Assembly (NCBI GenBank): GCA_023245935.1
Contig: JAHFJM010000001.1
Location: forward strand, 434,001-498,000
Source of the DNA: Candidatus Peribacteria bacterium
GTDB taxonomy: Bacteria; Patescibacteriota; Gracilibacteria; Peribacterales; Peribacteraceae
DNA length: 64,000 bases
Direction: 5' to 3'
Under the pieces are notes generated by a model. That model saw nothing but the letters and a program-made list of their open reading frames with translations. It ran no database searches and was not told where the DNA came from. Both the position numbers and the translations under genes were made by a program. Of the stretch, positions 1-64,000 are shown in pieces (position 1 is the stretch's first letter; each line of letters opens with the position of its first letter).

Positions 1-999
1 ACCCTTGTACTGCTCGAAGCGTTTCAATTCCGGTTCACTCTGCACAGGATAGAATCGACCTCGTTTCGATGGGATCTCAATCCCAAGAAGCGTATGTGGT
101 GATTGATGACCGGTGATTTTCTTGAATTCTGTCACGCGGGTGAAGGACTCTTTTCCGCTGTAATGGATCCAGGTCATCTCCGGCGGCAGAGCGTATTCGA
201 TGGGTAGCATGACTTTCAGGAAGTCTCTGCCACAGTAGCGTAGCTTCCCGTAGGCCTGTGAGAACAGCGTGTCGATGTGAATCGTATTGATAATGACATC
301 CCCCGTAAACTCGCCTTTCGTCGTATGAACGATACGCGTTTCCGGATCGAAGCGTTGAACGTAACACTCGTAGATCGTTTGGACATCCATCAACGATTTT
401 TTGAAGTAACTGTTATAGCCCTCTTTGTCTTCGGGATATCCTTGGAATTGATCCGTATAGAGACGGTCGTCTCCGGTTCGGATCGGCGTTCCTTTATTCA
501 CCCAATTGAAGTCGGCGACGAGTTCTTGGTTTGAATCAATGCCCCACATTTTCTCGGAGTAGTGGTGGACGAATTTTTCGTAGAGTGTAGGGCCGATCGC
601 ATCGAGCCAGTAGGACTCGAAGTTCTTGACGGATGGTTTTTTCTTTTTTGCCACGGCGAGTTCAGCGTCAATTCTCTCGTGATCGTGCATGAGTCGGATA
701 TCAGCTTCTTGCAGTGGATAGTGGTAAAATTGGGAATCTTGTTCTACGTATGTCCATGTCTTGGTATTGAATTTTCGCAGTGCCACCATGCTTGTCATGT
801 GTGCGTAGACCTCCTGATCCCACGTGAAGAAGATGCGCGGTCCGAATGTATAGGGGTGTCCTCCGTAGAACTGCGTCCACGTTCCTCCTCCCGGGTTTTT
901 GTCTCCCTCGAGCACGGTCACTGCATAGCCTTTCTTCTGCAGGAGCCATGCTGCCGTAGCGCCTGAGAATCCGGCGCCGATGATCAAAGCTTTTTTCAT
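1..999 (-). CDS. glf: UDP-galactopyranose mutase-like flavoenzyme (C-terminus outside window)
   Basis: The first 333 codons are visible; the stop lies beyond the window edge. The N-terminus has a Rossmann FAD-binding loop (GAGFSG at residues 8-13) and a GGHPYTFGPRIFFT block near residue 46, resembling the Gly/His substrate loop of UDP-galactopyranose mutases. A KMWGIDS segment and IINTIHIDTLF later in the chain also fit that family, which interconverts UDP-galactopyranose and UDP-galactofuranose. The ATG at 999 lies 5 bases after the stop of the upstream methyltransferase, so the two are probably co-transcribed. A related flavoenzyme sits at 41060. A different sugar oxidoreductase of the same fold is possible. 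Confidence 0.75.
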   Translation of the reverse strand, partial: MKKALIIGAGFSGATAAWLLQKKGYAVTVLEGDKNPGGGTWTQFYGGHPYTFGPRIFFTWDQEVYAHMTSMVALRKFNTKTWTYVEQDSQFYHYPLQEADIRLMHDHERIDAELAVAKKKKPSVKNFESYWLDAIGPTLYEKFVHHYSEKMWGIDSNQELVADFNWVNKGTPIRTGDDRLYTDQFQGYPEDKEGYNSYFKKSLMDVQTIYECYVQRFDPETRIVHTTKGEFTGDVIINTIHIDTLFSQAYGKLRYCGRDFLKVMLPIEYALPPEMTWIHYSGKESFTRVTEFKKITGHQSPHTLLGIEIPSKRGRFYPVQSEPELKRFEQYKG

Positions 1000-1004
1000 A
1001 AAAA

Positions 1005-2189
1005 TCAGCAGATGAGATCGTGAAAACTGAGAACGCGTACGGGTTTTTTCACGGTGGCATCGATCTGTTTCCTCACGTCCTCTTCCCAACCGCTTGCGAT
1101 GAGGATGGTATCGCAGTTCTTCTCATCGATGGCTTTCGGTGGATGAATTTCGTGACCGGCAATCGAGAGAAACTTTCCCTGATTCGCCGGATTCGGATCA
1201 ACGTAGACGACGTCATCATGACTCCATCCCGCATCAATGGCGAACTGATGACCGATGGACCCCGTTCCCCAGACGGCGAGTGGGTGAGCACTCTTGAGTG
1301 CGTGTAATCGGGGAAGATACTTCTCGCGGAAACGCCGCGGGAATTCTTCGAGGACTTGGTGCATACGGAAATCCATGAACCATGAGGATGGCGTGCGTCT
1401 CGCGGATCCGGCATCTTTTCTGCATAGTGCCATCTGGAAAGGGAATTGCATGTAAGCAGAGAAGCTCTCACGGTGCAGGATCGTGCTGACGCCACAGAGC
1501 TCAAGAATTTTCTCCAGTGAAGCAGGAGTGAAGTAGGAAATGTGGTCGACATGAAATTCCGGATAGAACATGGTCTGCAGCGATCCGAGACTGTCTGGAA
1601 CTTCGACGTACATCATGCCACCGGGCTTCACTGCCTCCCATGCAGCTTGCAACATCGGTACCGGATCGGTCAGGTGTTCAACGATGTGACGCAGTACCAT
1701 GACATCGACGCTTTGCGGTTCATACAATCCTGCGCGGAAGAATTCCTTGCGGATCGACAAGCCGTACTTCGTGATGGCATTCTCGGCGAATGGGGACGGT
1801 TCCACTCCCTCGCAGTCAAAGCCCCTGTCACGCATTAACGAAAGAAAGAAGCCGTCATGCGCTCCTATTTCCACCATTCTACCGCGTTGCCGTATTGTCG
1901 TCGCCAGCCAGTCGGCAACGAATGTGGTGTATCGCAGTTGTGTAGGGGAAAGACCGGTCGGTACATACCCGGCGTATGTTTCTCCGTAAATTTCTTTCGT
2001 CATCGACGCTCGCGAGGCGTGATCGTCGAAGGCGGATGAGATATGTCGGCATTCCGGGCACCAGGCAACCGCCATCGTGACAGTGTGGTCGGCAGCAGGT
2101 CTGGCAATGGGTTTGTTGACCACTGCCTTCTTATCGAAAACGTGAAAAGAGGAAAGATTCTTGCCGCAGAGGAGACAGGGGACGTTCAT
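1005..2189 (-). CDS. Three-part SAM-dependent C-methyltransferase-like protein
   Basis: 394 aa. The N-terminus carries two CxxC pairs (C5/C8 and C44/C47), a likely zinc site as in sugar C-methyltransferases. A SAM-binding Rossmann domain follows (EIGAHDGFF near residue 107; MVLRHIVEHL further on). The C-terminal third has a second nucleotide-binding-like loop (GTGSIGHQFAID). This order matches the family methylating NDP-deoxysugars (NovU/TylCIII-like), although many relatives in glycan loci are uncharacterised. It lies 11 bases downstream of the TIGR04372-like gene and 5 bases before glf, forming a three-gene minus-strand unit. Substrate unknown. Confidence 0.75.
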   Translation of the reverse strand: MNVPCLLCGKNLSSFHVFDKKAVVNKPIARPAADHTVTMAVAWCPECRHISSAFDDHASRASMTKEIYGETYAGYVPTGLSPTQLRYTTFVADWLATTIRQRGRMVEIGAHDGFFLSLMRDRGFDCEGVEPSPFAENAITKYGLSIRKEFFRAGLYEPQSVDVMVLRHIVEHLTDPVPMLQAAWEAVKPGGMMYVEVPDSLGSLQTMFYPEFHVDHISYFTPASLEKILELCGVSTILHRESFSAYMQFPFQMALCRKDAGSARRTPSSWFMDFRMHQVLEEFPRRFREKYLPRLHALKSAHPLAVWGTGSIGHQFAIDAGWSHDDVVYVDPNPANQGKFLSIAGHEIHPPKAIDEKNCDTILIASGWEEDVRKQIDATVKKPVRVLSFHDLIC

Positions 2190-2200
2190 TTTGCGCTGGA

Positions 2201-3481
2201 TTATAAGAGTCTTTGCTCTCGAAGCCTATGCAAAATAGCGAGAGACGGACGGTTTGCCTGAAAGAGGAGATGCATTCCTGCCGATGGCAAGAGTCGGAAT
2301 TTTTTGATGAGTTCGTCGTCCTCTGAAGAGAGGGTGAATTGTCCTTCCAAAATTGAGATTCCTTCTTGTACCGCTTCCAGGATTTCTTCGGGAGTGTTCG
2401 GAAGAATCGTGATGCCTTTCTTCCCGAAGTTGTAACCGAACGCCAGATCTTTGTGTTCCCGGAATATTTCAACCAGCGAAAGGGTCCTGTTTTCGCGGCG
2501 ACTCTGCAGCCGTTTGTGGATGACGAGATGATCTCGACCAAAGACGCCAAGCCGATGTGGCATGGCATCGGTGATGATGCATTGGATGCCGCAGGAGGAG
2601 GGGAGGAGGTAGGGACCAGATATTTGTCCAACGAATAGGCGACACTGTGTGAGGAGGAAGACGTTCATCAACTGAGGCGGTATTCCTGTTTTTCCGAAGT
2701 CGAAGTAGCCAGGGATGTTTCCAAAGATCCGATGGTCAGTCTCGCCTGTTCCGACGATATGCCATCCGTTTTCTGTCGCGAACTGCACAGCCGCCTGGTA
2801 ATTTTCTTGCGGTCCCGATGACCGGAAAGCGGTGGAGTGTTCTTTCTGCAGGCCTTTCTGTCGCAGGAGCAGCGTGATGAAGGGTTTATCGAAGAAATGA
2901 GGATACTTTTTTTTGATGGCCTCCCGGCACCGGACGATGAGATCGTGCCGGAGCATCGGCGAAGGTCCGATGTGCCGATCGAGCAAGTGAAAATAGCCGC
3001 TGTAGTCATCATCGTTCTCCAATTTCCCCGTCTCTTCCCGACCAAATTGCAGCGCGTTATTCGCAACGGAGAGGGTTTTGTAGAACATCGCTTGATCAAT
3101 GCAGTGAACGTTGCGTTTGAAGGCAGCGACCATGAGCAGGAAGAAACGCATCATCTGCCAACTTTGTTTTGTGCATGGAATGTTCGGTATCAGAAAGGCT
3201 TGTCGGTACAACACCGTCGTGAGACTTTGGCTGAAGCAATCCGGTAGGTAATCGTTATTCCCGGGATGCGAGAAATACACCACGGATACGCGATGCGGAG
3301 CGTAGAGACGCGAGAGATAGTCCAGTTCGACGATCGAGTGTCCGAAGCTGGGGCTGAAGCAGGGGTAGACGAATCCGTGATAAAAAATCCGATGTCGATG
3401 ACGCAGGAGAAAGAGCGGCACCCGCACGATCTCAATGACTGTCGTGATGCTGCAAGCGATAAAGCGAACGAAACGATGCAT
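2201..3481 (-). CDS. Putative glycosyltransferase, TIGR04372-like
   Basis: 426 aa with a hydrophobic N-terminus (about residues 5-27) that may anchor it to the membrane. The body resembles the TIGR04372 putative glycosyltransferase group: FYHGFVYPCFSPSFGHSIVE near the N-terminus, a central FITLLLRQKGLQ strand and the late segment CRLFVGQISGPYLLPSSCGI, similar to the conserved 'FxGxxSGP' region of GT-B-like sugar transferases. First gene of the minus-strand unit that continues into the methyltransferase and glf. Acceptor and donor cannot be told. The family assignment is from memory of motif style, hence moderate confidence. Confidence 0.6.
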   Translation of the reverse strand: MHRFVRFIACSITTVIEIVRVPLFLLRHRHRIFYHGFVYPCFSPSFGHSIVELDYLSRLYAPHRVSVVYFSHPGNNDYLPDCFSQSLTTVLYRQAFLIPNIPCTKQSWQMMRFFLLMVAAFKRNVHCIDQAMFYKTLSVANNALQFGREETGKLENDDDYSGYFHLLDRHIGPSPMLRHDLIVRCREAIKKKYPHFFDKPFITLLLRQKGLQKEHSTAFRSSGPQENYQAAVQFATENGWHIVGTGETDHRIFGNIPGYFDFGKTGIPPQLMNVFLLTQCRLFVGQISGPYLLPSSCGIQCIITDAMPHRLGVFGRDHLVIHKRLQSRRENRTLSLVEIFREHKDLAFGYNFGKKGITILPNTPEEILEAVQEGISILEGQFTLSSEDDELIKKFRLLPSAGMHLLFQANRPSLAILHRLREQRLL

Positions 3482-3525
3482 GGGAGATGCGAGGACAAAG
3501 GACGCTCAGAGAGAGCCACATTGGC

Positions 3526-3554
3526 ACTATAGAGGACTGTTCGTATGTGGTTAA
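3526..3554 (-). promoter_or_regulatory. Probable sigma70-type promoter for the 3481-1 unit
   Basis: On the minus strand TTAACC (3549-3554) and TATAGT (3526-3531) are separated by 17 bases. Transcription would start about 40 bases before the ATG at 3481. Confidence 0.5.
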
Positions 3555-3586
3555 GTCCCTTTCTGGTTCCTTCAGAGGTCATTCGC

Positions 3587-3592
3587 TATACT
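3587..3592 (+). promoter_or_regulatory. Probable -10 box for the heptose operon
   Basis: TATACT 37 bases before the ATG at 3630. The -35 is weak (TGGTTC at 3564-3569, 17-base spacer). It is divergent from the promoter at 3526-3554 in the 148-base intergenic gap, which holds nothing else recognisable. Confidence 0.4.
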
Positions 3593-3629
3593 GCTGTCCC
3601 GCTATCCTCTTCATTCATTCCAGTCTTCG

Positions 3630-5147
3630 ATGCATCCAAAAATTCTCTCCATCGAGTCTCTCGCTGCGAGCGTTCAGGCATTGAAAGCTTCCGGCAAGTC
3701 TGTGGTGCTGTGTCATGGGGTTTTTGATTTATTGCATCCCGGTCACATTCGTCATTTCCAGTCCGCACGCGCTCTGGGTGATGTCTTGATTGTGACGGTG
3801 ACTCCGGATCAGCATGTGAACAAGGGACCGGGTCGTCCGGTCTTTCCCGAGCAGCTGCGCCTCGAATCATTGGCTGCCCTGAGCATGATTGACTACGTCG
3901 CACTCAATCGCTGGCCAACGGCGATCGAGGCGATCGAACTTCTGCGTCCCGACGTGTACGCAAAAGGAGAAGAGTACGAGCAATCCGACAACGATCTCAC
4001 GGGCAAGATCGTTGATGAGGAGCAGGCGGTGCACCGGGTGGGGGGACGGATACAATTTACGCACGACGTTGTTTACAGTTCGACCAAATTACTCAATACG
4101 CACTTCGGTTTGTGGTCCGACGAAGTGCGTGCCACCCTCGATGCATTCAAGAAGAAATATTCTGCGTCACAGGTCATCGATCTGCTCAAGGGCTTGAAGG
4201 GCAAGCGCGTTCTCGTTGTTGGCGACAGTATCATCGATGAATACCACACCTGTCAGGTCATCGGTCGCGCTTCTAAGACGACCGCTATCAATGCGCGTTT
4301 TCTCGATGCCGAGACGTACGCCGGCGGGGCACTTGCGGTAGCCAATCACGTCGCAGGGTTCTGCGATCATGTGCATCTCGTGTCGTGTCTGGGTGAACGG
4401 GACAGTCATCTCTCTTTTATCGAGAAGAATCTGCGTCCGAATATTTCCAGGAAGTTTTTTACGGTGCCCGATCGACCCACGATTCTGAAACGTCGTTTCA
4501 TCGATTCCTTTAAGTTCCAGAAGCTTTTTGAGGAGAGCTTCATTGATGATCGACCTCTTCCTTCATCGCTCCAGTGCCAGCTTGATGCGTCCATACAAGA
4601 GCTGTTGCCGGAGTACGATCTCGTGATCGTTGCTGATTTTGGACATGGGATGATTCACAAGTCTACGGTGAAAGTTCTGACGGATTCTCCCGCGTACTTG
4701 GCTCTCAATGCGCAGACCAATAGTCCGAACATGGGTTATAATCCGGTGACCAAGTATCCGCGTGCTGATTACGTGTGTGTCGATCAGGAGGAAATCCGCT
4801 TGGCGTACCACGATCGCTTTGGTGCGCTCGAGGACATTATCGCACGTGCGGAATCTGACATGTCCGCAGACATTGTGGCAGTGACTCGTGCCAACCGTGG
4901 TTCGACGGTTTCTGCTCACGGTGTCATCATCAATACCCCCGTCTTCTCCACTGATGTCGTCGATACGATGGGTGCCGGCGATGCTTTCCTTGCCATCACG
5001 TCACCCTGTGCCGCCGCCGGTTTTGATCCGGAACTCATTGGATTCATCGGCAATGCGGTCGGCGCTCTTGCGATTCGGATTCTCGGGAATCGTGAATCAA
5101 TCGATTCTGCCAGACTCTATAAGTACATCACGACTCTCCTGAAATAG
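3630..5147 (+). CDS. Fused sugar nucleotidyltransferase-PfkB kinase (HldE-like, domains in reverse order)
   Basis: 505 aa. Residues 1-150 form a cytidylyltransferase-fold domain with the nucleotide-binding HPGH (36-39) and CHGVFDLL just before it. Residues ~190-505 form a PfkB/ribokinase-type kinase with VVGDSIIDEY at its start and the catalytic GAGD near residue 448. E. coli HldE (RfaE) carries the same two activities, D-glycero-D-manno-heptose-7-phosphate kinase and heptose-1-phosphate adenylyltransferase, but with the kinase first. The next gene encodes a GmhA-like isomerase, so synthesis of an NDP-heptose is the simplest reading. Nucleotide and sugar specificity are inferred, not shown. 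Confidence 0.8.
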   Translation: MHPKILSIESLAASVQALKASGKSVVLCHGVFDLLHPGHIRHFQSARALGDVLIVTVTPDQHVNKGPGRPVFPEQLRLESLAALSMIDYVALNRWPTAIEAIELLRPDVYAKGEEYEQSDNDLTGKIVDEEQAVHRVGGRIQFTHDVVYSSTKLLNTHFGLWSDEVRATLDAFKKKYSASQVIDLLKGLKGKRVLVVGDSIIDEYHTCQVIGRASKTTAINARFLDAETYAGGALAVANHVAGFCDHVHLVSCLGERDSHLSFIEKNLRPNISRKFFTVPDRPTILKRRFIDSFKFQKLFEESFIDDRPLPSSLQCQLDASIQELLPEYDLVIVADFGHGMIHKSTVKVLTDSPAYLALNAQTNSPNMGYNPVTKYPRADYVCVDQEEIRLAYHDRFGALEDIIARAESDMSADIVAVTRANRGSTVSAHGVIINTPVFSTDVVDTMGAGDAFLAITSPCAAAGFDPELIGFIGNAVGALAIRILGNRESIDSARLYKYITTLLK

Positions 5148-5169
5148 TTTTGTTATTTTTCCCTACCCT

Positions 5170-5736
5170 ATGTCCGATCATTCCCTCTTCCCTCGCTCCT
5201 ATTTTTCAATCTTGGCGAAGGTGATGGATGCCATGCCTCTCGAGCATATCGGACAGTTTCTGAAGCTCATGAGTCAGGCACGAGATGAGAGAAAGACGGT
5301 GTTCCTTGCAGGGAACGGCGGCAGTGCTTCGACAGCATCGCACATGGCAAATGATCTTCTGAAAACGATTGCCAAAACTGGAGGGAAAGGAATCAAAGCC
5401 CTTTGCCTTTCCGACAACATTCCTGTTTTTACTGCCATTGCGAATGACGAATCGTACGATCGTGTCTTTTCATCACAACTGGAAGTCCTCGCTGGTCCGG
5501 GAGACATTCTCCTCTTGATTTCCGGCAGCGGGAATTCGAAAAACCTTCTGGAAGCTGCAACGACTGCCAAAAAATTGGGATTGAAGATGATAGGATTTTT
5601 AGGGATGAACGGTGGTTCTCTCAAACCTTTGGTCGACATCTCTATTATTGTTCCTTCGGACGATTACGGACCAATTGAGGATATGCACATGATTCTGAAT
5701 CATCTGCTGACGGCCTATCTTCGTGATCATCCCTGA
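5170..5736 (+). CDS. gmhA: Sedoheptulose-7-phosphate isomerase-like SIS protein
   Basis: 188 aa, the normal length for GmhA. It has one SIS domain with AGNGGSASTASHMAND (residues 48-62) and ISGSGNSKNLLEA, which bind the phosphosugar, and a C-terminal helix PIEDMHMILNHLL containing candidate catalytic Glu/His. GmhA converts sedoheptulose 7-phosphate to D-glycero-D-manno-heptose 7-phosphate, the substrate of an HldE-type kinase. It starts 22 bases after that gene's stop. The transketolase at 46629 could supply the sedoheptulose 7-phosphate, and the HAD phosphatase at 45429 could provide the GmhB step. Confidence 0.85.
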   Translation: MSDHSLFPRSYFSILAKVMDAMPLEHIGQFLKLMSQARDERKTVFLAGNGGSASTASHMANDLLKTIAKTGGKGIKALCLSDNIPVFTAIANDESYDRVFSSQLEVLAGPGDILLLISGSGNSKNLLEAATTAKKLGLKMIGFLGMNGGSLKPLVDISIIVPSDDYGPIEDMHMILNHLLTAYLRDHP

Positions 5737-5759
5737 GAGATTATTCTTCCCGTACATGT

Positions 5760-6518
5760 ATGCAGAGAAAAATCGTCGCACTTCAGGCAATGAAAGCGGC
5801 GTCGGTTTTTCTGAAGAAAGAATTCCGAAACGGTCACTCCGGAACGAAGAAAACGGATGGGACGCTCGTGAGTGTCGCCGATCACGGCAGCGAGAAAAGA
5901 ATCCTTAGCATGCTCAGGAAAACGTTTCCGGAGGATGCGATTTTTTCCGAGGAGAGTGGGCAGACGCCTGGAACGAGCGGATACCGATGGATTCTCGATC
6001 CGCTCGACGGCACGCATAATTTTCTCGCTGGCATTCCGATCTTTGGGATTCTTCTCGCGCTTCAAAAAAATAGCGAGACGATTCTTTCCTTCTGCGTCTT
6101 TCCGATGTTTGATGAATATTTTGTTGCGGAGAAGGGGAAGGGAGCAACACTCAACGGCAAACGCATTCGTGTCTCAAAAGCCACGTCGCTCGAGGACAGC
6201 GTGTTTCTTGCAGATGGGAACAGAAATCTGCAGTTTCGAGAAACCATGAAAGACATTCAGGCATTTCAAGCGTCCGGTTGTCGGTTCCGGTTCCTCGGCG
6301 AAGGACCCTTTGGAATGACGCGAATCGCACTCGGTACGGCACTCGTTGCCGTTCTGCGGTTTGGGAAGATGTGGGATATCGCAGCTCCGGCACTGCTGGT
6401 GCAGGAGGCGGGGGGCAAAGTTACGGATATGAATGGCAAAGCTCTCGGCACTCAGCCATCTGAACTCGTTGCAACGAATGGAGTGTTGCACAAACAGGCG
6501 TTATCAATGCTTGCATAG
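5760..6518 (+). CDS. Inositol-monophosphatase-family sugar phosphatase
   Basis: 252 aa, typical for the Mg-dependent IMPase/HisN/CysQ fold. The metal-binding residues are visible: FSEESG, WILDPLDGTHNF (the DPxDGT motif) and WDIAAPALLVQEAGG near the C-terminus. It follows gmhA by 23 bases, so it probably belongs to the heptose operon. It might dephosphorylate a heptose bisphosphate, replacing or supplementing GmhB, or act on inositol phosphate or histidinol phosphate. Sequence alone cannot decide, and no histidine-biosynthesis genes are nearby. Confidence 0.8.
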   Translation: MQRKIVALQAMKAASVFLKKEFRNGHSGTKKTDGTLVSVADHGSEKRILSMLRKTFPEDAIFSEESGQTPGTSGYRWILDPLDGTHNFLAGIPIFGILLALQKNSETILSFCVFPMFDEYFVAEKGKGATLNGKRIRVSKATSLEDSVFLADGNRNLQFRETMKDIQAFQASGCRFRFLGEGPFGMTRIALGTALVAVLRFGKMWDIAAPALLVQEAGGKVTDMNGKALGTQPSELVATNGVLHKQALSMLA

Positions 6519-6531
6519 TCGCTGCTTCATC

Positions 6532-6567
6532 GCGGGAAGCCTGTCTGCCGACAGGCAGGCATCCCGC
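6532..6567. repeat. 36-base palindrome between convergent genes
   Basis: Nearly perfect inverted repeat: GCGGGA...TCCCGC encloses GCCTG...CAGGC and CCTGTC...GACAGG. It sits after the IMPase stop (6518) and before the convergent dioxygenase stop (6622). It resembles dispersed palindromic repeats of other bacterial genomes and could act as a bidirectional terminator. Confidence 0.8.
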
Positions 6568-6593
6568 TCCCCATACAAAAAATAGTTAGAATG

Positions 6594-6621
6594 GGTGCGC
6601 AATGCTTTGCGCGACATTTTT
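6594..6621 (+). terminator. Probable terminator of the heptose operon
   Basis: Hairpin GTGCGCAA-TGC-TTTGCGCG followed by a short T-rich run (ATTTTTCT). A similar hairpin lies between another convergent pair at 26501. Confidence 0.5.
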
Positions 6622-7563
6622 CTACATCATCCTTGCTTCTCCCTTCGTGGCAATGGCTACTCCCGGGTGAGGATCTTTCGGGAGGATCGCTGCCCTCTTG
6701 CTGATGTTTTCAATGCCGTCGAGCTTGAGTTGCTCTTCCCAGTGAATCGGATTCGGTACAAAGAAGAACGATACGATGTCACGGAAGGCAGCACGTGGAG
6801 TCACGGCGCGATGGAAGAAGTTCACGTCGCAGATCGTCACGTCACCCGGAGCGGCATCGAGGTGGAACGGACGGTAGGGCAGGTTATGGTCTTTGGCAAA
6901 ATCCTGCAGTTCGGCGTAGCGCTCTTTTTGGAATTGACCGAAATAGCCGGCACGGCGGTACATCATCGTGTCTTCGAGATTCATGAAATCCGTTGCTCCG
7001 GTATCGCCTGTTGCCTTGGTGAGGTGAAGGAACATTTTGCACGTGTGCGGAGGGAAGGAATCCGAATGCCAGAGCCACGAGCCCTTTACTGCCGCCGTTG
7101 TCGGGAGTGATCGGTAACCGGTGACCCAGTAGATGCGGTAGTGGCTTCTGAAGTATGCGAGGAGATTCTGATGTACCTCGGGGTTTCGAAGGACATCCAG
7201 AATATCCGCTCCGAGTGTGAGAAGAGTATCGCTGAGATGAAGCGAGAGGCTGTCTTTTTTCGATTGCTCGATCCTCGGATCTTTCTTTTCAATCAGTTCG
7301 GTGATTTTTGCCGTGCAGGCGATTGCTTTTGCTGTTGGCAAGGCACCTTTCACGAGCATCGCTCCGTTCTTGCAGAGAGGAGACGGGGGCAGATCCATGA
7401 TTCCGTCTTTTGCAACGTATGCAGCCCTGCATTCCTTCGTATACCGCGTGTATGTTCTGTTCGTCGCAAAATCCAGTGTATTGTTGTACCTCCCGTAATA
7501 GAGAGATGACCTGCGGATGCGTTTTAGAACTGAATCAGCAACTTTGTGGATGAGGGAGGGCAT
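6622..7563 (-). CDS. Phytanoyl-CoA dioxygenase (PhyH)-like Fe(II)/2-oxoglutarate oxygenase
   Basis: 313 aa. The jelly-roll metal site appears as WHSD (the HxD pair) in SWLWHSDSFPPHTCKMFLHLT, followed by the distal His in NFFHRAVTPR, where the Arg would bind 2-oxoglutarate. Such enzymes hydroxylate or oxidise small molecules and appear in several polysaccharide and nonulosonate loci. It is divergent from neuB, with 54 bases between the two starts. Role inferred: oxidative tailoring of a sugar or lipid. The substrate cannot be read from the sequence. Confidence 0.7.
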   Translation of the reverse strand: MPSLIHKVADSVLKRIRRSSLYYGRYNNTLDFATNRTYTRYTKECRAAYVAKDGIMDLPPSPLCKNGAMLVKGALPTAKAIACTAKITELIEKKDPRIEQSKKDSLSLHLSDTLLTLGADILDVLRNPEVHQNLLAYFRSHYRIYWVTGYRSLPTTAAVKGSWLWHSDSFPPHTCKMFLHLTKATGDTGATDFMNLEDTMMYRRAGYFGQFQKERYAELQDFAKDHNLPYRPFHLDAAPGDVTICDVNFFHRAVTPRAAFRDIVSFFFVPNPIHWEEQLKLDGIENISKRAAILPKDPHPGVAIATKGEARMM

Positions 7564-7602
7564 AAGGTCACTCTAGTGCTGCCATACCCTGCATGCAAGT
7601 GC

Positions 7603-7608
7603 TATGAT
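7603..7608 (+). promoter_or_regulatory. -10 box for neuB, leaderless spacing
   Basis: TATGAT ends 9 bases before the ATG at 7618, so a typical +1 would fall at or next to the start codon. No clear -35 was found. Confidence 0.45.
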
Positions 7609-7617
7609 TTCTCTGGT

Positions 7618-8613
7618 ATGTCTTCTCCAGTTTTTATCATCGCCGAAATCGGCTCCGTCCACGACGGAAGCTTTGGCAATGCTATGAAGCTTATTGGTCT
7701 TGCCAAAGAATGTGGCGCTGATGCTGTGAAATTTCAGACGCATATTGCGGAGGCAGAGACACTGCGAAATGCGCCACAGCCGCCGTATTTCAAGGGTGAA
7801 CCGAGATTCGAGTACTTTCAGCGTACGGGGTTTTCGTTGCCACAGTGGAAAGCGTTGAAAGCGCACTGTGACAAACTGAAGATCGAGTTCCTCTCATCGC
7901 CGTTTTCAGTCGAAGCCGTAGAACTTCTCGAGAAAGTCGGGATGAAGCGCTACAAAATTCCTTCCGGTGAGATCACGAATATTCCGATGATTCGAAGAAT
8001 CGCAAAAACGAAAAAGCAGGTCATTCTCTCTTCCGGTATGAGCAGTTTTGAAGAGCTTGATGAAGCGTTGAAGACCATTCGCGCTGAGCACAACGACGTG
8101 ATTGTTCTTCAGTGCACCTCCGAGTATCCGTGCCCGTACGATCAGGTCGGACTCAATGTGCTTGCCGACATGAAGAAGCGCTACAAGTGCTTCGTCGGGC
8201 TTTCGGATCACACGCTCACGACGTATGCGTGCCTTGCAGCGGTCACGCTAGGTGCTTCGGTGATCGAAAAACATCTCACCTTCAGCAGGAAGATGTACGG
8301 CAGTGATGCCAAACATTCTCTGGAACCCGCTGAATTTGCCGATATGGTTCAAGGCATTCGCGCGATTGAAGTGATGCTTGCTTCGACGATTGTAAAGGAT
8401 GCAAAGCATATGAAAGAGATGAAGGAAATTTTCGAGAAGAGTGTTGTGTCGGTGTGTCAGATCAAGAAGGGGACGGTCATCACCGAGAAAATGATTGCGG
8501 TAAAAAAGCCGGGAACGGGGATTCCTGCGAGGAAGTTCGATGATGTTGTCGGGAGAACGGCGAAGAGAAATATTGCTGCGGATAGCGTATTGCAGAAGGA
8601 AGATCTGACTTGA
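7618..8613 (+). CDS. neuB: Nonulosonic acid synthase (NeuB family)
   Basis: 331 aa. An N-terminal TIM barrel (FIIAEIGSVHDGSFGNA, AVKFQTH, KIPSGEITN, SSGMSSFEE, LQCTSEYP, GLSDHT, IEKHLTFSRK) is followed by a C-terminal SAF antifreeze-like domain (from about residue 275, KSVVSVCQIKKGTVIT). NeuB enzymes condense phosphoenolpyruvate with ManNAc or a related 6-deoxyhexose to give Neu5Ac, legionaminic or pseudaminic acid. ATG 7618 is preferred over the upstream GTG 7546 because homology begins there and a -10 box sits 9 bases before it. First gene of an apparent nonulosonate operon with neuC (10535) and neuA (12879). Confidence 0.9.
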   Translation: MSSPVFIIAEIGSVHDGSFGNAMKLIGLAKECGADAVKFQTHIAEAETLRNAPQPPYFKGEPRFEYFQRTGFSLPQWKALKAHCDKLKIEFLSSPFSVEAVELLEKVGMKRYKIPSGEITNIPMIRRIAKTKKQVILSSGMSSFEELDEALKTIRAEHNDVIVLQCTSEYPCPYDQVGLNVLADMKKRYKCFVGLSDHTLTTYACLAAVTLGASVIEKHLTFSRKMYGSDAKHSLEPAEFADMVQGIRAIEVMLASTIVKDAKHMKEMKEIFEKSVVSVCQIKKGTVITEKMIAVKKPGTGIPARKFDDVVGRTAKRNIAADSVLQKEDLT

Positions 8614-8665
8614 GAGTGACTTCCGCTCGGGAAAGGAATCCTTTAGTATCGTTGCACTTTCACGT

Positions 8666-9577
8666 ATGACTCAAACTCCACAGCAACGGCAGACGCTCAA
8701 GTACTTCAACCGGGTTGCGGGCAACTGGCGTCAGAAGGCGGAGGGACTCAATGCGAAGAAGAAGTTCAACGTGATTGCCGCCCGCAACGACTGTGTTCTG
8801 CATGTTGCAGATACGATGAAAGAAGTGAGAACAGCGCTCGATGTTGGTTGCGGAACGGGAGAGCTTGTGATCGATCTTGCGAAGAGGGGCATCGATGCAA
8901 TTGGCATCGATTTTGCTCCCGATATGATTTCTCTCTGCAAGGAGAAAGCGGCGGCGGAGGGTGCAAAGAAGGCATCGTTTCTGCATGCATCGATTTATGA
9001 TTACGCTCCCGTCGGTATTTCTTACGATCTCATCGCAGCGAATGGATTTATTGAATACGTATCGGATGAGGAACTCGATCGTTTCCTTGCTCACATGGCG
9101 ACGCTTGTTTCGCCGCAAGGGCGATTGGTAGTCGGTTCTAGAAATCGATTGTTCAATATCCCCTCGCTCAACGATTTTACAGTAATGGAAAAGGAAAACG
9201 GAAGCCTTCTTTCGCTTATCGACGAAGCGATGCTCATTGCGAATGGCAAAGATCAGCAATCTCTCATCAAAGATCTCATTCTGCGAACTACTCATTATCC
9301 GCGTCATGAACGTCATCCCGATACAGGCATTGGAGTGACGATACGTTACCAATATACGCCTGCTGAACTCATTGATCGTATGGCACGTCATGGATTCGAG
9401 ACAGTCGCGCTCGTGCCGGTTCATTATCACGGAATGACACCCATGATGAAAGCCAAACACCCGGAGATTCATGTTCAGATTGCCGAGCTTCTTCAGAGCA
9501 TTGCCGAGGATTCTCCTTCGCTTATTCCTTTTGCCTCAACGTTTATGATAACGGCTCGTCTTGCTTCCAAACGCTAG
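8666..9577 (+). CDS. Class I SAM-dependent methyltransferase
   Basis: 303 aa. SAM-binding motif I is ALDVGCGTGELV near residue 55, followed by GIDFAPDMI (motif post I) and YDLIAANGFIEYV. The C-terminal half (RYQYTPAELIDRMARHGFE) looks like the usual substrate cap. It sits between neuB and the deacetylase gene, so methylation of the nonulosonate or its glycan is a reasonable guess. The 52-base gap to neuB contains TAGTAT at 8644-8649, a weak internal -10 candidate. Confidence 0.75.
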   Translation: MTQTPQQRQTLKYFNRVAGNWRQKAEGLNAKKKFNVIAARNDCVLHVADTMKEVRTALDVGCGTGELVIDLAKRGIDAIGIDFAPDMISLCKEKAAAEGAKKASFLHASIYDYAPVGISYDLIAANGFIEYVSDEELDRFLAHMATLVSPQGRLVVGSRNRLFNIPSLNDFTVMEKENGSLLSLIDEAMLIANGKDQQSLIKDLILRTTHYPRHERHPDTGIGVTIRYQYTPAELIDRMARHGFETVALVPVHYHGMTPMMKAKHPEIHVQIAELLQSIAEDSPSLIPFASTFMITARLASKR

Positions 9578-9594
9578 ATCTTCCTCATAGTATT

Positions 9595-10542
9595 ATGAGT
9601 GTTCCTTGCACTGTCGTTATGTATCACTATGTGCGTGATACGAAAAAGACTGCTTTTCCCGAGATTAAAGCGCTTTCAATTACCGATTTCGAACATCAAC
9701 TTCATTGGTTTCAGGAGCGGTTTACTGTTCTGTCCTATTCCCAATTTGAAACAGCTCTCTCTGAGAGGAAGGTATTTGATATACCAACTGCGTTACTCAC
9801 GTTCGACGATGGATTTTCTGATCATGCGGAGACGGTTGCTCCGCTCCTTGCATCACGTGGACTCAGCGGTGTTTTTTTCCTCGTCGAGGCAACGCTCGAT
9901 CCGAAACCTCTTTTGCTCAATGTTCACAAGACACATTTCCTGCTAGCAAGACTCGGAGCCGATTCGTTCGATGCCGCTGTTCGAAGCGAGCTTTCTTCCC
10001 TCGATGCTTTGCCTTCCGATGTGTCAAAGCGAGAGAATCTCTATCGCTACGATGCCGGAAAGGATGGCGACATCAAGAGGCTTTTGAATTATGAACTTCC
10101 GTTTCAGGTTGCCGATGCGGTACTTGATACCATCTTCCGTCGCCATCTTGGCGATCCGGTTGATTTTGCACGTTCGCTATACTTGTCTTCTGACCAAATT
10201 CGCTCCATGGCTGCTCAAGGTATGACGTTCGGTGGTCATACGAAGACTCATCGTGTGCTTTCCAGGCTCGATGCAAACGATCAGCGATCTGAACTCTCCA
10301 CCGGTGCCGAAACGATCCGTAAGCTTACCGGCCAATCATCGGTTCCTTTCTGCTATCCCTATGGTCATTCGCAGACATACACGGAGGAGACGATTGAAAT
10401 CCTGAAAGAAAGCGGGTACTCGTCAGCGTTTGCAACCACCCGCAGCGGAGTAGATTTTCTTACAGCAGACGCCTATCGCATTCCGCGCTATGATACGAAA
10501 GACCTGCCTCCGTTTGTGCAGGCATTCACTCCCTATGCGTAA
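9595..10542 (+). CDS. Polysaccharide deacetylase (NodB/CE4 family)
   Basis: 315 aa. CE4 motifs are visible: the catalytic-base motif LLTFDDGFSDH, the metal site GGHTKTH (HxxxH) and the later CYPYGHSQTY and YRIPRYDT segments. These zinc enzymes remove N- or O-acetyl groups from sugars. No signal peptide is visible, so it may act on a cytosolic intermediate rather than on the finished polymer. Its last codons overlap the neuC start by 8 bases, suggesting translational coupling, so a role in de-acetylating a nonulosonate precursor is worth considering. Confidence 0.8.
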   Translation: MSVPCTVVMYHYVRDTKKTAFPEIKALSITDFEHQLHWFQERFTVLSYSQFETALSERKVFDIPTALLTFDDGFSDHAETVAPLLASRGLSGVFFLVEATLDPKPLLLNVHKTHFLLARLGADSFDAAVRSELSSLDALPSDVSKRENLYRYDAGKDGDIKRLLNYELPFQVADAVLDTIFRRHLGDPVDFARSLYLSSDQIRSMAAQGMTFGGHTKTHRVLSRLDANDQRSELSTGAETIRKLTGQSSVPFCYPYGHSQTYTEETIEILKESGYSSAFATTRSGVDFLTADAYRIPRYDTKDLPPFVQAFTPYA

Positions 10543-11689
10543 AATCTGTGTCGTCGTCGGCTCCAGAGCGAATTACAGCTCCATCAAGAGTGTGATGACG
10601 GCTGTGAAAAAGCATCCGAAACTGAAGCTGCAGCTTGTCGTCGGTGCGTCCGCACTGCTGGATCGGTACGGTGCCGTTGTCCAGACGATGGAGGAGGACG
10701 GCTTTGTGCCGGATGCCACGGTTCACATGCTCGTCGAAGGAGAGACACCTCTGACGATGGCGAAGTCAACAGGACTTGGACTTCTGGAGCTTGCAACCGT
10801 GTTTGATCGGCTCAAGCCGGATATCGTCGTGACGGTTGGAGATCGCTTCGAGACGCTTGCTACGGCGATTGCCGCGACCTACATGAATATTCCCCTTGCG
10901 CACACGATGGGCGGTGAAGTTTCCGGTACGATCGACGAGAGTATCCGCCATGCGGTGACGAAGCTTGCCCACCTTCATTTTCCCGCAAACGAGGATGCGG
11001 CAAAGCGCATTATCAGAATGGGGGAGAATCCAAAAACGGTGCACATGGTGGGTTGCCCGCGCATGGACATCGTCGATGAGATTGCGAAGAAGTATCGTGA
11101 TACCACCGACAAATCGTTTCTGAAGAAAGAAGGTGTCGGAGGTTCGGTCGATTTTACAAAGCCGTTTCTGCTGATCATGCAACATCCGGTGACGACGGAG
11201 TTCGGTGACGGAGAGCAGCAGATTCGAGAGACGCTCACCGTCGTCGAAACTCTGAAGATGCCGACGATCATGCTTTGGCCGAATGCCGATGCGGGGTCTG
11301 AGGACATCGCACGCGGGATGCGAAAGTTCCGCGAGAAGCATGAGCATGGATACATTCGTTTCTACAAGAACTTACCGCTTCATACGTTTATTCCACTCAT
11401 GATGCACACCGCGTGCATGATCGGAAACAGCAGTGCCGCAATCCGCGAAGGCAGTTTCCTCGGTACTCCGGCGGTAAACATCGGCACGCGTCAGACGGGT
11501 CGGGAACATGGCAAGAACGTTCTGAATTGCGGTTACCACAGCACAGACATTCTGAAAGCCGTGAAGGCTCAGCTGAAGCATGGGCGCTACAGTGCCAATC
11601 CTCTCTACGGCAATGGAGATGCAGGTCGAAAAATTGCAGCGATTCTTTCGGTATGTCCTCTGAGCGTCCAAAAACGCATTCAGTATTGA
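10535..11689 (+). CDS. neuC: UDP-N-acetylglucosamine 2-epimerase, hydrolysing (NeuC family)
   Basis: 384 aa, GT-B fold like other NeuC/WecB enzymes. Supporting segments: VGSRANYSSIKSV at the N-terminus, VVTVGDRFETLA, HTMGGEVSGTIDESIRHAVTKLAHLHF, MQHPVTTE and GNSSAAIREGSFLGTPAVNIGTRQTGRE. NeuC makes ManNAc from UDP-GlcNAc; legionaminate pathways use a homologue on a different substrate. ATG 10535 overlaps the deacetylase stop and is preferred to the upstream 10490 start, which would add 15 unrelated residues. Works upstream of NeuB. Confidence 0.88.
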   Translation: MRKICVVVGSRANYSSIKSVMTAVKKHPKLKLQLVVGASALLDRYGAVVQTMEEDGFVPDATVHMLVEGETPLTMAKSTGLGLLELATVFDRLKPDIVVTVGDRFETLATAIAATYMNIPLAHTMGGEVSGTIDESIRHAVTKLAHLHFPANEDAAKRIIRMGENPKTVHMVGCPRMDIVDEIAKKYRDTTDKSFLKKEGVGGSVDFTKPFLLIMQHPVTTEFGDGEQQIRETLTVVETLKMPTIMLWPNADAGSEDIARGMRKFREKHEHGYIRFYKNLPLHTFIPLMMHTACMIGNSSAAIREGSFLGTPAVNIGTRQTGREHGKNVLNCGYHSTDILKAVKAQLKHGRYSANPLYGNGDAGRKIAAILSVCPLSVQKRIQY

Positions 11690-11701
11690 TTTCGTTCACC
11701 C

Positions 11702-11754
11702 TCGTGCCCAACCCTAACCTTCATCCCTAACCCTCATCTCTAACCCTCCCTCCC
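11702..11754 (+). repeat. CCCTAACC-type tandem repeat directly before a start codon
   Basis: About three copies of a 13-base unit (CCCTAACCYTCAT-like) fill the space between neuC and the ATG at 11755. No Shine-Dalgarno sequence is left. The same CCCTAACCC motif recurs as an inverted repeat inside the gene at 41060. Confidence 0.75.
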
Positions 11755-12876
11755 ATGCCCATTGACGCTCGCGCTCTCTACAAAAAATACCACGACGAAC
11801 TCTCCGTTCTCAGTCGTTCTCTTCGGAAGAAATTCTATCCGATGCAAAAAGCAGGATATCTCACGACGTTTGGAGACGTCGAAGGCGAGATGATGTACAT
11901 GCTGATTCGCGAGGGCCAGCCGGAGACGGTGTTTGAAATTTCTCCGAATGCAGGTTGGTCCACCAACTACATTCTCGCGGCTCTGACCAAGAACAAGAAA
12001 GGCACACTGCACTCCTTTGATATTCTCACGCATATGTTCGGTCGTCCGATGGAGGAGACGGTGAGGGGCAATCAGTGTGACTTGTGCGATCTCTCGCGCT
12101 TTCAGCTGCACATCGGCGATGCGCGTGAGACGGCGAAGACGGTTCCGGGAGAGATTCAGTTCCTTCTGATCGACAGTTGCCACACCGACTGGTTCGCGAA
12201 GTGGTTCACGTCGGAGGTGTTCCCACGCGTGCGGGGCACGATCATTGTGCAGGATATTTCACATTGGGATCGCAGGGAGTCGAGCTCCGAGGCGACATTC
12301 ATGCTTGACTGGCTTTTGCGAGAGAAAATTGACGCAACACTTCTCGGTGATCTCGAGAAGGATGTCCGTTCGACGGATCTTCGGAATGATATCGCGGAAC
12401 GCAGAGGACTTCGCAGCAATTCACTCATCATTCGTGCACCGTTCACGCATGCGGATGCGCCGGTCACGTTCAAGCCGGGGCTTGATGAATTGATCAAAGA
12501 AGCCGTTTCTCTGATCGATCGCGGTGATGCGGTTGCAGCCGACATCGTCCTCAGTCGCATCATGCATGTCCTCGTGACGGATCCGACACGCGTGAACCGT
12601 CATCGCTTTTTGATGAAGCTCTGTGAGCTCTATCAGCGAATCGGAGATCAGGACGAAGCGCATCGGTGTGCGCAGAGGGCATTTGGGGTGGTTCTCGGCT
12701 CTGATTACCAGCAGCGGCGAAAGCTCATGCCGGAACTGCTGATCCTTCTTCTTCGCAGGCATCAGTGGCAATTATTCTTCCAGCTCAAGTGTGTCCTCCT
12801 TCTCAGCCCTTCCTCGTGGGGTTTGATGCTCAAGGCAAAGTTTCAGTTTTTGAAGAATGTACTTCTGCGAAAATAA
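11755..12876 (+). CDS. Methyltransferase-fold protein with C-terminal helical repeats
   Basis: 373 aa. Residues ~55-220 resemble Methyltransf_24-type class I methyltransferases: VFEISPNAGWSTNYILAAL, LHSFDIL, FQLHIGDARETA and FLLIDSCHTDWFAKWF. Residues ~240-373 are predicted helical and TPR-like (LCELYQRIGDQDEAHRCAQRAF). It lies between neuC and neuA and its stop is 2 bases before the neuA ATG, so it belongs to the nonulosonate operon. The GxGxG loop is degenerate (EISPNAG), so catalysis should not be assumed. Confidence 0.6.
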   Translation: MPIDARALYKKYHDELSVLSRSLRKKFYPMQKAGYLTTFGDVEGEMMYMLIREGQPETVFEISPNAGWSTNYILAALTKNKKGTLHSFDILTHMFGRPMEETVRGNQCDLCDLSRFQLHIGDARETAKTVPGEIQFLLIDSCHTDWFAKWFTSEVFPRVRGTIIVQDISHWDRRESSSEATFMLDWLLREKIDATLLGDLEKDVRSTDLRNDIAERRGLRSNSLIIRAPFTHADAPVTFKPGLDELIKEAVSLIDRGDAVAADIVLSRIMHVLVTDPTRVNRHRFLMKLCELYQRIGDQDEAHRCAQRAFGVVLGSDYQQRRKLMPELLILLLRRHQWQLFFQLKCVLLLSPSSWGLMLKAKFQFLKNVLLRK

Positions 12877-12878
12877 CC

Positions 12879-13571
12879 ATGACTATTCTCGGTCTGATTC
12901 CTGCGCGTGGTGGATCCAAGGGTATTCCCGGTAAGAATCTTGTGCTGGTTCATGAAAAGCCTCTTCTTCAGTACACGTGTGATGCTGCGAAAGCTTCCAC
13001 GATGCTCACACGGGTGATCGTCAGTACGGATGATCAGGATATTGCCGACGCTGCGATCAGATGCGGCATCGAGGTTCCGTTTCTACGTCCGCAGGAATTG
13101 GCAGGCGACAGTACACCAATGATGGATGTTCTTTTGCAGATTCTTTCAGTGCTTGCAAAAGCAAAAGAGGAACCAGATATTCTTGTTCTGTTGCAGCCGA
13201 CTTCTCCACTTCGGAATGCGAACGATATCGATGATGCCATAGAACTTCTGCAGAAAACCGGTGCCGATACGGTTGTTAGTGTTATCGAAGTGCCGCATCA
13301 GTTTGTACCGGGATCGCTCATGCGTTTGGAAGAGGGGAAGCTGCATCCGTACGGAGATCCGTTGTCACCCTTGCTTCGACAAGGCAAGCAGCGCCTGTAC
13401 GCGAGAAACGGTCCGGCGGTTCTTGCGGTTCGAACGGATTTTCTCAAGAAAGCGAAGAATTTCTACTCGGGAGATACTCGTGCACTCATCATGCCGCGCG
13501 AGAGGTCGATCGATATCGACGATGCGTTCGATCTTCGTCTTGCGGAAATGATCTTGCAGCAGGCACAGTAG
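12879..13571 (+). CDS. neuA: CMP-nonulosonic acid synthetase (NeuA family cytidylyltransferase)
   Basis: 230 aa, standard size. The N-terminal CTP-binding loop LIPARGGSKGIPGKNL is textbook for acylneuraminate cytidylyltransferases, with VSTDDQDIADAA, LLQPTSPLRNANDI and the late DIDDAFDLRLAE. It activates Neu5Ac, legionaminate or a similar acid as the CMP-sugar. ATG 12879 is chosen because the upstream in-frame stretch from 12765 lies inside the previous gene. Third core enzyme of the neuB-neuC-neuA set. Confidence 0.9.
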   Translation: MTILGLIPARGGSKGIPGKNLVLVHEKPLLQYTCDAAKASTMLTRVIVSTDDQDIADAAIRCGIEVPFLRPQELAGDSTPMMDVLLQILSVLAKAKEEPDILVLLQPTSPLRNANDIDDAIELLQKTGADTVVSVIEVPHQFVPGSLMRLEEGKLHPYGDPLSPLLRQGKQRLYARNGPAVLAVRTDFLKKAKNFYSGDTRALIMPRERSIDIDDAFDLRLAEMILQQAQ

Positions 13572-13594
13572 CGATCGCTGCCTTGCAGCGCTCG

Positions 13595-15238
13595 ATGGCG
13601 GTTTCCTTCTCCACTCTTCGGCATCTTCTACTGCATCCTCAAAAGTTTTGGCATGTGTTCATTCGGTATTCGGAGTATCTGTTCTTCTCTTTTCGCTTTT
13701 CGGGACTTCGGCGTGAAATTTCTCTGCTGCCTCAGACGGGGAAGCGTGTGCTCTTTGTCGGCTTTTCCGATTGGGAAGCAAGAGGAAAACTGGACGGGGT
13801 CATCGCAGCCGCGATGCGCATGCAGGGAGCCAAGCCTCTCGTATTGACGATGCGTTCCTGTACATGGACGCAGCGATATTTGAGGGCTCTCGGTGTCCGG
13901 GATTTCCTGTTTTTTGATGATGAGCTTTCCGCAGCAGGAAAGGATAAGAGTGATGCAGATAGTCTTGCGCTGCTTCCTTCTCCGCTGACGTTTCAGACGC
14001 TCTTCGATTTCACGTACCGTGGGCTCCATGTTGGTCGCAATGTTCTCTCGACCGTTCTCCGTCGGCTGAAAACCGGCAGTGCGGCATTCGATGATCCCGC
14101 GGTTCAAACGATGATCCGTGATTGTTTTGTGCGTTCGGTGCATACGGCCGATGCCGCATGTCGTTTCTTTGCTCATGGGAGTCCTGATACGGTTCTTTTT
14201 CTCGAGAAGGGCTACACACCGTACGGGGAAATTTTCGATGCTGCGATCGCCAAAAATTTGGACGTGATCCAGTACCACCATGGACATCAGTCCGATCGGC
14301 TCGTGATGCGTCGTTATTCTCCAAAGAATAGATTCAGTCATCCTTTTTCTCTCTCTCAGACGAGTTGGGCACGCATCAAAGCAATGCCTTGGAGTAGCGA
14401 CCAGGAACAGCAATTCATGCGTGAGTTGAAGTCCGGCTATGAGAACGGTTCTTGGTTCAATCGCAAGTTCCTACTCACTGATAAGCAACTCAAAAGTCCT
14501 GAGGAGTGCAGAAAACAACTCGGGCTTGATCCTGCGAAGAAAACAGCCGTCATCTTCTCCCATGTTCTGTGGGATGCGACGTTCTTCTTCGGCGATAACC
14601 TGTTTGTCGATTACGAGCAGTGGCTTGTGGAGACCGTGAAAGTTGCCGTGAAGAATACGAACGTGAATTGGCTGATCAAGCTGCATCCGGATTATGTCTG
14701 GAAGGTGAAGCAGCTCGGTCCCGGGGCTGCCGCGCGCGATGCGATTGCGATTCAAGCGGGAGTCGGGGAGTTGCCGCCGCATATCAAAATCGTTCCGCCG
14801 GAGATTGATATCAGTACGTACTCGTTCTTCGCATTCACCGATTACTGCATCACCGTTCGCGGTACCATCGGCATCGAAGCGCCGTGCTTCGGTATTCCGG
14901 TCTTCACCGCCGGTACGGGTCGCTACTCGGGGCTTGGTTTCACGAACGATTCGAAAACGCAGCAGGAATATCTCGAAAAAATGCGCACGATTCATGCGTT
15001 CCCGGCACTCTCCGAGAGCGAGACGAGTCTCGCGAGACGTCATGCCTACGCACTTTTCCAGTGTCGCACGCTTCCGTTTACTTCCTGTGAGATCGCTCCG
15101 GTGAAGAAGACCGGTTCGATCGTTCAGGATGCGATTTTGCGAGTGAGCACTCTTGATGATATTCGAAAGGCAGCCGATCTCACTGCATTTACCAAATGGG
15201 TGCTGGAGTCAAAAGAAGAAGATTACCTGAAGTTATAA
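13595..15238 (+). CDS. Predicted capsule-type polysaccharide transferase
   Basis: 547 aa, no transmembrane helix beyond a short hydrophobic N-terminus. The C-terminal half looks like GT-B enzymes of the capsule polysaccharide / glycerophosphotransferase type: AVIFSHVLWDATF, WLIKLHPDYVWKV, IDISTYSFFAFTDYCITVRGTIGIEAPCFGIPVF. The N-terminal half contains VLFLEKGYTPYGEIFDAAI and a His-rich YHHGHQSDRL. It is the last gene of the nonulosonate operon, 24 bases after neuA, so transfer of the CMP-nonulosonate is an attractive hypothesis. I could not match it to a known sialyltransferase family. ATG 13595 is preferred to TTG 13583. Confidence 0.55.
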   Translation: MAVSFSTLRHLLLHPQKFWHVFIRYSEYLFFSFRFSGLRREISLLPQTGKRVLFVGFSDWEARGKLDGVIAAAMRMQGAKPLVLTMRSCTWTQRYLRALGVRDFLFFDDELSAAGKDKSDADSLALLPSPLTFQTLFDFTYRGLHVGRNVLSTVLRRLKTGSAAFDDPAVQTMIRDCFVRSVHTADAACRFFAHGSPDTVLFLEKGYTPYGEIFDAAIAKNLDVIQYHHGHQSDRLVMRRYSPKNRFSHPFSLSQTSWARIKAMPWSSDQEQQFMRELKSGYENGSWFNRKFLLTDKQLKSPEECRKQLGLDPAKKTAVIFSHVLWDATFFFGDNLFVDYEQWLVETVKVAVKNTNVNWLIKLHPDYVWKVKQLGPGAAARDAIAIQAGVGELPPHIKIVPPEIDISTYSFFAFTDYCITVRGTIGIEAPCFGIPVFTAGTGRYSGLGFTNDSKTQQEYLEKMRTIHAFPALSESETSLARRHAYALFQCRTLPFTSCEIAPVKKTGSIVQDAILRVSTLDDIRKAADLTAFTKWVLESKEEDYLKL

Positions 15239-15242
15239 AGAC

Positions 15243-17114
15243 TTACGCGTCATACACCGTCTCGAACCAGTGGTGCAGCTGAGTAAGTGAGCTGAGTGTG
15301 TGCAGCCCGTACCGTACGTGATTTTTATGATCGTTGTAGATCGTTCGGACTTTTTCGATATCGAAGAATTCCGCAATGCGCTTTCCTTCGAGCATCTCTT
15401 CCGCGAGCGGTGCGCATTCGCGGCGGAGCCACTTCGCAAGCGGCGGGTAGAACGATGCTTTCGTAAGGGTCTGCAGGTGAGAGGGCAACATCGGGTAGTA
15501 CGTGTCTTTGAGGAGTGCTTTCGTTCGTCGGTACCCGACGTGCCACTCGCTTTTGGTTGCGTGCGACGCCGCAATCACGAGCGGATCCAGGAAGGGGACG
15601 CGGCACTCAAGTCCACTCGCCATGGTCATTGCATCGGTGAGGCGGAGCGACTCGTCGACGAGCCACAGGTCGCGGTCGAATTCCATGAAGGCGCGAATGG
15701 GATCAGTGGTTAGTGGGTAGCCGTTCGAGGCTCTGAGGCCCTCAGGCCCGAATGGGTGGTTAGTGGTTAGTGAGGAAAAACGATCCCTGAATAATTCAGT
15801 TGTAGTCAGAGGATTGAACCAATTTCCACGAACGATTGGCAAAAGCTCTTTGAGCGGTCGTGCAAGAAGACGCTCTGCGAGTTTGGGACCGGGGCTCATG
15901 GCAAGTACGTCCTTTGGGTATCCGAATATTCCTCCCGAGAGTGAGCGCATTCCGGACGGAACACATCGCAGTGCATTCAGTATGCGTGCAACGCGGTAGC
16001 GCGGATAGCCGCCGAAGAGCTCATCTCCTCCTGCACCGCTCAAGACGACATCGACATGTTTCTTCGCCTCGCGCGCCATCACGTACTGTGCCATTGCAAC
16101 GGAGTCTGCATTCGGTTGGTCGGAGGCGCGTGCGGAGTCCCTGTAGACTTTTCGGCATTCCTCTGCGGTGAGCAGTATCTCATGATGGTCCGTTCCATAG
16201 TGCACCGACGTCAGTTTCGCCAGGTCCGCATCACGGTTGAACCGTGCCTTATCCTCGTTGTCTCGTGCATCGAATCGAATCGTGAATGTCTTGATCGGCT
16301 TTGCCGCGTGATGATTCATGTGATGCAGCACGATCGAGGAATCCATACCGCCGCTCAAGAAAATGCCGAGCGGTTTATCCGAGACAAGGTGATCCCTGAC
16401 GCACAGGTCCATCAGCTCCGGAAAATTTTCACTGAATTCCTGTTTCGATCCGTACGTTGGTGGCGTCAGTGCGGTCTCGAAATGTTTGCGTACTTCTTTT
16501 CCTTCGTTGAAGGACAGGATTGTTCCTCGCGGCAGTGAGGAAATGCCTTCGCAGAGCGTTTCCGGTCCCGGAACGTATTGCAGGCGGAGGTACTGTGAGA
16601 GTGCTCGCAGATTCAGCGCAGGTTTCTGCGGAAGCCCTGCCATGAGCGAGCGCATCTCCGAGGCGAAATGTAACTTTCCATCGACCGTCGAAATAAAGAG
16701 TGGCTTGATACCGCTTCCGTCACGAGCCAAATGCCATGTTTTTGTCTTTGTATCGTAGAGCCCGAACGCGAACATGCCGCGAAGCAGTTTCACACAGTCG
16801 ATGCCGTACTTCTCGTACAGTTTCAGGATCACTTCGGTATCCGTTCCCGTTCTGCAGTTCATGCGTTCTGCAGATTTCAGTTCGCGGTAATTGAAGATTT
16901 CACCGTTGTAGACAATCACGACCGTTTTTTGTTCGTTCCACATCGGTTGGTCTCCTGCGGGAGTAGGATCCAGAATCGCAAGACGCGCATGCCCGAGCGA
17001 CACTCCGTGTGTGACGAGTGTTCTGTTTCCATCCGGTCCGCGATGAACGAGCGCAGCCGTCATTCGATCGATCCGCGCATGATCCTCGCCTGTGAATCCG
17101 GTAATACCACACAT
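15243..17114 (-). CDS. asnB: Asparagine synthetase-type amidotransferase with an in-frame palindromic insertion
   Basis: 623 aa. The N-terminal class II glutamine amidotransferase domain has the nucleophile Cys2 (MCGITGFTG), HRGPDG and YNGEIFNYRELK. The synthetase domain has the ATP pyrophosphatase loop SGGMDSS, then LSGAGGDELFGGYPRY and LECRVPFLDP. In glycan loci such enzymes often amidate uronic acids instead of making asparagine. About 25 residues (447-471) are encoded by a palindromic repeat at 15702-15775 in a surface-loop position. The gene converges with 13595-15238, 4 bases apart. TATACT (17121-17126) ends 6 bases before the ATG. Confidence 0.85.
   Translation of the reverse strand: MCGITGFTGEDHARIDRMTAALVHRGPDGNRTLVTHGVSLGHARLAILDPTPAGDQPMWNEQKTVVIVYNGEIFNYRELKSAERMNCRTGTDTEVILKLYEKYGIDCVKLLRGMFAFGLYDTKTKTWHLARDGSGIKPLFISTVDGKLHFASEMRSLMAGLPQKPALNLRALSQYLRLQYVPGPETLCEGISSLPRGTILSFNEGKEVRKHFETALTPPTYGSKQEFSENFPELMDLCVRDHLVSDKPLGIFLSGGMDSSIVLHHMNHHAAKPIKTFTIRFDARDNEDKARFNRDADLAKLTSVHYGTDHHEILLTAEECRKVYRDSARASDQPNADSVAMAQYVMAREAKKHVDVVLSGAGGDELFGGYPRYRVARILNALRCVPSGMRSLSGGIFGYPKDVLAMSPGPKLAERLLARPLKELLPIVRGNWFNPLTTTELFRDRFSSLTTNHPFGPEGLRASNGYPLTTDPIRAFMEFDRDLWLVDESLRLTDAMTMASGLECRVPFLDPLVIAASHATKSEWHVGYRRTKALLKDTYYPMLPSHLQTLTKASFYPPLAKWLRRECAPLAEEMLEGKRIAEFFDIEKVRTIYNDHKNHVRYGLHTLSSLTQLHHWFETVYDA
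15702..15775. repeat. In-frame palindromic element inside asnB
   Basis: The core 15724-15752 is a hairpin (TTCG-GG...CTGAGG-C-CCTCAG...CC-CGAA). It is flanked by direct copies of an AGTGGTTAGTGG-type motif (15705-15716 and 15757-15772). It is read through by asnB without a stop and adds about 25 residues. Confidence 0.75.
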
Positions 17115-17120
17115 ACAAAG

Positions 17121-17126
17121 AGTATA
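17121..17126 (-). promoter_or_regulatory. -10 box for asnB (17114), leaderless spacing
   Basis: TATACT on the minus strand ends exactly 6 bases before the ATG, placing +1 at or next to the start codon. No convincing -35. Confidence 0.5.
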
Positions 17127-17129
17127 GCG

Positions 17130-17900
17130 CTATTTCTTCGTTCCAGAACCGCGCCAGCTCACTCCTCGATACCAAGAGATATGAACATCGGTGAATTGGT
17201 TGTCATTAAACCACGACTTCAGTGTCTCGAATCTCAGGAAATGCGTTTGCGGCGCATTCAGTTTGTCGAAGACGTTCAGAATATTGTGCTCGTACGTCAG
17301 CTTCCGCCAGTTCTGGAAATATTCGTAGTAGGCGAGGAATTGAAAAGGGAAAATGTAGACGGTGTAAACGGGGATATAGATAAGAACGGTGAGAACATGT
17401 GCAATGATGCGCACGACCGATCTCGGTAGCCGGTGGACGATCAGACTTTTGAGCGGTTCCACAAGCCACCGGTTCAGTGCATTGCCTTCCTGCGCGTACA
17501 CCCAGACGATCACCCGACCTCCCGACTTGCAGTGGTCGACGATGTTTCGAAACGACGCCGTCGGATCATCCGTATGGTGCAGAACGCCGATCGAGTACAC
17601 GACATCGAACATTCGTCCGAGCTTCATCTGTGCGATATCTGCTTCCTGCACGGTCACATTCTTGAGGTGTGCCGTATTCGCTTTCGCACTCTCTCCTGCA
17701 TTCAAATCAACTCCGAGAATGCTCCTGCAGTACGGAGCGACAGCAGCGAGGTGTTGCCCCCCTCCGCAGCCGCAGTCGAGGACGTCTTTGTCTTTGAAAG
17801 TCTCTTTCGTATTCGGCGCGATCCAATCCCAGAAGAGCCATTCGCTGCTGTTCTTCATTCGCTGCCACTGCCAGTCCCAGGCGGATTGTTTCTGCTGCAT
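17130..17900 (-). CDS. Class I SAM-dependent methyltransferase
   Basis: 256 aa. SAM motif I is VLDCGCGGGQHLAAV near residue 40, followed by GVDLNAGESAKAN, MKLGRMFDVVYSIGVLHHTDDP and GGRVIVWVYAQEG, as in Methyltransf_11-type enzymes. A hydrophobic stretch near residues 160-190 suggests membrane contact. ATG 17900 was chosen because in-frame sequence upstream lies antisense to the gene starting at 17937. Its stop is 15 bases before the asnB start. Possibly methylates a lipid-linked sugar; substrate unknown. Confidence 0.75.
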   Translation of the reverse strand: MQQKQSAWDWQWQRMKNSSEWLFWDWIAPNTKETFKDKDVLDCGCGGGQHLAAVAPYCRSILGVDLNAGESAKANTAHLKNVTVQEADIAQMKLGRMFDVVYSIGVLHHTDDPTASFRNIVDHCKSGGRVIVWVYAQEGNALNRWLVEPLKSLIVHRLPRSVVRIIAHVLTVLIYIPVYTVYIFPFQFLAYYEYFQNWRKLTYEHNILNVFDKLNAPQTHFLRFETLKSWFNDNQFTDVHISWYRGVSWRGSGTKK

Positions 17901-17936
17901 GAGAGAAGAGTACAACAAAAATGCTATGCTGCCTTC

Positions 17937-19169
17937 ATGTCTTTCAGAAAAACCGTCATCGTTTCTTCCATCTTCTTCGCTTTCGCGTGGGTATCTCTTC
18001 TTCCGAGCCGTCTCTCCTTCCCGCCTTCCGACACATTCTCTCACGATCCCGGTGAGTACAATGCAGGAGCGATCCATTTGGTGACTGAGGGCATGTACTC
18101 CCTCGATGGCATCAGTCCCTCGTTTGAGCGCGAGCCGGGATACAGTGCTTTTCTCTCTCTGGTCTACCGTATTTTCGGACTCGAGAACCGTCTCGCGATC
18201 TTCCTGATGCAGGGAGCGTTGTATCTTCTTGCGATTCTCCTCTTCACGTCCGAACTTCGTCGGCATGTCTCGAGTGAACGCATCGCATCGCTCACGCTGA
18301 TGCTGCTTGTACTGCTGCCGTCGGTCTACCACACAGTCTTCAGCGCATATCGCGAGAACTTCGCGCTCATTCTGGTTCTTCTCTTCGCCACGAGTTTCCT
18401 TCGGTTCCAGCGTTCTCCGACTTTTCCGAAGGCGATGCTCAGCGGGATCATTCTCGGCGCACTTCTTCTGACGTACATTCCGTTTCTCTTCTTCCCGCTC
18501 TTCCTGATGCCGCTTCTGTGGGTTTTGCCCCTACCAAAGCCATATCTGCTCACGATTATTCTTGTTCCGTTTCTCTTCGTCTTGCTGTGGGCGGGTCGAA
18601 ATTTTTCAGAAGGAAACGGATTTCGCATCGCAGCTCCGATGCGCACGGCGATCATGCTTCACGTGAGAGGGGAGCAGGCGGAACACATCCGCGGATTCGA
18701 ACCGTTTCGCTGTCTGTGGTCGGAATATATTTCCCGAAACTGGGACGGGAGATCGAAGCAGTGCTCGTTCAACGGCGTGATGCATGCTCTCGGCGACCGG
18801 GTGAAGACCGAGAGTCCCGCATCGATTTCGAGTGAGGGGAAGGCGAAGATTCTCCGCTTCTTCCCCTACTATCTTTGGTTCTCGGTCTTCGAGGTTCTGG
18901 AACTCCACCTTCCCTATGTGAATGGCTGGGGCTTTGTCTACAACGCGCTTGCAGCACTCTCAATGGTGATTCTGTATGTCGGCTGTCTCTTCGCACTTCC
19001 CGCTTTCTTCAAGCGTGAGTACGCGATTTTTCTGCTTCTGATTCTCTACTGCACGGTGATTTTCAGCCTCACGGATGCAACACCTCGGTACCTTCTCCCG
19101 ATTATTTTCTGCTACGCGGTTTTTTCTGCGGTTGGGTATGATTGGGTGTTCAGAAAATTGAGTCGGTGA
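17937..19169 (+). CDS. Multi-pass GT-C-like membrane glycosyltransferase
   Basis: 410 aa with about nine to ten predicted transmembrane helices. After the first helix a periplasmic loop holds SHDPGEYNAGAIHLV, an acidic-x-x-Y pattern like the catalytic Asp/Glu of GT-C enzymes (PMT/ArnT-like), which use polyprenyl-phosphate sugars. SLTDATPRYLLP near the C-terminus is also typical. TATGCT (17925-17930) ends 6 bases before the ATG. One of six GT-C-like proteins in this window (others start at 24762, 31469, 32852, 37041 and 37810); it is shorter and lacks the C-terminal soluble domain of the four large ones. Confidence 0.65.
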   Translation: MSFRKTVIVSSIFFAFAWVSLLPSRLSFPPSDTFSHDPGEYNAGAIHLVTEGMYSLDGISPSFEREPGYSAFLSLVYRIFGLENRLAIFLMQGALYLLAILLFTSELRRHVSSERIASLTLMLLVLLPSVYHTVFSAYRENFALILVLLFATSFLRFQRSPTFPKAMLSGIILGALLLTYIPFLFFPLFLMPLLWVLPLPKPYLLTIILVPFLFVLLWAGRNFSEGNGFRIAAPMRTAIMLHVRGEQAEHIRGFEPFRCLWSEYISRNWDGRSKQCSFNGVMHALGDRVKTESPASISSEGKAKILRFFPYYLWFSVFEVLELHLPYVNGWGFVYNALAALSMVILYVGCLFALPAFFKREYAIFLLLILYCTVIFSLTDATPRYLLPIIFCYAVFSAVGYDWVFRKLSR

Positions 19170-19210
19170 TTTATCTTCACAACGGTTCTCACTCCGGCGC
19201 TGATGCGCCA

Positions 19211-19292
19211 CCTCTCTCCATCGGCTGGAGAGAGGAAGGTTTGTATTGAGAGAAGCTCAGGCTCCCCCTTCTCCGGCGGACGGAGAAGGGGT
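19211..19292. repeat. Two palindromes in a convergent intergenic gap
   Basis: 19211-19235 is a 25-base palindrome (CCTCTCTCCA...TGGAGAGAGG) whose reverse complement recurs exactly at 51749-51773. 19264-19291 is a second palindrome (CCCCTTCTCCG...CGGAGAAGGGG) followed by GGGGTTAGGGGATG. The gap 19170-19320 has no gene. Confidence 0.85.
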
Positions 19293-19320
19293 TAGGGGAT
19301 GAGGATTGTAAGCAGTGGAT

Positions 19321-20076
19321 TTACTTCTCTCTTTGTATCTTCGACCTGAATATTCCCAGTCTGATTCCCATCTTCGCGAGCAGATACAACATGAGCGTGT
19401 ACGGTGTCTGTGCGATTTCGAGGAAACCTTTCCAAAGGCTGATCGACGTGTGTGCTTGGTTGTAGTACGAGCGTGCCGGAACGTGTGCGATCTTCAGATT
19501 CGCGAAGCGTGCCATGGCAATGATCTCGAAGCTGAAGAAGTAGTCTTCCGAGGTGACGGCGAAATCAGAACACTCTGCGAGCCGCTTGCTGTAGACGCGG
19601 AATCCCGTGAAGAGATCCTGCGGTCTGATGCCGAGGACGATGCCTCCAAGCCCGGAGAGGATCGAATTTCCGAGGTAGCGGATCCAGGACATGCCGTCCC
19701 TGCGCGGTTGCAGGAGATCGTAGAACCGATTTCCGAGGACCAGATCGGCGCCCTGCCTCATCTGCACGAGAGCATCCGGGATCGACGATGCGAATTGTCC
19801 GTCACCGTGGATTTCGACGATGATGCTTGCTCCGAGTTCCGCGCATTTCTTCAGTCCGAATTTCAAATTCGTACCGTATCCCCCGTGCGGATGCTTATAA
19901 AACGGTATGCCGAGACGCTTCGCCACTTCCTCACTGTCGTCGGTCGATTCATCATCGACGATGACGATATTCTGAAACAATTCCTTCGGAAGAATATTAT
20001 ACGTGTGTTCCAGAAACGCACCGCAGTTGTAGGTCATGATCATGCCGAAGACGCCATCCTTGGTTTGCATGGACAT
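19321..20076 (-). CDS. GT2 family glycosyltransferase (polyprenyl-P-sugar synthase type)
   Basis: 251 aa. GT-A fold motifs: TYNCGAFLEHTY, IVDDESTDDSEEVAKRL, VEIHGDGQF (the DxD-like metal site), LVLGNRF and DLFTGFRVYSKRL. These are typical of dolichol/undecaprenyl-phosphate sugar synthases. The C-terminus ends in one hydrophobic helix (YTLMLYLLAKMGIRLGIF). It may make a lipid-linked sugar donor for one of the GT-C proteins. It is 13 bases downstream of the orphan gene at 20926. Confidence 0.8.
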   Translation of the reverse strand: MSMQTKDGVFGMIMTYNCGAFLEHTYNILPKELFQNIVIVDDESTDDSEEVAKRLGIPFYKHPHGGYGTNLKFGLKKCAELGASIIVEIHGDGQFASSIPDALVQMRQGADLVLGNRFYDLLQPRRDGMSWIRYLGNSILSGLGGIVLGIRPQDLFTGFRVYSKRLAECSDFAVTSEDYFFSFEIIAMARFANLKIAHVPARSYYNQAHTSISLWKGFLEIAQTPYTLMLYLLAKMGIRLGIFRSKIQREK

Positions 20077-20089
20077 GTCCTCAGCCTAC

Positions 20090-20926
20090 TTAGATTGTCC
20101 TGTGTTGTCGAATGTAGGCTACGAGTTCATCTTGCTGATGCGCTTCCAGAACGTCGACTGTTTCCCGAAGCAGCGCATTCGTCCGCATCACTTCAGGATC
20201 GTCACTTCCGCGTCCTTCATCGAGCTGCTCCTCACGGATTTGGAACAGAAGTCCTATGTCATGTGCCCGCAGCAGACCGGTTCGATTCGCATCGTTGAGA
20301 TGACGCTCGATTGCTGCCAACTGATTCTCGCGGGGCTTTCCTTCCTTGGATGCATAATATTTTTTGTTTCGTTTCAAATCTGTCTCACGCCATGCCGGTT
20401 TCATCGTCGTGGTTTGCAGCCACTCGCTGTAGAACTCCCGGTGCCCGAGGCTACCGAGTGCATAGGCGAGCGGTTGAACAGTTGCGACTCTCGATACGTC
20501 GTCTTTTGTCATGGCTTTTCTACATGCCTCGAGGAGCTGATCGGCAACCTCTGCTGTCGGTTGCCAGTTCTCCCTCGTTTGACTGAGCAAGGTTGCTATT
20601 TTTCCCGTCTTTCCCGAGTTGCGTTTCCAACCATCGAGAAGAATCTCTGTCGCAAAATTAAGAATGCGTGCCCGTTCGGGTCCGACAGGTAAATTCTCTC
20701 GGATCATGCCGACGGCGTCTGCGGTGTGCGGAAGTTCTTTCATGAGGGCTTCCAGTTGCTCTTTACTGGTGACACCAGCCAAGAGAGTTCGTATTCGAGC
20801 TTGTGTGGTCTCTGCATCGGCAGCAACCGTACCGGCGGGATGCAGCGAATCAGCATTCACCGTTTCCTCAGTAGAGGTTTCCAGGTCTCCTGCGTCGGTT
20901 TTATGGAGAGAATTCTCTGTAGTCAT
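20090..20926 (-). CDS. Orphan soluble protein, helical
   Basis: 278 aa from ATG 20926. I do not recognise it. It starts with an acidic, Ser/Thr-rich tail (residues 1-40), then looks largely alpha-helical with repeated Leu/Ala-rich segments (ARIRTLLAGVTSKEQLEALMKELPH; LLRETVDVLEAHQQDELVAYI). No signal peptide or membrane helix. Its promoter is strong: TTGACA (20959-20964), 17 bases, TATATT (20936-20941), then 9 bases to the ATG. Neighbours are glycan genes, but nothing in it suggests sugar chemistry. Confidence 0.7.
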   Translation of the reverse strand: MTTENSLHKTDAGDLETSTEETVNADSLHPAGTVAADAETTQARIRTLLAGVTSKEQLEALMKELPHTADAVGMIRENLPVGPERARILNFATEILLDGWKRNSGKTGKIATLLSQTRENWQPTAEVADQLLEACRKAMTKDDVSRVATVQPLAYALGSLGHREFYSEWLQTTTMKPAWRETDLKRNKKYYASKEGKPRENQLAAIERHLNDANRTGLLRAHDIGLLFQIREEQLDEGRGSDDPEVMRTNALLRETVDVLEAHQQDELVAYIRQHRTI

Positions 20927-20935
20927 ACAAATTAT

Positions 20936-20964
20936 AATATACATTTATTACTATAAAATGTCAA
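20936..20964 (-). promoter_or_regulatory. Strong sigma70-type promoter, leaderless
   Basis: TTGACA (20959-20964) and TATATT (20936-20941), spacer 17; the -10 ends 9 bases before the ATG at 20926. Confidence 0.7.
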
Positions 20965-20991
20965 TTTTCATCCTTCCAATGATTTCGGGAA

Positions 20992-22218
20992 TTAGAAAAT
21001 CTCAATCTCCCCGATCGGCATGATGAACTTCCCACCGCGACTGATGAATTCCTTCTCTTTCCCCGCAATGTGATCGCGGAAACTCCATGCGAGCAGCAGA
21101 TAGTAGTCGACCGGTCGCGTGCGTGCTTCTTCCGGTGAGATGATCGGAATATGGGACATCGGCATACAGAGCCCTTGTTTCTGCGGCAGACCGTCGACGC
21201 AGAAATCGATGATCTCATTCGTGATGCCTGCGTAGTTCAGAATCGGCACGCCTTTTGCGGCTGCGCCGTAGGCTGCGATGTGCTTGCCTTGCTTCTTCAG
21301 CTCGGTGAGAGTACCCACCAGTTTGTTCTTCGATTTCTCCACGTCTTTCGCGAGCTTCTGATACGTTTCCAGCTTGTCCCAACCTTTCGCAAGTTCTTCG
21401 TTTGCGAGTTCCGCCACTTTCGGACTCACCGGATGGCGACCCTTGTGACCGAAGAAAATTCTGATCGATACGCCCTGGAACGGAAGCATTTCGTAGTCGA
21501 AAATCTCGAGATCGAATTGCTTGTAGAACTGAATCAGTGGGCGAATCGCATAGTACGACATGTGCTCGTGGTAGACGTCGCCGTAGCCGAGAGTGTCGAA
21601 AATGTAGCCGAGGTAGTGTGCTTGGATGATCCCGACGCCGTCGTCGGCGATCAACTCTTTGAATCCCTTCATCACATCTGCCTGAGCACCGATGTGAGGA
21701 ATGGAGTTGTTGCCCATGACGACTTTGGCTTTTCCGTGCTTCTTCGCCACATCTTTTGCCAGTGTGCACGTGAAGAAATCGTTGATCGTCTCCACTCCGC
21801 GTGCCCGGGACATCGGTGCGATATTCTGCGCCGGTTCGATGTTCAGCGTCTTCATGCCTTTGATTTCTCCGAGGAGCACGCCGTCGTTGCCGCCGACTTC
21901 GGTGATAAAATCACCGGGTTTCAAAAATTTCTCGGTGACGAACTTCGCATATTCCTGAAAGTGCACCGGCGTGTTGCCGACACCGGACGACACAAACTGG
22001 TATTCCGAGAAGAGTTCTTCTTTCGAGACGTCATCCAATAGTTGAACCAGATTGCAGTCGTGACAGAAATAGACCTGCAGCGGGTAATAAATTTCAGGAT
22101 GCTGAAGCCACGAATCCGGCTTCAGGTTCAGGTTCGCCTGCGGCTGGTCATGCAGATCGAGGAACATCGTGCAGTGACCTGATCCGCACATACGGCAGCT
22201 GTCGTGGTGGGTGATCAT
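20992..22218 (-). CDS. Sugar C-methyltransferase-like protein
   Basis: 408 aa from ATG 22218. An N-terminal zinc-type module (CRMCGSGHC; FCHDCN) is followed by a SAM domain (FITEVGGNDGVLLGEI) and a C-terminal domain with AYGAAAKGVPILNYAG and CVDGLPQKQG, the layout of NovU/TylCIII sugar C-methyltransferases. Typical substrates are NDP-4-keto-6-deoxy sugars. The start overlaps the upstream epimerase stop as ATGA, so the two are translationally coupled. It shares architecture with the protein at 1005-2189. Confidence 0.8.
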   Translation of the reverse strand: MITHHDSCRMCGSGHCTMFLDLHDQPQANLNLKPDSWLQHPEIYYPLQVYFCHDCNLVQLLDDVSKEELFSEYQFVSSGVGNTPVHFQEYAKFVTEKFLKPGDFITEVGGNDGVLLGEIKGMKTLNIEPAQNIAPMSRARGVETINDFFTCTLAKDVAKKHGKAKVVMGNNSIPHIGAQADVMKGFKELIADDGVGIIQAHYLGYIFDTLGYGDVYHEHMSYYAIRPLIQFYKQFDLEIFDYEMLPFQGVSIRIFFGHKGRHPVSPKVAELANEELAKGWDKLETYQKLAKDVEKSKNKLVGTLTELKKQGKHIAAYGAAAKGVPILNYAGITNEIIDFCVDGLPQKQGLCMPMSHIPIISPEEARTRPVDYYLLLAWSFRDHIAGKEKEFISRGGKFIMPIGEIEIF

Positions 22219-23108
22219 AGGGTTTTCAGGTAGGAACGAAGCCACGTTTTCACATCGGTCTTGATCTGCCAGCCGAGCAGTTCTTTTGCTCTCGTGACAT
22301 TCGCAAGGTGTTCATCGAGGTCGAAGCTGCGACGAGGAATCGTCTCGATCTTATCGCTGACGATCTCCGCGATTTCACGGATCGTGTAGTTGTAGCCTGA
22401 GGCGATATTGATGATCTCGCCTGTACCGACAGTGTCCGATGCCAGCGCCATGCAGAACGCTTCGGCGATATCTCCCGCGTAGACGAAGTCGCGCCTTGCA
22501 CTTCCGCCTCCCGCCGCTGCCGTCTGAGTCACGGGAATCGGTTTCCCTTCCTTCCGGCATTGGTAGAACTTCGCGAGAACCTGGTCTTGTCTCTGGTTCT
22601 CCCCGAAGACTTGGAAGAGTCGGAAGATCACCGTCGGCAGACCGTTGTCGGCGTAGTACTTGAGGAAGCGCTCCATCGTGTATTTCTGCAGCGAGTAGGG
22701 TTCGTTCGGGAATGCCGGAAGCCCTTCGTGCCAGGGAAGTGGTTGATTTCCGTAGAGCGAAGCAGTCGATGGGTAGAGGAATTTTTTGACGCCTGCACGC
22801 TTGCTCAGTTCCAGCATTTTCACACCGAGATCGACATTGTTGTACGTCGTTCCGACGGGATCTTTCATGCAGCCGGGGATGCTCGTCTCGAACGCAAGGT
22901 GAATGACAGCACCCATCCCTTCAACGCTCTCCAGATTCTCGATGTCCTTCTGAATGAAATCAAAATCTTTTGACGGTTTCAGGAGTCTGCAGGGCAGCCG
23001 ATCGAGACCCGTGACAGACGCTCCTTCCATCAGAAGCTTCGGAATGAGGTGTGAAGCAATGAAGCCCGATGCACCGGTGACGAGCACCTTCTTTCCTTTC
23101 AATGTCAT
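22215..23108 (-). CDS. NAD-dependent epimerase/dehydratase (extended SDR)
   Basis: 297 aa from ATG 23108. Rossmann motif VLVTGASGFIASHL, active-site PSTASLYG and YSLQKYTME (YxxxK), with FRLFQVFGENQRQDQVLAKF and a late NIASGYNYTIREIAE, as in UDP-glucose 4-epimerase and heptose-epimerase relatives. The ATG overlaps the upstream amidotransferase stop (ATGA), and its own stop overlaps the methyltransferase start, giving a tightly coupled trio. Which sugar it acts on is unknown; HldD-type epimerisation is one option given the heptose genes. Confidence 0.8.
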   Translation of the reverse strand: MTLKGKKVLVTGASGFIASHLIPKLLMEGASVTGLDRLPCRLLKPSKDFDFIQKDIENLESVEGMGAVIHLAFETSIPGCMKDPVGTTYNNVDLGVKMLELSKRAGVKKFLYPSTASLYGNQPLPWHEGLPAFPNEPYSLQKYTMERFLKYYADNGLPTVIFRLFQVFGENQRQDQVLAKFYQCRKEGKPIPVTQTAAAGGGSARRDFVYAGDIAEAFCMALASDTVGTGEIINIASGYNYTIREIAEIVSDKIETIPRRSFDLDEHLANVTRAKELLGWQIKTDVKTWLRSYLKTL

Positions 23109-24625
23109 CGGTAGAGCTTGTTCCATGTGGTCTTCAGAAAGCGGAAGTACTGCGTGCGATCCCAACCGGGTTGTTTCTTCCATCTGTTGTAGGGAAGAGA
23201 CATGCCTCGTTTCTCCATATCGAGTGCGCTTTGGAGCTTATATTTCGCTGCGAGACGGCGAAGGATCACCTTCTGTTCAAGGTTATCTATTTTGCATTGC
23301 ACGGGCAAGCTGAAAGCAAATTCGAGGATGCGGCGATCCAGAAAGGGACACCGATTCTCAATGCCGAATGCACCCGCCATACGGTCACCCATCTGGAGGA
23401 GGCTCGGGAAGACGAGTTTGAAGTCGGCGAATCCCATCGCGTTCACGGGATCAGGGAACATTTGGAAGTACGGTTTCAGTTTTTCGCGCACGAGCTCGAA
23501 GTACTTGTCGTTGCGGCACGTGATGCGTGCGAAGTCGTCGAGGTAGTTTGGTTTCCCGAAATGTTTGCCGAAGAGATAGTCGTAGGAAGGATATTTCTGC
23601 CGCAGTGCGTACTCCCGCGCAACCGGCAGATAACGAACGTAGCCGCCGAAGAGCTCGTCGGCGCCCTCACCCGAAAGAATCACTTTGACGTCTCTGGAAG
23701 CCGCTTCCGCGAGTTTCCACATACCGAAGAAACCGAAGGAGCCGACCGGGAAATCCAGATGCTTGAGAATTTTCGGGATTTTTTTGAAGAATTCTTTCCG
23801 GAGTTCCGGTTTGCCGCTATCGAAGTAATACTGATGATCGAACGTGTGAAGTTTTGAGAGGATCGAGGAGTCGATACCGCCGGAGAAATAGAGCCCGATC
23901 GGTACATCGCTCCGGATTCTGAGTTTCACTGCGTCTTTGATCAGACTCTCGAGTTCTTCGTCTGCAGTCTTGAGCACAATGTCACGCGGCTCAAACTTCC
24001 AGTACTCGACGATCTTCTTCTCACCGGTTTCCGTGTCGAAGAGCACAAAGTGCGCAGGAGGAATTTCATAGACGTTTTTCCAGAGCGTCGTAATGAAGCA
24101 GTGCTGGAATGCTTCGAAGAAATCGTCTTCCCGTTTCTCGAGAGGCAGTACTTCCGCAAGTGCTTTCGCTTCGGAAGCGAAAACGAGCCTCTTGCCCTTT
24201 TGATAGTAGTAGAGCGGCTTCTCGCCGCAGATATCGCGTGCAAGTAAGAGTTTCTTCTTCTTGGAATCGTAGATCGCGCAGGCGAACATGCCGTTCAATT
24301 TGTCGAACATTTTGGTTCCCCACTGACGGTAGGATTTCAGAAGCACTTCGGTGTCAGATGTCGTTGTGAAGACCCAGCCCAGCGTTTGCAGTTCTTTCTT
24401 GAGTTCGAGGTAGTTGTAGATTTCTCCGTTATAACAGAGCACGAAGTGATCCTCTCGGTACGGTGCAAGCCCCGGGGATTTTAGGTCGATGATCTTCAGT
24501 CTCCCCATGCCAAGCGAAAGTTCGCCGTCGCGGTACACGCCCGACTCATCCGGTGCCCGGTGTTCCTGCGCATCGATCATGCACTCGATCCCTTCTCCCG
24601 ATGTCATTCCGCAGATGCTGCACAT
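23105..24625 (-). CDS. asnB: Second asparagine synthetase-type amidotransferase
   Basis: 506 aa from ATG 24625. It has Cys2 (MCSICGMTSG), HRAPDESG in place of the usual HRGPD, CYNGEIYNYLELK, the PP-loop FSGGIDSSILS, LSGEGADELFGGYVRY and ENRCPFLDRR. It is shorter than the homologue at 15243 and only distantly similar, so it is not a recent duplicate. First of three overlapping genes (amidotransferase, epimerase, C-methyltransferase), suggesting amidation of a sugar acid; the UDP-sugar dehydrogenase at 31466 could supply uronates. Gly to Ala in the RGPD motif may affect glutamine binding. Confidence 0.82.
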   Translation of the reverse strand: MCSICGMTSGEGIECMIDAQEHRAPDESGVYRDGELSLGMGRLKIIDLKSPGLAPYREDHFVLCYNGEIYNYLELKKELQTLGWVFTTTSDTEVLLKSYRQWGTKMFDKLNGMFACAIYDSKKKKLLLARDICGEKPLYYYQKGKRLVFASEAKALAEVLPLEKREDDFFEAFQHCFITTLWKNVYEIPPAHFVLFDTETGEKKIVEYWKFEPRDIVLKTADEELESLIKDAVKLRIRSDVPIGLYFSGGIDSSILSKLHTFDHQYYFDSGKPELRKEFFKKIPKILKHLDFPVGSFGFFGMWKLAEAASRDVKVILSGEGADELFGGYVRYLPVAREYALRQKYPSYDYLFGKHFGKPNYLDDFARITCRNDKYFELVREKLKPYFQMFPDPVNAMGFADFKLVFPSLLQMGDRMAGAFGIENRCPFLDRRILEFAFSLPVQCKIDNLEQKVILRRLAAKYKLQSALDMEKRGMSLPYNRWKKQPGWDRTQYFRFLKTTWNKLYR

Positions 24626-24654
24626 AGAAGAATGTTTGTTGTGGATTGTATGGA

Positions 24655-24735
24655 GCCCATTCCTCAAGGGCAAGGCTTCTCTTGTCCTACTTCGGGACGC
24701 GCTCACTGTCGTTCGTGCTCCTCAGCATGACAATA
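24655..24735. repeat. Degenerate dispersed-repeat segment
   Basis: Between the divergent genes at 24625 and 24762. Contains TTGTCCTACTTCGGGAC... and ...CTCCTCAGCATGACAA, whose ends TTGTC/GACAA are complementary, like widespread bacterial 'TCCTCAGGATGACAA' repeats. Confidence 0.5.
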
Positions 24736-24761
24736 CAGATAGCTGTACACTTTGCACTATC

Positions 24762-26489
24762 GTGCATTTGAATCGTTCACTCTTCCTCCTTGCAGCTTTT
24801 TCTTTGGGATTGCTGTTCGCTGCAGCCGTTCTCCTGCCGCATATTTTGCAGCGGAATGATCGGCAGTATCCATTTCGCGGTATCGAGATCATGGGAACCG
24901 ATGCGGAGAACTACTATGCCGCGCGCGTGCGGGAGGTGAGTGACGGTTTTCCGTCTCTCGGGAACGCGTACTATGCGGATTTGAAAGACACGCCGTCCGT
25001 GCAGCCGCCGCTTCCGGAGATTGTTGTTGCAAGCATCGGACAGATGCTTTCGATCGATCCCGTGACTGCATTTGTTCTCTGCAAAGGTCTCTTCGCGTTT
25101 CTTCTGACTATCGTTCTGGTCGGTGCGTTCTCTTCGATCACCGCCATGCCTTGGCTTTCTCTTGTTGCTGTCTGTGTTCTTCTTTTTGCGAACGCACTTC
25201 TCAACGCTCCGTGGGATCTGCCTGCAATTCTTCGAGGAGAGCTTTCGCCCGGGTTTCTGCGCTTCTCGCGCCCAATCAATCCGCAGTGGCCGGTGTTCTT
25301 CTTTTTTACAACACTCTGGATTTTCTCGTCGTGGATGAAAGATCAGAAGAGTTGGAAGATGATTCTTGCCGCAGTCACGACAATCGTAATGTTCTATTCA
25401 TACGTGTATGCATGGACGACTATGGCAGTGATTGCCTTCCTGCTTCTTCTCTACTTTCTTTTTCGACAAGATAAGCCCCGACTGTGTGATTTGTTTCTCT
25501 ACGCCTTTCTCTGTCTCCTCGGAGGGTTGCCGTACTTTTTGCATGTCTTTAGCACGATGCATCATCCGTGGTACGCGGAGTCTGCGATGCGTCAGGGGCT
25601 CGTTGCTTCGAGACACATCGTTCTCGGTGCATGGGTTTTGGTCTTTCTGCCTCTCTCGATGTGTACGCGTCGATTGTTTCCAAGGACGATGCCGCTTCTT
25701 CCCGCACTCGCTTTCGGCGGGCTTCTCGTGCTCAATCAGCAGGTGATCACCGGTTCCGCTCTCGTCCCGCATCACTATCATTGGTACTTCATTCAGCCGC
25801 TTGCGAGTGTGGTTTTCCTCGTCACGATCTTTGTGTTCCTACGGCGCATGCTTCCTGCGAAGATTTTCGTGCCTCTCCTTTCTTTGATTTGTCTTTCTTC
25901 GATCGGATTCGGATTTTTCCAGCAGCGAGATATTTATGAAAAGCAGCGGCAACAGTGGGGTGAGATGCAGGAGTCAGCTGATCTCTTTACTTTCCTCAGG
26001 AAAAACACGAAGCCGGGGATTGTCGTCACCGGTGCGAGTGAAGGGTTCATCGATGAGTACGTTCCCGTCTACACGTCCGCCGATTCGTATGCGACGCTCT
26101 ACGCGAATCTCTTCCTTGTCCCTGATTCACGAGCACAGGACGCGTTCTTTTTTCGACTGTGGATGAAAGATGTTGCACCGGATGAGGCGGACAGGCGGCT
26201 TCCGACGGATCTTCGTGCCGATCTCAGCAGTGCGCTGCATGCGATTTATTTCCGTGAATTTGCAGGAGACATTCGCGCGATTCCGGATGAGGAAGTTGCT
26301 GACGCTTCCCGTGCGTATCATCAGTACTACAATCTTTCGATTGAAGAAAAATTGAAGCTGCATCCTCTCCACATGCTTGTCCTCCAAAGAGAGGACAAAG
26401 AAACGTCTGCCCTGCGTGCATTGAAGAAGCTTGGGAAAGTTGCCTATAGCGACAGTCGGTTCACAGTTTTTTCATTAAAGAGTTTCTAA
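24762..26489 (+). CDS. Large GT-C-like membrane protein with C-terminal soluble domain
   Basis: 575 aa from GTG 24762. About eleven predicted transmembrane helices occupy residues 1-400, followed by a ~170-residue soluble domain. The first periplasmic loop carries MGTDAENYYAARVREV, an Asp-x-x-x-YY pattern matching the acidic loop of GT-C enzymes. The soluble part contains VVTGASEGFIDEYVPVYTSADSYATLY, comparable with paralogues at 32852, 35428 and 37810. TACACT (24746-24751) ends 10 bases before the GTG; TTG 24768 is an alternative start. Likely a polyprenyl-P-sugar-dependent transferase acting outside the membrane. Confidence 0.65.
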   Translation: MHLNRSLFLLAAFSLGLLFAAAVLLPHILQRNDRQYPFRGIEIMGTDAENYYAARVREVSDGFPSLGNAYYADLKDTPSVQPPLPEIVVASIGQMLSIDPVTAFVLCKGLFAFLLTIVLVGAFSSITAMPWLSLVAVCVLLFANALLNAPWDLPAILRGELSPGFLRFSRPINPQWPVFFFFTTLWIFSSWMKDQKSWKMILAAVTTIVMFYSYVYAWTTMAVIAFLLLLYFLFRQDKPRLCDLFLYAFLCLLGGLPYFLHVFSTMHHPWYAESAMRQGLVASRHIVLGAWVLVFLPLSMCTRRLFPRTMPLLPALAFGGLLVLNQQVITGSALVPHHYHWYFIQPLASVVFLVTIFVFLRRMLPAKIFVPLLSLICLSSIGFGFFQQRDIYEKQRQQWGEMQESADLFTFLRKNTKPGIVVTGASEGFIDEYVPVYTSADSYATLYANLFLVPDSRAQDAFFFRLWMKDVAPDEADRRLPTDLRADLSSALHAIYFREFAGDIRAIPDEEVADASRAYHQYYNLSIEEKLKLHPLHMLVLQREDKETSALRALKKLGKVAYSDSRFTVFSLKSF

Positions 26490-26500
26490 CATTTTTCAAA

Positions 26501-26525
26501 GGGAGCGCGATGCTTCGCGCGTTCC
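26501..26525. terminator. Hairpin between convergent genes, possible bidirectional terminator
   Basis: GGGAGCGCG-ATGCTT-CGCGCGTTCC followed by TTGAGTTTTATTTT. The GCGATGCTTCGC core resembles the hairpin at 6594. Confidence 0.5.
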
Positions 26526-26532
26526 TTGAGTT

Positions 26533-27480
26533 TTATTTTCCTTTCGCCATCGCAAGCCGTTCAGCACTGAGTATTTCCGCAATTCCAAGAAGCAGGCTCG
26601 TTCGTTTCTTCGTTTCCTTGCTCGGAAATATCGATGATTTGAAGCACATGCGACGAGCATAGTGACTGCTCCTTGGATTGCTGCTCGTGACGATGCGCGG
26701 TCGAACCCGCGTAACGTGCCGGAAGAGTTGGATGATCTGCGCGACCGTTGTCGGCTCTTCCGATGCAACGATTTTCATGGTGACTGCATGCGTTCCGCGA
26801 ACATTCTCCAGTGCACGTTTGATTTCTTCCACCGCATCACGGACATGAATGTAATCGCGGATCGTGTCGAAGGGCACGAAAATTTCCACGGGTTCTTTCC
26901 GGAGGATGCATCGCGCGATGTGGGTGAGCAGTCCCTGCTTCTTTCCCTGCGATTGCTTCGGTCCGTAGAGTGTCGAGATTCTTGCGATCAAGACGGATAG
27001 TGTCGGATGTGACTTCGCCCACGTTCGGATCAGTTCTTCCTGTTTCAGTTTCTCCTCGCCGTACGCGGAGAGAGGGGAGACAACCGACAACTCGCTGATC
27101 GTCTCCTCCGTCGATCCCGCATAGACGCCTCCCGCAGAGCTCGCAAAGATGATCGTTCCTTCCGCTACGCATATCGACGGATGCGTGTCGATTCTTTCGA
27201 GGAGAAGCGAGAGGATGGATGTTTCCTGTTCCAGTTCGGTTCTCTCACTGCTCATAATGCTCCGTCCCGCCATCCAATACACTTCCCATGAGTCATCCTT
27301 TCCGATGATCTTCGCAAAGCAGTCAACCGCTTCGCAGAGCTCACGATTCAGTGCGGTTTTGTCTGCCCACGAAAGAGGTGTGGGTTCGGTGAAAATGCGT
27401 ACTTGTTTCTCTTCAGAAAGACTCTGTTTCATCGCGGATCCAAGAAGACCGCCGCTGCCGAGAATCCAAACGTGTCTCAT
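26533..27480 (-). CDS. NAD-dependent epimerase/dehydratase-like protein
   Basis: 315 aa from ATG 27480. The nucleotide loop is WILGSGGLLGSAM, with IIFASSAGGVYAG and SAYGEEKLKQE (YxxxK), then RISTLYGP and DTIRDYIHVRDAV, all extended-SDR features. The ATG overlaps the stop of the upstream GT2 gene (ATGA), so a coupled pair is likely. Function within the SDR family is open: sugar epimerase, dehydratase or reductase. Confidence 0.75.
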   Translation of the reverse strand: MRHVWILGSGGLLGSAMKQSLSEEKQVRIFTEPTPLSWADKTALNRELCEAVDCFAKIIGKDDSWEVYWMAGRSIMSSERTELEQETSILSLLLERIDTHPSICVAEGTIIFASSAGGVYAGSTEETISELSVVSPLSAYGEEKLKQEELIRTWAKSHPTLSVLIARISTLYGPKQSQGKKQGLLTHIARCILRKEPVEIFVPFDTIRDYIHVRDAVEEIKRALENVRGTHAVTMKIVASEEPTTVAQIIQLFRHVTRVRPRIVTSSNPRSSHYARRMCFKSSIFPSKETKKRTSLLLGIAEILSAERLAMAKGK

Positions 27481-28454
27481 GATTTCTTGAAACGTACGGG
27501 CTTCGTTGACACTGCATAGAGCGGTTTGCCCATGACGATGGTCATCGTGACGGCGAGATATTCGGCGATGATTCCGAGCGATGTGAGAATGCAGCCTGAG
27601 AAGAATGCGACGACGATGACGATGGAAGCCCAGCCCTGCACCGGTACTTCGAGATGGAATTTCACCCAGAGCGTGTAGATCGTAATGAGCATCGCAAGGA
27701 TCACCGACCCGAAGCCCATCAGCGTGATGAGCCGGAGTGGCTTCGTACCCGACGTGAGGAGCAGCTGCCAAAAATGCCCGAAAAGTTTTGTGAATGAATA
27801 TCCCGACGTTCGATCCATTTCGGGTCGGAGCGTGACACGGCAGTGCGCCGTTCGTGCCGTGATCCAGAAGAGCGCGACGTCGAGGAACACGCCGCTGCCG
27901 CAGTAGGCTGCGAGGCTCCTCGCGGTCTCTCCGTCGATGAGGCGGAAGCTGTTGAAGTGCAGCACTTCGCGGTTTCCGAGGAGCACCGATGCGATTTTCT
28001 TCGCACTCGTACTGAGAAGATTCCTCATGAATCCGTGTGGTGGCGGGTTAATCGGCTCTGCGTAGACGAGTTGTGCATCGCCTTCGACAGCCGCATCGAG
28101 CAGCAAACATATTTCCAAAGGATTCTGCTGACCGTCTTCATCCATCGTGACGACGAAGTCTCCCGTTGAACTTGCCATGCCGGCGAGCGTTGCCGGATGT
28201 TGTCCGTAGTTTTTCGAGAGCCAGACGGGTCGAACGAACGGATACTTCTTCGCAAGTTCTTCGAGAATTTTGTCAGAGCTGTCCGGACCGCAATCGTGCA
28301 CCAGAACGACTTCCGTGACAGAGAAACGATTGCCTTTCGGCGTTTTCTTTTCGGTCGTCAACGGTTCGATCTCACGAATCAAAGTTTCGAGAGTGTTCTC
28401 TCCCTGATAGACGGGGATGACGATACTGAGGCGGTGGACGATCGATTCGGACAT
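27477..28454 (-). CDS. GT2 polyprenyl-phosphate sugar synthase with two C-terminal TM helices
   Basis: 325 aa. The catalytic GT-A domain has IVIPVYQGENTLETLI, VLVHDCGPDSS and TMDEDGQQNP (DxD-type metal site). Two C-terminal membrane helices (about residues 235-260 and 275-305) match the GtrB/ArnC/DPM1-like topology of enzymes that load a sugar onto undecaprenyl phosphate. TAAACT (28461-28466) ends 6 bases before the ATG. The lipid-linked product would be flipped, perhaps by the GtrA-like protein at 40448, and used by a GT-C enzyme. Confidence 0.82.
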   Translation of the reverse strand: MSESIVHRLSIVIPVYQGENTLETLIREIEPLTTEKKTPKGNRFSVTEVVLVHDCGPDSSDKILEELAKKYPFVRPVWLSKNYGQHPATLAGMASSTGDFVVTMDEDGQQNPLEICLLLDAAVEGDAQLVYAEPINPPPHGFMRNLLSTSAKKIASVLLGNREVLHFNSFRLIDGETARSLAAYCGSGVFLDVALFWITARTAHCRVTLRPEMDRTSGYSFTKLFGHFWQLLLTSGTKPLRLITLMGFGSVILAMLITIYTLWVKFHLEVPVQGWASIVIVVAFFSGCILTSLGIIAEYLAVTMTIVMGKPLYAVSTKPVRFKKS

Positions 28455-28472
28455 GCGTGTAGTTTACCTCCC

Positions 28473-29321
28473 TCACTTCTTCCTCGCTATCGCATAAAAC
28501 TGCCCCGCACCGTGGATTGCCGTCGGGTACCATCCGAAGAGAAGATCGAGGAATTTCACCGGGAAGAACACGAGCGGCGTGAGGAGGCACAGCACGTTGT
28601 AGAGCGGCTCCCATCCGAAGGAGAAGACGATCGCTGTCCACGTGCAGAGCTGTCCCATGAGAGCTGAGCTCGCGCCGGCTCGCACGCCGATGTCTTCGAT
28701 TTCTCCCGCTTTCAGCATTTCCCGTAGCCCCGTGATCGACCAGCGATAGAAATCATTCGGGCAGGCATGGAACGGATACACGAAGGGGATGACGATGTAC
28801 ATCGCGCCTCCCGGCTTGAGGACACGGTACATTTCCGCGACGATCTTTTCCGGATGCGGCACGTGCTCGAGAAGACTTTCGCACAGAATCCCGTCGACGG
28901 AACCATCCGGCAACGGCAGTTGCTCGGCATTCGCGACGAGATCAACCTCTTTGTAGTAGAAGATGTCGGTGTTGATGATATCGGGATGCGGTCGATGCAC
29001 CCCCGAGCCGATGTTGAGCATGAGAGCGTCTTTTTTGTAACGATTGAGGAAACGCTTTGCAGAAATTCCCGTGAAGCACACGGGGCTGATCATGAAGATC
29101 AGAAAGACGTAGAACTTCGGGTACTTCCGAAGCAGTGTTTTGACCGTGTTGATGAGCCCTGTTCGTTCTTCGTCCATGTGGCTCGCAAGATCTGCGGCAA
29201 CGAATGAAGGCACGCCGTGTTGATCCGGAAAGAATTCGTTCGTGCCCGGACATCGGTATCCGTTTCCTTCGCGGACGAGAGGGGCATGAGACAGCGGATG
29301 GACGAAGGGGAGCGTTTGCAT
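28473..29321 (-). CDS. SAM-dependent methyltransferase with N-terminal Trm112-like segment
   Basis: 282 aa. Residues 1-45 (SHAPLVREGNGYRCPGTNEFF... GVPSFV) resemble the Trm112p-like leader seen before some methyltransferases. The SAM domain follows (ALMLNIGSGVHRPHPDIIN, VDGILCESLLEHVPHP, KPGGAMYIVIPFVYPFH). Hydrophobic stretches near residues 70-90 and 235-260 suggest membrane association. Gap to the 27477-28454 gene is 18 bases. Likely methylates a lipid- or glycan-linked sugar; substrate unknown. Confidence 0.72.
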   Translation of the reverse strand: MQTLPFVHPLSHAPLVREGNGYRCPGTNEFFPDQHGVPSFVAADLASHMDEERTGLINTVKTLLRKYPKFYVFLIFMISPVCFTGISAKRFLNRYKKDALMLNIGSGVHRPHPDIINTDIFYYKEVDLVANAEQLPLPDGSVDGILCESLLEHVPHPEKIVAEMYRVLKPGGAMYIVIPFVYPFHACPNDFYRWSITGLREMLKAGEIEDIGVRAGASSALMGQLCTWTAIVFSFGWEPLYNVLCLLTPLVFFPVKFLDLLFGWYPTAIHGAGQFYAIARKK

Positions 29322-29375
29322 TGGCGACGGGCAGGCTAACGTATTTGCTCGGCCTTTTCCACTGAGGTTTTCGGT

Positions 29376-30056
29376 CTAGCTTTTTGTGAATTTAATCCGG
29401 AGCATCGTCAGAATGCCCTTCACCGCATCTTTTCCGTTGATCTTCTTCCCTTCCTCGAAGGTTCTTGGTTTGTAGCTGATCGCGCACTCGCGGATGTCGT
29501 GTCCGAATTTCAGCGGATAGGCGGCGAGTTCGGCTTCGAGTTCGAAGCCTCGTGCGGTGAGCGGCAAACTTCGGAGGATATCCGTCGGGAAGAGCTTGTA
29601 GCAGGTGTAGGAATCCGTGAGGTGCCCTCCAAACAAGACGTTGATGATCCATGTGAGCGTTTTATTGCCAAGCAGGTACAGCGAGTAGATGTTCGGGTTC
29701 GAACTCAGGAATCTCGAACCGAAGACGATACTTCCTGCATGTGATTCCGCTTCTTTCAGGAGAGTCAAAATTTCTTTCGGATCGTACTCGAGATCGGCAT
29801 CCTGAATCACGCAGTACTGACCTGTCGCATGTTTCAGTCCTTCGCGAATCGCCGATCCTTTGCCACCGTTTTCTTTCGTGAGAACGATGTCCTGCGGTCT
29901 CTTTTCCCGCTGCAGGATATGAAGCGATCCGTCTTTGGATCCGTCATCGATGTACACGATCTCACTTTCGGGAAGTGCCGCGCTCACTTCATGCATCACT
30001 TCCGCGAGTGTTCGCTCTTCGTTGTAGATTGGGACGAGGACGGTGAGGAGAGGCAT
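29376..30056 (-). CDS. GT2 family glycosyltransferase
   Basis: 226 aa. Motifs VLVPIYNEERTLAEVM, VYIDDGSKDGSL, IQDADLEYDP (metal site), VFGSRFLSSNP and DSYTCYKLFPTDIL are typical of dolichol-phosphate mannosyltransferase-like GT2 enzymes. No C-terminal helices. TATGCT (minus, 30065-30070) ends 8 bases before the ATG and is back-to-back with the plus-strand RNA promoter at 30082-30109. Confidence 0.82.
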   Translation of the reverse strand: MPLLTVLVPIYNEERTLAEVMHEVSAALPESEIVYIDDGSKDGSLHILQREKRPQDIVLTKENGGKGSAIREGLKHATGQYCVIQDADLEYDPKEILTLLKEAESHAGSIVFGSRFLSSNPNIYSLYLLGNKTLTWIINVLFGGHLTDSYTCYKLFPTDILRSLPLTARGFELEAELAAYPLKFGHDIRECAISYKPRTFEEGKKINGKDAVKGILTMLRIKFTKS

Positions 30057-30081
30057 ACGAGCTAAGCATAGCGGAAAAAGA

Positions 30082-30109
30082 TTGACGAAAAATGTGGATT
30101 TGCTATACT
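30082..30109 (+). promoter_or_regulatory. Strong promoter for a small RNA
   Basis: TTGACG (30082-30087), 16-base spacer, TATACT (30104-30109) with an extended -10 TGC just before it. Predicted +1 about 30116. No plus-strand gene follows for 2.7 kb. Confidence 0.7.
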
Positions 30110-30115
30110 GGTTGT

Positions 30116-30177
30116 GTCGAGTCCTTCGTACCCCTCTGGGGAAAAGAATCCCACCCCTTTACGGGGTGGTTTTTTTT
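30116..30177 (+). ncRNA. Predicted ~60-nt noncoding RNA
   Basis: Bounded by the promoter at 30082-30109 and an intrinsic terminator (stem CCACCCC 30151-30157 / GGGGTGG 30163-30169, then eight T). An internal CCCC-TCT-GGGG mini-hairpin (30131-30141) precedes the terminator. Too short for a protein, and I recognise no known RNA family. Confidence 0.55.
30151..30177 (+). terminator. Intrinsic terminator of the small RNA
   Basis: Seven-base GC-rich stem with a five-base loop and eight consecutive T. Confidence 0.85.
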
Positions 30178-30197
30178 GTTGCAAAAATACCGAGCTG

Positions 30198-30268
30198 GTG
30201 GACCGTGGGGGAATCGAACCCCAGCGAAGGAATGTCGAGTCCTCCGCACCAACCTGGTCACGGCCCCC
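30198..30268 (-). tRNA. tRNA-like element with non-canonical fold (identity uncertain)
   Basis: On the minus strand an acceptor-like stem GGGCCGT(G)/(C)ACGGTCC, discriminator A and encoded CCA enclose a good T-arm (GGGG-TTCGATT-CCCC). The rest is odd: a tiny CCA-GGT-TGG arm, and an 8-bp stem GCGGAGGA/TCCTTCGC with an 8-base loop CTCGACAT in the anticodon position. There is almost no variable region and the total is only 71 nt. The loop could be read as CGA (Ser) or GAC (Val). It may be a divergent tRNA, a decayed tRNA or a tRNA-mimicking RNA. Confidence 0.5.
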
Positions 30269-30317
30269 GTGCTCGGTAGTACGAACGTACACCCACGTTT
30301 TGAATTGTGCAATACGT

Positions 30318-31469
30318 TCAAATAATCCCGAACGGATGCACCTGCAACGCAAGACCGATGGATGTTCCGATGCCGAGACAGAGAATCGAGAGTGTCAGCA
30401 GGCGAGTGAGGACAGTCTTTCGATTCGAAAGCGCGAGAATCGTCAGCGGATACACGGGTGTGATGACGCGTCCGATGCTCGTGATCGATCCCCAGATGTA
30501 GTCGGGCATGATGAGCATGAGACAGAGGAATGCGAATGAACCAAAAGAGAAGAGTTCGAGGGATCGTGTTTTCAGAATTTCCCGTCCTGTCCAAAGCAAG
30601 TTTGGGATCACGAAGCCGAGAAGAAGTGCAACGGACGAAAGCGTGTACTGGTTGTAGCCGCGGTTGCCGATCAGAATATCGAACGCTGCGCGTCCGGGGA
30701 ACTGATGTGCGGCGGCGCTCATCAGAAACGGTATGTTTCCGAAGATGACGTAGATCAGGCTATGCAGGAGCAGGAAGCAGAGAACGGGAATGACGAGCTT
30801 GAGAGCATCCAACGGTTTATTTTTCAGAAGTGAATAACCGATCAGGAATGCGATCAGAAGAATATTCACTTCGCGCGTGAGAACGACGAGTGAAAGGAGG
30901 AAAATCGTGAGCGCGTCGATCTTCTTGTATTTCTCCATTCTGAGAAGCGACGCCGTGATCAGGAGAATCGTGAGCGGTTCCGCGAGCGTGAAGTGCATTG
31001 CGACTGCTGCAGCCGGGCAGAGCCCGAGGGCGAGTGCGGAGAGTGCATTGTGTTTATCGCTTCGCAAGATCAGGAATGCGGTTCCAAGCAGCGACAGAAT
31101 GTTGATCAGGACGAACGCATACGGGAGAACTGGTTCGTATCCAAGCGAGAGGACGTATGCCAGAAACGGTAAGAGGAAGCGCTGATACGCATACGATCCG
31201 GGACTTTTCTCTGCAAGTTCATGCCAACGTGTTGAATCAAAAATCGCCGGCATGTTCCGTGCGATCTGGTAGTACTGCGCACCGTCGTAACTCGGAACCT
31301 TCAGGATCACGAAGTTTTTTGGCATCGGATGGCTCTGATTCAGAACGTCATCCATATGAAAGACTGTGGTGATGTTCCAGTCGTAGTTCCGGATATTCAT
31401 CGCAACGGACAGCGTCAGTACAAGTGCCAGAAGTGCGACCGGCCGGTAACGCAGACAGTTTCCCTTCAT
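30318..31469 (-). CDS. Multi-pass GT-C-like membrane protein
   Basis: 383 aa with roughly ten predicted transmembrane helices. The first periplasmic loop carries VPSYDGAQYYQIARNMP, the Asp-Gly-x-x-YY-x-x-A pattern found in GT-C-type mannosyltransferase-like proteins. ATG 31469 overlaps the stop of the UDP-sugar dehydrogenase (ATGA), so the two are probably coupled. It lacks the C-terminal soluble domain of the 540-575-residue paralogues. Glycosyltransferase activity is inferred. Confidence 0.62.
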   Translation of the reverse strand: MKGNCLRYRPVALLALVLTLSVAMNIRNYDWNITTVFHMDDVLNQSHPMPKNFVILKVPSYDGAQYYQIARNMPAIFDSTRWHELAEKSPGSYAYQRFLLPFLAYVLSLGYEPVLPYAFVLINILSLLGTAFLILRSDKHNALSALALGLCPAAAVAMHFTLAEPLTILLITASLLRMEKYKKIDALTIFLLSLVVLTREVNILLIAFLIGYSLLKNKPLDALKLVIPVLCFLLLHSLIYVIFGNIPFLMSAAAHQFPGRAAFDILIGNRGYNQYTLSSVALLLGFVIPNLLWTGREILKTRSLELFSFGSFAFLCLMLIMPDYIWGSITSIGRVITPVYPLTILALSNRKTVLTRLLTLSILCLGIGTSIGLALQVHPFGII

Positions 31470-32761
31470 AGCGCGAGGTACGCGATGCCTTTCTCCTTGA
31501 ATTTCTGCTCGTTCCAGATCGATTTAAGATCGTAGAAGATTCCTGTTTTCTTGAGTGCGCTCATGAAATCTTTCTCCGTGAGATTCTTCACGTACTCCGC
31601 GTGCGGAACTCCTGCGACGATCACGTCGAACGGACCGTCCTTCATCGATCCGTACGCGAAGCCGAGTTCCTGCACCTGCTCCTTCGTGAGTTCGGGGTCG
31701 TGAGCGGAGACGATGCAGCCGGAATCCGTAAGTTTTCGGATCACGTCATGGATTTTCGAGTTCCTCGTGTCCGGAATATTCTCTTTGAATGTCAGTCCGA
31801 GGACGAGAACGTTTGCGCCGAGAGGGGAAACACCGCGCTCCGCAAGTTTTTTCGTGATTTGCCTCTCGATGAAGGTCGACATCGTGTCGTTCATTTTCCG
31901 TCCTGCACTGATCACTTCCGTATGCATGCCGAGTTCTTTGGCTTTGTGAACGAGGTAGTATGGATCGACGCCGATGCAGTGACCGCCCACAAGCCCCGGT
32001 GAGAACTTGAGGAAGTTCCACTTCGTTCCGGCGGCTCTCAGCACATCGCTCGTGCGGATGCCGAGGCGATCGCAGAAGCGTGCAACTTCGTTCATGAGTG
32101 CGATGTTGATGTCGCGCTGCGTGTTCTCGAGTGCTTTCGCGAGTTCTGCGACTTTGATGTTCGGTGCTTGGTGGATGCCCGCCGTGACGATCTTTCCGTA
32201 CACTTTCGCGAGCCACTCGGTGGTTTCTGCGTCCTGTCCCGCAACGATCTTCACGATCTTGTCGACGGTGTGCTCTTTGTCACCGGGGTTGATCCGTTCC
32301 GGTGAGTAGCCGACTGTGAAATCCTTCCCGTAGATCAACCCTGATTCCTTCTCGAGGATCGGAGAACAGATTTCTTCCGTCACGCCGGGATAGACGGTCG
32401 CTTCGTAGACGACGACCGAGCCTTTCTTCAAATGTTTCCCGATTGCCGCACTGGAAGACGTGAGAGGGGAGAGATCGGGAATATTGTTGTCATCCACCGG
32501 AGTCGGAACCGCGACGATGATCGTATTGGCTTTGCCGATCACAGCTGGGTCCGACGAGTACTCGATCTGCGTTTTCTTCAGTTGCTCGGATGAGAGTTCA
32601 TGCGTCCAGTCCTCGCCGTTTTTCAGCATTTCGATGCGTTTTTTATTGATGTCGTAGCCGTACGTCTTCCATCCCGTGCGTCCGAATGCTGCTGCGAGCG
32701 GCAAACCGACGTAGCCGAGTCCCACGATACAAATGACGGGAGTGTCAGATTTCTGAGGCAT
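31466..32761 (-). CDS. UDP-sugar 6-dehydrogenase (TviB/WbpO-like)
   Basis: 431 aa. N-terminal NAD domain (VICIVGLGYVGLPLAAAFG), central domain and C-terminal UDP-binding domain, as in UDP-glucose/GDP-mannose dehydrogenases. The catalytic cysteine lies in GGHCIGVDPYYL, the form typical of enzymes oxidising UDP-GlcNAc/UDP-GalNAc (WbpA/WbpO/TviB) more than UDP-glucose. The product would be a UDP-uronic acid, a natural substrate for the locus amidotransferases. TACAAT (32768-32773) ends 6 bases before the ATG. Confidence 0.85.
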   Translation of the reverse strand: MPQKSDTPVICIVGLGYVGLPLAAAFGRTGWKTYGYDINKKRIEMLKNGEDWTHELSSEQLKKTQIEYSSDPAVIGKANTIIVAVPTPVDDNNIPDLSPLTSSSAAIGKHLKKGSVVVYEATVYPGVTEEICSPILEKESGLIYGKDFTVGYSPERINPGDKEHTVDKIVKIVAGQDAETTEWLAKVYGKIVTAGIHQAPNIKVAELAKALENTQRDINIALMNEVARFCDRLGIRTSDVLRAAGTKWNFLKFSPGLVGGHCIGVDPYYLVHKAKELGMHTEVISAGRKMNDTMSTFIERQITKKLAERGVSPLGANVLVLGLTFKENIPDTRNSKIHDVIRKLTDSGCIVSAHDPELTKEQVQELGFAYGSMKDGPFDVIVAGVPHAEYVKNLTEKDFMSALKKTGIFYDLKSIWNEQKFKEKGIAYLAL

Positions 32762-32767
32762 GACCGG

Positions 32768-32773
32768 ATTGTA
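32768..32773 (-). promoter_or_regulatory. -10 box for the dehydrogenase gene, leaderless spacing
   Basis: TACAAT on the minus strand; 6 bases separate it from the ATG at 32761. Confidence 0.45.
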
Positions 32774-32851
32774 CTGGAGAGTGGGGCTTACCCGCCACCT
32801 CACCCCGACCCCTCTCACAGTTTCTCTGTTACACTCTTCTTCAGATTTCCT

Positions 32852-34477
32852 ATGTCACACTCAACTTTTCTCCGTCAGCGCCAAATCGTCTTTCTCTTCG
32901 CGATCGTTTTCTCTCTCCTCGCGATTTTCCCGTACGTTGTTCATACATTCAGTCCATCTTTTCAAGGGTTCACGGTCATCCGCGACAAAGATTTCGGAAA
33001 CTATTACAGCCGCTTCGAGCGTGCACTCACCGGACATCCGGGGGAGGCGGGCAATGGCATTACGCCAGTCGGCAGCGGCATTACCGGCATGCAGGATGCG
33101 GGAATGGAAGCGGCAGTCGGCACACTGCTTTCTTGGACGGGGCTCAGTGCGCCGCCGCTCGCGGTGATTGTGAGTGCACTTCTGACCGGAGTGTCGTTTT
33201 TTCTTTTGTACTCGTTATTCCTTCTTCTCGGCTTCTCCCATCGACTGTCACTGCTCGTGTCGTCGACGTATTACTTTATTCTCCTGCACGTCGTCTCCCG
33301 CGTGGTGCATCCCGGATGGAGTCTCGTTATCGCACTGCTCGCACTCCTCTTGTTTCTTGATTTTTCACGACGTCCGACGTTCCTGCGTGCTCTGCTTTCG
33401 GGTCTTCTGCTTGCGCTTCTTCCATATGTTTATTTTTGGGCGTGGACGTACGTGTGGGCGGTCTGTTTCTTCGGCGCATGCATACTCGTGTTCCTGCATG
33501 CCGATATTGCCGCACGAAAGCGACTCTTTTGCCTGCTTCCGATCGTTACCGTTTTGCTCCTTCTGTCACTGCCTGTCGTCTGGCGAGTTCTCTTCACTCT
33601 GAAAGGATCTCTGGGAGAGGAAGTATTTCTGCGTTCGGATTTCGTGAATACGAGAGGAGTAGAGTCACCCATTCGTTCTGGATTGATCACTTTGCAGGCA
33701 TTGCTGGTCCTCTCACTGTTTCCCAGATTCAAGAAGAACAATCGCTATATTTGGGTTGTCGCATTCCTTCTCGGAATCACTGTTGCCATGCATCAGAATA
33801 TATTCCATGGAAAGCTGTTGATGTTCAGTTCGCACTTCTATCCGTTCCTCGTGATATCGACTCTGACTGCCGGATGCTTCGCACTCAGTGAGCCGATTGA
33901 TCGCGTTCGAAAGTTTTCGATTCTCTCCATCACGGCACTCTTTCTTGCGGGAGCCGCTGTCGACTATTTTCCCGGGTACAAGTTTTTCATTCCTACGCCT
34001 CCGAATTTTACCGATCAACATTTGCTGCCTGCGATTGCCGTATTGCAGGGTGGGGAGCGCGAGACGGTGCTCACCGATTCGGCAACCGGTCGGGTGGTGA
34101 CCGCATGGACGGACGACGGCATCATCTACACCACACACGCACGCTTTCTGTTCATCAGCGACAGTGATATGGCGGAGAGATACTGTGTGAGCTACCTCTT
34201 CTCACCCGAACCACCGGATCCGTACCGGTCGCTCTACATGGAGTACAACGCGATTCTCGATTCGAAGGCGATGCGGGACCATGAGAAAGCTCTTGTCAGT
34301 GAAGCATGTACCCGCGTTCGAACATCTCCTGCAACGTATCTGCAGAAGTATGGAGTGACGCACGTACTCTGGAATTCCGCTGACCATCCGGATTGGAAGA
34401 TGGATCAGTATCCGACAGTACATCTGATGGTTCAAAAAACAGGAACGGGGTTTGTTCTATACCGATGGCTTCCCTAA
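32852..34477 (+). CDS. Large GT-C-like membrane protein with C-terminal soluble domain
   Basis: 541 aa from ATG 32852. About eleven helices occupy residues 10-370, then a soluble domain of ~150 residues. The periplasmic loop after helix 1 has RDKDFGNYYSRFERAL, the acidic-x-x-x-YY pattern. MFSSHFYPFLVISTLTAG and TVLTDSATGRVVTAWTDDGIIYTTHARFLFISD closely parallel the paralogue ending at 35428. The two genes lie on opposite strands, separated by one methyltransferase gene. Upstream TACACT is 16-17 bases from the ATG. Confidence 0.65.
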   Translation: MSHSTFLRQRQIVFLFAIVFSLLAIFPYVVHTFSPSFQGFTVIRDKDFGNYYSRFERALTGHPGEAGNGITPVGSGITGMQDAGMEAAVGTLLSWTGLSAPPLAVIVSALLTGVSFFLLYSLFLLLGFSHRLSLLVSSTYYFILLHVVSRVVHPGWSLVIALLALLLFLDFSRRPTFLRALLSGLLLALLPYVYFWAWTYVWAVCFFGACILVFLHADIAARKRLFCLLPIVTVLLLLSLPVVWRVLFTLKGSLGEEVFLRSDFVNTRGVESPIRSGLITLQALLVLSLFPRFKKNNRYIWVVAFLLGITVAMHQNIFHGKLLMFSSHFYPFLVISTLTAGCFALSEPIDRVRKFSILSITALFLAGAAVDYFPGYKFFIPTPPNFTDQHLLPAIAVLQGGERETVLTDSATGRVVTAWTDDGIIYTTHARFLFISDSDMAERYCVSYLFSPEPPDPYRSLYMEYNAILDSKAMRDHEKALVSEACTRVRTSPATYLQKYGVTHVLWNSADHPDWKMDQYPTVHLMVQKTGTGFVLYRWLP

Positions 34478-34479
34478 AT

Positions 34480-35385
34480 TCATCTCTTTCTTGCCACGAC
34501 CTCCATCATATCGCCGAGATTCAGCGGTACAGGAATATTGCTCATGTGCAGCCATTTCAGAGGTGTGCCAATAGCAACAGCCAATGCAGGATGGAAATGC
34601 TCCAGTCTGCTTGCCCAGTATCCGAGCGTGAAGACTCTGGTGTACGAACGCATGACGACGACCTCGAAGCCGTATTTCTCAAGCATCTTTCCGAGCGACG
34701 ATCTTGAGAAATAGTAGAGGTGCAACGGATTGATGCCCCACCAACGTCGACCGAGAATGCGTGCGACAACACTTCCGATATCGGGAGTGGTGATATACAG
34801 ACAGCCGCCTTTTCGCATGACTTTTTCAACTGCGCTCAGTAATCGGCTCGTGTCTTGGTCATGTTCGATGTAATCCAGCATCGTGACGGCATCGAACCGT
34901 GCTGTGTTTCCGGGGAGGGAGTGAATCGTCCCTTGGTGAACTGCGGGGATGCCGCGTTCATGTGCTCTGGAGACCGCCCAGTGCGAGAGGTCGACGCCCT
35001 CCACGTTCCATCCGCGATCTTTCGCTTCCTGCAGAAAACCCCCCGTTGCACATCCGATGTCGAGGAGCAGCCCTTTGGATCCGACCGGAAACATCTTTGA
35101 TTCGAGAAATTGCAGCCCCCTGCGGAAGGTCAGTCGTCTCGTGAAATCCTCACGTTCGTACACGGCATCTTCCATTGTGACGTAAAGATTCTGGATCGAC
35201 TCGGGTGACAAGCGGCAATCCGAGAAGGTGAGCCCGCATGTGCTGCATTTCCAGATGTCCCAGCAGGTACTGTGTTCCTCTTCGGTAATGCGATACTTCT
35301 GTGGAATTGCATCGCCTTCCTTCGCCTGAAAGAGTTGCACGCACGACGTTTCGGTTCCGCAGAAATTACAACGATTTGCCTTCAT
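34480..35385 (-). CDS. SAM-dependent methyltransferase with N-terminal zinc ribbon
   Basis: 301 aa from ATG 35385. CNFCG and CSTCG (residues 6-60) form a zinc-ribbon-like head. SAM motif I is LLLDIGCATGGFLQEA, followed by VEGVDLSHWAVSRA, FDAVTMLDYIEHDQD and KGGCLYITTPDIGS. It converges with 32852-34477, 2 bases apart. ATG 35385 has a GGAG sequence about 11 bases upstream, one of the few Shine-Dalgarno-like sites here; GTG 35427 is the alternative. Confidence 0.75.
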   Translation of the reverse strand: MKANRCNFCGTETSCVQLFQAKEGDAIPQKYRITEEEHSTCWDIWKCSTCGLTFSDCRLSPESIQNLYVTMEDAVYEREDFTRRLTFRRGLQFLESKMFPVGSKGLLLDIGCATGGFLQEAKDRGWNVEGVDLSHWAVSRAHERGIPAVHQGTIHSLPGNTARFDAVTMLDYIEHDQDTSRLLSAVEKVMRKGGCLYITTPDIGSVVARILGRRWWGINPLHLYYFSRSSLGKMLEKYGFEVVVMRSYTRVFTLGYWASRLEHFHPALAVAIGTPLKWLHMSNIPVPLNLGDMMEVVARKR

Positions 35386-35427
35386 GGAAATTGTCTCCGG
35401 AAGAAATAATTTGTCGGCAGCGTACAC

Positions 35428-37041
35428 TCACCGCACTGCTTCGTCTAATTGCCACAGACTCCATCCGTTGCCTTTCTTCACTGCAGAGAAGAATCGCATC
35501 TTCGCTCCGAAGTCCGGACGCAGACGCTCGTTCCAGAGGAGGAAATGAACGTCGTATTTTTTGAGAAATTGAAGCGGCGACATGAGCACCGGATTGCAGT
35601 ACGAAGTGAATTCGATTTTCTTCGCAGCGATCAGCTCTTCCTGTTTTGTCTCGACGACTTCGGAAGCAAGCCACTGCAGATCGGGACCACTTTTTGAAAA
35701 TGCTTCCGAGAGACAGTACCGCTCGACGTATTCGCGGTCGCTCACGAGCATGTGCTTCACGTACGCAGTGAAGACGACGTCATCGTCCGTCCACGAGGTG
35801 ACCATATGGGATGAGACCTTGTCACTGAGAACGGTATTTCTGTGTCCATCGTCAAGGATCTCGATTGCAGGACGCAGATGCGCGATGTCACGGACGTAGT
35901 AATTTCCGGCGAATACCGACCACACCGAGCGGAAATCCCACAGTCCGAGGATCAGAAAAATACCGGCAAGCCCCGTGACGATGCGAGCGCGTGGAAGCGA
36001 GGGGATCGACCATGCCCAGACACCGACCATGAGAGAAGACAGACAGACGAAAGGGTAGAAGTGACTGGAGAAACTGAAGATGATGCCATGGATCAGGTTC
36101 TGATACATCGCGGTTGCGATGCCGAGGATTGCTGCGAGAGGCAGGAGCCAACGCTCGATATCGTGCTTCGTTTTCCGTGCAAGAATGATCGAAGAAAAAA
36201 CAAGGAGTCCGAGGAGAATCGCACGCGGAACCGACTCGATGCCGCGCGAGTGAATGATGGTGCTCCGGAATGCTGTTTCGGTGAAGATGCCTCCGCTGTG
36301 GAAGGACGAGAGAAGGTCGATGAAGAACGGGAATGAGACAATGCCGGCGATGATGCCGCTTACGAGCAATGCTTTCGTTCGTTTGGTTTTGAGAGGCGAC
36401 GGGGGAGAGCAGACACAGTGCAGAATCAGAAGCCATCCAAACAAGCTCCAGATGTACGTCCAGCTCCAGAAGTAGACCGACGGAAGTGCGCCAAGCAGGA
36501 TGCCGGTGAGCATCGTTGACCACACGTTCGGTCGTTGCCAGTTTTTCCAGAGGAGAAGAATCGTCGCGATCGAGATCGGAAGCGAGAGTGACATGTTGAC
36601 TGGTTTCTGCAGCGCACTCAGGAATACCGTGACGTAGAGCAGCGAGCCGAATAACGCCGTACTCCACGGAACAAATGACCGAAGCAGGTTCAGAAGGAGT
36701 AGGAATATCCACGGTGTCAGGAGTACTGTCAGCAGAAACATCACTTGCGGCGCCTTGAGTGTCGTCCACGAGAATGCCGTGCCGACGATCAGCTCGACGA
36801 GTGCGGGTGCGCTGCCATCCACCGGAGGATGACCGCCCGTGACACCGTTTCGGACTTCACTCGTTCTTCGGAGGAGTGCCGCTTTGACACGCGCAAGGTA
36901 GTGACCGTCATCGGTCGTGGTGATTTTCATCAGTTCCGGCTCGGTTGCTCGCAGCGAGAAGAGAACGTGCGGAAGACTGAACGAAAGACCGAGCACGAAA
37001 ACGACGAAGAGGTGAATGAAAGTTCGGGTGCGTTCAGTCAT
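35428..37041 (-). CDS. Large GT-C-like membrane protein with C-terminal soluble domain
   Basis: 537 aa from ATG 37041. Similar plan to 32852: N-terminal helix, periplasmic TTDDGHYLARVKAAL, about eleven helices, FSSHFYPFVCLSSLMVG, then a soluble domain (TVLSDKVSSHMVTSWTDDDVVFTAYVKHMLVSDREYVERYC). The two are clear paralogues. TACACT (37048-37053, minus) ends 6 bases before the ATG and is shared in a palindrome with the divergent gene at 37069. Likely a polyprenyl-P-sugar-dependent transferase; substrate unknown. Confidence 0.65.
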   Translation of the reverse strand: MTERTRTFIHLFVVFVLGLSFSLPHVLFSLRATEPELMKITTTDDGHYLARVKAALLRRTSEVRNGVTGGHPPVDGSAPALVELIVGTAFSWTTLKAPQVMFLLTVLLTPWIFLLLLNLLRSFVPWSTALFGSLLYVTVFLSALQKPVNMSLSLPISIATILLLWKNWQRPNVWSTMLTGILLGALPSVYFWSWTYIWSLFGWLLILHCVCSPPSPLKTKRTKALLVSGIIAGIVSFPFFIDLLSSFHSGGIFTETAFRSTIIHSRGIESVPRAILLGLLVFSSIILARKTKHDIERWLLPLAAILGIATAMYQNLIHGIIFSFSSHFYPFVCLSSLMVGVWAWSIPSLPRARIVTGLAGIFLILGLWDFRSVWSVFAGNYYVRDIAHLRPAIEILDDGHRNTVLSDKVSSHMVTSWTDDDVVFTAYVKHMLVSDREYVERYCLSEAFSKSGPDLQWLASEVVETKQEELIAAKKIEFTSYCNPVLMSPLQFLKKYDVHFLLWNERLRPDFGAKMRFFSAVKKGNGWSLWQLDEAVR

Positions 37042-37047
37042 GAGAAG

Positions 37048-37057
37048 AGTGTACACT
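37048..37057. promoter_or_regulatory. Palindromic bidirectional -10 element
   Basis: The perfect palindrome AGTGTACACT supplies TACACT on both strands. The minus copy ends 6 bases before ATG 37041 and the plus copy 11 bases before ATG 37069. Both transcripts would be nearly leaderless. Confidence 0.6.
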
Positions 37058-37068
37058 TCTCTTCGCTT

Positions 37069-37806
37069 ATGCTGCACGGAAAACGCATCATCGTTGTCAT
37101 GCCTGCGTTCAACGCGGGGAAAACGCTCCACGATACATACAAGGATGTCCCGAAGGATATCGTGGACGAAGTGATTTTGGTCGATGATTGCAGCAGAGAC
37201 GACACCGCGGCGAAAGCGCACGCACTCGGGATCACGACGATCGTCCATGACCGGAATCGCGGTTACGGCGGCAATCAGAAGACGTGCTACAAGACCGCAC
37301 TGGATAAGGGAGCGGACGTCGTGGTCATGCTCCATCCGGACTATCAGTACGATCCGCATCTGATTCTTGCGATGTCTTCGATGATCATCGACGGACCCTA
37401 CGATGCCATCGTCGCTTCGCGCATTCTCGGCGGTCATGCGCTCCTCGGGGGGATGCCTTTCTGGAAGTACGTGAGCAATCGCTTCCTTACGCTCACGCAG
37501 AATTTCCTCCTCGGTGCCAAGCTTTCCGAGTACCACAGCGGCTACAGGGCATACTCGCGTGAAGTCCTGCAGTCCATTCCGTATCAGAACAATTCAGAAG
37601 ATTTCATCTTCGACAATCAAATTCTTGCGCAGATTCTTTGGAAGAATTTCCTGCTTGGCGAAGTCTCGTGTCCGACGAAGTATTTCAGCGAAGCATCGTC
37701 GATCAATTTTCTTCGATCGGTACGGTATGGTTTTGGAGTGCTTGGGGTCTCGGTTCTCTACCGGCTCGCGAAGTGGAAACTGCATCAATCCTCATTGTTC
37801 AGATAA
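37069..37806 (+). CDS. GT2 polyprenyl-phosphate sugar synthase-like
   Basis: 245 aa from ATG 37069. GT-A motifs IIVVMPAFNAGKTLHDTY, VILVDDCSRDDTA, NRGYGGNQKTC, VVMLHPDYQYDP (metal site), VASRILGG and YHSGYRAYSREVL place it with undecaprenyl/dolichol-phosphate sugar synthases. It ends in a short amphipathic tail. The GT-C gene at 37810 begins 3 bases after its stop, a natural donor-maker/transferase pair. Upstream in-frame sequence is antisense to the divergent gene and is excluded. Confidence 0.83.
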   Translation: MLHGKRIIVVMPAFNAGKTLHDTYKDVPKDIVDEVILVDDCSRDDTAAKAHALGITTIVHDRNRGYGGNQKTCYKTALDKGADVVVMLHPDYQYDPHLILAMSSMIIDGPYDAIVASRILGGHALLGGMPFWKYVSNRFLTLTQNFLLGAKLSEYHSGYRAYSREVLQSIPYQNNSEDFIFDNQILAQILWKNFLLGEVSCPTKYFSEASSINFLRSVRYGFGVLGVSVLYRLAKWKLHQSSLFR

Positions 37807-37809
37807 AGA

Positions 37810-39504
37810 ATGTTCATGCACGCGCTGCACTCCTCCGTCGGTCGCACTGAAAACGTTCGACGTACCGTCGTCGGACTCTGCGTAGCCGCCGCATTCACGC
37901 TTCTTCTGAATGCAGTGTCGCTTCGTTCGCTCGCTCACGGACGACTGACGATCACGGAACTCGGGCTCGACAACATCAGTGCCGATGAAGCGCACTATTT
38001 CGCGATGATCAAAGATGCGTCCGAAGGCTCACTCAATCTGGGAAACACATCACTCAAGGAACATCGTTCCGATCCGAACGTCTCGACATTCGCTCCACTT
38101 TTGCAAGGATCGTTGATGCGTTTCTTCGGGCTCAGACTCGAGAGTGTGATTTTCCTCGGAGACATTCTCTTTCCGTTTCTCGGAGCGTTTATTCTCTTCA
38201 GTATTCTCTCTGCTTTCAGGTTTCCGATTGTCGATGCCGCACTCATAACCCTCTTCTCGCTGTCTTCGGTCGCGTGGCAACGGAGCGTGAATCCGCAGAT
38301 CAGCGTTCCTCTACTGCTTCTCTGTATCGGTTTATTTCTCCTCTCGTTTCGAGCGTCGAAAAGACAATTGCTGCTGCAGGGACTGCTCACAGCACTGCTC
38401 GTGTTCGTTCATGTGCTCTACGCCGAATTTTTGATCGCGTCGGAGCTGGTTCTTCTCGGGTTGCGACTCCTCTTTATTCCGAAAAATAGACGGTCGGTTT
38501 TCCAGCGTTCGATGCTGACATTATTTCCGCCTCTCGTTGCGTGCGGCATCAAGATACTCATCACCGGCTCGATGCCGCCCGGTATTTCCGTCGATACGTA
38601 CCGGAGACTCGGTGCGATCCCGAGCCATTTGCCTGCCGCACCGATGATGCAGCTCACGATTTTTGCCACGATTGCTCTCTTCCTTCTGCTCCGAAAAAAA
38701 AGACTGTGCGGAGTCTCTCCGATCTTCGACGGGATTTCACTTCTTCTTTTTGGCGGTTTGCTCTGTCTGAATCAGTCGGTTGTCTCCGGATTCGATCTCG
38801 TCTTCGGGCTCTACTTCGCCGTTCCGATTGTGATTTTGCTTCGGATGATGTGGCTGGCACTCCTCCTCGCGTTCACTCCGGCGCCTCTCCTGCTGCGAAG
38901 AGTACTGGCTGCGCTTCTTGTGATATTCGCTCTTCTTCTTTCGCTTCCGGGTCTCGGCAATCGGTCTTCGCGGAATGATTCGTACGATGCACTGATCGCT
39001 TCACTCGTTTCGGAGCCGAAAACGGAAGAGGTGATTCTGGCACCGATCGAGATTTCCAATTTGATTCCCGTTCTCACCTCGCACTTCGTCGTGTTCAATC
39101 AGTACGCGCATTTCGAACCTGCTCTGGATTCCGAACTCACCGATCGTTTCCTGCTCGAGAAATCGCTCTTCCCGATCGTTCGCGAAGACAAGGATCCGCT
39201 CTTCAGTTGGGTCTTCGGTTTGTACGCAGGCAATCTCGCAGCAAGAACAAAAACCGCATGCCGCTTCGAAGCATTCTTCACTCACGAAAATTGCAGCAGA
39301 GATCCGCGCTCGTTCATCATTCATCAGGATCTCTTGCAACGTCTCGAAGCCGGAACGGTGGATCGACGAACGATGCTGAAAAAATTTCAGGTCGATCTGA
39401 TTATCAGTGAGAACAAGCTGCCATCGGATATTCGTTCGCTCTGTCCGCTCACAAAAACAGTCGGATCGTATCGCATCTACCGGTGTGGTACCCTTTCCCC
39501 ATGA
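37810..39504 (+). CDS. Large GT-C-like membrane protein with C-terminal soluble domain
   Basis: 564 aa (ATG 37816 is an alternative). About eleven predicted helices. The first periplasmic loop has DNISADEAHYFAMIKDAS, the acidic-x-x-YF equivalent of its paralogues. The soluble tail contains ILAPIEISNLIPVLTSHFVVFNQYAHFEPALD. It directly follows a GT2 sugar-lipid synthase and its stop overlaps the next epimerase start (ATGA). Probable extracytoplasmic glycosyltransferase in a coupled operon. Confidence 0.65.
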   Translation: MFMHALHSSVGRTENVRRTVVGLCVAAAFTLLLNAVSLRSLAHGRLTITELGLDNISADEAHYFAMIKDASEGSLNLGNTSLKEHRSDPNVSTFAPLLQGSLMRFFGLRLESVIFLGDILFPFLGAFILFSILSAFRFPIVDAALITLFSLSSVAWQRSVNPQISVPLLLLCIGLFLLSFRASKRQLLLQGLLTALLVFVHVLYAEFLIASELVLLGLRLLFIPKNRRSVFQRSMLTLFPPLVACGIKILITGSMPPGISVDTYRRLGAIPSHLPAAPMMQLTIFATIALFLLLRKKRLCGVSPIFDGISLLLFGGLLCLNQSVVSGFDLVFGLYFAVPIVILLRMMWLALLLAFTPAPLLLRRVLAALLVIFALLLSLPGLGNRSSRNDSYDALIASLVSEPKTEEVILAPIEISNLIPVLTSHFVVFNQYAHFEPALDSELTDRFLLEKSLFPIVREDKDPLFSWVFGLYAGNLAARTKTACRFEAFFTHENCSRDPRSFIIHQDLLQRLEAGTVDRRTMLKKFQVDLIISENKLPSDIRSLCPLTKTVGSYRIYRCGTLSP

Positions 39505-40430
39505 TCAACTGGAAAGATAAGCGCGTTGTCGTCACCGGCGGAACGGGATTCGTCGGCAGTGTATTGGTCGAATCTCTGCTTGATCGTGGTGCGATCGTGC
39601 GCGTTCCCATCCGCAGCGAGAACTACCGTTCACTCTCGAAGCTCCGCGCAAAAATCGAGTGGGTGGAGGGCGATCTTCGCGATGAAGAGTACTGCAGGAA
39701 GCTGATTATGGGAGTCGACCATGTCTTCCACATCGCCTCGCATCGGAGGAATGTCGAGTTCCATCACGATCACAGTGCGGATGTTCTTGTCTCGAACATC
39801 GAGATGTCTCTGGCTCTTCTCAAGGCACTTAAAGACTATCCTCACGCCGGCGTGACGCTCTTCAGTTCCGCCAATATTCCGCCGGAGATCGACGTCATTC
39901 GTCTCGCGCAGGAGTCGTCGACGGACGGATACGTTCTCGGCAAGGCGCTGTCGGAAGCACTGTGGTTGATCTCTTCACGGCAGTATGGTTTTCCTCTGCT
40001 CGTGGTTCGACCGGTCGGTGCGTACGGAGAACGCGATACGTTCTCGGAGGATGGAAATGTCATCCCATCGCTCATGGTCAAAGCCGAGAAAGATCCGACG
40101 CTCATCGTGTGGGGTACGGGCGCGCAGGAACGTGTGTTTCTCTACGCTCCTGATCTCGTTGCCGCCGTTCTTCGTCTCATGGACGAGAATGCATCCGGCA
40201 TTCAGTACGTCTTGCCATCCGAAGTCGTCACGGTGTCGAAGCTCGCGACGATGATCCGGAATCTCGTGAAGCCGGACCTTGCAATCGTCTTCGACCCGAC
40301 TCGACCGGAGGGAAAGCGCACGATTCCCGCTCTTCCGATGCACGAGTGCCTCAGGAAGTTTCCGTGGACACCGCTTTCCGAGGGATTGAAGAAGACCTAT
40401 GAAGGGTGGAAGGCAAAAAGCAAGTCTTAG
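39501..40430 (+). CDS. NAD-dependent epimerase/reductase, GDP-fucose synthase-like
   Basis: 309 aa from ATG 39501, overlapping the previous stop (ATGA). VVVTGGTGFVGSVLVESL is the Rossmann loop; FSSANIPPE and DGYVLGKALSEAL carry Ser and YxxxK. Near the C-terminus FDPTRPEGKRTIPALP resembles the 'KPDGxxRK' segment of GDP-L-fucose synthase (WcaG) relatives. It probably epimerises or reduces an NDP-sugar used by this locus; no GDP-mannose dehydratase is visible here. Confidence 0.75.
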   Translation: MINWKDKRVVVTGGTGFVGSVLVESLLDRGAIVRVPIRSENYRSLSKLRAKIEWVEGDLRDEEYCRKLIMGVDHVFHIASHRRNVEFHHDHSADVLVSNIEMSLALLKALKDYPHAGVTLFSSANIPPEIDVIRLAQESSTDGYVLGKALSEALWLISSRQYGFPLLVVRPVGAYGERDTFSEDGNVIPSLMVKAEKDPTLIVWGTGAQERVFLYAPDLVAAVLRLMDENASGIQYVLPSEVVTVSKLATMIRNLVKPDLAIVFDPTRPEGKRTIPALPMHECLRKFPWTPLSEGLKKTYEGWKAKSKS

Positions 40431-40433
40431 CGC

Positions 40434-40439
40434 TACAAT
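40434..40439 (+). promoter_or_regulatory. -10 box for the GtrA-like gene, leaderless spacing
   Basis: TACAAT ends 8 bases before GTG 40448, supporting that start. Confidence 0.45.
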
Positions 40440-40447
40440 CTTGTTCA

Positions 40448-40936
40448 GTGCAACTTCACTCACGCATTCGTCGGCATTTCAAACAGGCTTCCAAGTTCAT
40501 CCTCTGTGGGCTTATCGGAGCATTCATCGAGTTCTCCGTTCTCTACGTGCTCGTCGGCAGGATGCACATCAGCCCCGTCATTGCGTACGTCTTCTCAGGA
40601 GGGCTTCCCTCGCTCTTCGTGTTTCTGTTTAACCGGCACGTGACCTTTCGCGTATCCGATCAGAATACAAAGCAGCAGAGCAAGCGCTTCATTCTCGTCT
40701 ACTCGCTTACTTTCCTCCTGAGTTACTTCCTCTCCTCAACGTTCTATCTGCTCGGTGTTCACTTCGTTCTGCCTTTGCCGATTGCAAGCACGTACGCACT
40801 CTCCACTCTCGATATCACGTACGGCGCAAAAGTCCTCGCGATCGGTGTCACCGCGGTCGTCAATTACACGTTCTCACATTTGTTTATCTTCAAGAAAGAG
40901 CCGGTACCGATCGAGGCGGAGATTGCCGTATTTTAG
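40448..40936 (+). CDS. GtrA-like lipid-linked sugar flippase
   Basis: 162 aa from GTG 40448. Four predicted transmembrane helices with the GtrA/DPMS3 pattern: FILCGLIGAFIEFSVLYVLV, SGGLPSLFVFLFNRHVTF, a third helix pair and AIGVTAVVNYTFSHLFIFK. GtrA-like proteins are thought to move undecaprenyl-phosphate-linked sugars across the membrane. It sits after an epimerase and downstream of GT2/GT-C genes, as expected for a sugar-lipid export system. Confidence 0.82.
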   Translation: MQLHSRIRRHFKQASKFILCGLIGAFIEFSVLYVLVGRMHISPVIAYVFSGGLPSLFVFLFNRHVTFRVSDQNTKQQSKRFILVYSLTFLLSYFLSSTFYLLGVHFVLPLPIASTYALSTLDITYGAKVLAIGVTAVVNYTFSHLFIFKKEPVPIEAEIAVF

Positions 40937-40974
40937 GGAACGACCGTTCCCTGAACATGCTATCCTCTTCCCGC

Positions 40975-41070
40975 ATGTCCAAAAAAATTGCCATCATCGC
41001 CGGTGCCCTTCGACTACGCTCAGGGCACCTCGTTCTTCACTTCTCCTCAACGCAGACAAATGTCTTCTAA
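40975..41070 (+). pseudogene. Duplicated, truncated 5' end of the flavoenzyme gene with a palindrome
   Basis: ATG 40975 opens [11 protein letters not shown], nearly identical to the real start [11 protein letters not shown] 85 bases later. After 11 codons it runs into the palindrome GGTGCCC...GGGCACC (41001-41028), then stops after 31 codons. TATCCT (40961-40966) lies 8 bases before this upstream ATG. It looks like a stub from a tandem duplication or a repeat-associated rearrangement. Confidence 0.65.
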
Positions 41071-42760
41071 AATCGCGATCATCGCCGGTGCAGGTCCTGC
41101 AGGTTTAACCGCTGCATACGAACTTCTCAAACGCACGGACATTCATCCGATCGTCTGTGAGGCAACGGACGCAATCGGCGGTATTGCACAGACGTTTAAC
41201 TACAAAGGCAATCGCATCGACATCGGAGGGCACCGGTTCTTCAGCAAGAGTGATCGCGTCATGAAGTGGTGGTTCAACATTCTGCCGAGACAAGGCAAGC
41301 CCGCGGCGGATACGATCGAGAAGAAACATGAAATAGAGTACGTCGCAGAGGCAGTAGTGGAGTATTTGTGTGGGGCATGTATTCCGACACAGAAGGGATT
41401 AGGGTTAGGGATAGGGTTAGGAAATCAAAGTCCCAACCCTAACCCAAGTCCCCAACCCTCCTCCGTTCTTCGCATACCTGCACCAGATCCGGAGCAAGAA
41501 GACGACGTCATGCTTCAGCGACCGCGAGTGTCGCGCATTTTCTACCGTAAGAATTTCTTTCCGTATCCCATCGGTATCACGATCACGGTTGCGAAACGTC
41601 TTGGATTCTTCAACACCGCGCTCATCGGATGCTCGTATATCTGGCGACATGCGTTTCCGTTGAAAGACGAGACGTACCTCGATGCGTTCTACAAGAACCG
41701 CTTCGGCGATCGTCTGTACCACACGTTCTTCGAAGCCTACACCGAGAAAGTCTGGGGTGTGCCGTGCAGCCAGATTAGAGCTGATTGGGGCGCGCAGCGC
41801 GTGAAGGGACTCTCTCTCAAGCGCGCCGTGATTCACGCGGTGAAGGATCTCCTCAGCAGTGATTTCAAGAAGCAGCAGGAGCAGCGCGAGACCAGCCTCA
41901 TCACGCGGTTCTTCTACCCGAAGTTCGGTCCGGGGCAGATGTGGGAGAAAGTGACGCAGCAGATTCTGGCATGCGGCGCGGAGGTTCGGATGCATACGCG
42001 CGTTGTTGGCGTGCATATGAAAGATGGCAAGGTTTGGAGTGCGACGATCGAGAATACGACGACCGGTGAGACGGAGCAGATTGCCTGCGATTATTTTTTC
42101 TCGACGATGCCGATTAAGCATCTCTTCGGCATGATGCATCCGCGACCGGATGCGAGGGTCGTCGAAGTCGCCGAAGGATTGCAGTATCGTGACTTCCTGA
42201 CTGTCGGATTGCTCCTCAAAAAATTGCACGTGCAGGAGAAAGGCAAAAAACCGCAGAGTGATGTGCCGGACAACTGGATCTACATTCAGGAGGGAGGCGT
42301 GCGCGTCGGGCGCGTGCAGATCTTCAATAACTGGAGCCCGTACATGGTGACGGATCGCAAGAATACGATCTGGATCGGGCTCGAGTACTTCGTGAACGAA
42401 GGAGGGGATCTGTGGGTGATGGAAGACAAGAAATTGATCGAGCTTGGCATCAGTGAAATGGAGAAGATCGGCATGATTCGTCGTGAGGATGTGCTCGACG
42501 GCTGCGTGCTTCGCATGCCGAAGGCGTACCCCGCGTACATCGGCAGTTACACGCAGCTTCCGGTCGTTCGTGAGTATGTAGAGGGTATCCCGAATTTATT
42601 CCTGATCGGCAGGAACGGCATGCATCGGTACAACAATCAGGATCACAGCATGCTCACCGCGATGTTCGCGGTGGATAATATCGTCTCAGGTCGAACGGAC
42701 AAGTCGAACTTATGGGAGGTGAATCTTGATGACGAGTATCATGAGGAGAAGAAAAGATAA
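41060..42760 (+). CDS. FAD-dependent UDP-galactopyranose mutase-like oxidoreductase with low-complexity insertion
   Basis: 566 aa from ATG 41060. FAD loop [18 protein letters not shown], then [42 protein letters not shown] and late [20 protein letters not shown]. These match NAD(P)/FAD oxidoreductases related to Glf that recur in glycan loci; GGHRFF and EKVWG are Glf-like. Residues ~112-135 ([19 protein letters not shown]...) are encoded by a CCCTAACCC inverted repeat and have no counterpart in the family as I know it. A duplicate of the first 11 codons lies upstream. Confidence 0.75.
41396..41464. repeat. In-frame CCCTAACCC inverted repeat inside the flavoenzyme gene
   Basis: Left part AGGGTTAGGGATAGGGTTAGG, right part CCCAACCCTAACCC, separated by about 10 bases. 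It adds a Gly/Leu run followed by an Asn/Pro run without breaking the frame. Motif shared with 11702-11754. Confidence 0.8.
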
Positions 42761-42885
42761 AAGAAACCTCTGAAAAATGCAGACTACTTCGTCAACTGCG
42801 CTGAAATTTTTCTCGAAGTATACGAATACATCTCAAAAAAATTCAGCTTGTTTCCTCGCATTCTGCGATTTTTGAGAGGTTTCTT
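42761..42885. repeat. 125-base imperfect inverted repeat
   Basis: The arms 42761-42783 and 42862-42885 are complementary over ~23 bases (AAGAAACCTCT... / ...AGAGGTTTCTT) with one mismatch and one indel. Partly complementary inner segments (CTGAAATTTTT / AAAAAATTCAG) allow a long hairpin. Begins right at the flavoenzyme stop. MITE-like in shape, with no coding capacity. Confidence 0.8.
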
Positions 42886-42978
42886 CAGACATTTGTCTTG
42901 TCTTTTGAAGCGGATCATCTCATTCCCTGCCTCTTCTCACGCACGTCATTTCGCAGTATCCTGCTCCGGCTGCTCTTT

Positions 42979-43053
42979 GCGGGTGTCGTATAATGGCTAT
43001 TACCCCAGGTTTCCAACCTGGTGACGACGGTTCGATTCCGTTCACCCGCTCCA
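42979..43053 (+). tRNA. tRNA-Gly (anticodon TCC)
   Basis: 75 nt with full cloverleaf: acceptor GCGGGTG/CACCCGC, D-arm with ATAATGGC, anticodon arm CCAGG-TTTCCAA-CCTGG, T-arm ACGG-TTCGATT-CCGT, discriminator T and encoded CCA. Confidence 0.93.
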
Positions 43054-43146
43054 TTCTATCCAGTGCGTAGGCTGTCCGTCGTAAGAGAGCGCTAGTTCAG
43101 CAGAGGCTTGCTAATACCCTCAGCATTCATTTAAAATGCGACACTT

Positions 43147-43581
43147 ATGGTAAAACTTTACCCCGCTGATTTTGAAGACGACGACGTGGAAGATCCGGAT
43201 GGAACACGAGCAGTATTTTATCAATTTATTACAATAGCTGCGGGACTAATGAGAGACACTACAGATCACTCTCAAGATACAAGAAAGAATCAGTACAGCA
43301 TGACAATTGCCATTTCCAAAGACGTCACTGCTGAGATATTTGAAGCAAGTCTATATTTAAGCAGAGAAAAGCTTGTAAAATTCATAGAATTGGCGAATGA
43401 CTATTGTAATCTAACGCTTTTTGAAGCGGGAGCCAGAAAGGGTAAAACGCAGGGTGAAACAATCCTAATAAGAAACGAAGAAACTGATGTATATTCACAA
43501 GAGCAGCTATTAATTTCACAATTTGCTGTTTCACATATTAAAAAGATACTAATTGCCGCAAAGACGCTGGAGGATGAGTGA
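43147..43581 (+). CDS. AT-rich orphan gene next to tRNA-Gly
   Basis: 144 aa, soluble, no recognised motif. Its codons (ATA, AGA, TTA, AAT) are clearly AT-richer than those of all neighbours, which suggests recent transfer; tRNA genes are common insertion sites. Helical segments such as SREKLVKFIELANDYCNLTLFEAG and SQFAVSHIKKILIAAKTLEDE predict a compact helical protein. TAAAAT (43132-43137) ends 9 bases before the ATG. No flanking copy of the tRNA 3' end was found. Confidence 0.6.
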   Translation: MVKLYPADFEDDDVEDPDGTRAVFYQFITIAAGLMRDTTDHSQDTRKNQYSMTIAISKDVTAEIFEASLYLSREKLVKFIELANDYCNLTLFEAGARKGKTQGETILIRNEETDVYSQEQLLISQFAVSHIKKILIAAKTLEDE

Positions 43582-43655
43582 TACTTGTTAGCTACACCTT
43601 TTGTACTTCCCTCGTGTCCAACTTCATGGACCACGAACTCTACCGCTCCGAATAA

Positions 43656-43684
43656 TTGACAATAATAATATTATAGTTTATCAT
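43656..43684 (+). promoter_or_regulatory. Strong sigma70-type promoter, leaderless
   Basis: TTGACA (43656-43661), 17 bases, TATCAT (43679-43684), then 7 bases to ATG 43692. Confidence 0.65.
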
Positions 43685-43691
43685 ATCCATG

Positions 43692-44267
43692 ATGGATTCA
43701 TCTGAAGATCAGCAACCTACTTTGATTTTCTCTCCGGCGGATCTTGCCCGCACGATTCGCAGTGACCTCGAGCACACAGAATTTGCGAATCCTCTGTATG
43801 AAGAAATTGCCAGCCTTTTAGAGCGGCTTGCAGTAGTAGAACGTACTGCGGAAGTAAAACTACGTGCGTGGAAGCATAATGCGGAAGCACTCAGGGATTT
43901 ATCAGAAGAAATTCAGAGAGAACGCGATAGTGTTCGAGGACGACTGCACGATATCTTTCTGAAAGAGCATCAGTATCCGCAGGCTCCCCAGATTGTGTTA
44001 ATGCCTTCGGATGTATACAAGCACCGGGATCAGCACAATACTCTCCAATTCCGGAATTCGGACATGGAAAATCTGGTGCACAATATTAGCCTGATAGCTG
44101 CATTCGAACAGGAATTAGAAACCTATCTCACGAGGCAGGACGGTCTCGAACAAGGGGAAAGGGAAGCAATGATCCGCAATACGCTCACATGTATTGCTGG
44201 AACCAAAGATCATCTCACAAAAATTCTCACAGGATATTACGATAAAAAAAATTCATTTAGGCGCTAA
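43692..44267 (+). CDS. Orphan coiled-coil protein
   Basis: 191 aa from ATG 43692 (43689 is an alternative, but promoter spacing favours 43692). Not recognised. Soluble and strongly helical: EEIASLLERLAVVERTAEVKLRAWKHNAEALRDLSEEIQRERDSVRGRLHD looks like a coiled coil, with a second helical part after residue 115. Short acidic N-terminus. A strong, apparently dedicated promoter suggests it is well expressed. Confidence 0.65.
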   Translation: MDSSEDQQPTLIFSPADLARTIRSDLEHTEFANPLYEEIASLLERLAVVERTAEVKLRAWKHNAEALRDLSEEIQRERDSVRGRLHDIFLKEHQYPQAPQIVLMPSDVYKHRDQHNTLQFRNSDMENLVHNISLIAAFEQELETYLTRQDGLEQGEREAMIRNTLTCIAGTKDHLTKILTGYYDKKNSFRR

Positions 44268-44371
44268 ATTAATCTTATACTTCGATGTAATTTAATAAAC
44301 AGTCAACTTCCTCCGTGTCAGAACTCTCTCAGTGGCTCGTCTTCTTTGGCAGTTCCTTCCCCAATTTTTCT

Positions 44372-45340
44372 ATGCGTACCTTTTTCTCCTCCACCGCAGC
44401 GTCGGTTGCCTTCCTGATACCGATGCTTGCGAATGCCGTCGGTCTGCAAGTGATCGTGAACGGGCAGGCTCTCGTCTTCGTCGACGTGTCGCAGTCGGCG
44501 TGGTTCACAACCTACGTTCGTGATGCTGCCGAAGCCGGCATTGTGAACGGTTACATGGATGCGAACGGCAAGTTCACCGGCAAGTTTGGTCCCGAGAACG
44601 ATGTGACGATGGCGGAAGCTCTCAAAATCGCCTCAGAATCATCAGGATACGATGAGCATGCGTACGGTGCCGTTGTCGACAGCGGTGTGAAGCATTGGTC
44701 CTCTGCGTATGTTTCGGTTGCCCGAGCGGAACATTTTGAGATTCTGAATAATCCGTATAGGCTCGACCGTCCGGCGACCAGAGCCGAAGTGGCGTCGATG
44801 GTTGCTTCCGCATTCCGCGTGACGGTTCCTGCATCACCGAGCGGCACGACGTTCAAGGATGTGCAGTTCTCCGTGCGGTATGCCGCTTCTATCGAAGCTC
44901 TCGAGAGAGACGGTGTCGTTTCGGGTGATACGGATATGAAGGGCGAGGTCACCGGCACCTTCAGACCGACTTCCAATATCAATCGTGCGGAAGTCGTGAA
45001 GATTGCGATGGGTGCCCGCGCGAAGTACGGTCAACCGGGCAAAGACAGGACGCCCATTCAGCCGACATCCAGCAACACGGTGACGTACGCGAACGGCACA
45101 TTCAGCCCCTCCGTTCTGTCGGTTCCTGTTGGAACGATGGTCACGTTTCATAATGGCAGCATGACGCCGATGTGGGTGGCAAGTAATCCGCATCCGACGC
45201 ATACCGACTATCCCGGTTTCGATTCCCTGAAAGAGATCGCGCCCGGGCAGGACTATTCCTTCACGTTCACGAAGACCGGGACGTGGGGATACCATAATCA
45301 CCTGAATCGAAACGAAGTCGGAACGATTAGCGTGCAATAA
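44372..45340 (+). CDS. Secreted SLH-domain protein with C-terminal cupredoxin-like domain
   Basis: 322 aa from ATG 44372. A signal peptide (residues 1-22, ending AxA) precedes three S-layer-homology-type repeats (FVDVSQSAWFTTYVRDAAEAGIV; KHWSSAYVSVARAEHFEI; FKDVQFSVRYAASIEALERDGVV, each with a following TRAE-like motif), which bind cell-wall polymer. Residues ~225-322 form a cupredoxin-like sandwich (FSPSVLSVPVGTMVTFHN; FTFTKTGTWGYHNHLN). The usual type-1 copper Cys is replaced by Asn (YHNHLN instead of YHC), so copper binding is doubtful. Likely a surface protein anchored to the glycan made by this locus. Confidence 0.82.
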   Translation: MRTFFSSTAASVAFLIPMLANAVGLQVIVNGQALVFVDVSQSAWFTTYVRDAAEAGIVNGYMDANGKFTGKFGPENDVTMAEALKIASESSGYDEHAYGAVVDSGVKHWSSAYVSVARAEHFEILNNPYRLDRPATRAEVASMVASAFRVTVPASPSGTTFKDVQFSVRYAASIEALERDGVVSGDTDMKGEVTGTFRPTSNINRAEVVKIAMGARAKYGQPGKDRTPIQPTSSNTVTYANGTFSPSVLSVPVGTMVTFHNGSMTPMWVASNPHPTHTDYPGFDSLKEIAPGQDYSFTFTKTGTWGYHNHLNRNEVGTISVQ

Positions 45341-45363
45341 TTCGCATTGCGACGTTCATTCTT

Positions 45364-45397
45364 GGAGAGAGCTCCCCCAGGCTCTCTCCGTTTTTTT
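45364..45397 (+). terminator. Intrinsic terminator after the SLH-cupredoxin gene
   Basis: Nine-base perfect stem GGAGAGAGC / GCTCTCTCC with an 8-base loop, followed by G and seven T. Confidence 0.88.
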
Positions 45398-45416
45398 ATG
45401 CACCGGCTTTGGCTGC

Positions 45417-45422
45417 TACACT
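45417..45422 (+). promoter_or_regulatory. -10 box for the HAD phosphatase gene, leaderless spacing
   Basis: TACACT ends 6 bases before ATG 45429, directly after the terminator of the previous gene, so this is a new transcript. Confidence 0.5.
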
Positions 45423-45428
45423 TCGCTC

Positions 45429-45890
45429 ATGCACGTCGCATTTCTTGATCGGGACGGAACACTGATTGATGAGCCCCCGGACGGGCTCGTGCGTCCGGAA
45501 CATTTTCGCTTGCTGCAAGGTGTTCTCGAAGGTCTGCAGTCTCTGAAGGCGCAGGGATATACGCTCGTGATGATCACGAATCAGAGTTTCTACGGCGATG
45601 CTTCGCGCATTCGGTGCTTTGAAGAAACGCAGGAGATGCTCTTTTCCGCACTCAAGCGTGCGGGTCTTGCATTCGATTTTGTGTTCTTGTGTCCTCACAG
45701 TGAAGGCGAGGGTTGCAATTGCCGGAAGCCGAAGACAGGCATGGTGGATGAGTTTCTTCGTGAACACGAGATCGACAAGACGAGATCGTTCGTGATCGGT
45801 GATCGCGAGAGTGCCGATGGGGGAATAGCGAAAGCGATCGGTGTTCGATACATCAAGATGGAATCGAACGGAACGTTTCCGACATTCTGA
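45429..45890 (+). CDS. HAD-IIIA phosphatase (GmhB / HisB-N type)
   Basis: 153 aa. HAD motif I FLDRDGTLIDEPP, motif II VMITNQSF, zinc-loop CPHSEGEGCNCRKP (Cys/His pattern), Lys in RKPKTG and motif IV VIGDRESADGG. This subgroup contains heptose-1,7-bisphosphate phosphatase (GmhB) and the histidinol-phosphatase half of HisB; the EPP after DGTLI is seen often in HisB. With GmhA- and HldE-like genes in the same window the heptose role is attractive; no other his genes are present here. Confidence 0.8.
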   Translation: MHVAFLDRDGTLIDEPPDGLVRPEHFRLLQGVLEGLQSLKAQGYTLVMITNQSFYGDASRIRCFEETQEMLFSALKRAGLAFDFVFLCPHSEGEGCNCRKPKTGMVDEFLREHEIDKTRSFVIGDRESADGGIAKAIGVRYIKMESNGTFPTF

Positions 45891-45909
45891 TTTTTTGAGG
45901 TGCGCAGGA

Positions 45910-46212
45910 TTATTGCTGTTGCTTTGCAATCACTTTTTTCAAACGTTCATCCGAAACCTTCGTCCATGGGTTGCAGCTGAGAATTCTTCTTGTGATGAGC
46001 ACGATTGCGACTGGGAACGATCGCGTCTTCAGCGTATCGATGGCGTAGCTCGAGCACGTGGGCTCATGACGACAAAATCCGTGCGGATATAAGTGCCGCA
46101 GCGGTCCATGATCAAGCGAGACTGTCTTCTGATAGAGTCGAATCATCCCTACGGAAACTATTGCAGGGAGAGCGGAAACGGTAGCCAGTGCTTTGCGAAG
46201 TCGCGCTTGCAT
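45910..46212 (-). CDS. yidD: Membrane protein insertion efficiency factor YidD
   Basis: 100 aa from ATG 46212. Classic YidD sequence: IRLYQKTVSLDHG, CRHEPTCSSYAIDTLKT and ILSCNPW with the conserved Cys residues. YidD assists insertion of inner-membrane proteins by the Sec/YidC machinery. Not next to rnpA/yidC here. Divergent from the small membrane protein at 46248. Confidence 0.9.
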   Translation of the reverse strand: MQARLRKALATVSALPAIVSVGMIRLYQKTVSLDHGPLRHLYPHGFCRHEPTCSSYAIDTLKTRSFPVAIVLITRRILSCNPWTKVSDERLKKVIAKQQQ

Positions 46213-46247
46213 GGAGTAGGATCTCCCATCATACACCGACTTGCAAT

Positions 46248-46514
46248 ATGCAGCTCTCCCTCAACGACATTCTCTCGCTCCTCTCGGTCATCGCGGTTTT
46301 GATGGTGATCATCCTTCTGTATCACCTCATCTTCGTATCGGTGTCTTTCCGGCGCATTGCCGATCGCATGGATGATCTCAGCAAGGAGATCGAAGGCTTG
46401 GTGCTCAAGCCGATCGGAGCGGTTGAGTACCTGATCGACTGGTTCGCGAGCGCGGTGGAGGGGATGAGGGCGGGGAAGGAAGTGGAGGAGAAGAAAACAC
46501 ACCATAAGAAGTAA
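46248..46514 (+). CDS. Small single-pass membrane protein
   Basis: 88 aa from ATG 46248. One transmembrane helix (residues ~8-30, ILSLLSVIAVLMVIILLYHLIF) then an amphipathic cytosolic part and a Lys/Glu-rich tail. No family recognised; the shape recalls small membrane-associated proteins common in CPR genomes. Divergent from yidD over a 35-base gap. Confidence 0.6.
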   Translation: MQLSLNDILSLLSVIAVLMVIILLYHLIFVSVSFRRIADRMDDLSKEIEGLVLKPIGAVEYLIDWFASAVEGMRAGKEVEEKKTHHKK

Positions 46515-46602
46515 GTAGTAAGAAGCACGTAGTAAGAATTGCATGCAAAAACCGGCGTGTGATGCTTGCCGTACTACTTACTTCTTACTACTTACTTCTC
46601 CT
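46504..46602. repeat. TAAGTAGTAAG inverted repeat
   Basis: Left arm AAGTAAGTAGTAAGAAG and right arm CTTCTTACTACTTACTT are exact complements across a ~65-base centre. Another partial copy (CACGTAGTAAG) lies inside. It overlaps the 3' end of the small membrane gene and ends just before the transketolase promoter. Confidence 0.8.
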
Positions 46603-46614
46603 CTTTGTTTCCCT

Positions 46615-46620
46615 TACACT
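46615..46620 (+). promoter_or_regulatory. -10 box for transketolase, leaderless spacing
   Basis: TACACT ends 8 bases before ATG 46629. Confidence 0.45.
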
Positions 46621-46628
46621 TAGCTCGC

Positions 46629-49004
46629 ATGACTATTCCCGATCTCAAGCAGTTCATCGGTAAGGACACCAAAACCGTGCCGATGTCTCTGCAGCGTATT
46701 GCCGCTGCAGTATTGCCAATCGAAAGGTATTGGATCGGACCGAAGGATGCGGTGGCGATTGCAAAAGCAGACAGCGATGCGTACCGGACTGCGCATTCGA
46801 TCATGATGCGTCTGTCGATCGAAGCGCCGCTCAAGCACAAGTCGGGGCATCCCGGTGGACCGCTCTCGGCGTTCACCTTCTGCTATGAACTCTATCGCCG
46901 CAGGGATCCTGCGTGCGATGAATCACTCCGGTTCAGTGCCGGGCATCTCTCGCTCCTTGCATACAATCTGCAATGGCTCTTCGGGACGGACAGGGACGAT
47001 CTGCGGCTTGCTTCCCCGCAGGCGATTCTGGACAGTTTCCGGACAATCTCCGGGCTTCCCGGGCATGCGGAAGCGGGAGTGGGGGATATTCCCTTCGGAT
47101 CGGGACCGCTTGGGAAGGGAGTATCAAATGCTCTTGGCGTCGCTTTCGGGAAGAAGTACTTGAAGAAGAAAGGAGTCGTCGATGTTCTTCTTGCCGACGG
47201 AGACAGCCAGGAGGGGCAGGTGCTGGAGGCGTTCCGTCTCGCAGCGCACCTCAAGCTCGATAACCTGATCGTGCATGGTGACTGGAATGACATTCAGCTC
47301 TCGGGGATTCCAAGCAAGACGATGGCGACGGATCTTGCCAGTATTGCCGCGGCAATCGGCTTTGCCGTGATCGAAGTTCAGAACGGCAACGATCAGGCGC
47401 AGGTGTGTGCGGCTCTCAAGAAAGCAGACAGTTTGGTTGGTAAAGGTCGTCCGATTTTCCTCTGTTACTACACGACGATGGGCAACGGTGTTGCCCTCAT
47501 GGAAGAGGGATCGAATACAGGCAAGAAAAATTTTCATGGTGCACCGCTCTCCGAAGCAGAGGCAAAGACTGCGCTTGATACGCTCAAGCTTCCGACGATG
47601 TCGGAGCTGACGAAGGCTTTCGAGCCGGTGAGAAAGAAACATCGTGAGAAATTTGAGACAGCAGTGAAGAAGCGTTCAAGTCTTCGTCTGCCGTTTACGC
47701 TTCCCGCATCGTACAAACGCGCAATCACGAAAGAGCCGGGTGCCGCACGCAAGGATTTCGGTGCGGTGCACCTCAAGGCTCTCATGGCGGGAGACTCCCG
47801 CATTGTCGTGCTCCATGCCGATCTTGCCGATTCCGGCGGATTCGGTGCGGTTGAGAAAGCTTTTCCGGATCGTGTGATCAACGTCGGTGTTGCGGAAGCA
47901 AACATGTATATGACGGCGGCGGGGATGCGGCAAGCGGGACTCTTGCCTGTCACGTACACGTTTGCGGCATTCGGGATGAACGAAGCGAGGGCAAATGCGC
48001 GTCTGATCGATGTGAACACGGGTCACATCCCGCTCGGGGTTCTACACGACTGCACGCACGCGGGACTGAGTGTCGGAGAGGACGGAGAGACACATCAGGA
48101 GCGAAACTACGTCAATATTCCCTTCGACCACACGCAGGTGTGGGTGACGGGAGACAGCAATCAGGCTGCTGCGATGGCGGAGCGCGCAATGGAGATTATC
48201 GCTGCTGGAAGCGAGAGTATCTATGTGTTTTCCGGAAGGTCGAATCATCCGCAGCTACTGACATCGGCAGGGGAGCCGGTCTACGGATCGGGTTATGTCT
48301 TCGACGGTCGGGCAACTGTTGTACGCGGTAGCGGCGATACGCGTGACCAAGCGACGATTCTCAGTTACGGAGCAGCACTCCATGAAGCGGTGAAGGCAGC
48401 GGATATTCTTCGCGGGAACGAGAGACAGGTGCGTGTGCTGAATGTCGGTTGCATTCGTCCGCTCGACGCATCAGCGGTTCTTGCAGCGGCGCTCGAGACA
48501 CAACATCTGATCGTCGTGGAAGATCACAATACGGAAGGAGGGCTCGCGTCGCAGGTTGCCGATATCATCGCCGATCTTTCCGTGCCATGCACGATGCGCC
48601 GCATGGGTGTTCGGCATTATTTTCCTTCGGGACCTGCGGAACAATTGATGGTGCTTGCCGGTCTCGATGCAGAAGAAATCGCCAATGCCGTGGAGGATCA
48701 GTTTGCGTACCGTCTTGCAGGGAGTGAAGAAGCCTTCGTCGCGTGTCTGTATGCACTCTCCACGCGGATCCTCGAGACACGCTTCCCCGTCGGGGCACGG
48801 TTCTTCATCAACCGCCTCCTTGCCGATCCCGGCTACGTGAAAACGCTTCGTGAAGTGTGGAAAGCACGGGAGATTGATCGTAAGAAATTACCGACCAACG
48901 AAGAACTGCTGCAGGCTCTCGCTTCGATTGTCGATACGACGGCAACACTGAATCCACTGACCGGAACGGAGAGGGAAGTGCAGAAGGATATCGGTATCAT
49001 TTGA
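46629..49004 (+). CDS. tkt: Transketolase
   Basis: 791 aa, longer than the usual ~660. The thiamine-diphosphate domain has HKSGHPGGPLSA, GPLGKGVSNALG and LADGDSQEGQVLEA. The pyrimidine-binding domain has NVGVAEANMYMTAAGM with the catalytic Glu, and HAGLSVGEDGETHQ. A C-terminal domain follows (NVGCIRPLDASAV), with ~90 extra residues at the end. Interconverts C2 units among sugar phosphates, making sedoheptulose 7-phosphate, the entry substrate of the heptose pathway at 3630-6518. ATG 46629 is chosen over 46566 by homology and by the -10 box 8 bases upstream. Confidence 0.88.
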   Translation: MTIPDLKQFIGKDTKTVPMSLQRIAAAVLPIERYWIGPKDAVAIAKADSDAYRTAHSIMMRLSIEAPLKHKSGHPGGPLSAFTFCYELYRRRDPACDESLRFSAGHLSLLAYNLQWLFGTDRDDLRLASPQAILDSFRTISGLPGHAEAGVGDIPFGSGPLGKGVSNALGVAFGKKYLKKKGVVDVLLADGDSQEGQVLEAFRLAAHLKLDNLIVHGDWNDIQLSGIPSKTMATDLASIAAAIGFAVIEVQNGNDQAQVCAALKKADSLVGKGRPIFLCYYTTMGNGVALMEEGSNTGKKNFHGAPLSEAEAKTALDTLKLPTMSELTKAFEPVRKKHREKFETAVKKRSSLRLPFTLPASYKRAITKEPGAARKDFGAVHLKALMAGDSRIVVLHADLADSGGFGAVEKAFPDRVINVGVAEANMYMTAAGMRQAGLLPVTYTFAAFGMNEARANARLIDVNTGHIPLGVLHDCTHAGLSVGEDGETHQERNYVNIPFDHTQVWVTGDSNQAAAMAERAMEIIAAGSESIYVFSGRSNHPQLLTSAGEPVYGSGYVFDGRATVVRGSGDTRDQATILSYGAALHEAVKAADILRGNERQVRVLNVGCIRPLDASAVLAAALETQHLIVVEDHNTEGGLASQVADIIADLSVPCTMRRMGVRHYFPSGPAEQLMVLAGLDAEEIANAVEDQFAYRLAGSEEAFVACLYALSTRILETRFPVGARFFINRLLADPGYVKTLREVWKAREIDRKKLPTNEELLQALASIVDTTATLNPLTGTEREVQKDIGII

Positions 49005-49020
49005 TTCTGAGGCAAAAAAA

Positions 49021-50724
49021 TCACTGTATGGGACCACACTTGAAGTGGTTGCAAGTGTGGGAACAGCAAACAGAAGCGCTTTTACAGAGAGAGCCGTTGA
49101 CCTTGCAAGCTGAAGAGGCGGAAGAGTTTGCTGAAGAAGATTTGGATTTCGAGGAAGGAGCAGAACTTGAGAAGGGTGCGGAGCTGCCACCACCGGAAGA
49201 GCTGGAACCGGAGGAGGGCGTAGAGCTTGAGGAAGTCGCTGAAGCACTTGAGAACGAAGCAACCGAGCTGCTCGAAGAGGAAGAGAGACAACCATTGAGC
49301 ATTTTGCAGATGTTCAGACGACCGTTACTCACGACTTTTCCCGTGAGAGAGGGGAGGGCATCAACGGATGTAAGGATCTTGTTCTTTACGTCAGCATAAC
49401 CGAGTGACGTGTTCGTATTCCAGAGCAGTACCGCTGCACCTGCCACATGCGGAGTCGCCATCGACGTACCGCTGAAGAGAGCATAGCCACCATTCCGTAG
49501 CGTACTGTAAATGTCGACGCCGGGGGCGGACAAATCCACAGAAACTGCTCCGTAATTGCTGAATGTAGCGAGAGCGTCATTTCGATTGGTTGCGGCAACA
49601 GCGATGACGTTCGGATGAGAGTAGGACGCTGGGTAGAAGGGGGAACCGTCGATGTTCGTCGCAGAGTTGCCGGCAGCTGCAACGAAGAGAAATCCGGCAT
49701 TCTTCGCCGCAGTGATGGCATTGCTCATGGTGAGCGAAAAGCCACCGCCTCCCCAACTGTTGCTTGTCACCTTGAAGCCCATGGTCGTTGCGTAGATCAG
49801 TGCTCTCACCGCATCACTGATATTTCCAGTACCGTTCGCTTTGAGGAACTTGAGTGCCGCGACCTTTGCTTTCCAGTTTACGCCCGTGACACCGACACCG
49901 TTATTCCCCACTCCGGCGATCGTCCCTGCGCAGTGCGTCCCGTGATTGTTGTCGTCCATGGGATCGCCGTCGTTGTTCGCGAAATCGTAGCCGTGCACGT
50001 CGTCGATGTATCCGTTTCCGTCATCATCGATGCCATTGCCCGGGATCTCGCCCGGGTTTGTCCAGATATTGGCAGCGAGATCTGGATGGTTGTAATCGAT
50101 CCCCGTATCGATGACTCCGACGACGATACCGGTTGGGGAGCCTGTCGTGATATTCCACGCTTCCGGAGCGTCGATGTCGGCATCCGGAGTGCCGCCGCTT
50201 TGACCGGTGTTATTGAGACCCCAGAGTTGACCAAACGAAGGATCATTCGGGGTGTTGAGGGCTGAGACCGTGTAATCCGGTTCAGCGTACTCGACGCGGG
50301 AATCACTCTTGAGGCTCGCTGCGACAGTCTGCGGATCGACGCCGTTATCGATAGAAAGAAGGTGCAGACGATCCATGCCTGCACCCTCTATATTTACTTT
50401 GACTGCTGCATTCTTCTGAGAGAATTTCTGAGAGAGCCCTTGGAGCAATTTTTTGTTATTCTTGAGTCCATATTGGTTCAGCAATGTTTCGTCCACGCTG
50501 TACCCTTGCTTCATTTTGATGATCACGCGATCAGGCGCATAACCTCCGGCAGGGGGAGGCGAGGAAGAAGTTTTCTTCGGAGTCAGTTCCGCAGTCAATG
50601 AATTTGCAAAGAGCAGAATTTGAAGAACCAGTACCAAAACGAGCAATCCAAGAATCGAAAACAGCAACCGATTCCGTTGGATCGTTGGTGTCTTCTGAGG
50701 AGGGCGAGGCATCTTGCAGTGCAT
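49021..50724 (-). CDS. Subtilisin-family (S8) protease with C-terminal knottin-like module
   Basis: 567 aa. An N-terminal signal anchor (residues 20-41) is followed by an inhibitor-I9-like propeptide (~65-155) and a catalytic domain with D206 (DTGID), H261 (HGTHCAG) and S421 (GTSMATPHVAG). A Ser-rich linker (~481-538) leads to a six-Cys tail: C540-x6-C547-x5-C553-C554-x3-C558-x4-C563, the inhibitor-cystine-knot spacing. Probably exported and cell-attached or released. The start has GGGAGAAT upstream, a rare SD-like site here. It converges with tkt. Confidence 0.88.
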   Translation of the reverse strand: MHCKMPRPPQKTPTIQRNRLLFSILGLLVLVLVLQILLFANSLTAELTPKKTSSSPPPAGGYAPDRVIIKMKQGYSVDETLLNQYGLKNNKKLLQGLSQKFSQKNAAVKVNIEGAGMDRLHLLSIDNGVDPQTVAASLKSDSRVEYAEPDYTVSALNTPNDPSFGQLWGLNNTGQSGGTPDADIDAPEAWNITTGSPTGIVVGVIDTGIDYNHPDLAANIWTNPGEIPGNGIDDDGNGYIDDVHGYDFANNDGDPMDDNNHGTHCAGTIAGVGNNGVGVTGVNWKAKVAALKFLKANGTGNISDAVRALIYATTMGFKVTSNSWGGGGFSLTMSNAITAAKNAGFLFVAAAGNSATNIDGSPFYPASYSHPNVIAVAATNRNDALATFSNYGAVSVDLSAPGVDIYSTLRNGGYALFSGTSMATPHVAGAAVLLWNTNTSLGYADVKNKILTSVDALPSLTGKVVSNGRLNICKMLNGCLSSSSSSSVASFSSASATSSSSTPSSGSSSSGGGSSAPFSSSAPSSKSKSSSANSSASSACKVNGSLCKSASVCCSHTCNHFKCGPIQ

Positions 50725-50757
50725 TCTATTCTCCCTCTCCCCCGATGCAAATGAAAA

Positions 50758-51279
50758 CTATGCACTCTTTTCCTTCCCCACACCGTCGCTCACGACAAGC
50801 GGATGACGGTCGATGAAGACGGAGACATAAAATCTCTTAATCATCTCTGTTGAGGCTTGCAAGATATCGCTGATAAGCGAGCTCAGGCGACGGATTTTCC
50901 GGTACAACTCGCTGAGCGAGTAGGCGGAGCCTCGGGCTTGCGACCTCGAGAGCACTTTTGCTTCTCTCTCAACGGAGCGCACTTCTTTGCGGATGTGTTC
51001 GACGAGTTTCTTCTGCATGATGAGTACGGGCGGAGCTTTTGCGATCGCCTCGTCCCTCGCCGTGACCGCACCCTGTCCGGTTTTTCCCGAGCTTGCGGCT
51101 GCTCCGGAGACTGGAAGATCCCCACGCTTGTCTTCGCGTACGCGGCTTGCCACGGTTCCCATCAGATCGATGACTTCCACGATTTCCCGGAGTTTCGGCG
51201 GCTGGAAAACCTTCTCCGAGACAGCCTCCGGAGTCCGGTTTCTGGTGGTCATCTGTGTTTCGATCTTCGCTCCGTCCAT
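50758..51279 (-). CDS. Uncharacterised helical protein
   Basis: 173 aa from ATG 51279. Not recognised. N-terminal disordered region, then KLREIVEVIDLMGTVASRVRED and a helical C-terminal half (KLVEHIRKEVRSVEREAKVLSRS; LYRKIRRLSSLISDILQASTEMIKRFYVSVF). No signal or clear TM helix. TATAAT (minus, 51289-51294) ends 9 bases before the ATG, with ATGACT as a poor -35. It lies between the protease and the HIT gene with no functional link visible. Confidence 0.6.
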   Translation of the reverse strand: MDGAKIETQMTTRNRTPEAVSEKVFQPPKLREIVEVIDLMGTVASRVREDKRGDLPVSGAAASSGKTGQGAVTARDEAIAKAPPVLIMQKKLVEHIRKEVRSVEREAKVLSRSQARGSAYSLSELYRKIRRLSSLISDILQASTEMIKRFYVSVFIDRHPLVVSDGVGKEKSA

Positions 51280-51288
51280 AGTGCCTCT

Positions 51289-51294
51289 ATTATA
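51289..51294 (-). promoter_or_regulatory. -10 box, leaderless spacing
   Basis: Consensus TATAAT 9 bases from ATG 51279; a weak -35 (ATGACT, 51312-51317) has a 17-base spacer. Confidence 0.55.
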
Positions 51295-51397
51295 GCTTAT
51301 TTTGGCGAAAAAGTCATTTTCCTCACCTTCCGTATGTTCCATACCTTCCATACTTTTCTTCTTGTATCTATCATTCGGACTGACGTTCCCCATCACT

Positions 51398-51727
51398 ATG
51401 CAGTCTCCCGACACCGTCTTCCACAAGATTCTACGCAAGGAACTTCCTGCGACGGTTGAGTACGAAGACGATACGGTTCTCGTCTTTCGCGATATTCATC
51501 CCAAAGCTCTGACGCATCTCCTGTTCGTTCCGAAGCAGTTCGTCGCATCGATTGCCGATCTGACGTCGGTGACGGAACATCTTCCAGGATTACTGATTCT
51601 CAAGGCGCAGAAATTTGCGAAGGAGAAGGGGATTGAGGGATACAAGCTCACGTTCCATGTCGGCAAGGGTGGAGGGCAGGAAGTGCCTTATCTGCATCTG
51701 CATTTTTTGAGTGAGCAGAAGTTGTAG
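51398..51727 (+). CDS. HIT-family nucleotide-binding protein
   Basis: 109 aa from ATG 51398. TVFHKILRKELPATVEYEDDTVLVFRDIHPKALTHLLFVPKQ is typical of HINT proteins, and GQEVPYLHLHFLSE is the HIT motif region. The usual HxHxH is YxHxH: the first His is Tyr, while the following two, including the expected nucleophile, are present. HINT enzymes hydrolyse nucleoside phosphoramidates or related adenylates. Upstream in-frame residues from 51302 are excluded by homology. Confidence 0.85.
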   Translation: MQSPDTVFHKILRKELPATVEYEDDTVLVFRDIHPKALTHLLFVPKQFVASIADLTSVTEHLPGLLILKAQKFAKEKGIEGYKLTFHVGKGGGQEVPYLHLHFLSEQKL

Positions 51728-51744
51728 AAATCTTTGATTACGGA

Positions 51745-51798
51745 CCTTCCTCTCTCCAGCCGATGGAGAGAGGTGCCCCGCTCGGCGGGGCGGAGTGA
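51745..51798. repeat. Dispersed palindrome shared with 19211
   Basis: 51749-51773 is the exact reverse complement of 19211-19235; identity extends to about 32 bases with the flanks. A second hairpin GCCCCGCTCGGCGGGGC follows (51774-51790). It lies in the 150-base gap between convergent HIT and S1 genes, which has no gene. Confidence 0.88.
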
Positions 51799-51877
51799 GG
51801 ACCGTTGAAGAGGATGAGGCACAACAAAGTAGAGACGCGCAGTCGCGTGTCCCTACTTCTATTTTTGACGTATATGC

Positions 51878-53107
51878 CTATTCTGCTTTCGTTTTCTTCT
51901 TCGTTTCTTTCTCCTCTTCTTCCTCTTTCACTTCCTTTGATTCTTTCTTCGCATTCTCTTTCTCCTCCTGCTCTTTCTTAATGCGGGCGAGAGTGGCGGC
52001 GTCGATCGGCTTGAGGGCTTTGATGCTGAGGCCGATTCTGCGCTCGTCGATATCGATATTGATGACCTGCGCTTCGACCTTCTGTCCGATCTTGAGTGCT
52101 TGTGCGGGATCCTGGATCTTCTCGTGGCTGATCTCCGTGACGTGGACGAGTCCCGTGATGTCTTTCTCGAGGTTCAGGAAGGCTCCGTAATCGGCGAAGC
52201 GGGCGATGGTTCCTTCCACTTTCTTGCCGACGGGATAGCGCTGTGCGATCTCCTCCCACGGATCTTTGCTCATCTGCTTGATGCTGAGGGACAGTTTCTC
52301 GCCGTCGATGCCGATGATCTTCACCTTCACGCGGTCACCGACTTGCGCGAATTCCGACGGGTTCTTCACGTGTCCCCATGCGATCTCGGAGATGTGCACC
52401 AATCCTTCGAGTCCGTCGAACGCAACGAAGAGTCCGAATTTCACGATGCCGCTGACGACACCGTCTTTCGTACTGCCGACTGCGAGGTGCTCAAGCGCTT
52501 TCGAGCGTTCTTCCGCCATCGCTTCACGCTCGGAGACGACGATCTTTCCGGCTTCCTCATCGAGGGTGATGATTTTCACCGTGAACGTGTGACCGATGAA
52601 TTTCGCGAGGCGGCTGATGATCTCCGTGGTGTCGGCGTTGTTCACGCGCGGGTAGTTGCTGGGGGAGAGTTGGCTGACCGGCAGGAACGTGCGGATGCCG
52701 TCGATATTGGCGAGCAGTCCTCCTTTATTCGCTTCCTGTGCGATGAATTTCATCGTCTGGTCGTCCTCAATCATCTTGTTGAAACGTCCCCAAGCTTTCT
52801 GCTGACTCGCCATGCGGAGACTCAGCACCACCATGCCTTCGTCGTTCTCTTCTTCGAGGACGAGGGAGGCGACGGTGTCACCGACATTCAATTCGCGGAA
52901 CGTGTTCATCGAATCGCGGAGCTCGCGTCCGGAAACGATGCCGGTCGAGACGCCGTTGAGGTCGATCAGCATCTTGTTCTTGCCCTTGAAGATGACGATG
53001 CCTTCGATCAATTCACCGGGACGTGCTCTCAGTACCTGCGGCGAATCCTTGAGGAGTTCCAACATGACCGTTGACTGCTTCGACTCTCTCTTTTTTGCTT
53101 TTGCCAT
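51878..53107 (-). CDS. rpsA: Ribosomal protein S1-like, four S1 domains
   Basis: 409 aa from ATG 53107. Four S1/OB-fold repeats: residues ~25-90 (GELIEGIVIFKGKNKMLIDL), ~105-180, ~195-260 (VGSTKDGVVSGIVKFGLFVAF; LVHISEIAWG) and ~280-350 (VGKKVEGTIARFADYGAFLNL; LVHVTEIS). The tail is highly charged (KEVKEEEEEKETKKK). S1 recruits mRNA to the 30S subunit; 400-aa forms are common outside Proteobacteria. Unlike most genes here it seems to have a ~70-nt structured leader. Confidence 0.85.
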   Translation of the reverse strand: MAKAKKRESKQSTVMLELLKDSPQVLRARPGELIEGIVIFKGKNKMLIDLNGVSTGIVSGRELRDSMNTFRELNVGDTVASLVLEEENDEGMVVLSLRMASQQKAWGRFNKMIEDDQTMKFIAQEANKGGLLANIDGIRTFLPVSQLSPSNYPRVNNADTTEIISRLAKFIGHTFTVKIITLDEEAGKIVVSEREAMAEERSKALEHLAVGSTKDGVVSGIVKFGLFVAFDGLEGLVHISEIAWGHVKNPSEFAQVGDRVKVKIIGIDGEKLSLSIKQMSKDPWEEIAQRYPVGKKVEGTIARFADYGAFLNLEKDITGLVHVTEISHEKIQDPAQALKIGQKVEAQVINIDIDERRIGLSIKALKPIDAATLARIKKEQEEKENAKKESKEVKEEEEEKETKKKTKAE

Positions 53108-53119
53108 AAAAAATGTGGG

Positions 53120-53213
53120 GTGCAAGATGAAGGGTAAGAACTTCTCCGGGCTCTTGCACGAGCAGCACGAAGGAAGTGCTGTCACTGTACGGTATTCTGT
53201 ACGATGGTGTCAA
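53120..53213 (-). promoter_or_regulatory. Promoter and structured leader of rpsA
   Basis: TTGACA (53208-53213), 18 bases, TACAGT (53184-53189). The predicted leader 53108-53177 contains a hairpin CAGCAC/GTGCTG (53163-53181) and a longer-range stem GTGCAAG (53120-53126)/CTTGCAC (53153-53159). Confidence 0.5.
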
Positions 53214-53608
53214 TCATTCTTTGGCTCGCTCGGCGGTTTTTTTTCATTCTCTTCAAGACTATGAAGCCAGTCATAATTTTCCATGATGCGTAGACTATCC
53301 AGTAACATTTCAATCTCCGGTTTCGCATCAATGTCCATGAAATGCATGCAGTCTTCGATCAGATGAGTTCTGTCAGTAAAATATTCACGAATATCGGCTC
53401 GATATTCTTCGATGGTTGGGTCTCTGCCCAATCCCATCGTTGCCATGAAGTAAATGGGTCCAATGATGCCTTCAAAATAGTCGATTACTTGTGCCCGAGT
53501 AAATTTACTTACTTCAAGGATGGTGACAAGAGCCTTCAATTCTTCTTCCAATTCCCCTGCATCATCCAAACCCTTTGCGATATCGAATGATTCTCTTGCC
53601 GTGCGCAT
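53210..53608 (-). CDS. Uncharacterised small acidic protein
   Basis: 132 aa, soluble and helical, not recognised (EEYRADIREYFTDRTHLIEDCMHFMDID; EIEMLLDSLRIMENYDWL). Its end overlaps the promoter region of rpsA. It has its own promoter: TTGCGC (53637-53642), 16 bases, TAGTAT (53615-53620), then 6 bases to the ATG. Confidence 0.6.
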   Translation of the reverse strand: MRTARESFDIAKGLDDAGELEEELKALVTILEVSKFTRAQVIDYFEGIIGPIYFMATMGLGRDPTIEEYRADIREYFTDRTHLIEDCMHFMDIDAKPEIEMLLDSLRIMENYDWLHSLEENEKKPPSEPKND

Positions 53609-53648
53609 GAATCCATACTACTTTTTGCTGCATCTCGCGCAAGTTTTT

Positions 53649-54410
53649 TTAGAACAATGCCGCCTTATCCGCATTCAGGTCAACAACGGAAGCGAATTTC
53701 TGCTTCTGCGAGATGATCGGGTTGTAGATCGTGTAGTAGAGCTGCACCAGTTCATCGGTCTGCATCCGATGCATCGTGATGCCGACGTTCTCAAGTCCCG
53801 ATTGGATCAGCGTGATGCGGTCTTTGAGAATTTTCGAGTACGCGTGGAAGTCGCGGTTTCTCGCAAGCGCCTTGCTGCGGGTGTCGTCGATATTCAGCCA
53901 GTCGAGGAAGCGCATAATGGTGCCTCGTTTTACTTTCGTCGGCGCATCGACCGGGACGATGATATAGAAATTCTTCTGCATGATGTCGGCGATATCCACC
54001 AGTTTCTCCATGAAATTGATGTAGTCGGCGGTCTGCTCTTTGACCAAGGGGTTGGTCTGGTTTTTTATTTTGTCCTTGAGGCTCTTGAGATACGGATCGA
54101 TGTTGAGTCTTGTGGATCGGATCAGGATCTGGATCGGGAAGATCAGCGTGTTCATGAATCCCTGATACCCCGCGATGATGCCTTGCTGCTCGAGTTCGCT
54201 CTTCAGATTGAAGTTCAGCGAATTCACTTTGAGCACCGCGCGCAGTCCGCCGTTCTTGAGGAGCACGGTGTCTTCCTTGATTTCGGCAATCGGCAGGTAG
54301 CGCTGTGTCGACAGTGCGGAGGATTTCTTCTTGCTTCGCACAGTATCCTTCACTTTTGCTCCCGTCTGCTTCGTGCCGTCTCTGCCGATTTGTGTGAGAG
54401 TCGGTTCCAT
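53649..54410 (-). CDS. TraC-like T4SS component (VirB4 N-terminal-type, no ATPase domain)
   Basis: 253 aa. STQRYLPIAEIKEDTVLLKNGGLRAVLKVNSLNFNLKSE is typical of the TraC/VirB4 N-terminal domain, but the chain stops before any Walker motif. Such stand-alone domains commonly follow PrgI genes in CPR genomes and are thought to work with a separate VirB4-like ATPase. The gene starts 3 bases after the PrgI stop. Probably part of a DNA-uptake or pilus-type machine. Confidence 0.75.
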   Translation of the reverse strand: MEPTLTQIGRDGTKQTGAKVKDTVRSKKKSSALSTQRYLPIAEIKEDTVLLKNGGLRAVLKVNSLNFNLKSELEQQGIIAGYQGFMNTLIFPIQILIRSTRLNIDPYLKSLKDKIKNQTNPLVKEQTADYINFMEKLVDIADIMQKNFYIIVPVDAPTKVKRGTIMRFLDWLNIDDTRSKALARNRDFHAYSKILKDRITLIQSGLENVGITMHRMQTDELVQLYYTIYNPIISQKQKFASVVDLNADKAALF

Positions 54411-54413
54411 GGG

Positions 54414-54953
54414 TTATGCGGCATGATGGAGAATGTTGTCGATGGATCGGAGCGGATCGAGTCCATCAGCTGAAACGTGGGATGCATCGACGGTCTCTGT
54501 ATTCTGTACAGCGAGGTCGTTCATCGCTTTCTCCCTCTGCTCCATCTCGTGCGTGATGTCGATAAGACGAGTGGCGTTACTGAGAATCTTCGAATTTGCA
54601 TCGTCCACTTCTTTGACTGCCTGTCCCGTGATCAGATTGATCGACAAACCCGCATGCGGACTCCAGTATCGTTCTTTCGGTTTCTGCATTCCTTCGATCC
54701 AGAGGAAGATGATCGTGAGGAGAGACAGGTCATTGATCTTGAGAAACGAGAATGCCGCTGCAACGACCGCCGGAAGCCAGCAGGCACCGAGGAAGACGAT
54801 ATTGGTGACACCCGCTTTGAGTGCAGAAGAGTAGAGCATGTATCCGATGCCTCCTCCAATGCCGGTGATCGCGAGTTGCCGCAGTGAGACCGGACCGATG
54901 ATATGGTCTTCGAATTGGACGTTCTGCGGTATTTTGACGGCTTCGATAGGCAT
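54414..54953 (-). CDS. PrgI-family T4SS membrane protein
   Basis: 179 aa from ATG 54953. The start MPIEAVKIPQNVQFEDHIIGPVSLRQLAI plus two helices (LAITGIGGGIGYMLYSSAL; IVFLGACWLPAVVAAAFSFL) matches the PrgI family of T4SS inner-membrane proteins (VirB3-like). The C-terminal half is helical. First gene of a two-gene operon with the TraC-like gene. A promoter with extended -10 TGC-TATACT (54994-54999) gives a ~35-nt leader. Confidence 0.82.
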   Translation of the reverse strand: MPIEAVKIPQNVQFEDHIIGPVSLRQLAITGIGGGIGYMLYSSALKAGVTNIVFLGACWLPAVVAAAFSFLKINDLSLLTIIFLWIEGMQKPKERYWSPHAGLSINLITGQAVKEVDDANSKILSNATRLIDITHEMEQREKAMNDLAVQNTETVDASHVSADGLDPLRSIDNILHHAA

Positions 54954-54993
54954 AGGGACAAGGGTTTGGCTCGAGGGTTCGAGAAATCTTCTT

Positions 54994-55002
54994 AGTATAG
55001 CA
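54994..55002 (-). promoter_or_regulatory. Extended -10 promoter of the PrgI-TraC operon
   Basis: TGC-TATACT on the minus strand between clpC and the PrgI gene; no good -35, as is common with extended -10 promoters. A CTCGA/TCGAG mini-palindrome lies in the leader. Confidence 0.5.
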
Positions 55003-55047
55003 CAAAAGAGCAGGTTTTGGAAGAACCTTTCTTCGTGCATTGGAGGT

Positions 55048-57648
55048 CTAGGCAACTGCCTTTTTCTTCTCCTCCAGCTTCACTTCGATTGCCTGCGTTC
55101 CATGCAGAAGCATCAGCTTGTCATTCTCTTTGCCGATCACGCGGATCGTATCGCCTTTCTTGAACATGCCTTTCAGGATGCTCTCGGCGATTTCATCTTC
55201 CAGATGTTCCTGAATGGCGCGCCGAACCGGACGTGCACCGTACTCCGGGTCGAAGCCGATCTTCGCGAGGACGGAGATCGCTTTCGTATCCGCGCTCAGG
55301 TCGTAGCCTTGTTCCTTCAGACGGTTTCCGAGCTGGCTCAGGTGGATCTGCACGATCTTGCGGATGGAATCCTGTGAGAGCGCATTGAAGATGATCACCT
55401 GGTCGATGCGATTGAGAAACTCGGGACGGAAGTTGTCCTTCAATTCCCGCAGCACCTCTTGGCGTTTCTCTTCGTAGATCTGTTCCTCCCGCTTCGCATC
55501 GTCACCGAGTTTGAAGCCGATTTTCCCGGCTTCCTTCGTCAGCTTGTCGGCACCGATGTTGCTGGTCATCACGATGATCGTATTGCGGAAGTCCACGGTC
55601 TTTCCCTGTCCGTCCGTGAGTTCGCCGTCCTCCATGATCTGGAGGAGAATATTGAAGAATTCGGGATGTGCTTTCTCGATTTCATCGAAGAGGATCACCG
55701 AGTAGGGTTTTCTGCGCACGGCTTCCGTCAGTTGTCCGCCTTCTTCGTAGCCGACGTAGCCCGCCGTCGTGCCGGTGAGGCGCGAGACGTTGTGTCGTTC
55801 CATGAACTCGGACATGTCGATTTTGATGAGCGCGTCGTCGCGCTGGAAAATTTCTTTCGCGAGCGCTTTCACAAGCTCCGTCTTTCCGACACCCGTGGGT
55901 CCCATGAAGAGGAACGAGCCGATCGGTCGTCTCGTATCCGCGATGCCGACTCTGCTCCTGCGGATCGCTCTCGCGACCTTCACCAGGGCTTCGTCCTGAC
56001 CGACGATGTGTTTTCGGAGCACGGATTCGAGCGACGAAAGGCGCTTGCTCTCGGATTTCATCAGTCTGGAAACGGGAATTCCCGTCATGCGCGCGATCAC
56101 CGCATTGATGTCGTCTTCGCCGATCTCGACCGGCGTCCGGATATCGCCGTCGATGCGGCTCATCAACACTTTTCTCTCCTGCTCGAGTTCTTCTTCCTCC
56201 TTCCGGAGTTTCAGCGCGTGTTGGTACTTCTGCTCGCGCACCGCCAGTTGCTTCTTTCCTTCCATATCCTTCAGCGCCTTCTCGATTTCTTTGATGCGCG
56301 GCGAGTGATCTTCCTTCTGGAGTACGCTCTTGCCGGCGGACGCTTCGTCCAGCACGTCAATCGCTTTGTCCGGGAGATACCTCTCCGTGAGGTAGCGCTT
56401 GCTCAGTTTCACGGCGGCTTCGATCGCACCGTCGCTGATGTGGAGACGGTGGAATGTCTCGAATGTTTTTCGGAGACCTTTGAGAATCGTGATCGCATCC
56501 TCCGTGGAGGGCTCTTCGACCATGATGGATTGGAATCGACGCTCGAGAGCTCTGTCTTTCTCAATGCTCTTGCGGTACTCATCCGTCGTCGTTGCGCCGA
56601 TGACTTGCAACGCAGAACGGCTGAGAGCCGGCTTCAGGATATTCGCGGCGTCCAAGGATCCTTCCGCGGAGCCGGAGCCGACCACCGTGTGCAGTTCATC
56701 GATGAAGAGGATGATTTCCCCTTTGCTCTCCGTCGCCTCTTTGATGATGTCATCGAAGCGCTGTTCGAATTCGCCGCGGTACTTCGTTCCCGCGACGATC
56801 GATCCCATGTTGAGTTGCAGCACGCGCTTTCCTTGCAATGCGACAGGAACGCTGCCGGCGTGCAGTCTCTGCGCAAGCCCCTCCACGATCGCCGTTTTTC
56901 CCACGCCGGATTCTCCGATGAGCACCGGATTGTTCTTCGTCTTGCGGTTCAAGATATGGATCAGCCGTTCGATTTCTTTGTCGCGACCGATGATCGGGTC
57001 GAGTTTTTTCTCGCTCGCCTTCTTCGTCATGTCTTCACTGAAGTAATCGAGGACGGGAGTTTTGCTCTTTCCATCAGTCTTTTTGCGCTTCAGACTCTCC
57101 GGATCCTGCGGGATTCCTCCCTGCATGCCGGCGAGTGCGCCCTGGAGACCCGTGAAGAACGATTCCAGTGACGATTCCAGATTCTTGTTCTGGCTCCTGA
57201 ACTGATTGATCTGCCCGAACATTTCCTCGATGTGCACTTTCAGGTCATCGGGACTGATCTGCATGTTCTCGAGAAGTCCCGTTGCCGCATTCTTCCCGCT
57301 GCTGAGAAGTGCGTAGAGCAAATGTTCCGTACCGATGTTCGCGTGACGGAATTTGTGTGCGATGAGCACGCTCTGTTCGATTGCCGTGTTGAGTGACAGT
57401 GAGAGTCCGTGCTTGATGTTCTGACCTTCGATCTCGTCGTTCCTGTTCGCCTTGAGCAGAATGCGGATGTTCTCATGGGTGACGCCCGCTCCGGTGAGGA
57501 TCGAGAATCCCAGAGACTTCGGAATACCGAGGAGTCCGAGGAGCAGGTGCTCCGTTCCGATGTACTGCGCCTTCATGTTCTTCGCTTCCTGCTCCGCGAG
57601 TTGCAGTGCGAGCTTGGCATTGGGTGTGAATCGGTCGAAGGGATGCAT
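55048..57648 (-). CDS. clpC: ClpC-type AAA+ unfoldase
   Basis: 866 aa from ATG 57648. Two Clp_N repeats (residues 1-145), a ~50-residue Gly/Met/Lys-rich linker, AAA1 with Walker A GESGVGKTA (245-253) and IILFIDELHTVVG, a coiled middle region with UVR-like QKYQHALKLRKEEEELEQE, AAA2 with GPTGVGKTE, and the C-terminal D2 domain. It feeds unfolded proteins to ClpP. A probable CIRCE operator overlaps its promoter, implying heat-shock control by HrcA. Only a 14-base leader is predicted. Confidence 0.92.
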   Translation of the reverse strand: MHPFDRFTPNAKLALQLAEQEAKNMKAQYIGTEHLLLGLLGIPKSLGFSILTGAGVTHENIRILLKANRNDEIEGQNIKHGLSLSLNTAIEQSVLIAHKFRHANIGTEHLLYALLSSGKNAATGLLENMQISPDDLKVHIEEMFGQINQFRSQNKNLESSLESFFTGLQGALAGMQGGIPQDPESLKRKKTDGKSKTPVLDYFSEDMTKKASEKKLDPIIGRDKEIERLIHILNRKTKNNPVLIGESGVGKTAIVEGLAQRLHAGSVPVALQGKRVLQLNMGSIVAGTKYRGEFEQRFDDIIKEATESKGEIILFIDELHTVVGSGSAEGSLDAANILKPALSRSALQVIGATTTDEYRKSIEKDRALERRFQSIMVEEPSTEDAITILKGLRKTFETFHRLHISDGAIEAAVKLSKRYLTERYLPDKAIDVLDEASAGKSVLQKEDHSPRIKEIEKALKDMEGKKQLAVREQKYQHALKLRKEEEELEQERKVLMSRIDGDIRTPVEIGEDDINAVIARMTGIPVSRLMKSESKRLSSLESVLRKHIVGQDEALVKVARAIRRSRVGIADTRRPIGSFLFMGPTGVGKTELVKALAKEIFQRDDALIKIDMSEFMERHNVSRLTGTTAGYVGYEEGGQLTEAVRRKPYSVILFDEIEKAHPEFFNILLQIMEDGELTDGQGKTVDFRNTIIVMTSNIGADKLTKEAGKIGFKLGDDAKREEQIYEEKRQEVLRELKDNFRPEFLNRIDQVIIFNALSQDSIRKIVQIHLSQLGNRLKEQGYDLSADTKAISVLAKIGFDPEYGARPVRRAIQEHLEDEIAESILKGMFKKGDTIRVIGKENDKLMLLHGTQAIEVKLEEKKKAVA

Positions 57649-57662
57649 ACGAGAGTGGGAAG

Positions 57663-57692
57663 AGTTTATCACTCGGAGCATTAGAGTGACAA
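57663..57692 (-). promoter_or_regulatory. CIRCE-like HrcA operator overlapping the clpC promoter
   Basis: TTATCACTC (57666-57674), nine bases, GAGTGACAA (57684-57692) matches the CIRCE consensus TTAGCACTC-N9-GAGTGCTAA except for three positions and has the exact N9 spacing. It covers a minus-strand promoter TTGTCA (57687-57692), 18 bases, TAAACT (57663-57668). Confidence 0.8.
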
Positions 57693-57819
57693 GATCATTT
57701 GTGGATCGAGAATACTATCATGAGATAGGGTCTTCTTGATAGAAGAATGAATTGAGTTTTAATATGTGTGGATTGAAATAGAAGAAAGTTATTGATAGTT
57801 AACAAATCAGCTTTTTTCA

Positions 57820-59085
57820 TTATCTTCGTCTCCTCAACGCATAGTAATCCTGCACGAAGATCGTGAGAACGGCTGTGGTCGGGACGGCGAGAATGATGCC
57901 GAGGATGGGATGCACGGTACTGGGGAAGCTGATGCCCACGAGCATCCCGAACATGATGGCAATGGGTGACAGTCCGACCGCATGCTTCATGATCAGCGGC
58001 ACCAGGAGATTGTTTTCGCAAATCTGGATGATGTAGTACACGATCATGATGACGAGAGCCCAGACGAAGCCTTGCTGCGTCAGTGCGATGAAGACTGCGG
58101 GCAGTGCACCGATGATCGGACCAGCGTACGGGATGAATTCCGTGAATGCGGCGAGAAGCCCAAGCGTCACGGCGTAGGGCATGCCGAGAATTTTCAGCGC
58201 GATGAAGACGAGCACACCGATTGTGAGGCACAAGATCAGTTGTCCCTGAAACCACAGCGATACCTTCAGGTGGATCGCTTCGGCTTTCGCATCGTAGTAA
58301 CTCCGGTAACTCCTCGGGAGAAGAACACGGATGAAGTCGGCGATTTTCTCACGCTCGATCTGGATGAAGAATGCGAGGAACAGAATCAGGATCAGCTGAA
58401 TGACGAAGTTGACGACGGAGCCGGCGATCTGCACGGTGAAACCAAGCGAGCTCTGGGCGACCGCAGACAGGTTCTGTCCGAACTGGAAGAGTGCCGATGC
58501 GCGATCTTTGATGCCCATGGATTGCAGGGCTTGCTGTGTCATTTCCGTCAGTCGCTCGTTCATTCCCGCGGAGAGGAAGTTGAAATGCACATGCGGATTG
58601 CTCAGGAAGGAATCGGAACTGAGATTGATGAACCGTGCGATTTCCTGAATTTGCTCGGCAACGATCGGGATGAGAGAGGCGACCAGAAAGATCGCAATGG
58701 ATAGGAAGAGCAGGTAGAGCAACACAACGGCAATCCCGCGCGGGACATGCCACCTCTCAAGTCTGCGGACGTGCGCATCCATGACGAGAGCCAGGAAGAA
58801 TGCCAGGAAGAGGACGAAAATTTTGTCCCGGATGATGAACAAGATCCATGCGAGCACACAGACCGCGAGAATGGTTAAGGTTGCTTTGGCAACGGTGGTG
58901 GTTGGAATATCAATCAGTGTGACCATCCGGTTCTTCTGCTCGGGAGGCAGCGTCGTCTTGCTGAACGCCTCTTTCTCCTGCGGGACCTGCATGCGTGTTT
59001 TGGCTTTCGCCCAGAGCGACTGCGCCTTCGCACTCAGGATCTGCATGGAGGTGAACGAATCTTGCGGGTTTTTCTTTGTTGCCAT
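57820..59085 (-). CDS. AI-2E family transporter-like membrane protein
   Basis: 421 aa from ATG 59085. Hydrophobic helices near residues 65-85, 90-110 and 125-150, a large soluble loop, then a cluster of C-terminal helices with LGLLAAFTEFIPYAGPIIGALPAVFIAL and FGMLVGISFPSTVHPILGIILAVP, the signature regions of the AI-2E/PerM (UPF0118) family. Members are proposed exporters or antiporters; substrate unknown. The T4SS pilin-like gene lies 4 bases upstream, so both are probably co-transcribed. Confidence 0.85.
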   Translation of the reverse strand: MATKKNPQDSFTSMQILSAKAQSLWAKAKTRMQVPQEKEAFSKTTLPPEQKNRMVTLIDIPTTTVAKATLTILAVCVLAWILFIIRDKIFVLFLAFFLALVMDAHVRRLERWHVPRGIAVVLLYLLFLSIAIFLVASLIPIVAEQIQEIARFINLSSDSFLSNPHVHFNFLSAGMNERLTEMTQQALQSMGIKDRASALFQFGQNLSAVAQSSLGFTVQIAGSVVNFVIQLILILFLAFFIQIEREKIADFIRVLLPRSYRSYYDAKAEAIHLKVSLWFQGQLILCLTIGVLVFIALKILGMPYAVTLGLLAAFTEFIPYAGPIIGALPAVFIALTQQGFVWALVIMIVYYIIQICENNLLVPLIMKHAVGLSPIAIMFGMLVGISFPSTVHPILGIILAVPTTAVLTIFVQDYYALRRRR

Positions 59086-59089
59086 AGGT

Positions 59090-59437
59090 TCAGTTGGTAA
59101 CGCTGCTGATGATTGTAGCAAGAATAACGTACGCTAGCAGGGAAAGCGCGAGTCCCATGAGTGCCGCACTGATTCCTTTCTTCGCGGAATCCGTACTGCC
59201 GCCGGGAACCGCGGGACCGAGCATCCACCGGAAACCGTTGATGATGATCATGATCAGGCAGATGGAAGCGACGAGCGAAATCGTAAAGAGTGTCCGGAAC
59301 CGGATGTACTCGGTGAGGCAGGTGAAGCCGCCACCCGGATCATTGAATCCGCCGTTGCTGAAAATGCCATTGCACTGAGGACCCAGAGTCTGCGCGTACG
59401 CGGTGGTGATGATCAGATCGTGCAGAAGCCCAAACAT
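59090..59437 (-). CDS. T4SS pilin-like (TrbC/VirB2 type) membrane protein
   Basis: 115 aa with an N-terminal signal-like stretch (LLHDLIITTAYAQ, cleavable AYAQ), a short Cys-containing ectodomain and two C-terminal helices (LFTISLVASICLIMIIINGFRWML; GISAALMGLALSLLAYVILATIIS). This is the VirB2/TrbC-like 'T4SS pilin' pattern frequent in CPR. CATACT (minus, 59445-59450) ends 7 bases before the ATG. It is 4.1 kb from the PrgI/TraC pair, so the T4SS genes are scattered. Confidence 0.72.
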   Translation of the reverse strand: MFGLLHDLIITTAYAQTLGPQCNGIFSNGGFNDPGGGFTCLTEYIRFRTLFTISLVASICLIMIIINGFRWMLGPAVPGGSTDSAKKGISAALMGLALSLLAYVILATIISSVTN

Positions 59438-59504
59438 GGAGGAGAGTATGAGCGCAGAGTGGCAAGAAAGTAAATTGTGCCTCGCATTGAAGTTTGTTTT
59501 TGCC

Positions 59505-59510
59505 TACAAT
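59505..59510 (+). promoter_or_regulatory. -10 box for dus, leaderless spacing
   Basis: TACAAT ends 10 bases before ATG 59521. Confidence 0.45.
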
Positions 59511-59520
59511 CCTCGCTCGC

Positions 59521-60549
59521 ATGCCTTTCTCCTGGTCCACTACAGAGAGACCCATCGTTGCCCTTGCTCCCATGGCAGGCATCACCGATGCGTCGTACCG
59601 GCAGCTTATCAAGAAAATCGCGCCGAAGACCATCGTCTACACCGAATTCTTAAGCAGCGATGCGCTTGCCTACGGTGCCGAGCGCACGCTGCAGATGCTC
59701 GAGTTCGATCCCGCAATCGAGCGTCCGTTCATCGTGCAGATCTTCGGCGCGAGTCCCGCGAAATTCCTCGAGGCGTGCAAAGTGATCGAGCAGATCGGAG
59801 CGGACGGCATCGACATCAACATGGGGTGTCCGGCAGCGAAGATCGTTTCATCCTGTTACGGATCGGCACTCATCAGAAATCCGCAACTTGCCGCCGAGCT
59901 CGTGCATGCGGCGACGAATGCCGTGCGCATTCCCGTGAGCGTGAAGACGCGTCTCGGGTGGGACAGCGTCGATACGCTCATTCCGTTCTGCAAAGGTTTG
60001 GTCGAAGCGGGTGCCAAAGCGCTTTCGATTCACGGTCGGCGCTACCATGACAAATTCTCCGGTGCTGCGAACTGGGAGCCGATCTATGCGCTCAAGCGCG
60101 AAGTATCCGTTCCGGTCATCGGTAACGGCGATATTGCCTCTGCTCAGGATGCGCTCGCGAAGATCGGCAATCTCGATGGTGTGATGGTCGGTCGCGGGAC
60201 ATTCGGCAATCCGTGGGTGATGGGCGAGATAAGCAGAGCATTTGAGGGACTGCAGGAGAGAGATGAAAAAAGTGGTCAGTGGCTCGTGGCTCGTGGTCAG
60301 TCACTGACTGAGAATGATTCTACTATTTCACCTGAAAATCGCATGAATATTTTCCGCGAGCGTGTGCCGTTCATTCTCGAGCACTGCGAGCTGTCGGTGA
60401 AAATGAAGGGCGAGAAGAGGGGAGTACTCGAGATGCGGAGGCACCTGAGCAGTTATGTCAAAGGCTTCGACGGCGCGAAGGAACTGAGGATGAAAGTGCT
60501 GACGCTCGAGAACTATCCGGACGTGCGGCGCATGCTTGCGTCGGTGTAA
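59521..60549 (+). CDS. dus: tRNA-dihydrouridine synthase (DusB-like) with in-frame repeat insertion
   Basis: 342 aa from ATG 59521. TIM-barrel flavoenzyme: VALAPMAGITDASYRQL, FIVQIFGASPAKF, GIDINMGCPAAKI (catalytic Cys in the GCP region), SVKTRLGWD, LSIHGRRYHDKFSGAANW, VIGNGDI and GVMVGRGTFGNPWV. It reduces uridine in tRNA D-loops. Residues ~249-268 (SGQWLVARGQSLTEND) come from an AGTGGTCAGTGG-type repeat at 60268-60325, located after the barrel where a loop can be tolerated. Confidence 0.88.
   Translation: MPFSWSTTERPIVALAPMAGITDASYRQLIKKIAPKTIVYTEFLSSDALAYGAERTLQMLEFDPAIERPFIVQIFGASPAKFLEACKVIEQIGADGIDINMGCPAAKIVSSCYGSALIRNPQLAAELVHAATNAVRIPVSVKTRLGWDSVDTLIPFCKGLVEAGAKALSIHGRRYHDKFSGAANWEPIYALKREVSVPVIGNGDIASAQDALAKIGNLDGVMVGRGTFGNPWVMGEISRAFEGLQERDEKSGQWLVARGQSLTENDSTISPENRMNIFRERVPFILEHCELSVKMKGEKRGVLEMRRHLSSYVKGFDGAKELRMKVLTLENYPDVRRMLASV
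60268..60325. repeat. In-frame short-repeat insertion inside dus
   Basis: Contains AGTGGTCAGTGG, two direct GTGGCTCGTGG-like copies and the palindromic GGTCAGTCACTGACT. Sequence style matches the flanks of the insertion in asnB (15702-15775). Confidence 0.65.
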
Positions 60550-60554
60550 GCAGA

Positions 60555-60953
60555 TCAATCGTGTTGCCTGAATGACTTGAACACTCTGCTCCATGTTTCA
60601 CGTCGCAAATCTACCGGATTGCGATTTTGCTTCTTCGCAAGTGCCTCCCATTTTTCATCAGTCATCGACGCAAGAGCTCGCTGTGTTTTGATGAGTGCCA
60701 AGTCTTCCTGTGTTTCCAGTGATCGATGATCACGTGTCTTGCTTCTGTATGGCTTGCCGTGTCTTGAGAAGACATCTCCGATCACGCCGTTCGTCGCATG
60801 CATCAGTGTGGCACAGCGAACATGCTCGGGAGTGTTGGCTGCCGCATCAAGGACATCTTGGTATTCCGGAAATTCTCCACGGAAATGTTCTCTGAGTCCG
60901 TTCAGATCTTCCATGGTGGCGCCTGCGACATCATTGACGAATGCGGCTTGCAC
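60555..60953 (-). CDS. Uncharacterised small protein (GTG start)
   Basis: 132 aa, soluble, not recognised. It contains HGKPYRSKTRDHRSLETQEDLALIKTQRALASMTDEKWEALAKKQNRNP, basic and helical. GTG 60953 is favoured by an excellent promoter: TTGACA (60982-60987), 16 bases, CACACT (60960-60965), then exactly 6 bases to the GTG; ATG 60914 would leave a 46-base leader. Converges with dus, 5 bases apart. Confidence 0.6.
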   Translation of the reverse strand: MQAAFVNDVAGATMEDLNGLREHFRGEFPEYQDVLDAAANTPEHVRCATLMHATNGVIGDVFSRHGKPYRSKTRDHRSLETQEDLALIKTQRALASMTDEKWEALAKKQNRNPVDLRRETWSRVFKSFRQHD

Positions 60954-60959
60954 CCCACA

Positions 60960-60987
60960 AGTGTGATACGAAGGGTAGTACTGTCAA
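60960..60987 (-). promoter_or_regulatory. Promoter with leaderless spacing to a GTG start
   Basis: TTGACA-16-CACACT, ending 6 bases before GTG 60953. Confidence 0.6.
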
Positions 60988-60999
60988 GAAAATCGCACT

Positions 61000-61698
61000 C
61001 TACATCTCGATCTTCACCCCGGGACCCATCGTCGGGTTGATGTTCACGCTCAGGATGTACGCGGTCTTGATGCCGGTCGGCTGCGCATCTTTGATGGCTT
61101 GCAGCAGCGCTTCCAGATTTTCCTTGAGCTTCTCTTTCCCGAACGACACTTTGCCGAACGGGGAGTGAATGATCGCCTGTTTGTCCATCTTGAATTCAAT
61201 GCGACCCTTGAGGAGTTCGGCGATCACTTTCACCGGTTTGTCCGATACCGTGCCGGATTTTGGGCTTGGCATCAGTCCTTTCGGACCGAGAATCTTCGCG
61301 AGCTTTCCGAGATCCTTCATGAGTTGCGGCATCGCGACGGTGCAATCGAAATCGAGCATGCCGCCCTCGATCTTCTTGATGAGTTCCGCTCCTCCGGCGA
61401 ACGCCGCTCCGGCTTTCTTCGCTTCGTCTTCGAAATCTTCGGTGACGAATGCCGCGATGCGGACTTTCTTTCCGGTGCCGTGCGGAAGACTGACGGTGCC
61501 GCGCACGAGCTGGTCTGCCTGCGACATGTCCGCCCCGATGCGGATATGAACTTCCGCCGTGGCATCGAAACCGACCGACGACACCTTTGTCAGAATTTCC
61601 ACCGCTTCCGCGAGGGGATAGGAAGACTTCGTGATCAACTTCTTTTTCTCACGGTACTTCTTTCCGCCTCGGGCGGCCATTGCATGCTGTGTTTTCAT
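61000..61698 (-). CDS. rplA: Ribosomal protein L1
   Basis: 232 aa, standard length. Conserved segments: GGKKYREKKKLI, GTVSLPHGTGKKVRIAAF, the signature KILGPKGLMPSPKSGTV, GRIEFKMDKQAIIHSPFGKVSF and a basic/hydrophobic end. It binds 23S rRNA at the L1 stalk and in many bacteria represses its own operon. Here it is separated from rplK by a membrane-protein gene and has its own promoter and a structured leader. ATG 61680 is a possible shorter start. Confidence 0.95.
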   Translation of the reverse strand: MKTQHAMAARGGKKYREKKKLITKSSYPLAEAVEILTKVSSVGFDATAEVHIRIGADMSQADQLVRGTVSLPHGTGKKVRIAAFVTEDFEDEAKKAGAAFAGGAELIKKIEGGMLDFDCTVAMPQLMKDLGKLAKILGPKGLMPSPKSGTVSDKPVKVIAELLKGRIEFKMDKQAIIHSPFGKVSFGKEKLKENLEALLQAIKDAQPTGIKTAYILSVNINPTMGPGVKIEM

Positions 61699-61730
61699 GA
61701 TGAGAATGGGGAACGTGGTAGAAAGGGGTC

Positions 61731-61809
61731 GTCCCGGTAGCAGACGCGATCGTCGCTACAGGACTCCCACGAGCCGCGGCATTGTGCCTATGTGCTTAAG
61801 GAAGCGCAA
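61731..61809 (-). promoter_or_regulatory. Promoter and hairpin leader of rplA
   Basis: TTGCGC (61804-61809), 17 bases, CACAAT (61781-61786) predicts +1 near 61774. A hairpin GTCC-GTAGC...GCTAC-GGAC (61731-61764) fills the ~76-nt leader, a candidate L1 autoregulatory site. Confidence 0.45.
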
Positions 61810-61815
61810 GAGAAA

Positions 61816-62361
61816 TCAGCGCTTCTTCTTCGCTTTCTTCACTCCTCCATTCGCATGAATGCCGGAGACGAGAGAGAGGAGCATGCCAAGAAACAGGAGC
61901 GTTGCAGGCATTTCAGCACCCTCAAAACTTCTGGTCAGGAGGAAAGTCATCGACAGGGACAGACCGGACACAATCGCAATCAAGCATCCGATGACTTTGC
62001 AGGAGTAGCCGAAGATGAGATTCGGGACACTCGCAGATGCTTTATCGACGGATGCCATGCTCCGACTTTCGTGGATCATGATTCCGATTCCGATGACGAG
62101 AAGAATGACGAGTGCGAGGAGAGTCTGGGACATGACAAGAGACATCGTGAGGAAACCGTAGCCGATCTGTACGGAACTGAGACTCACGAGCAGGAGTCCG
62201 AGTGTTTTGAGAATCGTGCAGGAAATCGCCTTCGCGGCTCCTTCGGGCTTTGCTCCGGATGCGTGCAGACTTGCCGTCATCAGGAGAGCGAATGTGAGAA
62301 ACACTCCAAGCGGGACGTACACGAGGAGGGAGGATTGAAAGAGGCTCGGAAGAGTGTTCAT
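61816..62361 (-). CDS. Multi-pass membrane protein between rplK and rplA
   Basis: 181 aa, five predicted transmembrane helices (e.g. LLVYVPLGVFLTFALLMTASL, TLLALVILLVIGIGIMI, ATLLFLGMLLSLVSGI) and a lysine-rich C-terminus (KKAKKKR). Not recognised. Its position interrupts the otherwise very conserved rplK-rplA pair. It is 91 bases downstream of rplK; rplA follows after 117 bases with its own promoter. Confidence 0.65.
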   Translation of the reverse strand: MNTLPSLFQSSLLVYVPLGVFLTFALLMTASLHASGAKPEGAAKAISCTILKTLGLLLVSLSSVQIGYGFLTMSLVMSQTLLALVILLVIGIGIMIHESRSMASVDKASASVPNLIFGYSCKVIGCLIAIVSGLSLSMTFLLTRSFEGAEMPATLLFLGMLLSLVSGIHANGGVKKAKKKR

Positions 62362-62452
62362 GAAAAAATTGGGGAAGGCAGTGGATGAAATCGTAGCGCA
62401 TGCATCGGGAAAAATCTGTTGCTGAAGCGCTAATTCAGTGATGTAGCTTCCC

Positions 62453-62878
62453 TTATGCCGCTATCGTCACGCCCATGTTCTTCGCCGTTCCTGCAATCGA
62501 ACGCTTCGCGGACTCGATATCGGTTGTGTTGAGATCGGACATTTTGACCTTTGCGATCTCTTCGATCTGCGCCATCGTGATCGTGCCGATCTTGTCCTTG
62601 TTCGGCTTGCCGCTGCCCTTCTCCTTGCCGATTTTCTGGAGAATGAGGAAAGAGGCTGGTGGTTTCTTGAGGATGAAGGTGAAGCTTCGATCGTCGTAGA
62701 TCGTGATCTCCGCCGGAATCACCTGCCCCATCTGCCCTTTGGTTTTCTCGTTGAACTTCAGACAGAACTCCTGAATGTTGATGCCCGCTTGTCCGAGCAC
62801 GGGACCGAGTGGCGGGGCAGGGTTCGCCTGTCCGCCTTTCGCCTGCACTTTGATGACTTTCATGACTTTCTTTGCCAT
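62453..62878 (-). CDS. rplK: Ribosomal protein L11
   Basis: 141 aa from ATG 62878, the canonical length. [39 protein letters not shown] is the N-terminal signature, and the C-terminal RNA-binding domain ends [13 protein letters not shown]. It belongs to the GTPase-associated centre of the 50S subunit. A near-ideal promoter ends 9 bases before the ATG, predicting a leaderless mRNA for a highly expressed gene. Confidence 0.95.
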
Positions 62879-62887
62879 AGCTGCGGC

Positions 62888-62916
62888 AGTGTAGGGATAG
62901 AGAAAGGGTGCGTCAA
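62888..62916 (-). promoter_or_regulatory. Promoter of rplK, leaderless
   Basis: TTGACG (62911-62916), 17 bases, TACACT (62888-62893), 9 bases to ATG 62878. The best-formed example of the leaderless arrangement in this window. Confidence 0.75.
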
Positions 62917-62919
62917 CAC

Positions 62920-63636
62920 TCACTTACTCAGTTCTCCGATCAACCTACTGATCACTTCCGACCCTTTCTCAGCAATGTGGAATTCGTACAGACGATTCCG
63001 CACGCGGATGAAGAGCACGACTTCAGGGCTGATGGCGGGATCTTTGAAGGAGAGAATATCCACCGGCGGGCCGTTCTGCGGAGTCTGCGTCGTGTCGGTC
63101 AGCCCCGTGAGTTGCGGCGAAAACTGTTCCTGCAACGTCTGTTTGAGCGACGAGAAGATCGTCTTCACGTCGTCACTCTCGATCCATGAAAAAAGCGCGG
63201 CACGATCGTTGTTGAACAGGAGAACCGTCGTTTCGACCTTCGCTCCCTGCGCGTTCAGGGACAGCAGACTCTTCTCGCTCGTCGATGATGTCTGCAGCTG
63301 CAGTGATGCGAGTGTTGTCGGAATATCGATACTGCTCCGTTTCTTCGTCGACACTCCTTTCTTCACGACGCGACGTGATGACGAGGATCCGCTGGTCGCT
63401 TCGATCGGTTGCGGCATCTCCGGGTTTGGCATCTGCTCACTCGAACTTATTGCATCGCTCTCGGAGGATGCAATGTCCGGCATCACTGCACTTGCACTCG
63501 ATGCGCTGTTTTGCTCTTCATTATTTTGATGTATCGCAAGTTCTTGCGGGCGTTCTTTGATGAAATAATCCGCGAGACCGATCGCAGCGACGATCAGGAC
63601 CAGAACCGCACCGATACGGACAGCAGAGTTTGACAC
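62920..63636 (-). CDS. Membrane-anchored protein with Ser-rich linker
   Basis: 238 aa from GTG 63636. An N-terminal anchor helix ([19 protein letters not shown], residues 8-26) is followed by a long Ser/Glu/Pro-rich, presumably extracytoplasmic linker (~30-110) and a folded domain (~110-238; [60 protein letters not shown]). Family unknown. TACACT (63643-63648, minus) ends 6 bases before the GTG, which supports that start. Confidence 0.65.
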
Positions 63637-63642
63637 GAAAGA

Positions 63643-63648
63643 AGTGTA
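63643..63648 (-). promoter_or_regulatory. -10 box, leaderless spacing to a GTG start
   Basis: TACACT on the minus strand, 6 bases from GTG 63636. Confidence 0.45.
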
Positions 63649-63656
63649 TCACTTCT

Positions 63657-64000
63657 CTATTTCAACACCACCTTCGCATCCGCAACGACGATCCTATCTT
63701 TCGAGACGAGCACGGGATTCAGGTCGATTTCACTGATCCTCTGGCAATCGTGCATCATCGTCGAAATGTTCACGATCGCTTTGGCAAGACTCTCGATGTC
63801 GAGTGCGCCTTTTCCGCGCATGCCGGTGAGGAGGCGCCAGGATTTGAGAGAGCTCAGCATGTCGTAGGCTTGGTTCATCGTCACCGGCGCGAGTGCGAAG
63901 CACGTGTCCCGAAACAGTTCCGTGTAGATGCCGCCGAGCCCGACCATCACGAGCGGTCCGAAACTTGCATCGCGAATGCCACCGACGATGAATTCGTTTC
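63657..64000 (-). CDS. C-terminal part of an ADP-forming acyl-CoA synthetase (ATP-grasp), start outside window
   Basis: The open frame continues through the window end. The visible ~114 residues (EFIVGGIRDASFGPLVMVGLGG, IYTELFRDTCFALAP, WRLLTGMRGKGALDIESL, ISEIDLNPVLV, VVADAKVVL) match the ATP-grasp end of acetate-CoA ligase (ADP-forming) and related NDP-forming acyl-CoA synthetases. Those enzymes make ATP from acyl-CoA plus ADP and phosphate, typical of fermentative CPR metabolism. Whether this is a fused alpha-beta form cannot be seen. Confidence 0.82.
   Translation of the reverse strand, partial: NEFIVGGIRDASFGPLVMVGLGGIYTELFRDTCFALAPVTMNQAYDMLSSLKSWRLLTGMRGKGALDIESLAKAIVNISTMMHDCQRISEIDLNPVLVSKDRIVVADAKVVLK

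Follow-up and report, generated by a model that had tools for sequence, protein, structure and literature searches.

Several kinds of RNA bear on the locus described here. Type VIII toxin-antitoxin systems consist of an RNA toxin and an RNA antitoxin, tmRNA carries a tRNA-like domain with a G3:U70 pair and is charged with alanine, and allo-tRNAs have acceptor/T stems of 8/4 or 9/3 pairs and a long variable arm. The nearest pseudo-tRNA that we found, tRNA-Other of Bacillus cereus, is the tRNA-like part of a larger RNA and has Fur sites (PMC3399842). tisB/istR-1 is an SOS-induced type I toxin-antitoxin system (PMC5668327).

The locus lies in a window (the whole stretch of DNA that was analysed) of 64,000 nucleotides, C6:434001-498000 of the 1.2-Mb genome G000, and comprises a gene for a predicted small RNA and, opposite to it, one for a tRNA-like RNA. 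As in tisB/istR-1, the antisense gene stands beside the target with which it pairs, here at 29/33 loci. Further likenesses are a LexA-type operator on the effector gene, a separate promoter for the antisense RNA and, at many loci, a divergent, non-overlapping layout (PMC5668327). The LexA-type box, found at 26/33 loci, recalls the SOS control of tisB and dinQ, although we have no LexA binding data. Unlike tisB, which is an mRNA encoding a small membrane protein, the target here is a structured, covarying tRNA-like RNA, and the module also occurs in convergent and tandem layouts. Both partners are RNAs and the proposed regulation is by base pairing, as in type VIII systems, with the reservation that toxicity is unproven here; we know of no type VIII effector so far that is an aminoacylatable tRNA-like RNA with a dedicated, co-evolving antisense gene. 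tRNA-Other is also a tRNA-like RNA, not an ordinary tRNA, that responds to conditions, but its fold and identity differ and its abstract names no antisense partner (PMC3399842). With tmRNA (RF00023) the element shares a tRNA-like domain with G3:U70, but it has no tag reading frame and Rfam lists no tmRNA in the window; a role as tmRNA replacement was rejected, given that a normal tmRNA is encoded elsewhere in the genome (C4:180441-180841). Its 12-bp stack of acceptor plus T stem, split 8/4, is reminiscent of allo-tRNAs, from which it departs in lacking a long variable arm, in its discriminator A and in its 8-bp anticodon-like stem. Our literature searches turned up no account of a tRNA-like RNA coupled in this way to an antisense RNA, and none of the known kinds that we came across devotes an antisense gene to such a target. 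The control logic of the module is old; the data point to an RNA-on-RNA switch that has not been described.

The small-RNA gene and the opposing tRNA-like RNA

Exploring the plus strand by direct reading, we found a promoter at 30082-30109, made up of TTGACG (30082-30087), a 16-nt spacer, TGC and TATACT (30104-30109), and a CCCC-TCT-GGGG hairpin at 30131-30141. An intrinsic terminator follows at 30151-30177, with a 7-bp stem CCACCCC-TTTAC-GGGGTGG (30151-30169) and eight T (30170-30177). The predicted RNA is about 62 nt long (~30114-30177, plus strand), its 5' end being inferred from the position of the -10 element. All three elements had been named in an earlier, sequence-only reading of this DNA and are present as claimed there. 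That reading had also placed the next plus-strand gene 2.7 kb away; the long empty stretch exists, but the next long ORF starts at 32600, about 2.4 kb on. A T-box leader was rejected because the terminator is followed by no long plus-strand ORF until 32600 and there is no Rfam match; the Rfam search reported nothing at the locus of either RNA. Counts of consensus sites between 25 and 36 kb did not rise above shuffled sequence, with 3 promoter-like sites versus a mean of 6.2 in shuffles and 14 terminator-like sites versus a mean of 13.4, and the case for the unit therefore rests on comparison with relatives. Promoters of the homologous small RNAs carry TTGAC in 25/29 and TAnnnT in 29/29, and their 3' ends have a T-run in 28/29 and a hairpin ahead of it in 28/29. 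The unit thus stands above chance, since it comes back in relatives, promoter and terminator included, and the word that it shares with the tRNA-like RNA changes together with that partner. Loss of promoter and terminator in relatives, which the sequence-only reading had named as grounds for giving up a stand-alone small-RNA gene, is not what we see, and such a gene is supported, in the absence of transcript data.

When the locus was searched for in 58 relatives, the common part of the matches was the opposing tRNA-like element on the minus strand. Including an outer stem (30271-30278 with 30188-30195), it spans 30188-30278, as judged from fold and covariation, and the predicted mature RNA covers 30196-30266 (minus strand), with an 8-bp acceptor stem containing G3:U70, A73 and an encoded CCA. 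The predicted fold (z -4.8) consists of the outer stem, the 8-bp acceptor, a D-arm of 4 bp with a 3-nt loop and, at 30224-30247 (minus strand), an 8-bp anticodon-like stem whose 8-nt loop, CUCGACAU (30232-30239), is the antisense target. A single unpaired nucleotide separates the anticodon-like stem from the T stem; the T-arm has 4 bp and the loop UUCGAUU, and ACCA is encoded at the 3' side. ARAGORN made no call for this element, and its RF00005 score of 16.6 bits is below the gathering cut-off of 29, versus 51-77 bits for the 46 other tRNAs of G000.

A first covariance model, built from 8 sequences and run on 74 genomes of the family (Peribacteraceae) with a cut-off of 45 bits, matched 33 tRNA-like RNAs in 17/74 genomes. 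The remaining matches listed reached at most 33.2 bits, the three of them in G000 overlapping ordinary tRNAs, and one genome of the same genus (G001) had no copy above 45 bits. In the alignment of the 33 loci 92.0% of cells pair and both sides change in 25/32 pairs, compared with 45.9-55.2% pairing when partners were slid by 1-3 columns, with the caveat that this alignment was itself fitted to the covariance model. A second model, built from the 33 loci, was run on 353 genomes of the class; 67 of them had matches with an E value of 1e-8 or lower, mostly outside Peribacteraceae. From roughly 100 matches we took 40 high-scoring loci of other families (L195-L234), all of which were found again and in which the fold covaries too. 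The T-loop and the AGG of the D-loop are kept among the tRNA-like RNAs, and a CACCA end is present at 30/33 Peribacteraceae loci and 33/40 loci of other families. Together, these comparisons indicate that the element is a covarying cloverleaf, as predicted from alignments, that ARAGORN and Rfam miss. Short inserted repeats break up the 3' strand of the acceptor ahead of CTCCACCA at L134 and L138. In a genome collection 19 stretches matched a pattern of tRNA-like element plus LexA-type box; we accept the 9 whose titles name Candidatus Peribacteria, Peribacteraceae or Peregrinibacteria and regard the remaining 10, without individual checks, as ordinary tRNAs that matched by chance. A viral collection gave 0 matches to the same pattern.

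Predicted antisense pairing between the two RNAs

The word that the earlier reading had seen in both elements, at 30117-30124 and 30234-30242, is real, with coordinates and length off by 1-2 bases: GTCGAGTCCT occupies 30116-30125 and 30234-30243. Mentioned there as a side feature, it proves central to the locus. It belongs to a longer antisense match of 19 contiguous pairs (G-U included), in which 30114-30132 of the small RNA (plus strand) pairs without gaps with 30232-30250 of the tRNA-like RNA, that is, with the loop, the 5' stem and the D-arm side. The covariation in related genomes that had been suggested as a check was found, the word differing in relatives yet fitting its own neighbour. 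This co-change was first noticed in convergent loci, 11 pairs were then tested and finally all 33 loci were scanned. We accepted an antisense RNA at 29/33 Peribacteraceae loci, 11 of them convergent and 18 divergent, the latter with the small RNA upstream; L120, L128, L129 and L134 have no accepted small RNA. At first the small RNA seemed to be missing from about two thirds of the relatives, but there it is divergent. An antisense run of at least 14 nt lies within 400 nt at 26/33 loci, and three small RNAs with shorter runs (L009 and L126b, 12 nt each; L125, 13 nt) were included because of their position, promoter and terminator.

As the small RNAs were located by complementarity, the controls carry the weight. 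In a 29 x 29 table of pairing energies the cognate partner was best in 28/29 rows, the sole exception being the small RNA of the window, which pairs about equally with the near-identical L002. The mean energy was -43.8 kcal/mol for cognate versus -24.1 kcal/mol for non-cognate pairs, and 0/20000 permutations reached the observed cognate sum. Runs of at least 14 nt occurred in 37/1054 non-cognate scans, in 1/33 reversed targets and in 0/31 ordinary tRNAs of the window's genome. Outside the family, a nearby run of at least 14 nt was found at 31/40 loci compared with 1/40 when reversed; 4/33 family loci and 9/40 others are without such a run or an accepted small RNA. Pairing is kept across convergent, divergent and, in other families, tandem layouts. 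Judged from genome comparison alone, these data show a conserved two-gene RNA module whose predicted RNAs have co-evolved to pair.

The tandem layout was seen at L206, L224, L228 and L229, with an antisense run of just 11 nt in L206. At these loci both genes lie on one strand: the antisense RNA begins 15-16 nt past the tRNA-like gene and a TATAAT-type -10 element sits between the two, which implies that the small-RNA promoter would overlap the tRNA-like gene. L126 (G066:C60) has two complete modules about 2.1 kb apart, each RNA pairing best with its own partner. At L197, L211 and L212 the downstream convergent RNAs seem to hold an additional stretch resembling the acceptor/CCA end of the tRNA-like RNA (such as GGGCTCCACCAGG), where the antisense RNA may have another target.

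The small RNA has a second potential contact, GAATCCC at 30146-30152 (plus strand), which matches GGGGUUC in the T-arm (30216-30222) by complementarity. Ahead of the terminator, 27/29 small RNAs have a (C)GAAYYCC-type motif that could pair with GGGGUUC, versus 143/5800 shuffles; because the T-arm hardly varies, this contact is beyond a test by co-variation. Cofolding with the finished tRNA-like fold gained only -3.8 kcal/mol in the window (median -10.0, and about 0 in L009, L126a and L139), and by this measure the cognate was the best partner in just 17/29 rows. Given this small gain, binding would need to happen during transcription or to be kinetically driven, and capture during transcription is more likely than simple equilibrium binding.

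Upstream elements of the tRNA-like gene

Directly upstream of the tRNA-like RNA, at 30279-30290 (minus strand), lies a LexA-type palindrome, GTACGTTCGTAC, of the same kind as the box in the lexA promoter of this genome, which reads TTGACC, box, TATTAT. With up to 2 mismatches, the palindrome GTACGATCGTAC precedes the tRNA-like RNA at 26/33 Peribacteraceae loci, beginning 10-12 nt before the element in 17 and 44-62 nt before it in 9; no LexA-type box within 2 mismatches was found at 7/33. The palindrome with an ACC flank and at most 1 mismatch occurred in 25/58 relatives, every one of them a member of the window's family; the reversed pattern, used as a control, gave no match. A looser pattern did not discriminate in the genome itself (14 sites versus 13 in the control). 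lexA was found in 69/74 family genomes, and 18/30 lexA promoters carry the box versus 16/295 control windows; in G007 and G010 it lies about 36 nt ahead of the lexA match. As the palindrome of lexA promoters is present on 26/33 tRNA-like genes, the tRNA-like RNA is probably SOS-induced in Peribacteraceae, an inference from operator-like sequence. At L013, L135 and L137 the box overlaps the small-RNA promoter, so that both RNAs may be damage-regulated there; in the window the small-RNA promoter is well away from it. LexA-type palindromes were also seen near genes for SSB-like (L051, L053), DprA-like (L059) and four-helix S23-type-like (L057, L064) proteins, as judged from their first residues alone.

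In the other families the upstream region shows an 11-nt period (z 8.5), and a tandem motif is present at 32/40 loci versus 4.1 in shuffles. At L195-L234, 11-bp tandem repeats of the TTTAR or GTCAG type were observed about 85 nt upstream, in place of the LexA box. We take tandem repeats of 11-nt period to be the pattern of OmpR/PhoB-type regulators, and an OmpR-type DNA-binding domain was found in 13/15 genomes searched, with one or two such regulators each. It looks as if the module had been put under an OmpR/PhoB-type regulator in these families. A phosphate regulon was rejected, PF12849 (PstS-type) being found in 0/12 genomes.

Alanine identity, mechanism and alternatives

The third acceptor pair is G:U at 30/33 Peribacteraceae loci and 40/40 loci of other families, and of the three remaining cases L003 seems to have a bulge, L136 to be misaligned and L138 to carry an insertion in the gene. 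Among 31 ordinary tRNAs of the window's genome only the 3 tRNA-Ala have this pair. G3:U70 together with A73 and CCA is the recognition signal of alanyl-tRNA synthetase, and the tRNA-like RNA is probably alanine-accepting; charging is inferred from these identity rules.

We are fairly confident that the unit encodes a dedicated antisense RNA which silences the neighbouring tRNA-like RNA, the latter being probably an alanine-type effector under LexA/SOS control; both transcription and charging are inferences, and toxicity is hypothetical. Without stress, LexA would repress the tRNA-like gene, and any transcripts that leak through would be caught by the antisense RNA, which has a separate promoter. 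Contact would start at the 8-nt loop and proceed by invasion of the 5' stem and the D-arm, with the second contact at the T-arm; as a result, the tRNA fold would fail to form or the duplex would be cut. Upon DNA damage LexA would be removed and the tRNA-like RNA would outrun the antisense RNA, be trimmed to its CCA end and, with G3:U70 and A73, probably be charged with alanine. The charged RNA might then act on translation or on the use of alanyl-tRNA, which is the least certain step. The best reading is thus a stress-induced tRNA-like effector silenced by an antisense RNA, the control logic of tisB/istR-1 without a protein, no function beyond pairing having been shown.

An RNA-only toxin-antitoxin pair is a tenable alternative, to which we give somewhat less than even weight. 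The tRNA-like RNA would be the toxin, competing for AlaRS, EF-Tu or ribosomes or mis-decoding, and the antisense RNA the antitoxin. The inferred two-lock control resembles that of SOS toxins (PMC5668327). Genomes can hold several copies of the pair, and each copy is served by a cognate antisense RNA, as are the two in L126; presence is patchy (17/74 family genomes), and two copies are interrupted (L134 and L138). However, patchiness and decay fit any non-essential element, and toxicity is hypothetical.

We further entertain, as rather speculative, a DNA-damage-induced, Ala-charged mimic that recodes Ser/Thr (UCR, ACR) to Ala or jams the use of alanyl-tRNA. It would form a protein-free stress switch, held off by a dedicated anti-tRNA RNA, across a class of Patescibacteria, with the regulator swapped between LexA and an OmpR/PhoB-like repeat operator. 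Less probable still, and in our view doubtful, is a stress-specific decoding tRNA, charged with alanine and reading NCR codons, that would exchange Ser/Thr for Ala under stress and be blocked by the antisense RNA in normal growth. The loop triplets of the family, all of the form YGN (CGA 12, UGA 12, UGU 3, CGU 3 and UGC 2 among 32 eight-nt loops), would suit such decoding, as would a U33-like position kept in 30/32 of these loops and the retained T-loop, D-loop AGG and G3:U70. On the other hand, an 8-bp stem with an 8-nt loop and no linker or variable loop is unlike decoding tRNAs, and the reason for keeping the loop may be that, as a U-turn, it is recognised by the antisense RNA. In other families, moreover, only 21/40 loops have 8 nt, the other 19/40 differing in the alignment.

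That ordinary tRNAs are the main targets of the small RNA, or that it senses tRNA like a T-box, with the tRNA-like RNA as a titrating decoy, seems very improbable to us. The second element can indeed pair with a T-arm sequence that many tRNAs share; against this, the best of 31 tRNAs reached -30.9 kcal/mol with the small RNA of the window, whereas the neighbour reached -42.9 kcal/mol. In addition, at each locus the first element tracks the adjacent tRNA-like RNA, and the small RNA ends in a terminator with no gene following. A chance unit, or a remnant duplication beside a decayed tRNA, is hardly credible: site counts at shuffled level would allow it and tRNA genes are common integration sites, but cognate pairing (28/29 rows, 0/20000 permutations) and the run-length controls refute it, and covariation inside the tRNA-like RNA, co-variation between both RNAs and recurrence in other families speak against it.

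Should the antisense-silenced tRNA-like effector be the right reading, the module would be an RNA-only switch whose controlled product is not a protein or an mRNA but a tRNA mimic that co-evolves with an antisense RNA dedicated to it. The rules of pairing are clear enough to be tested in a laboratory host. The tRNA-like RNA would represent a new class of antisense target and a natural case of a regulated non-canonical tRNA, and the pair would provide one route of the DNA-damage response in the reduced genomes of Patescibacteria.
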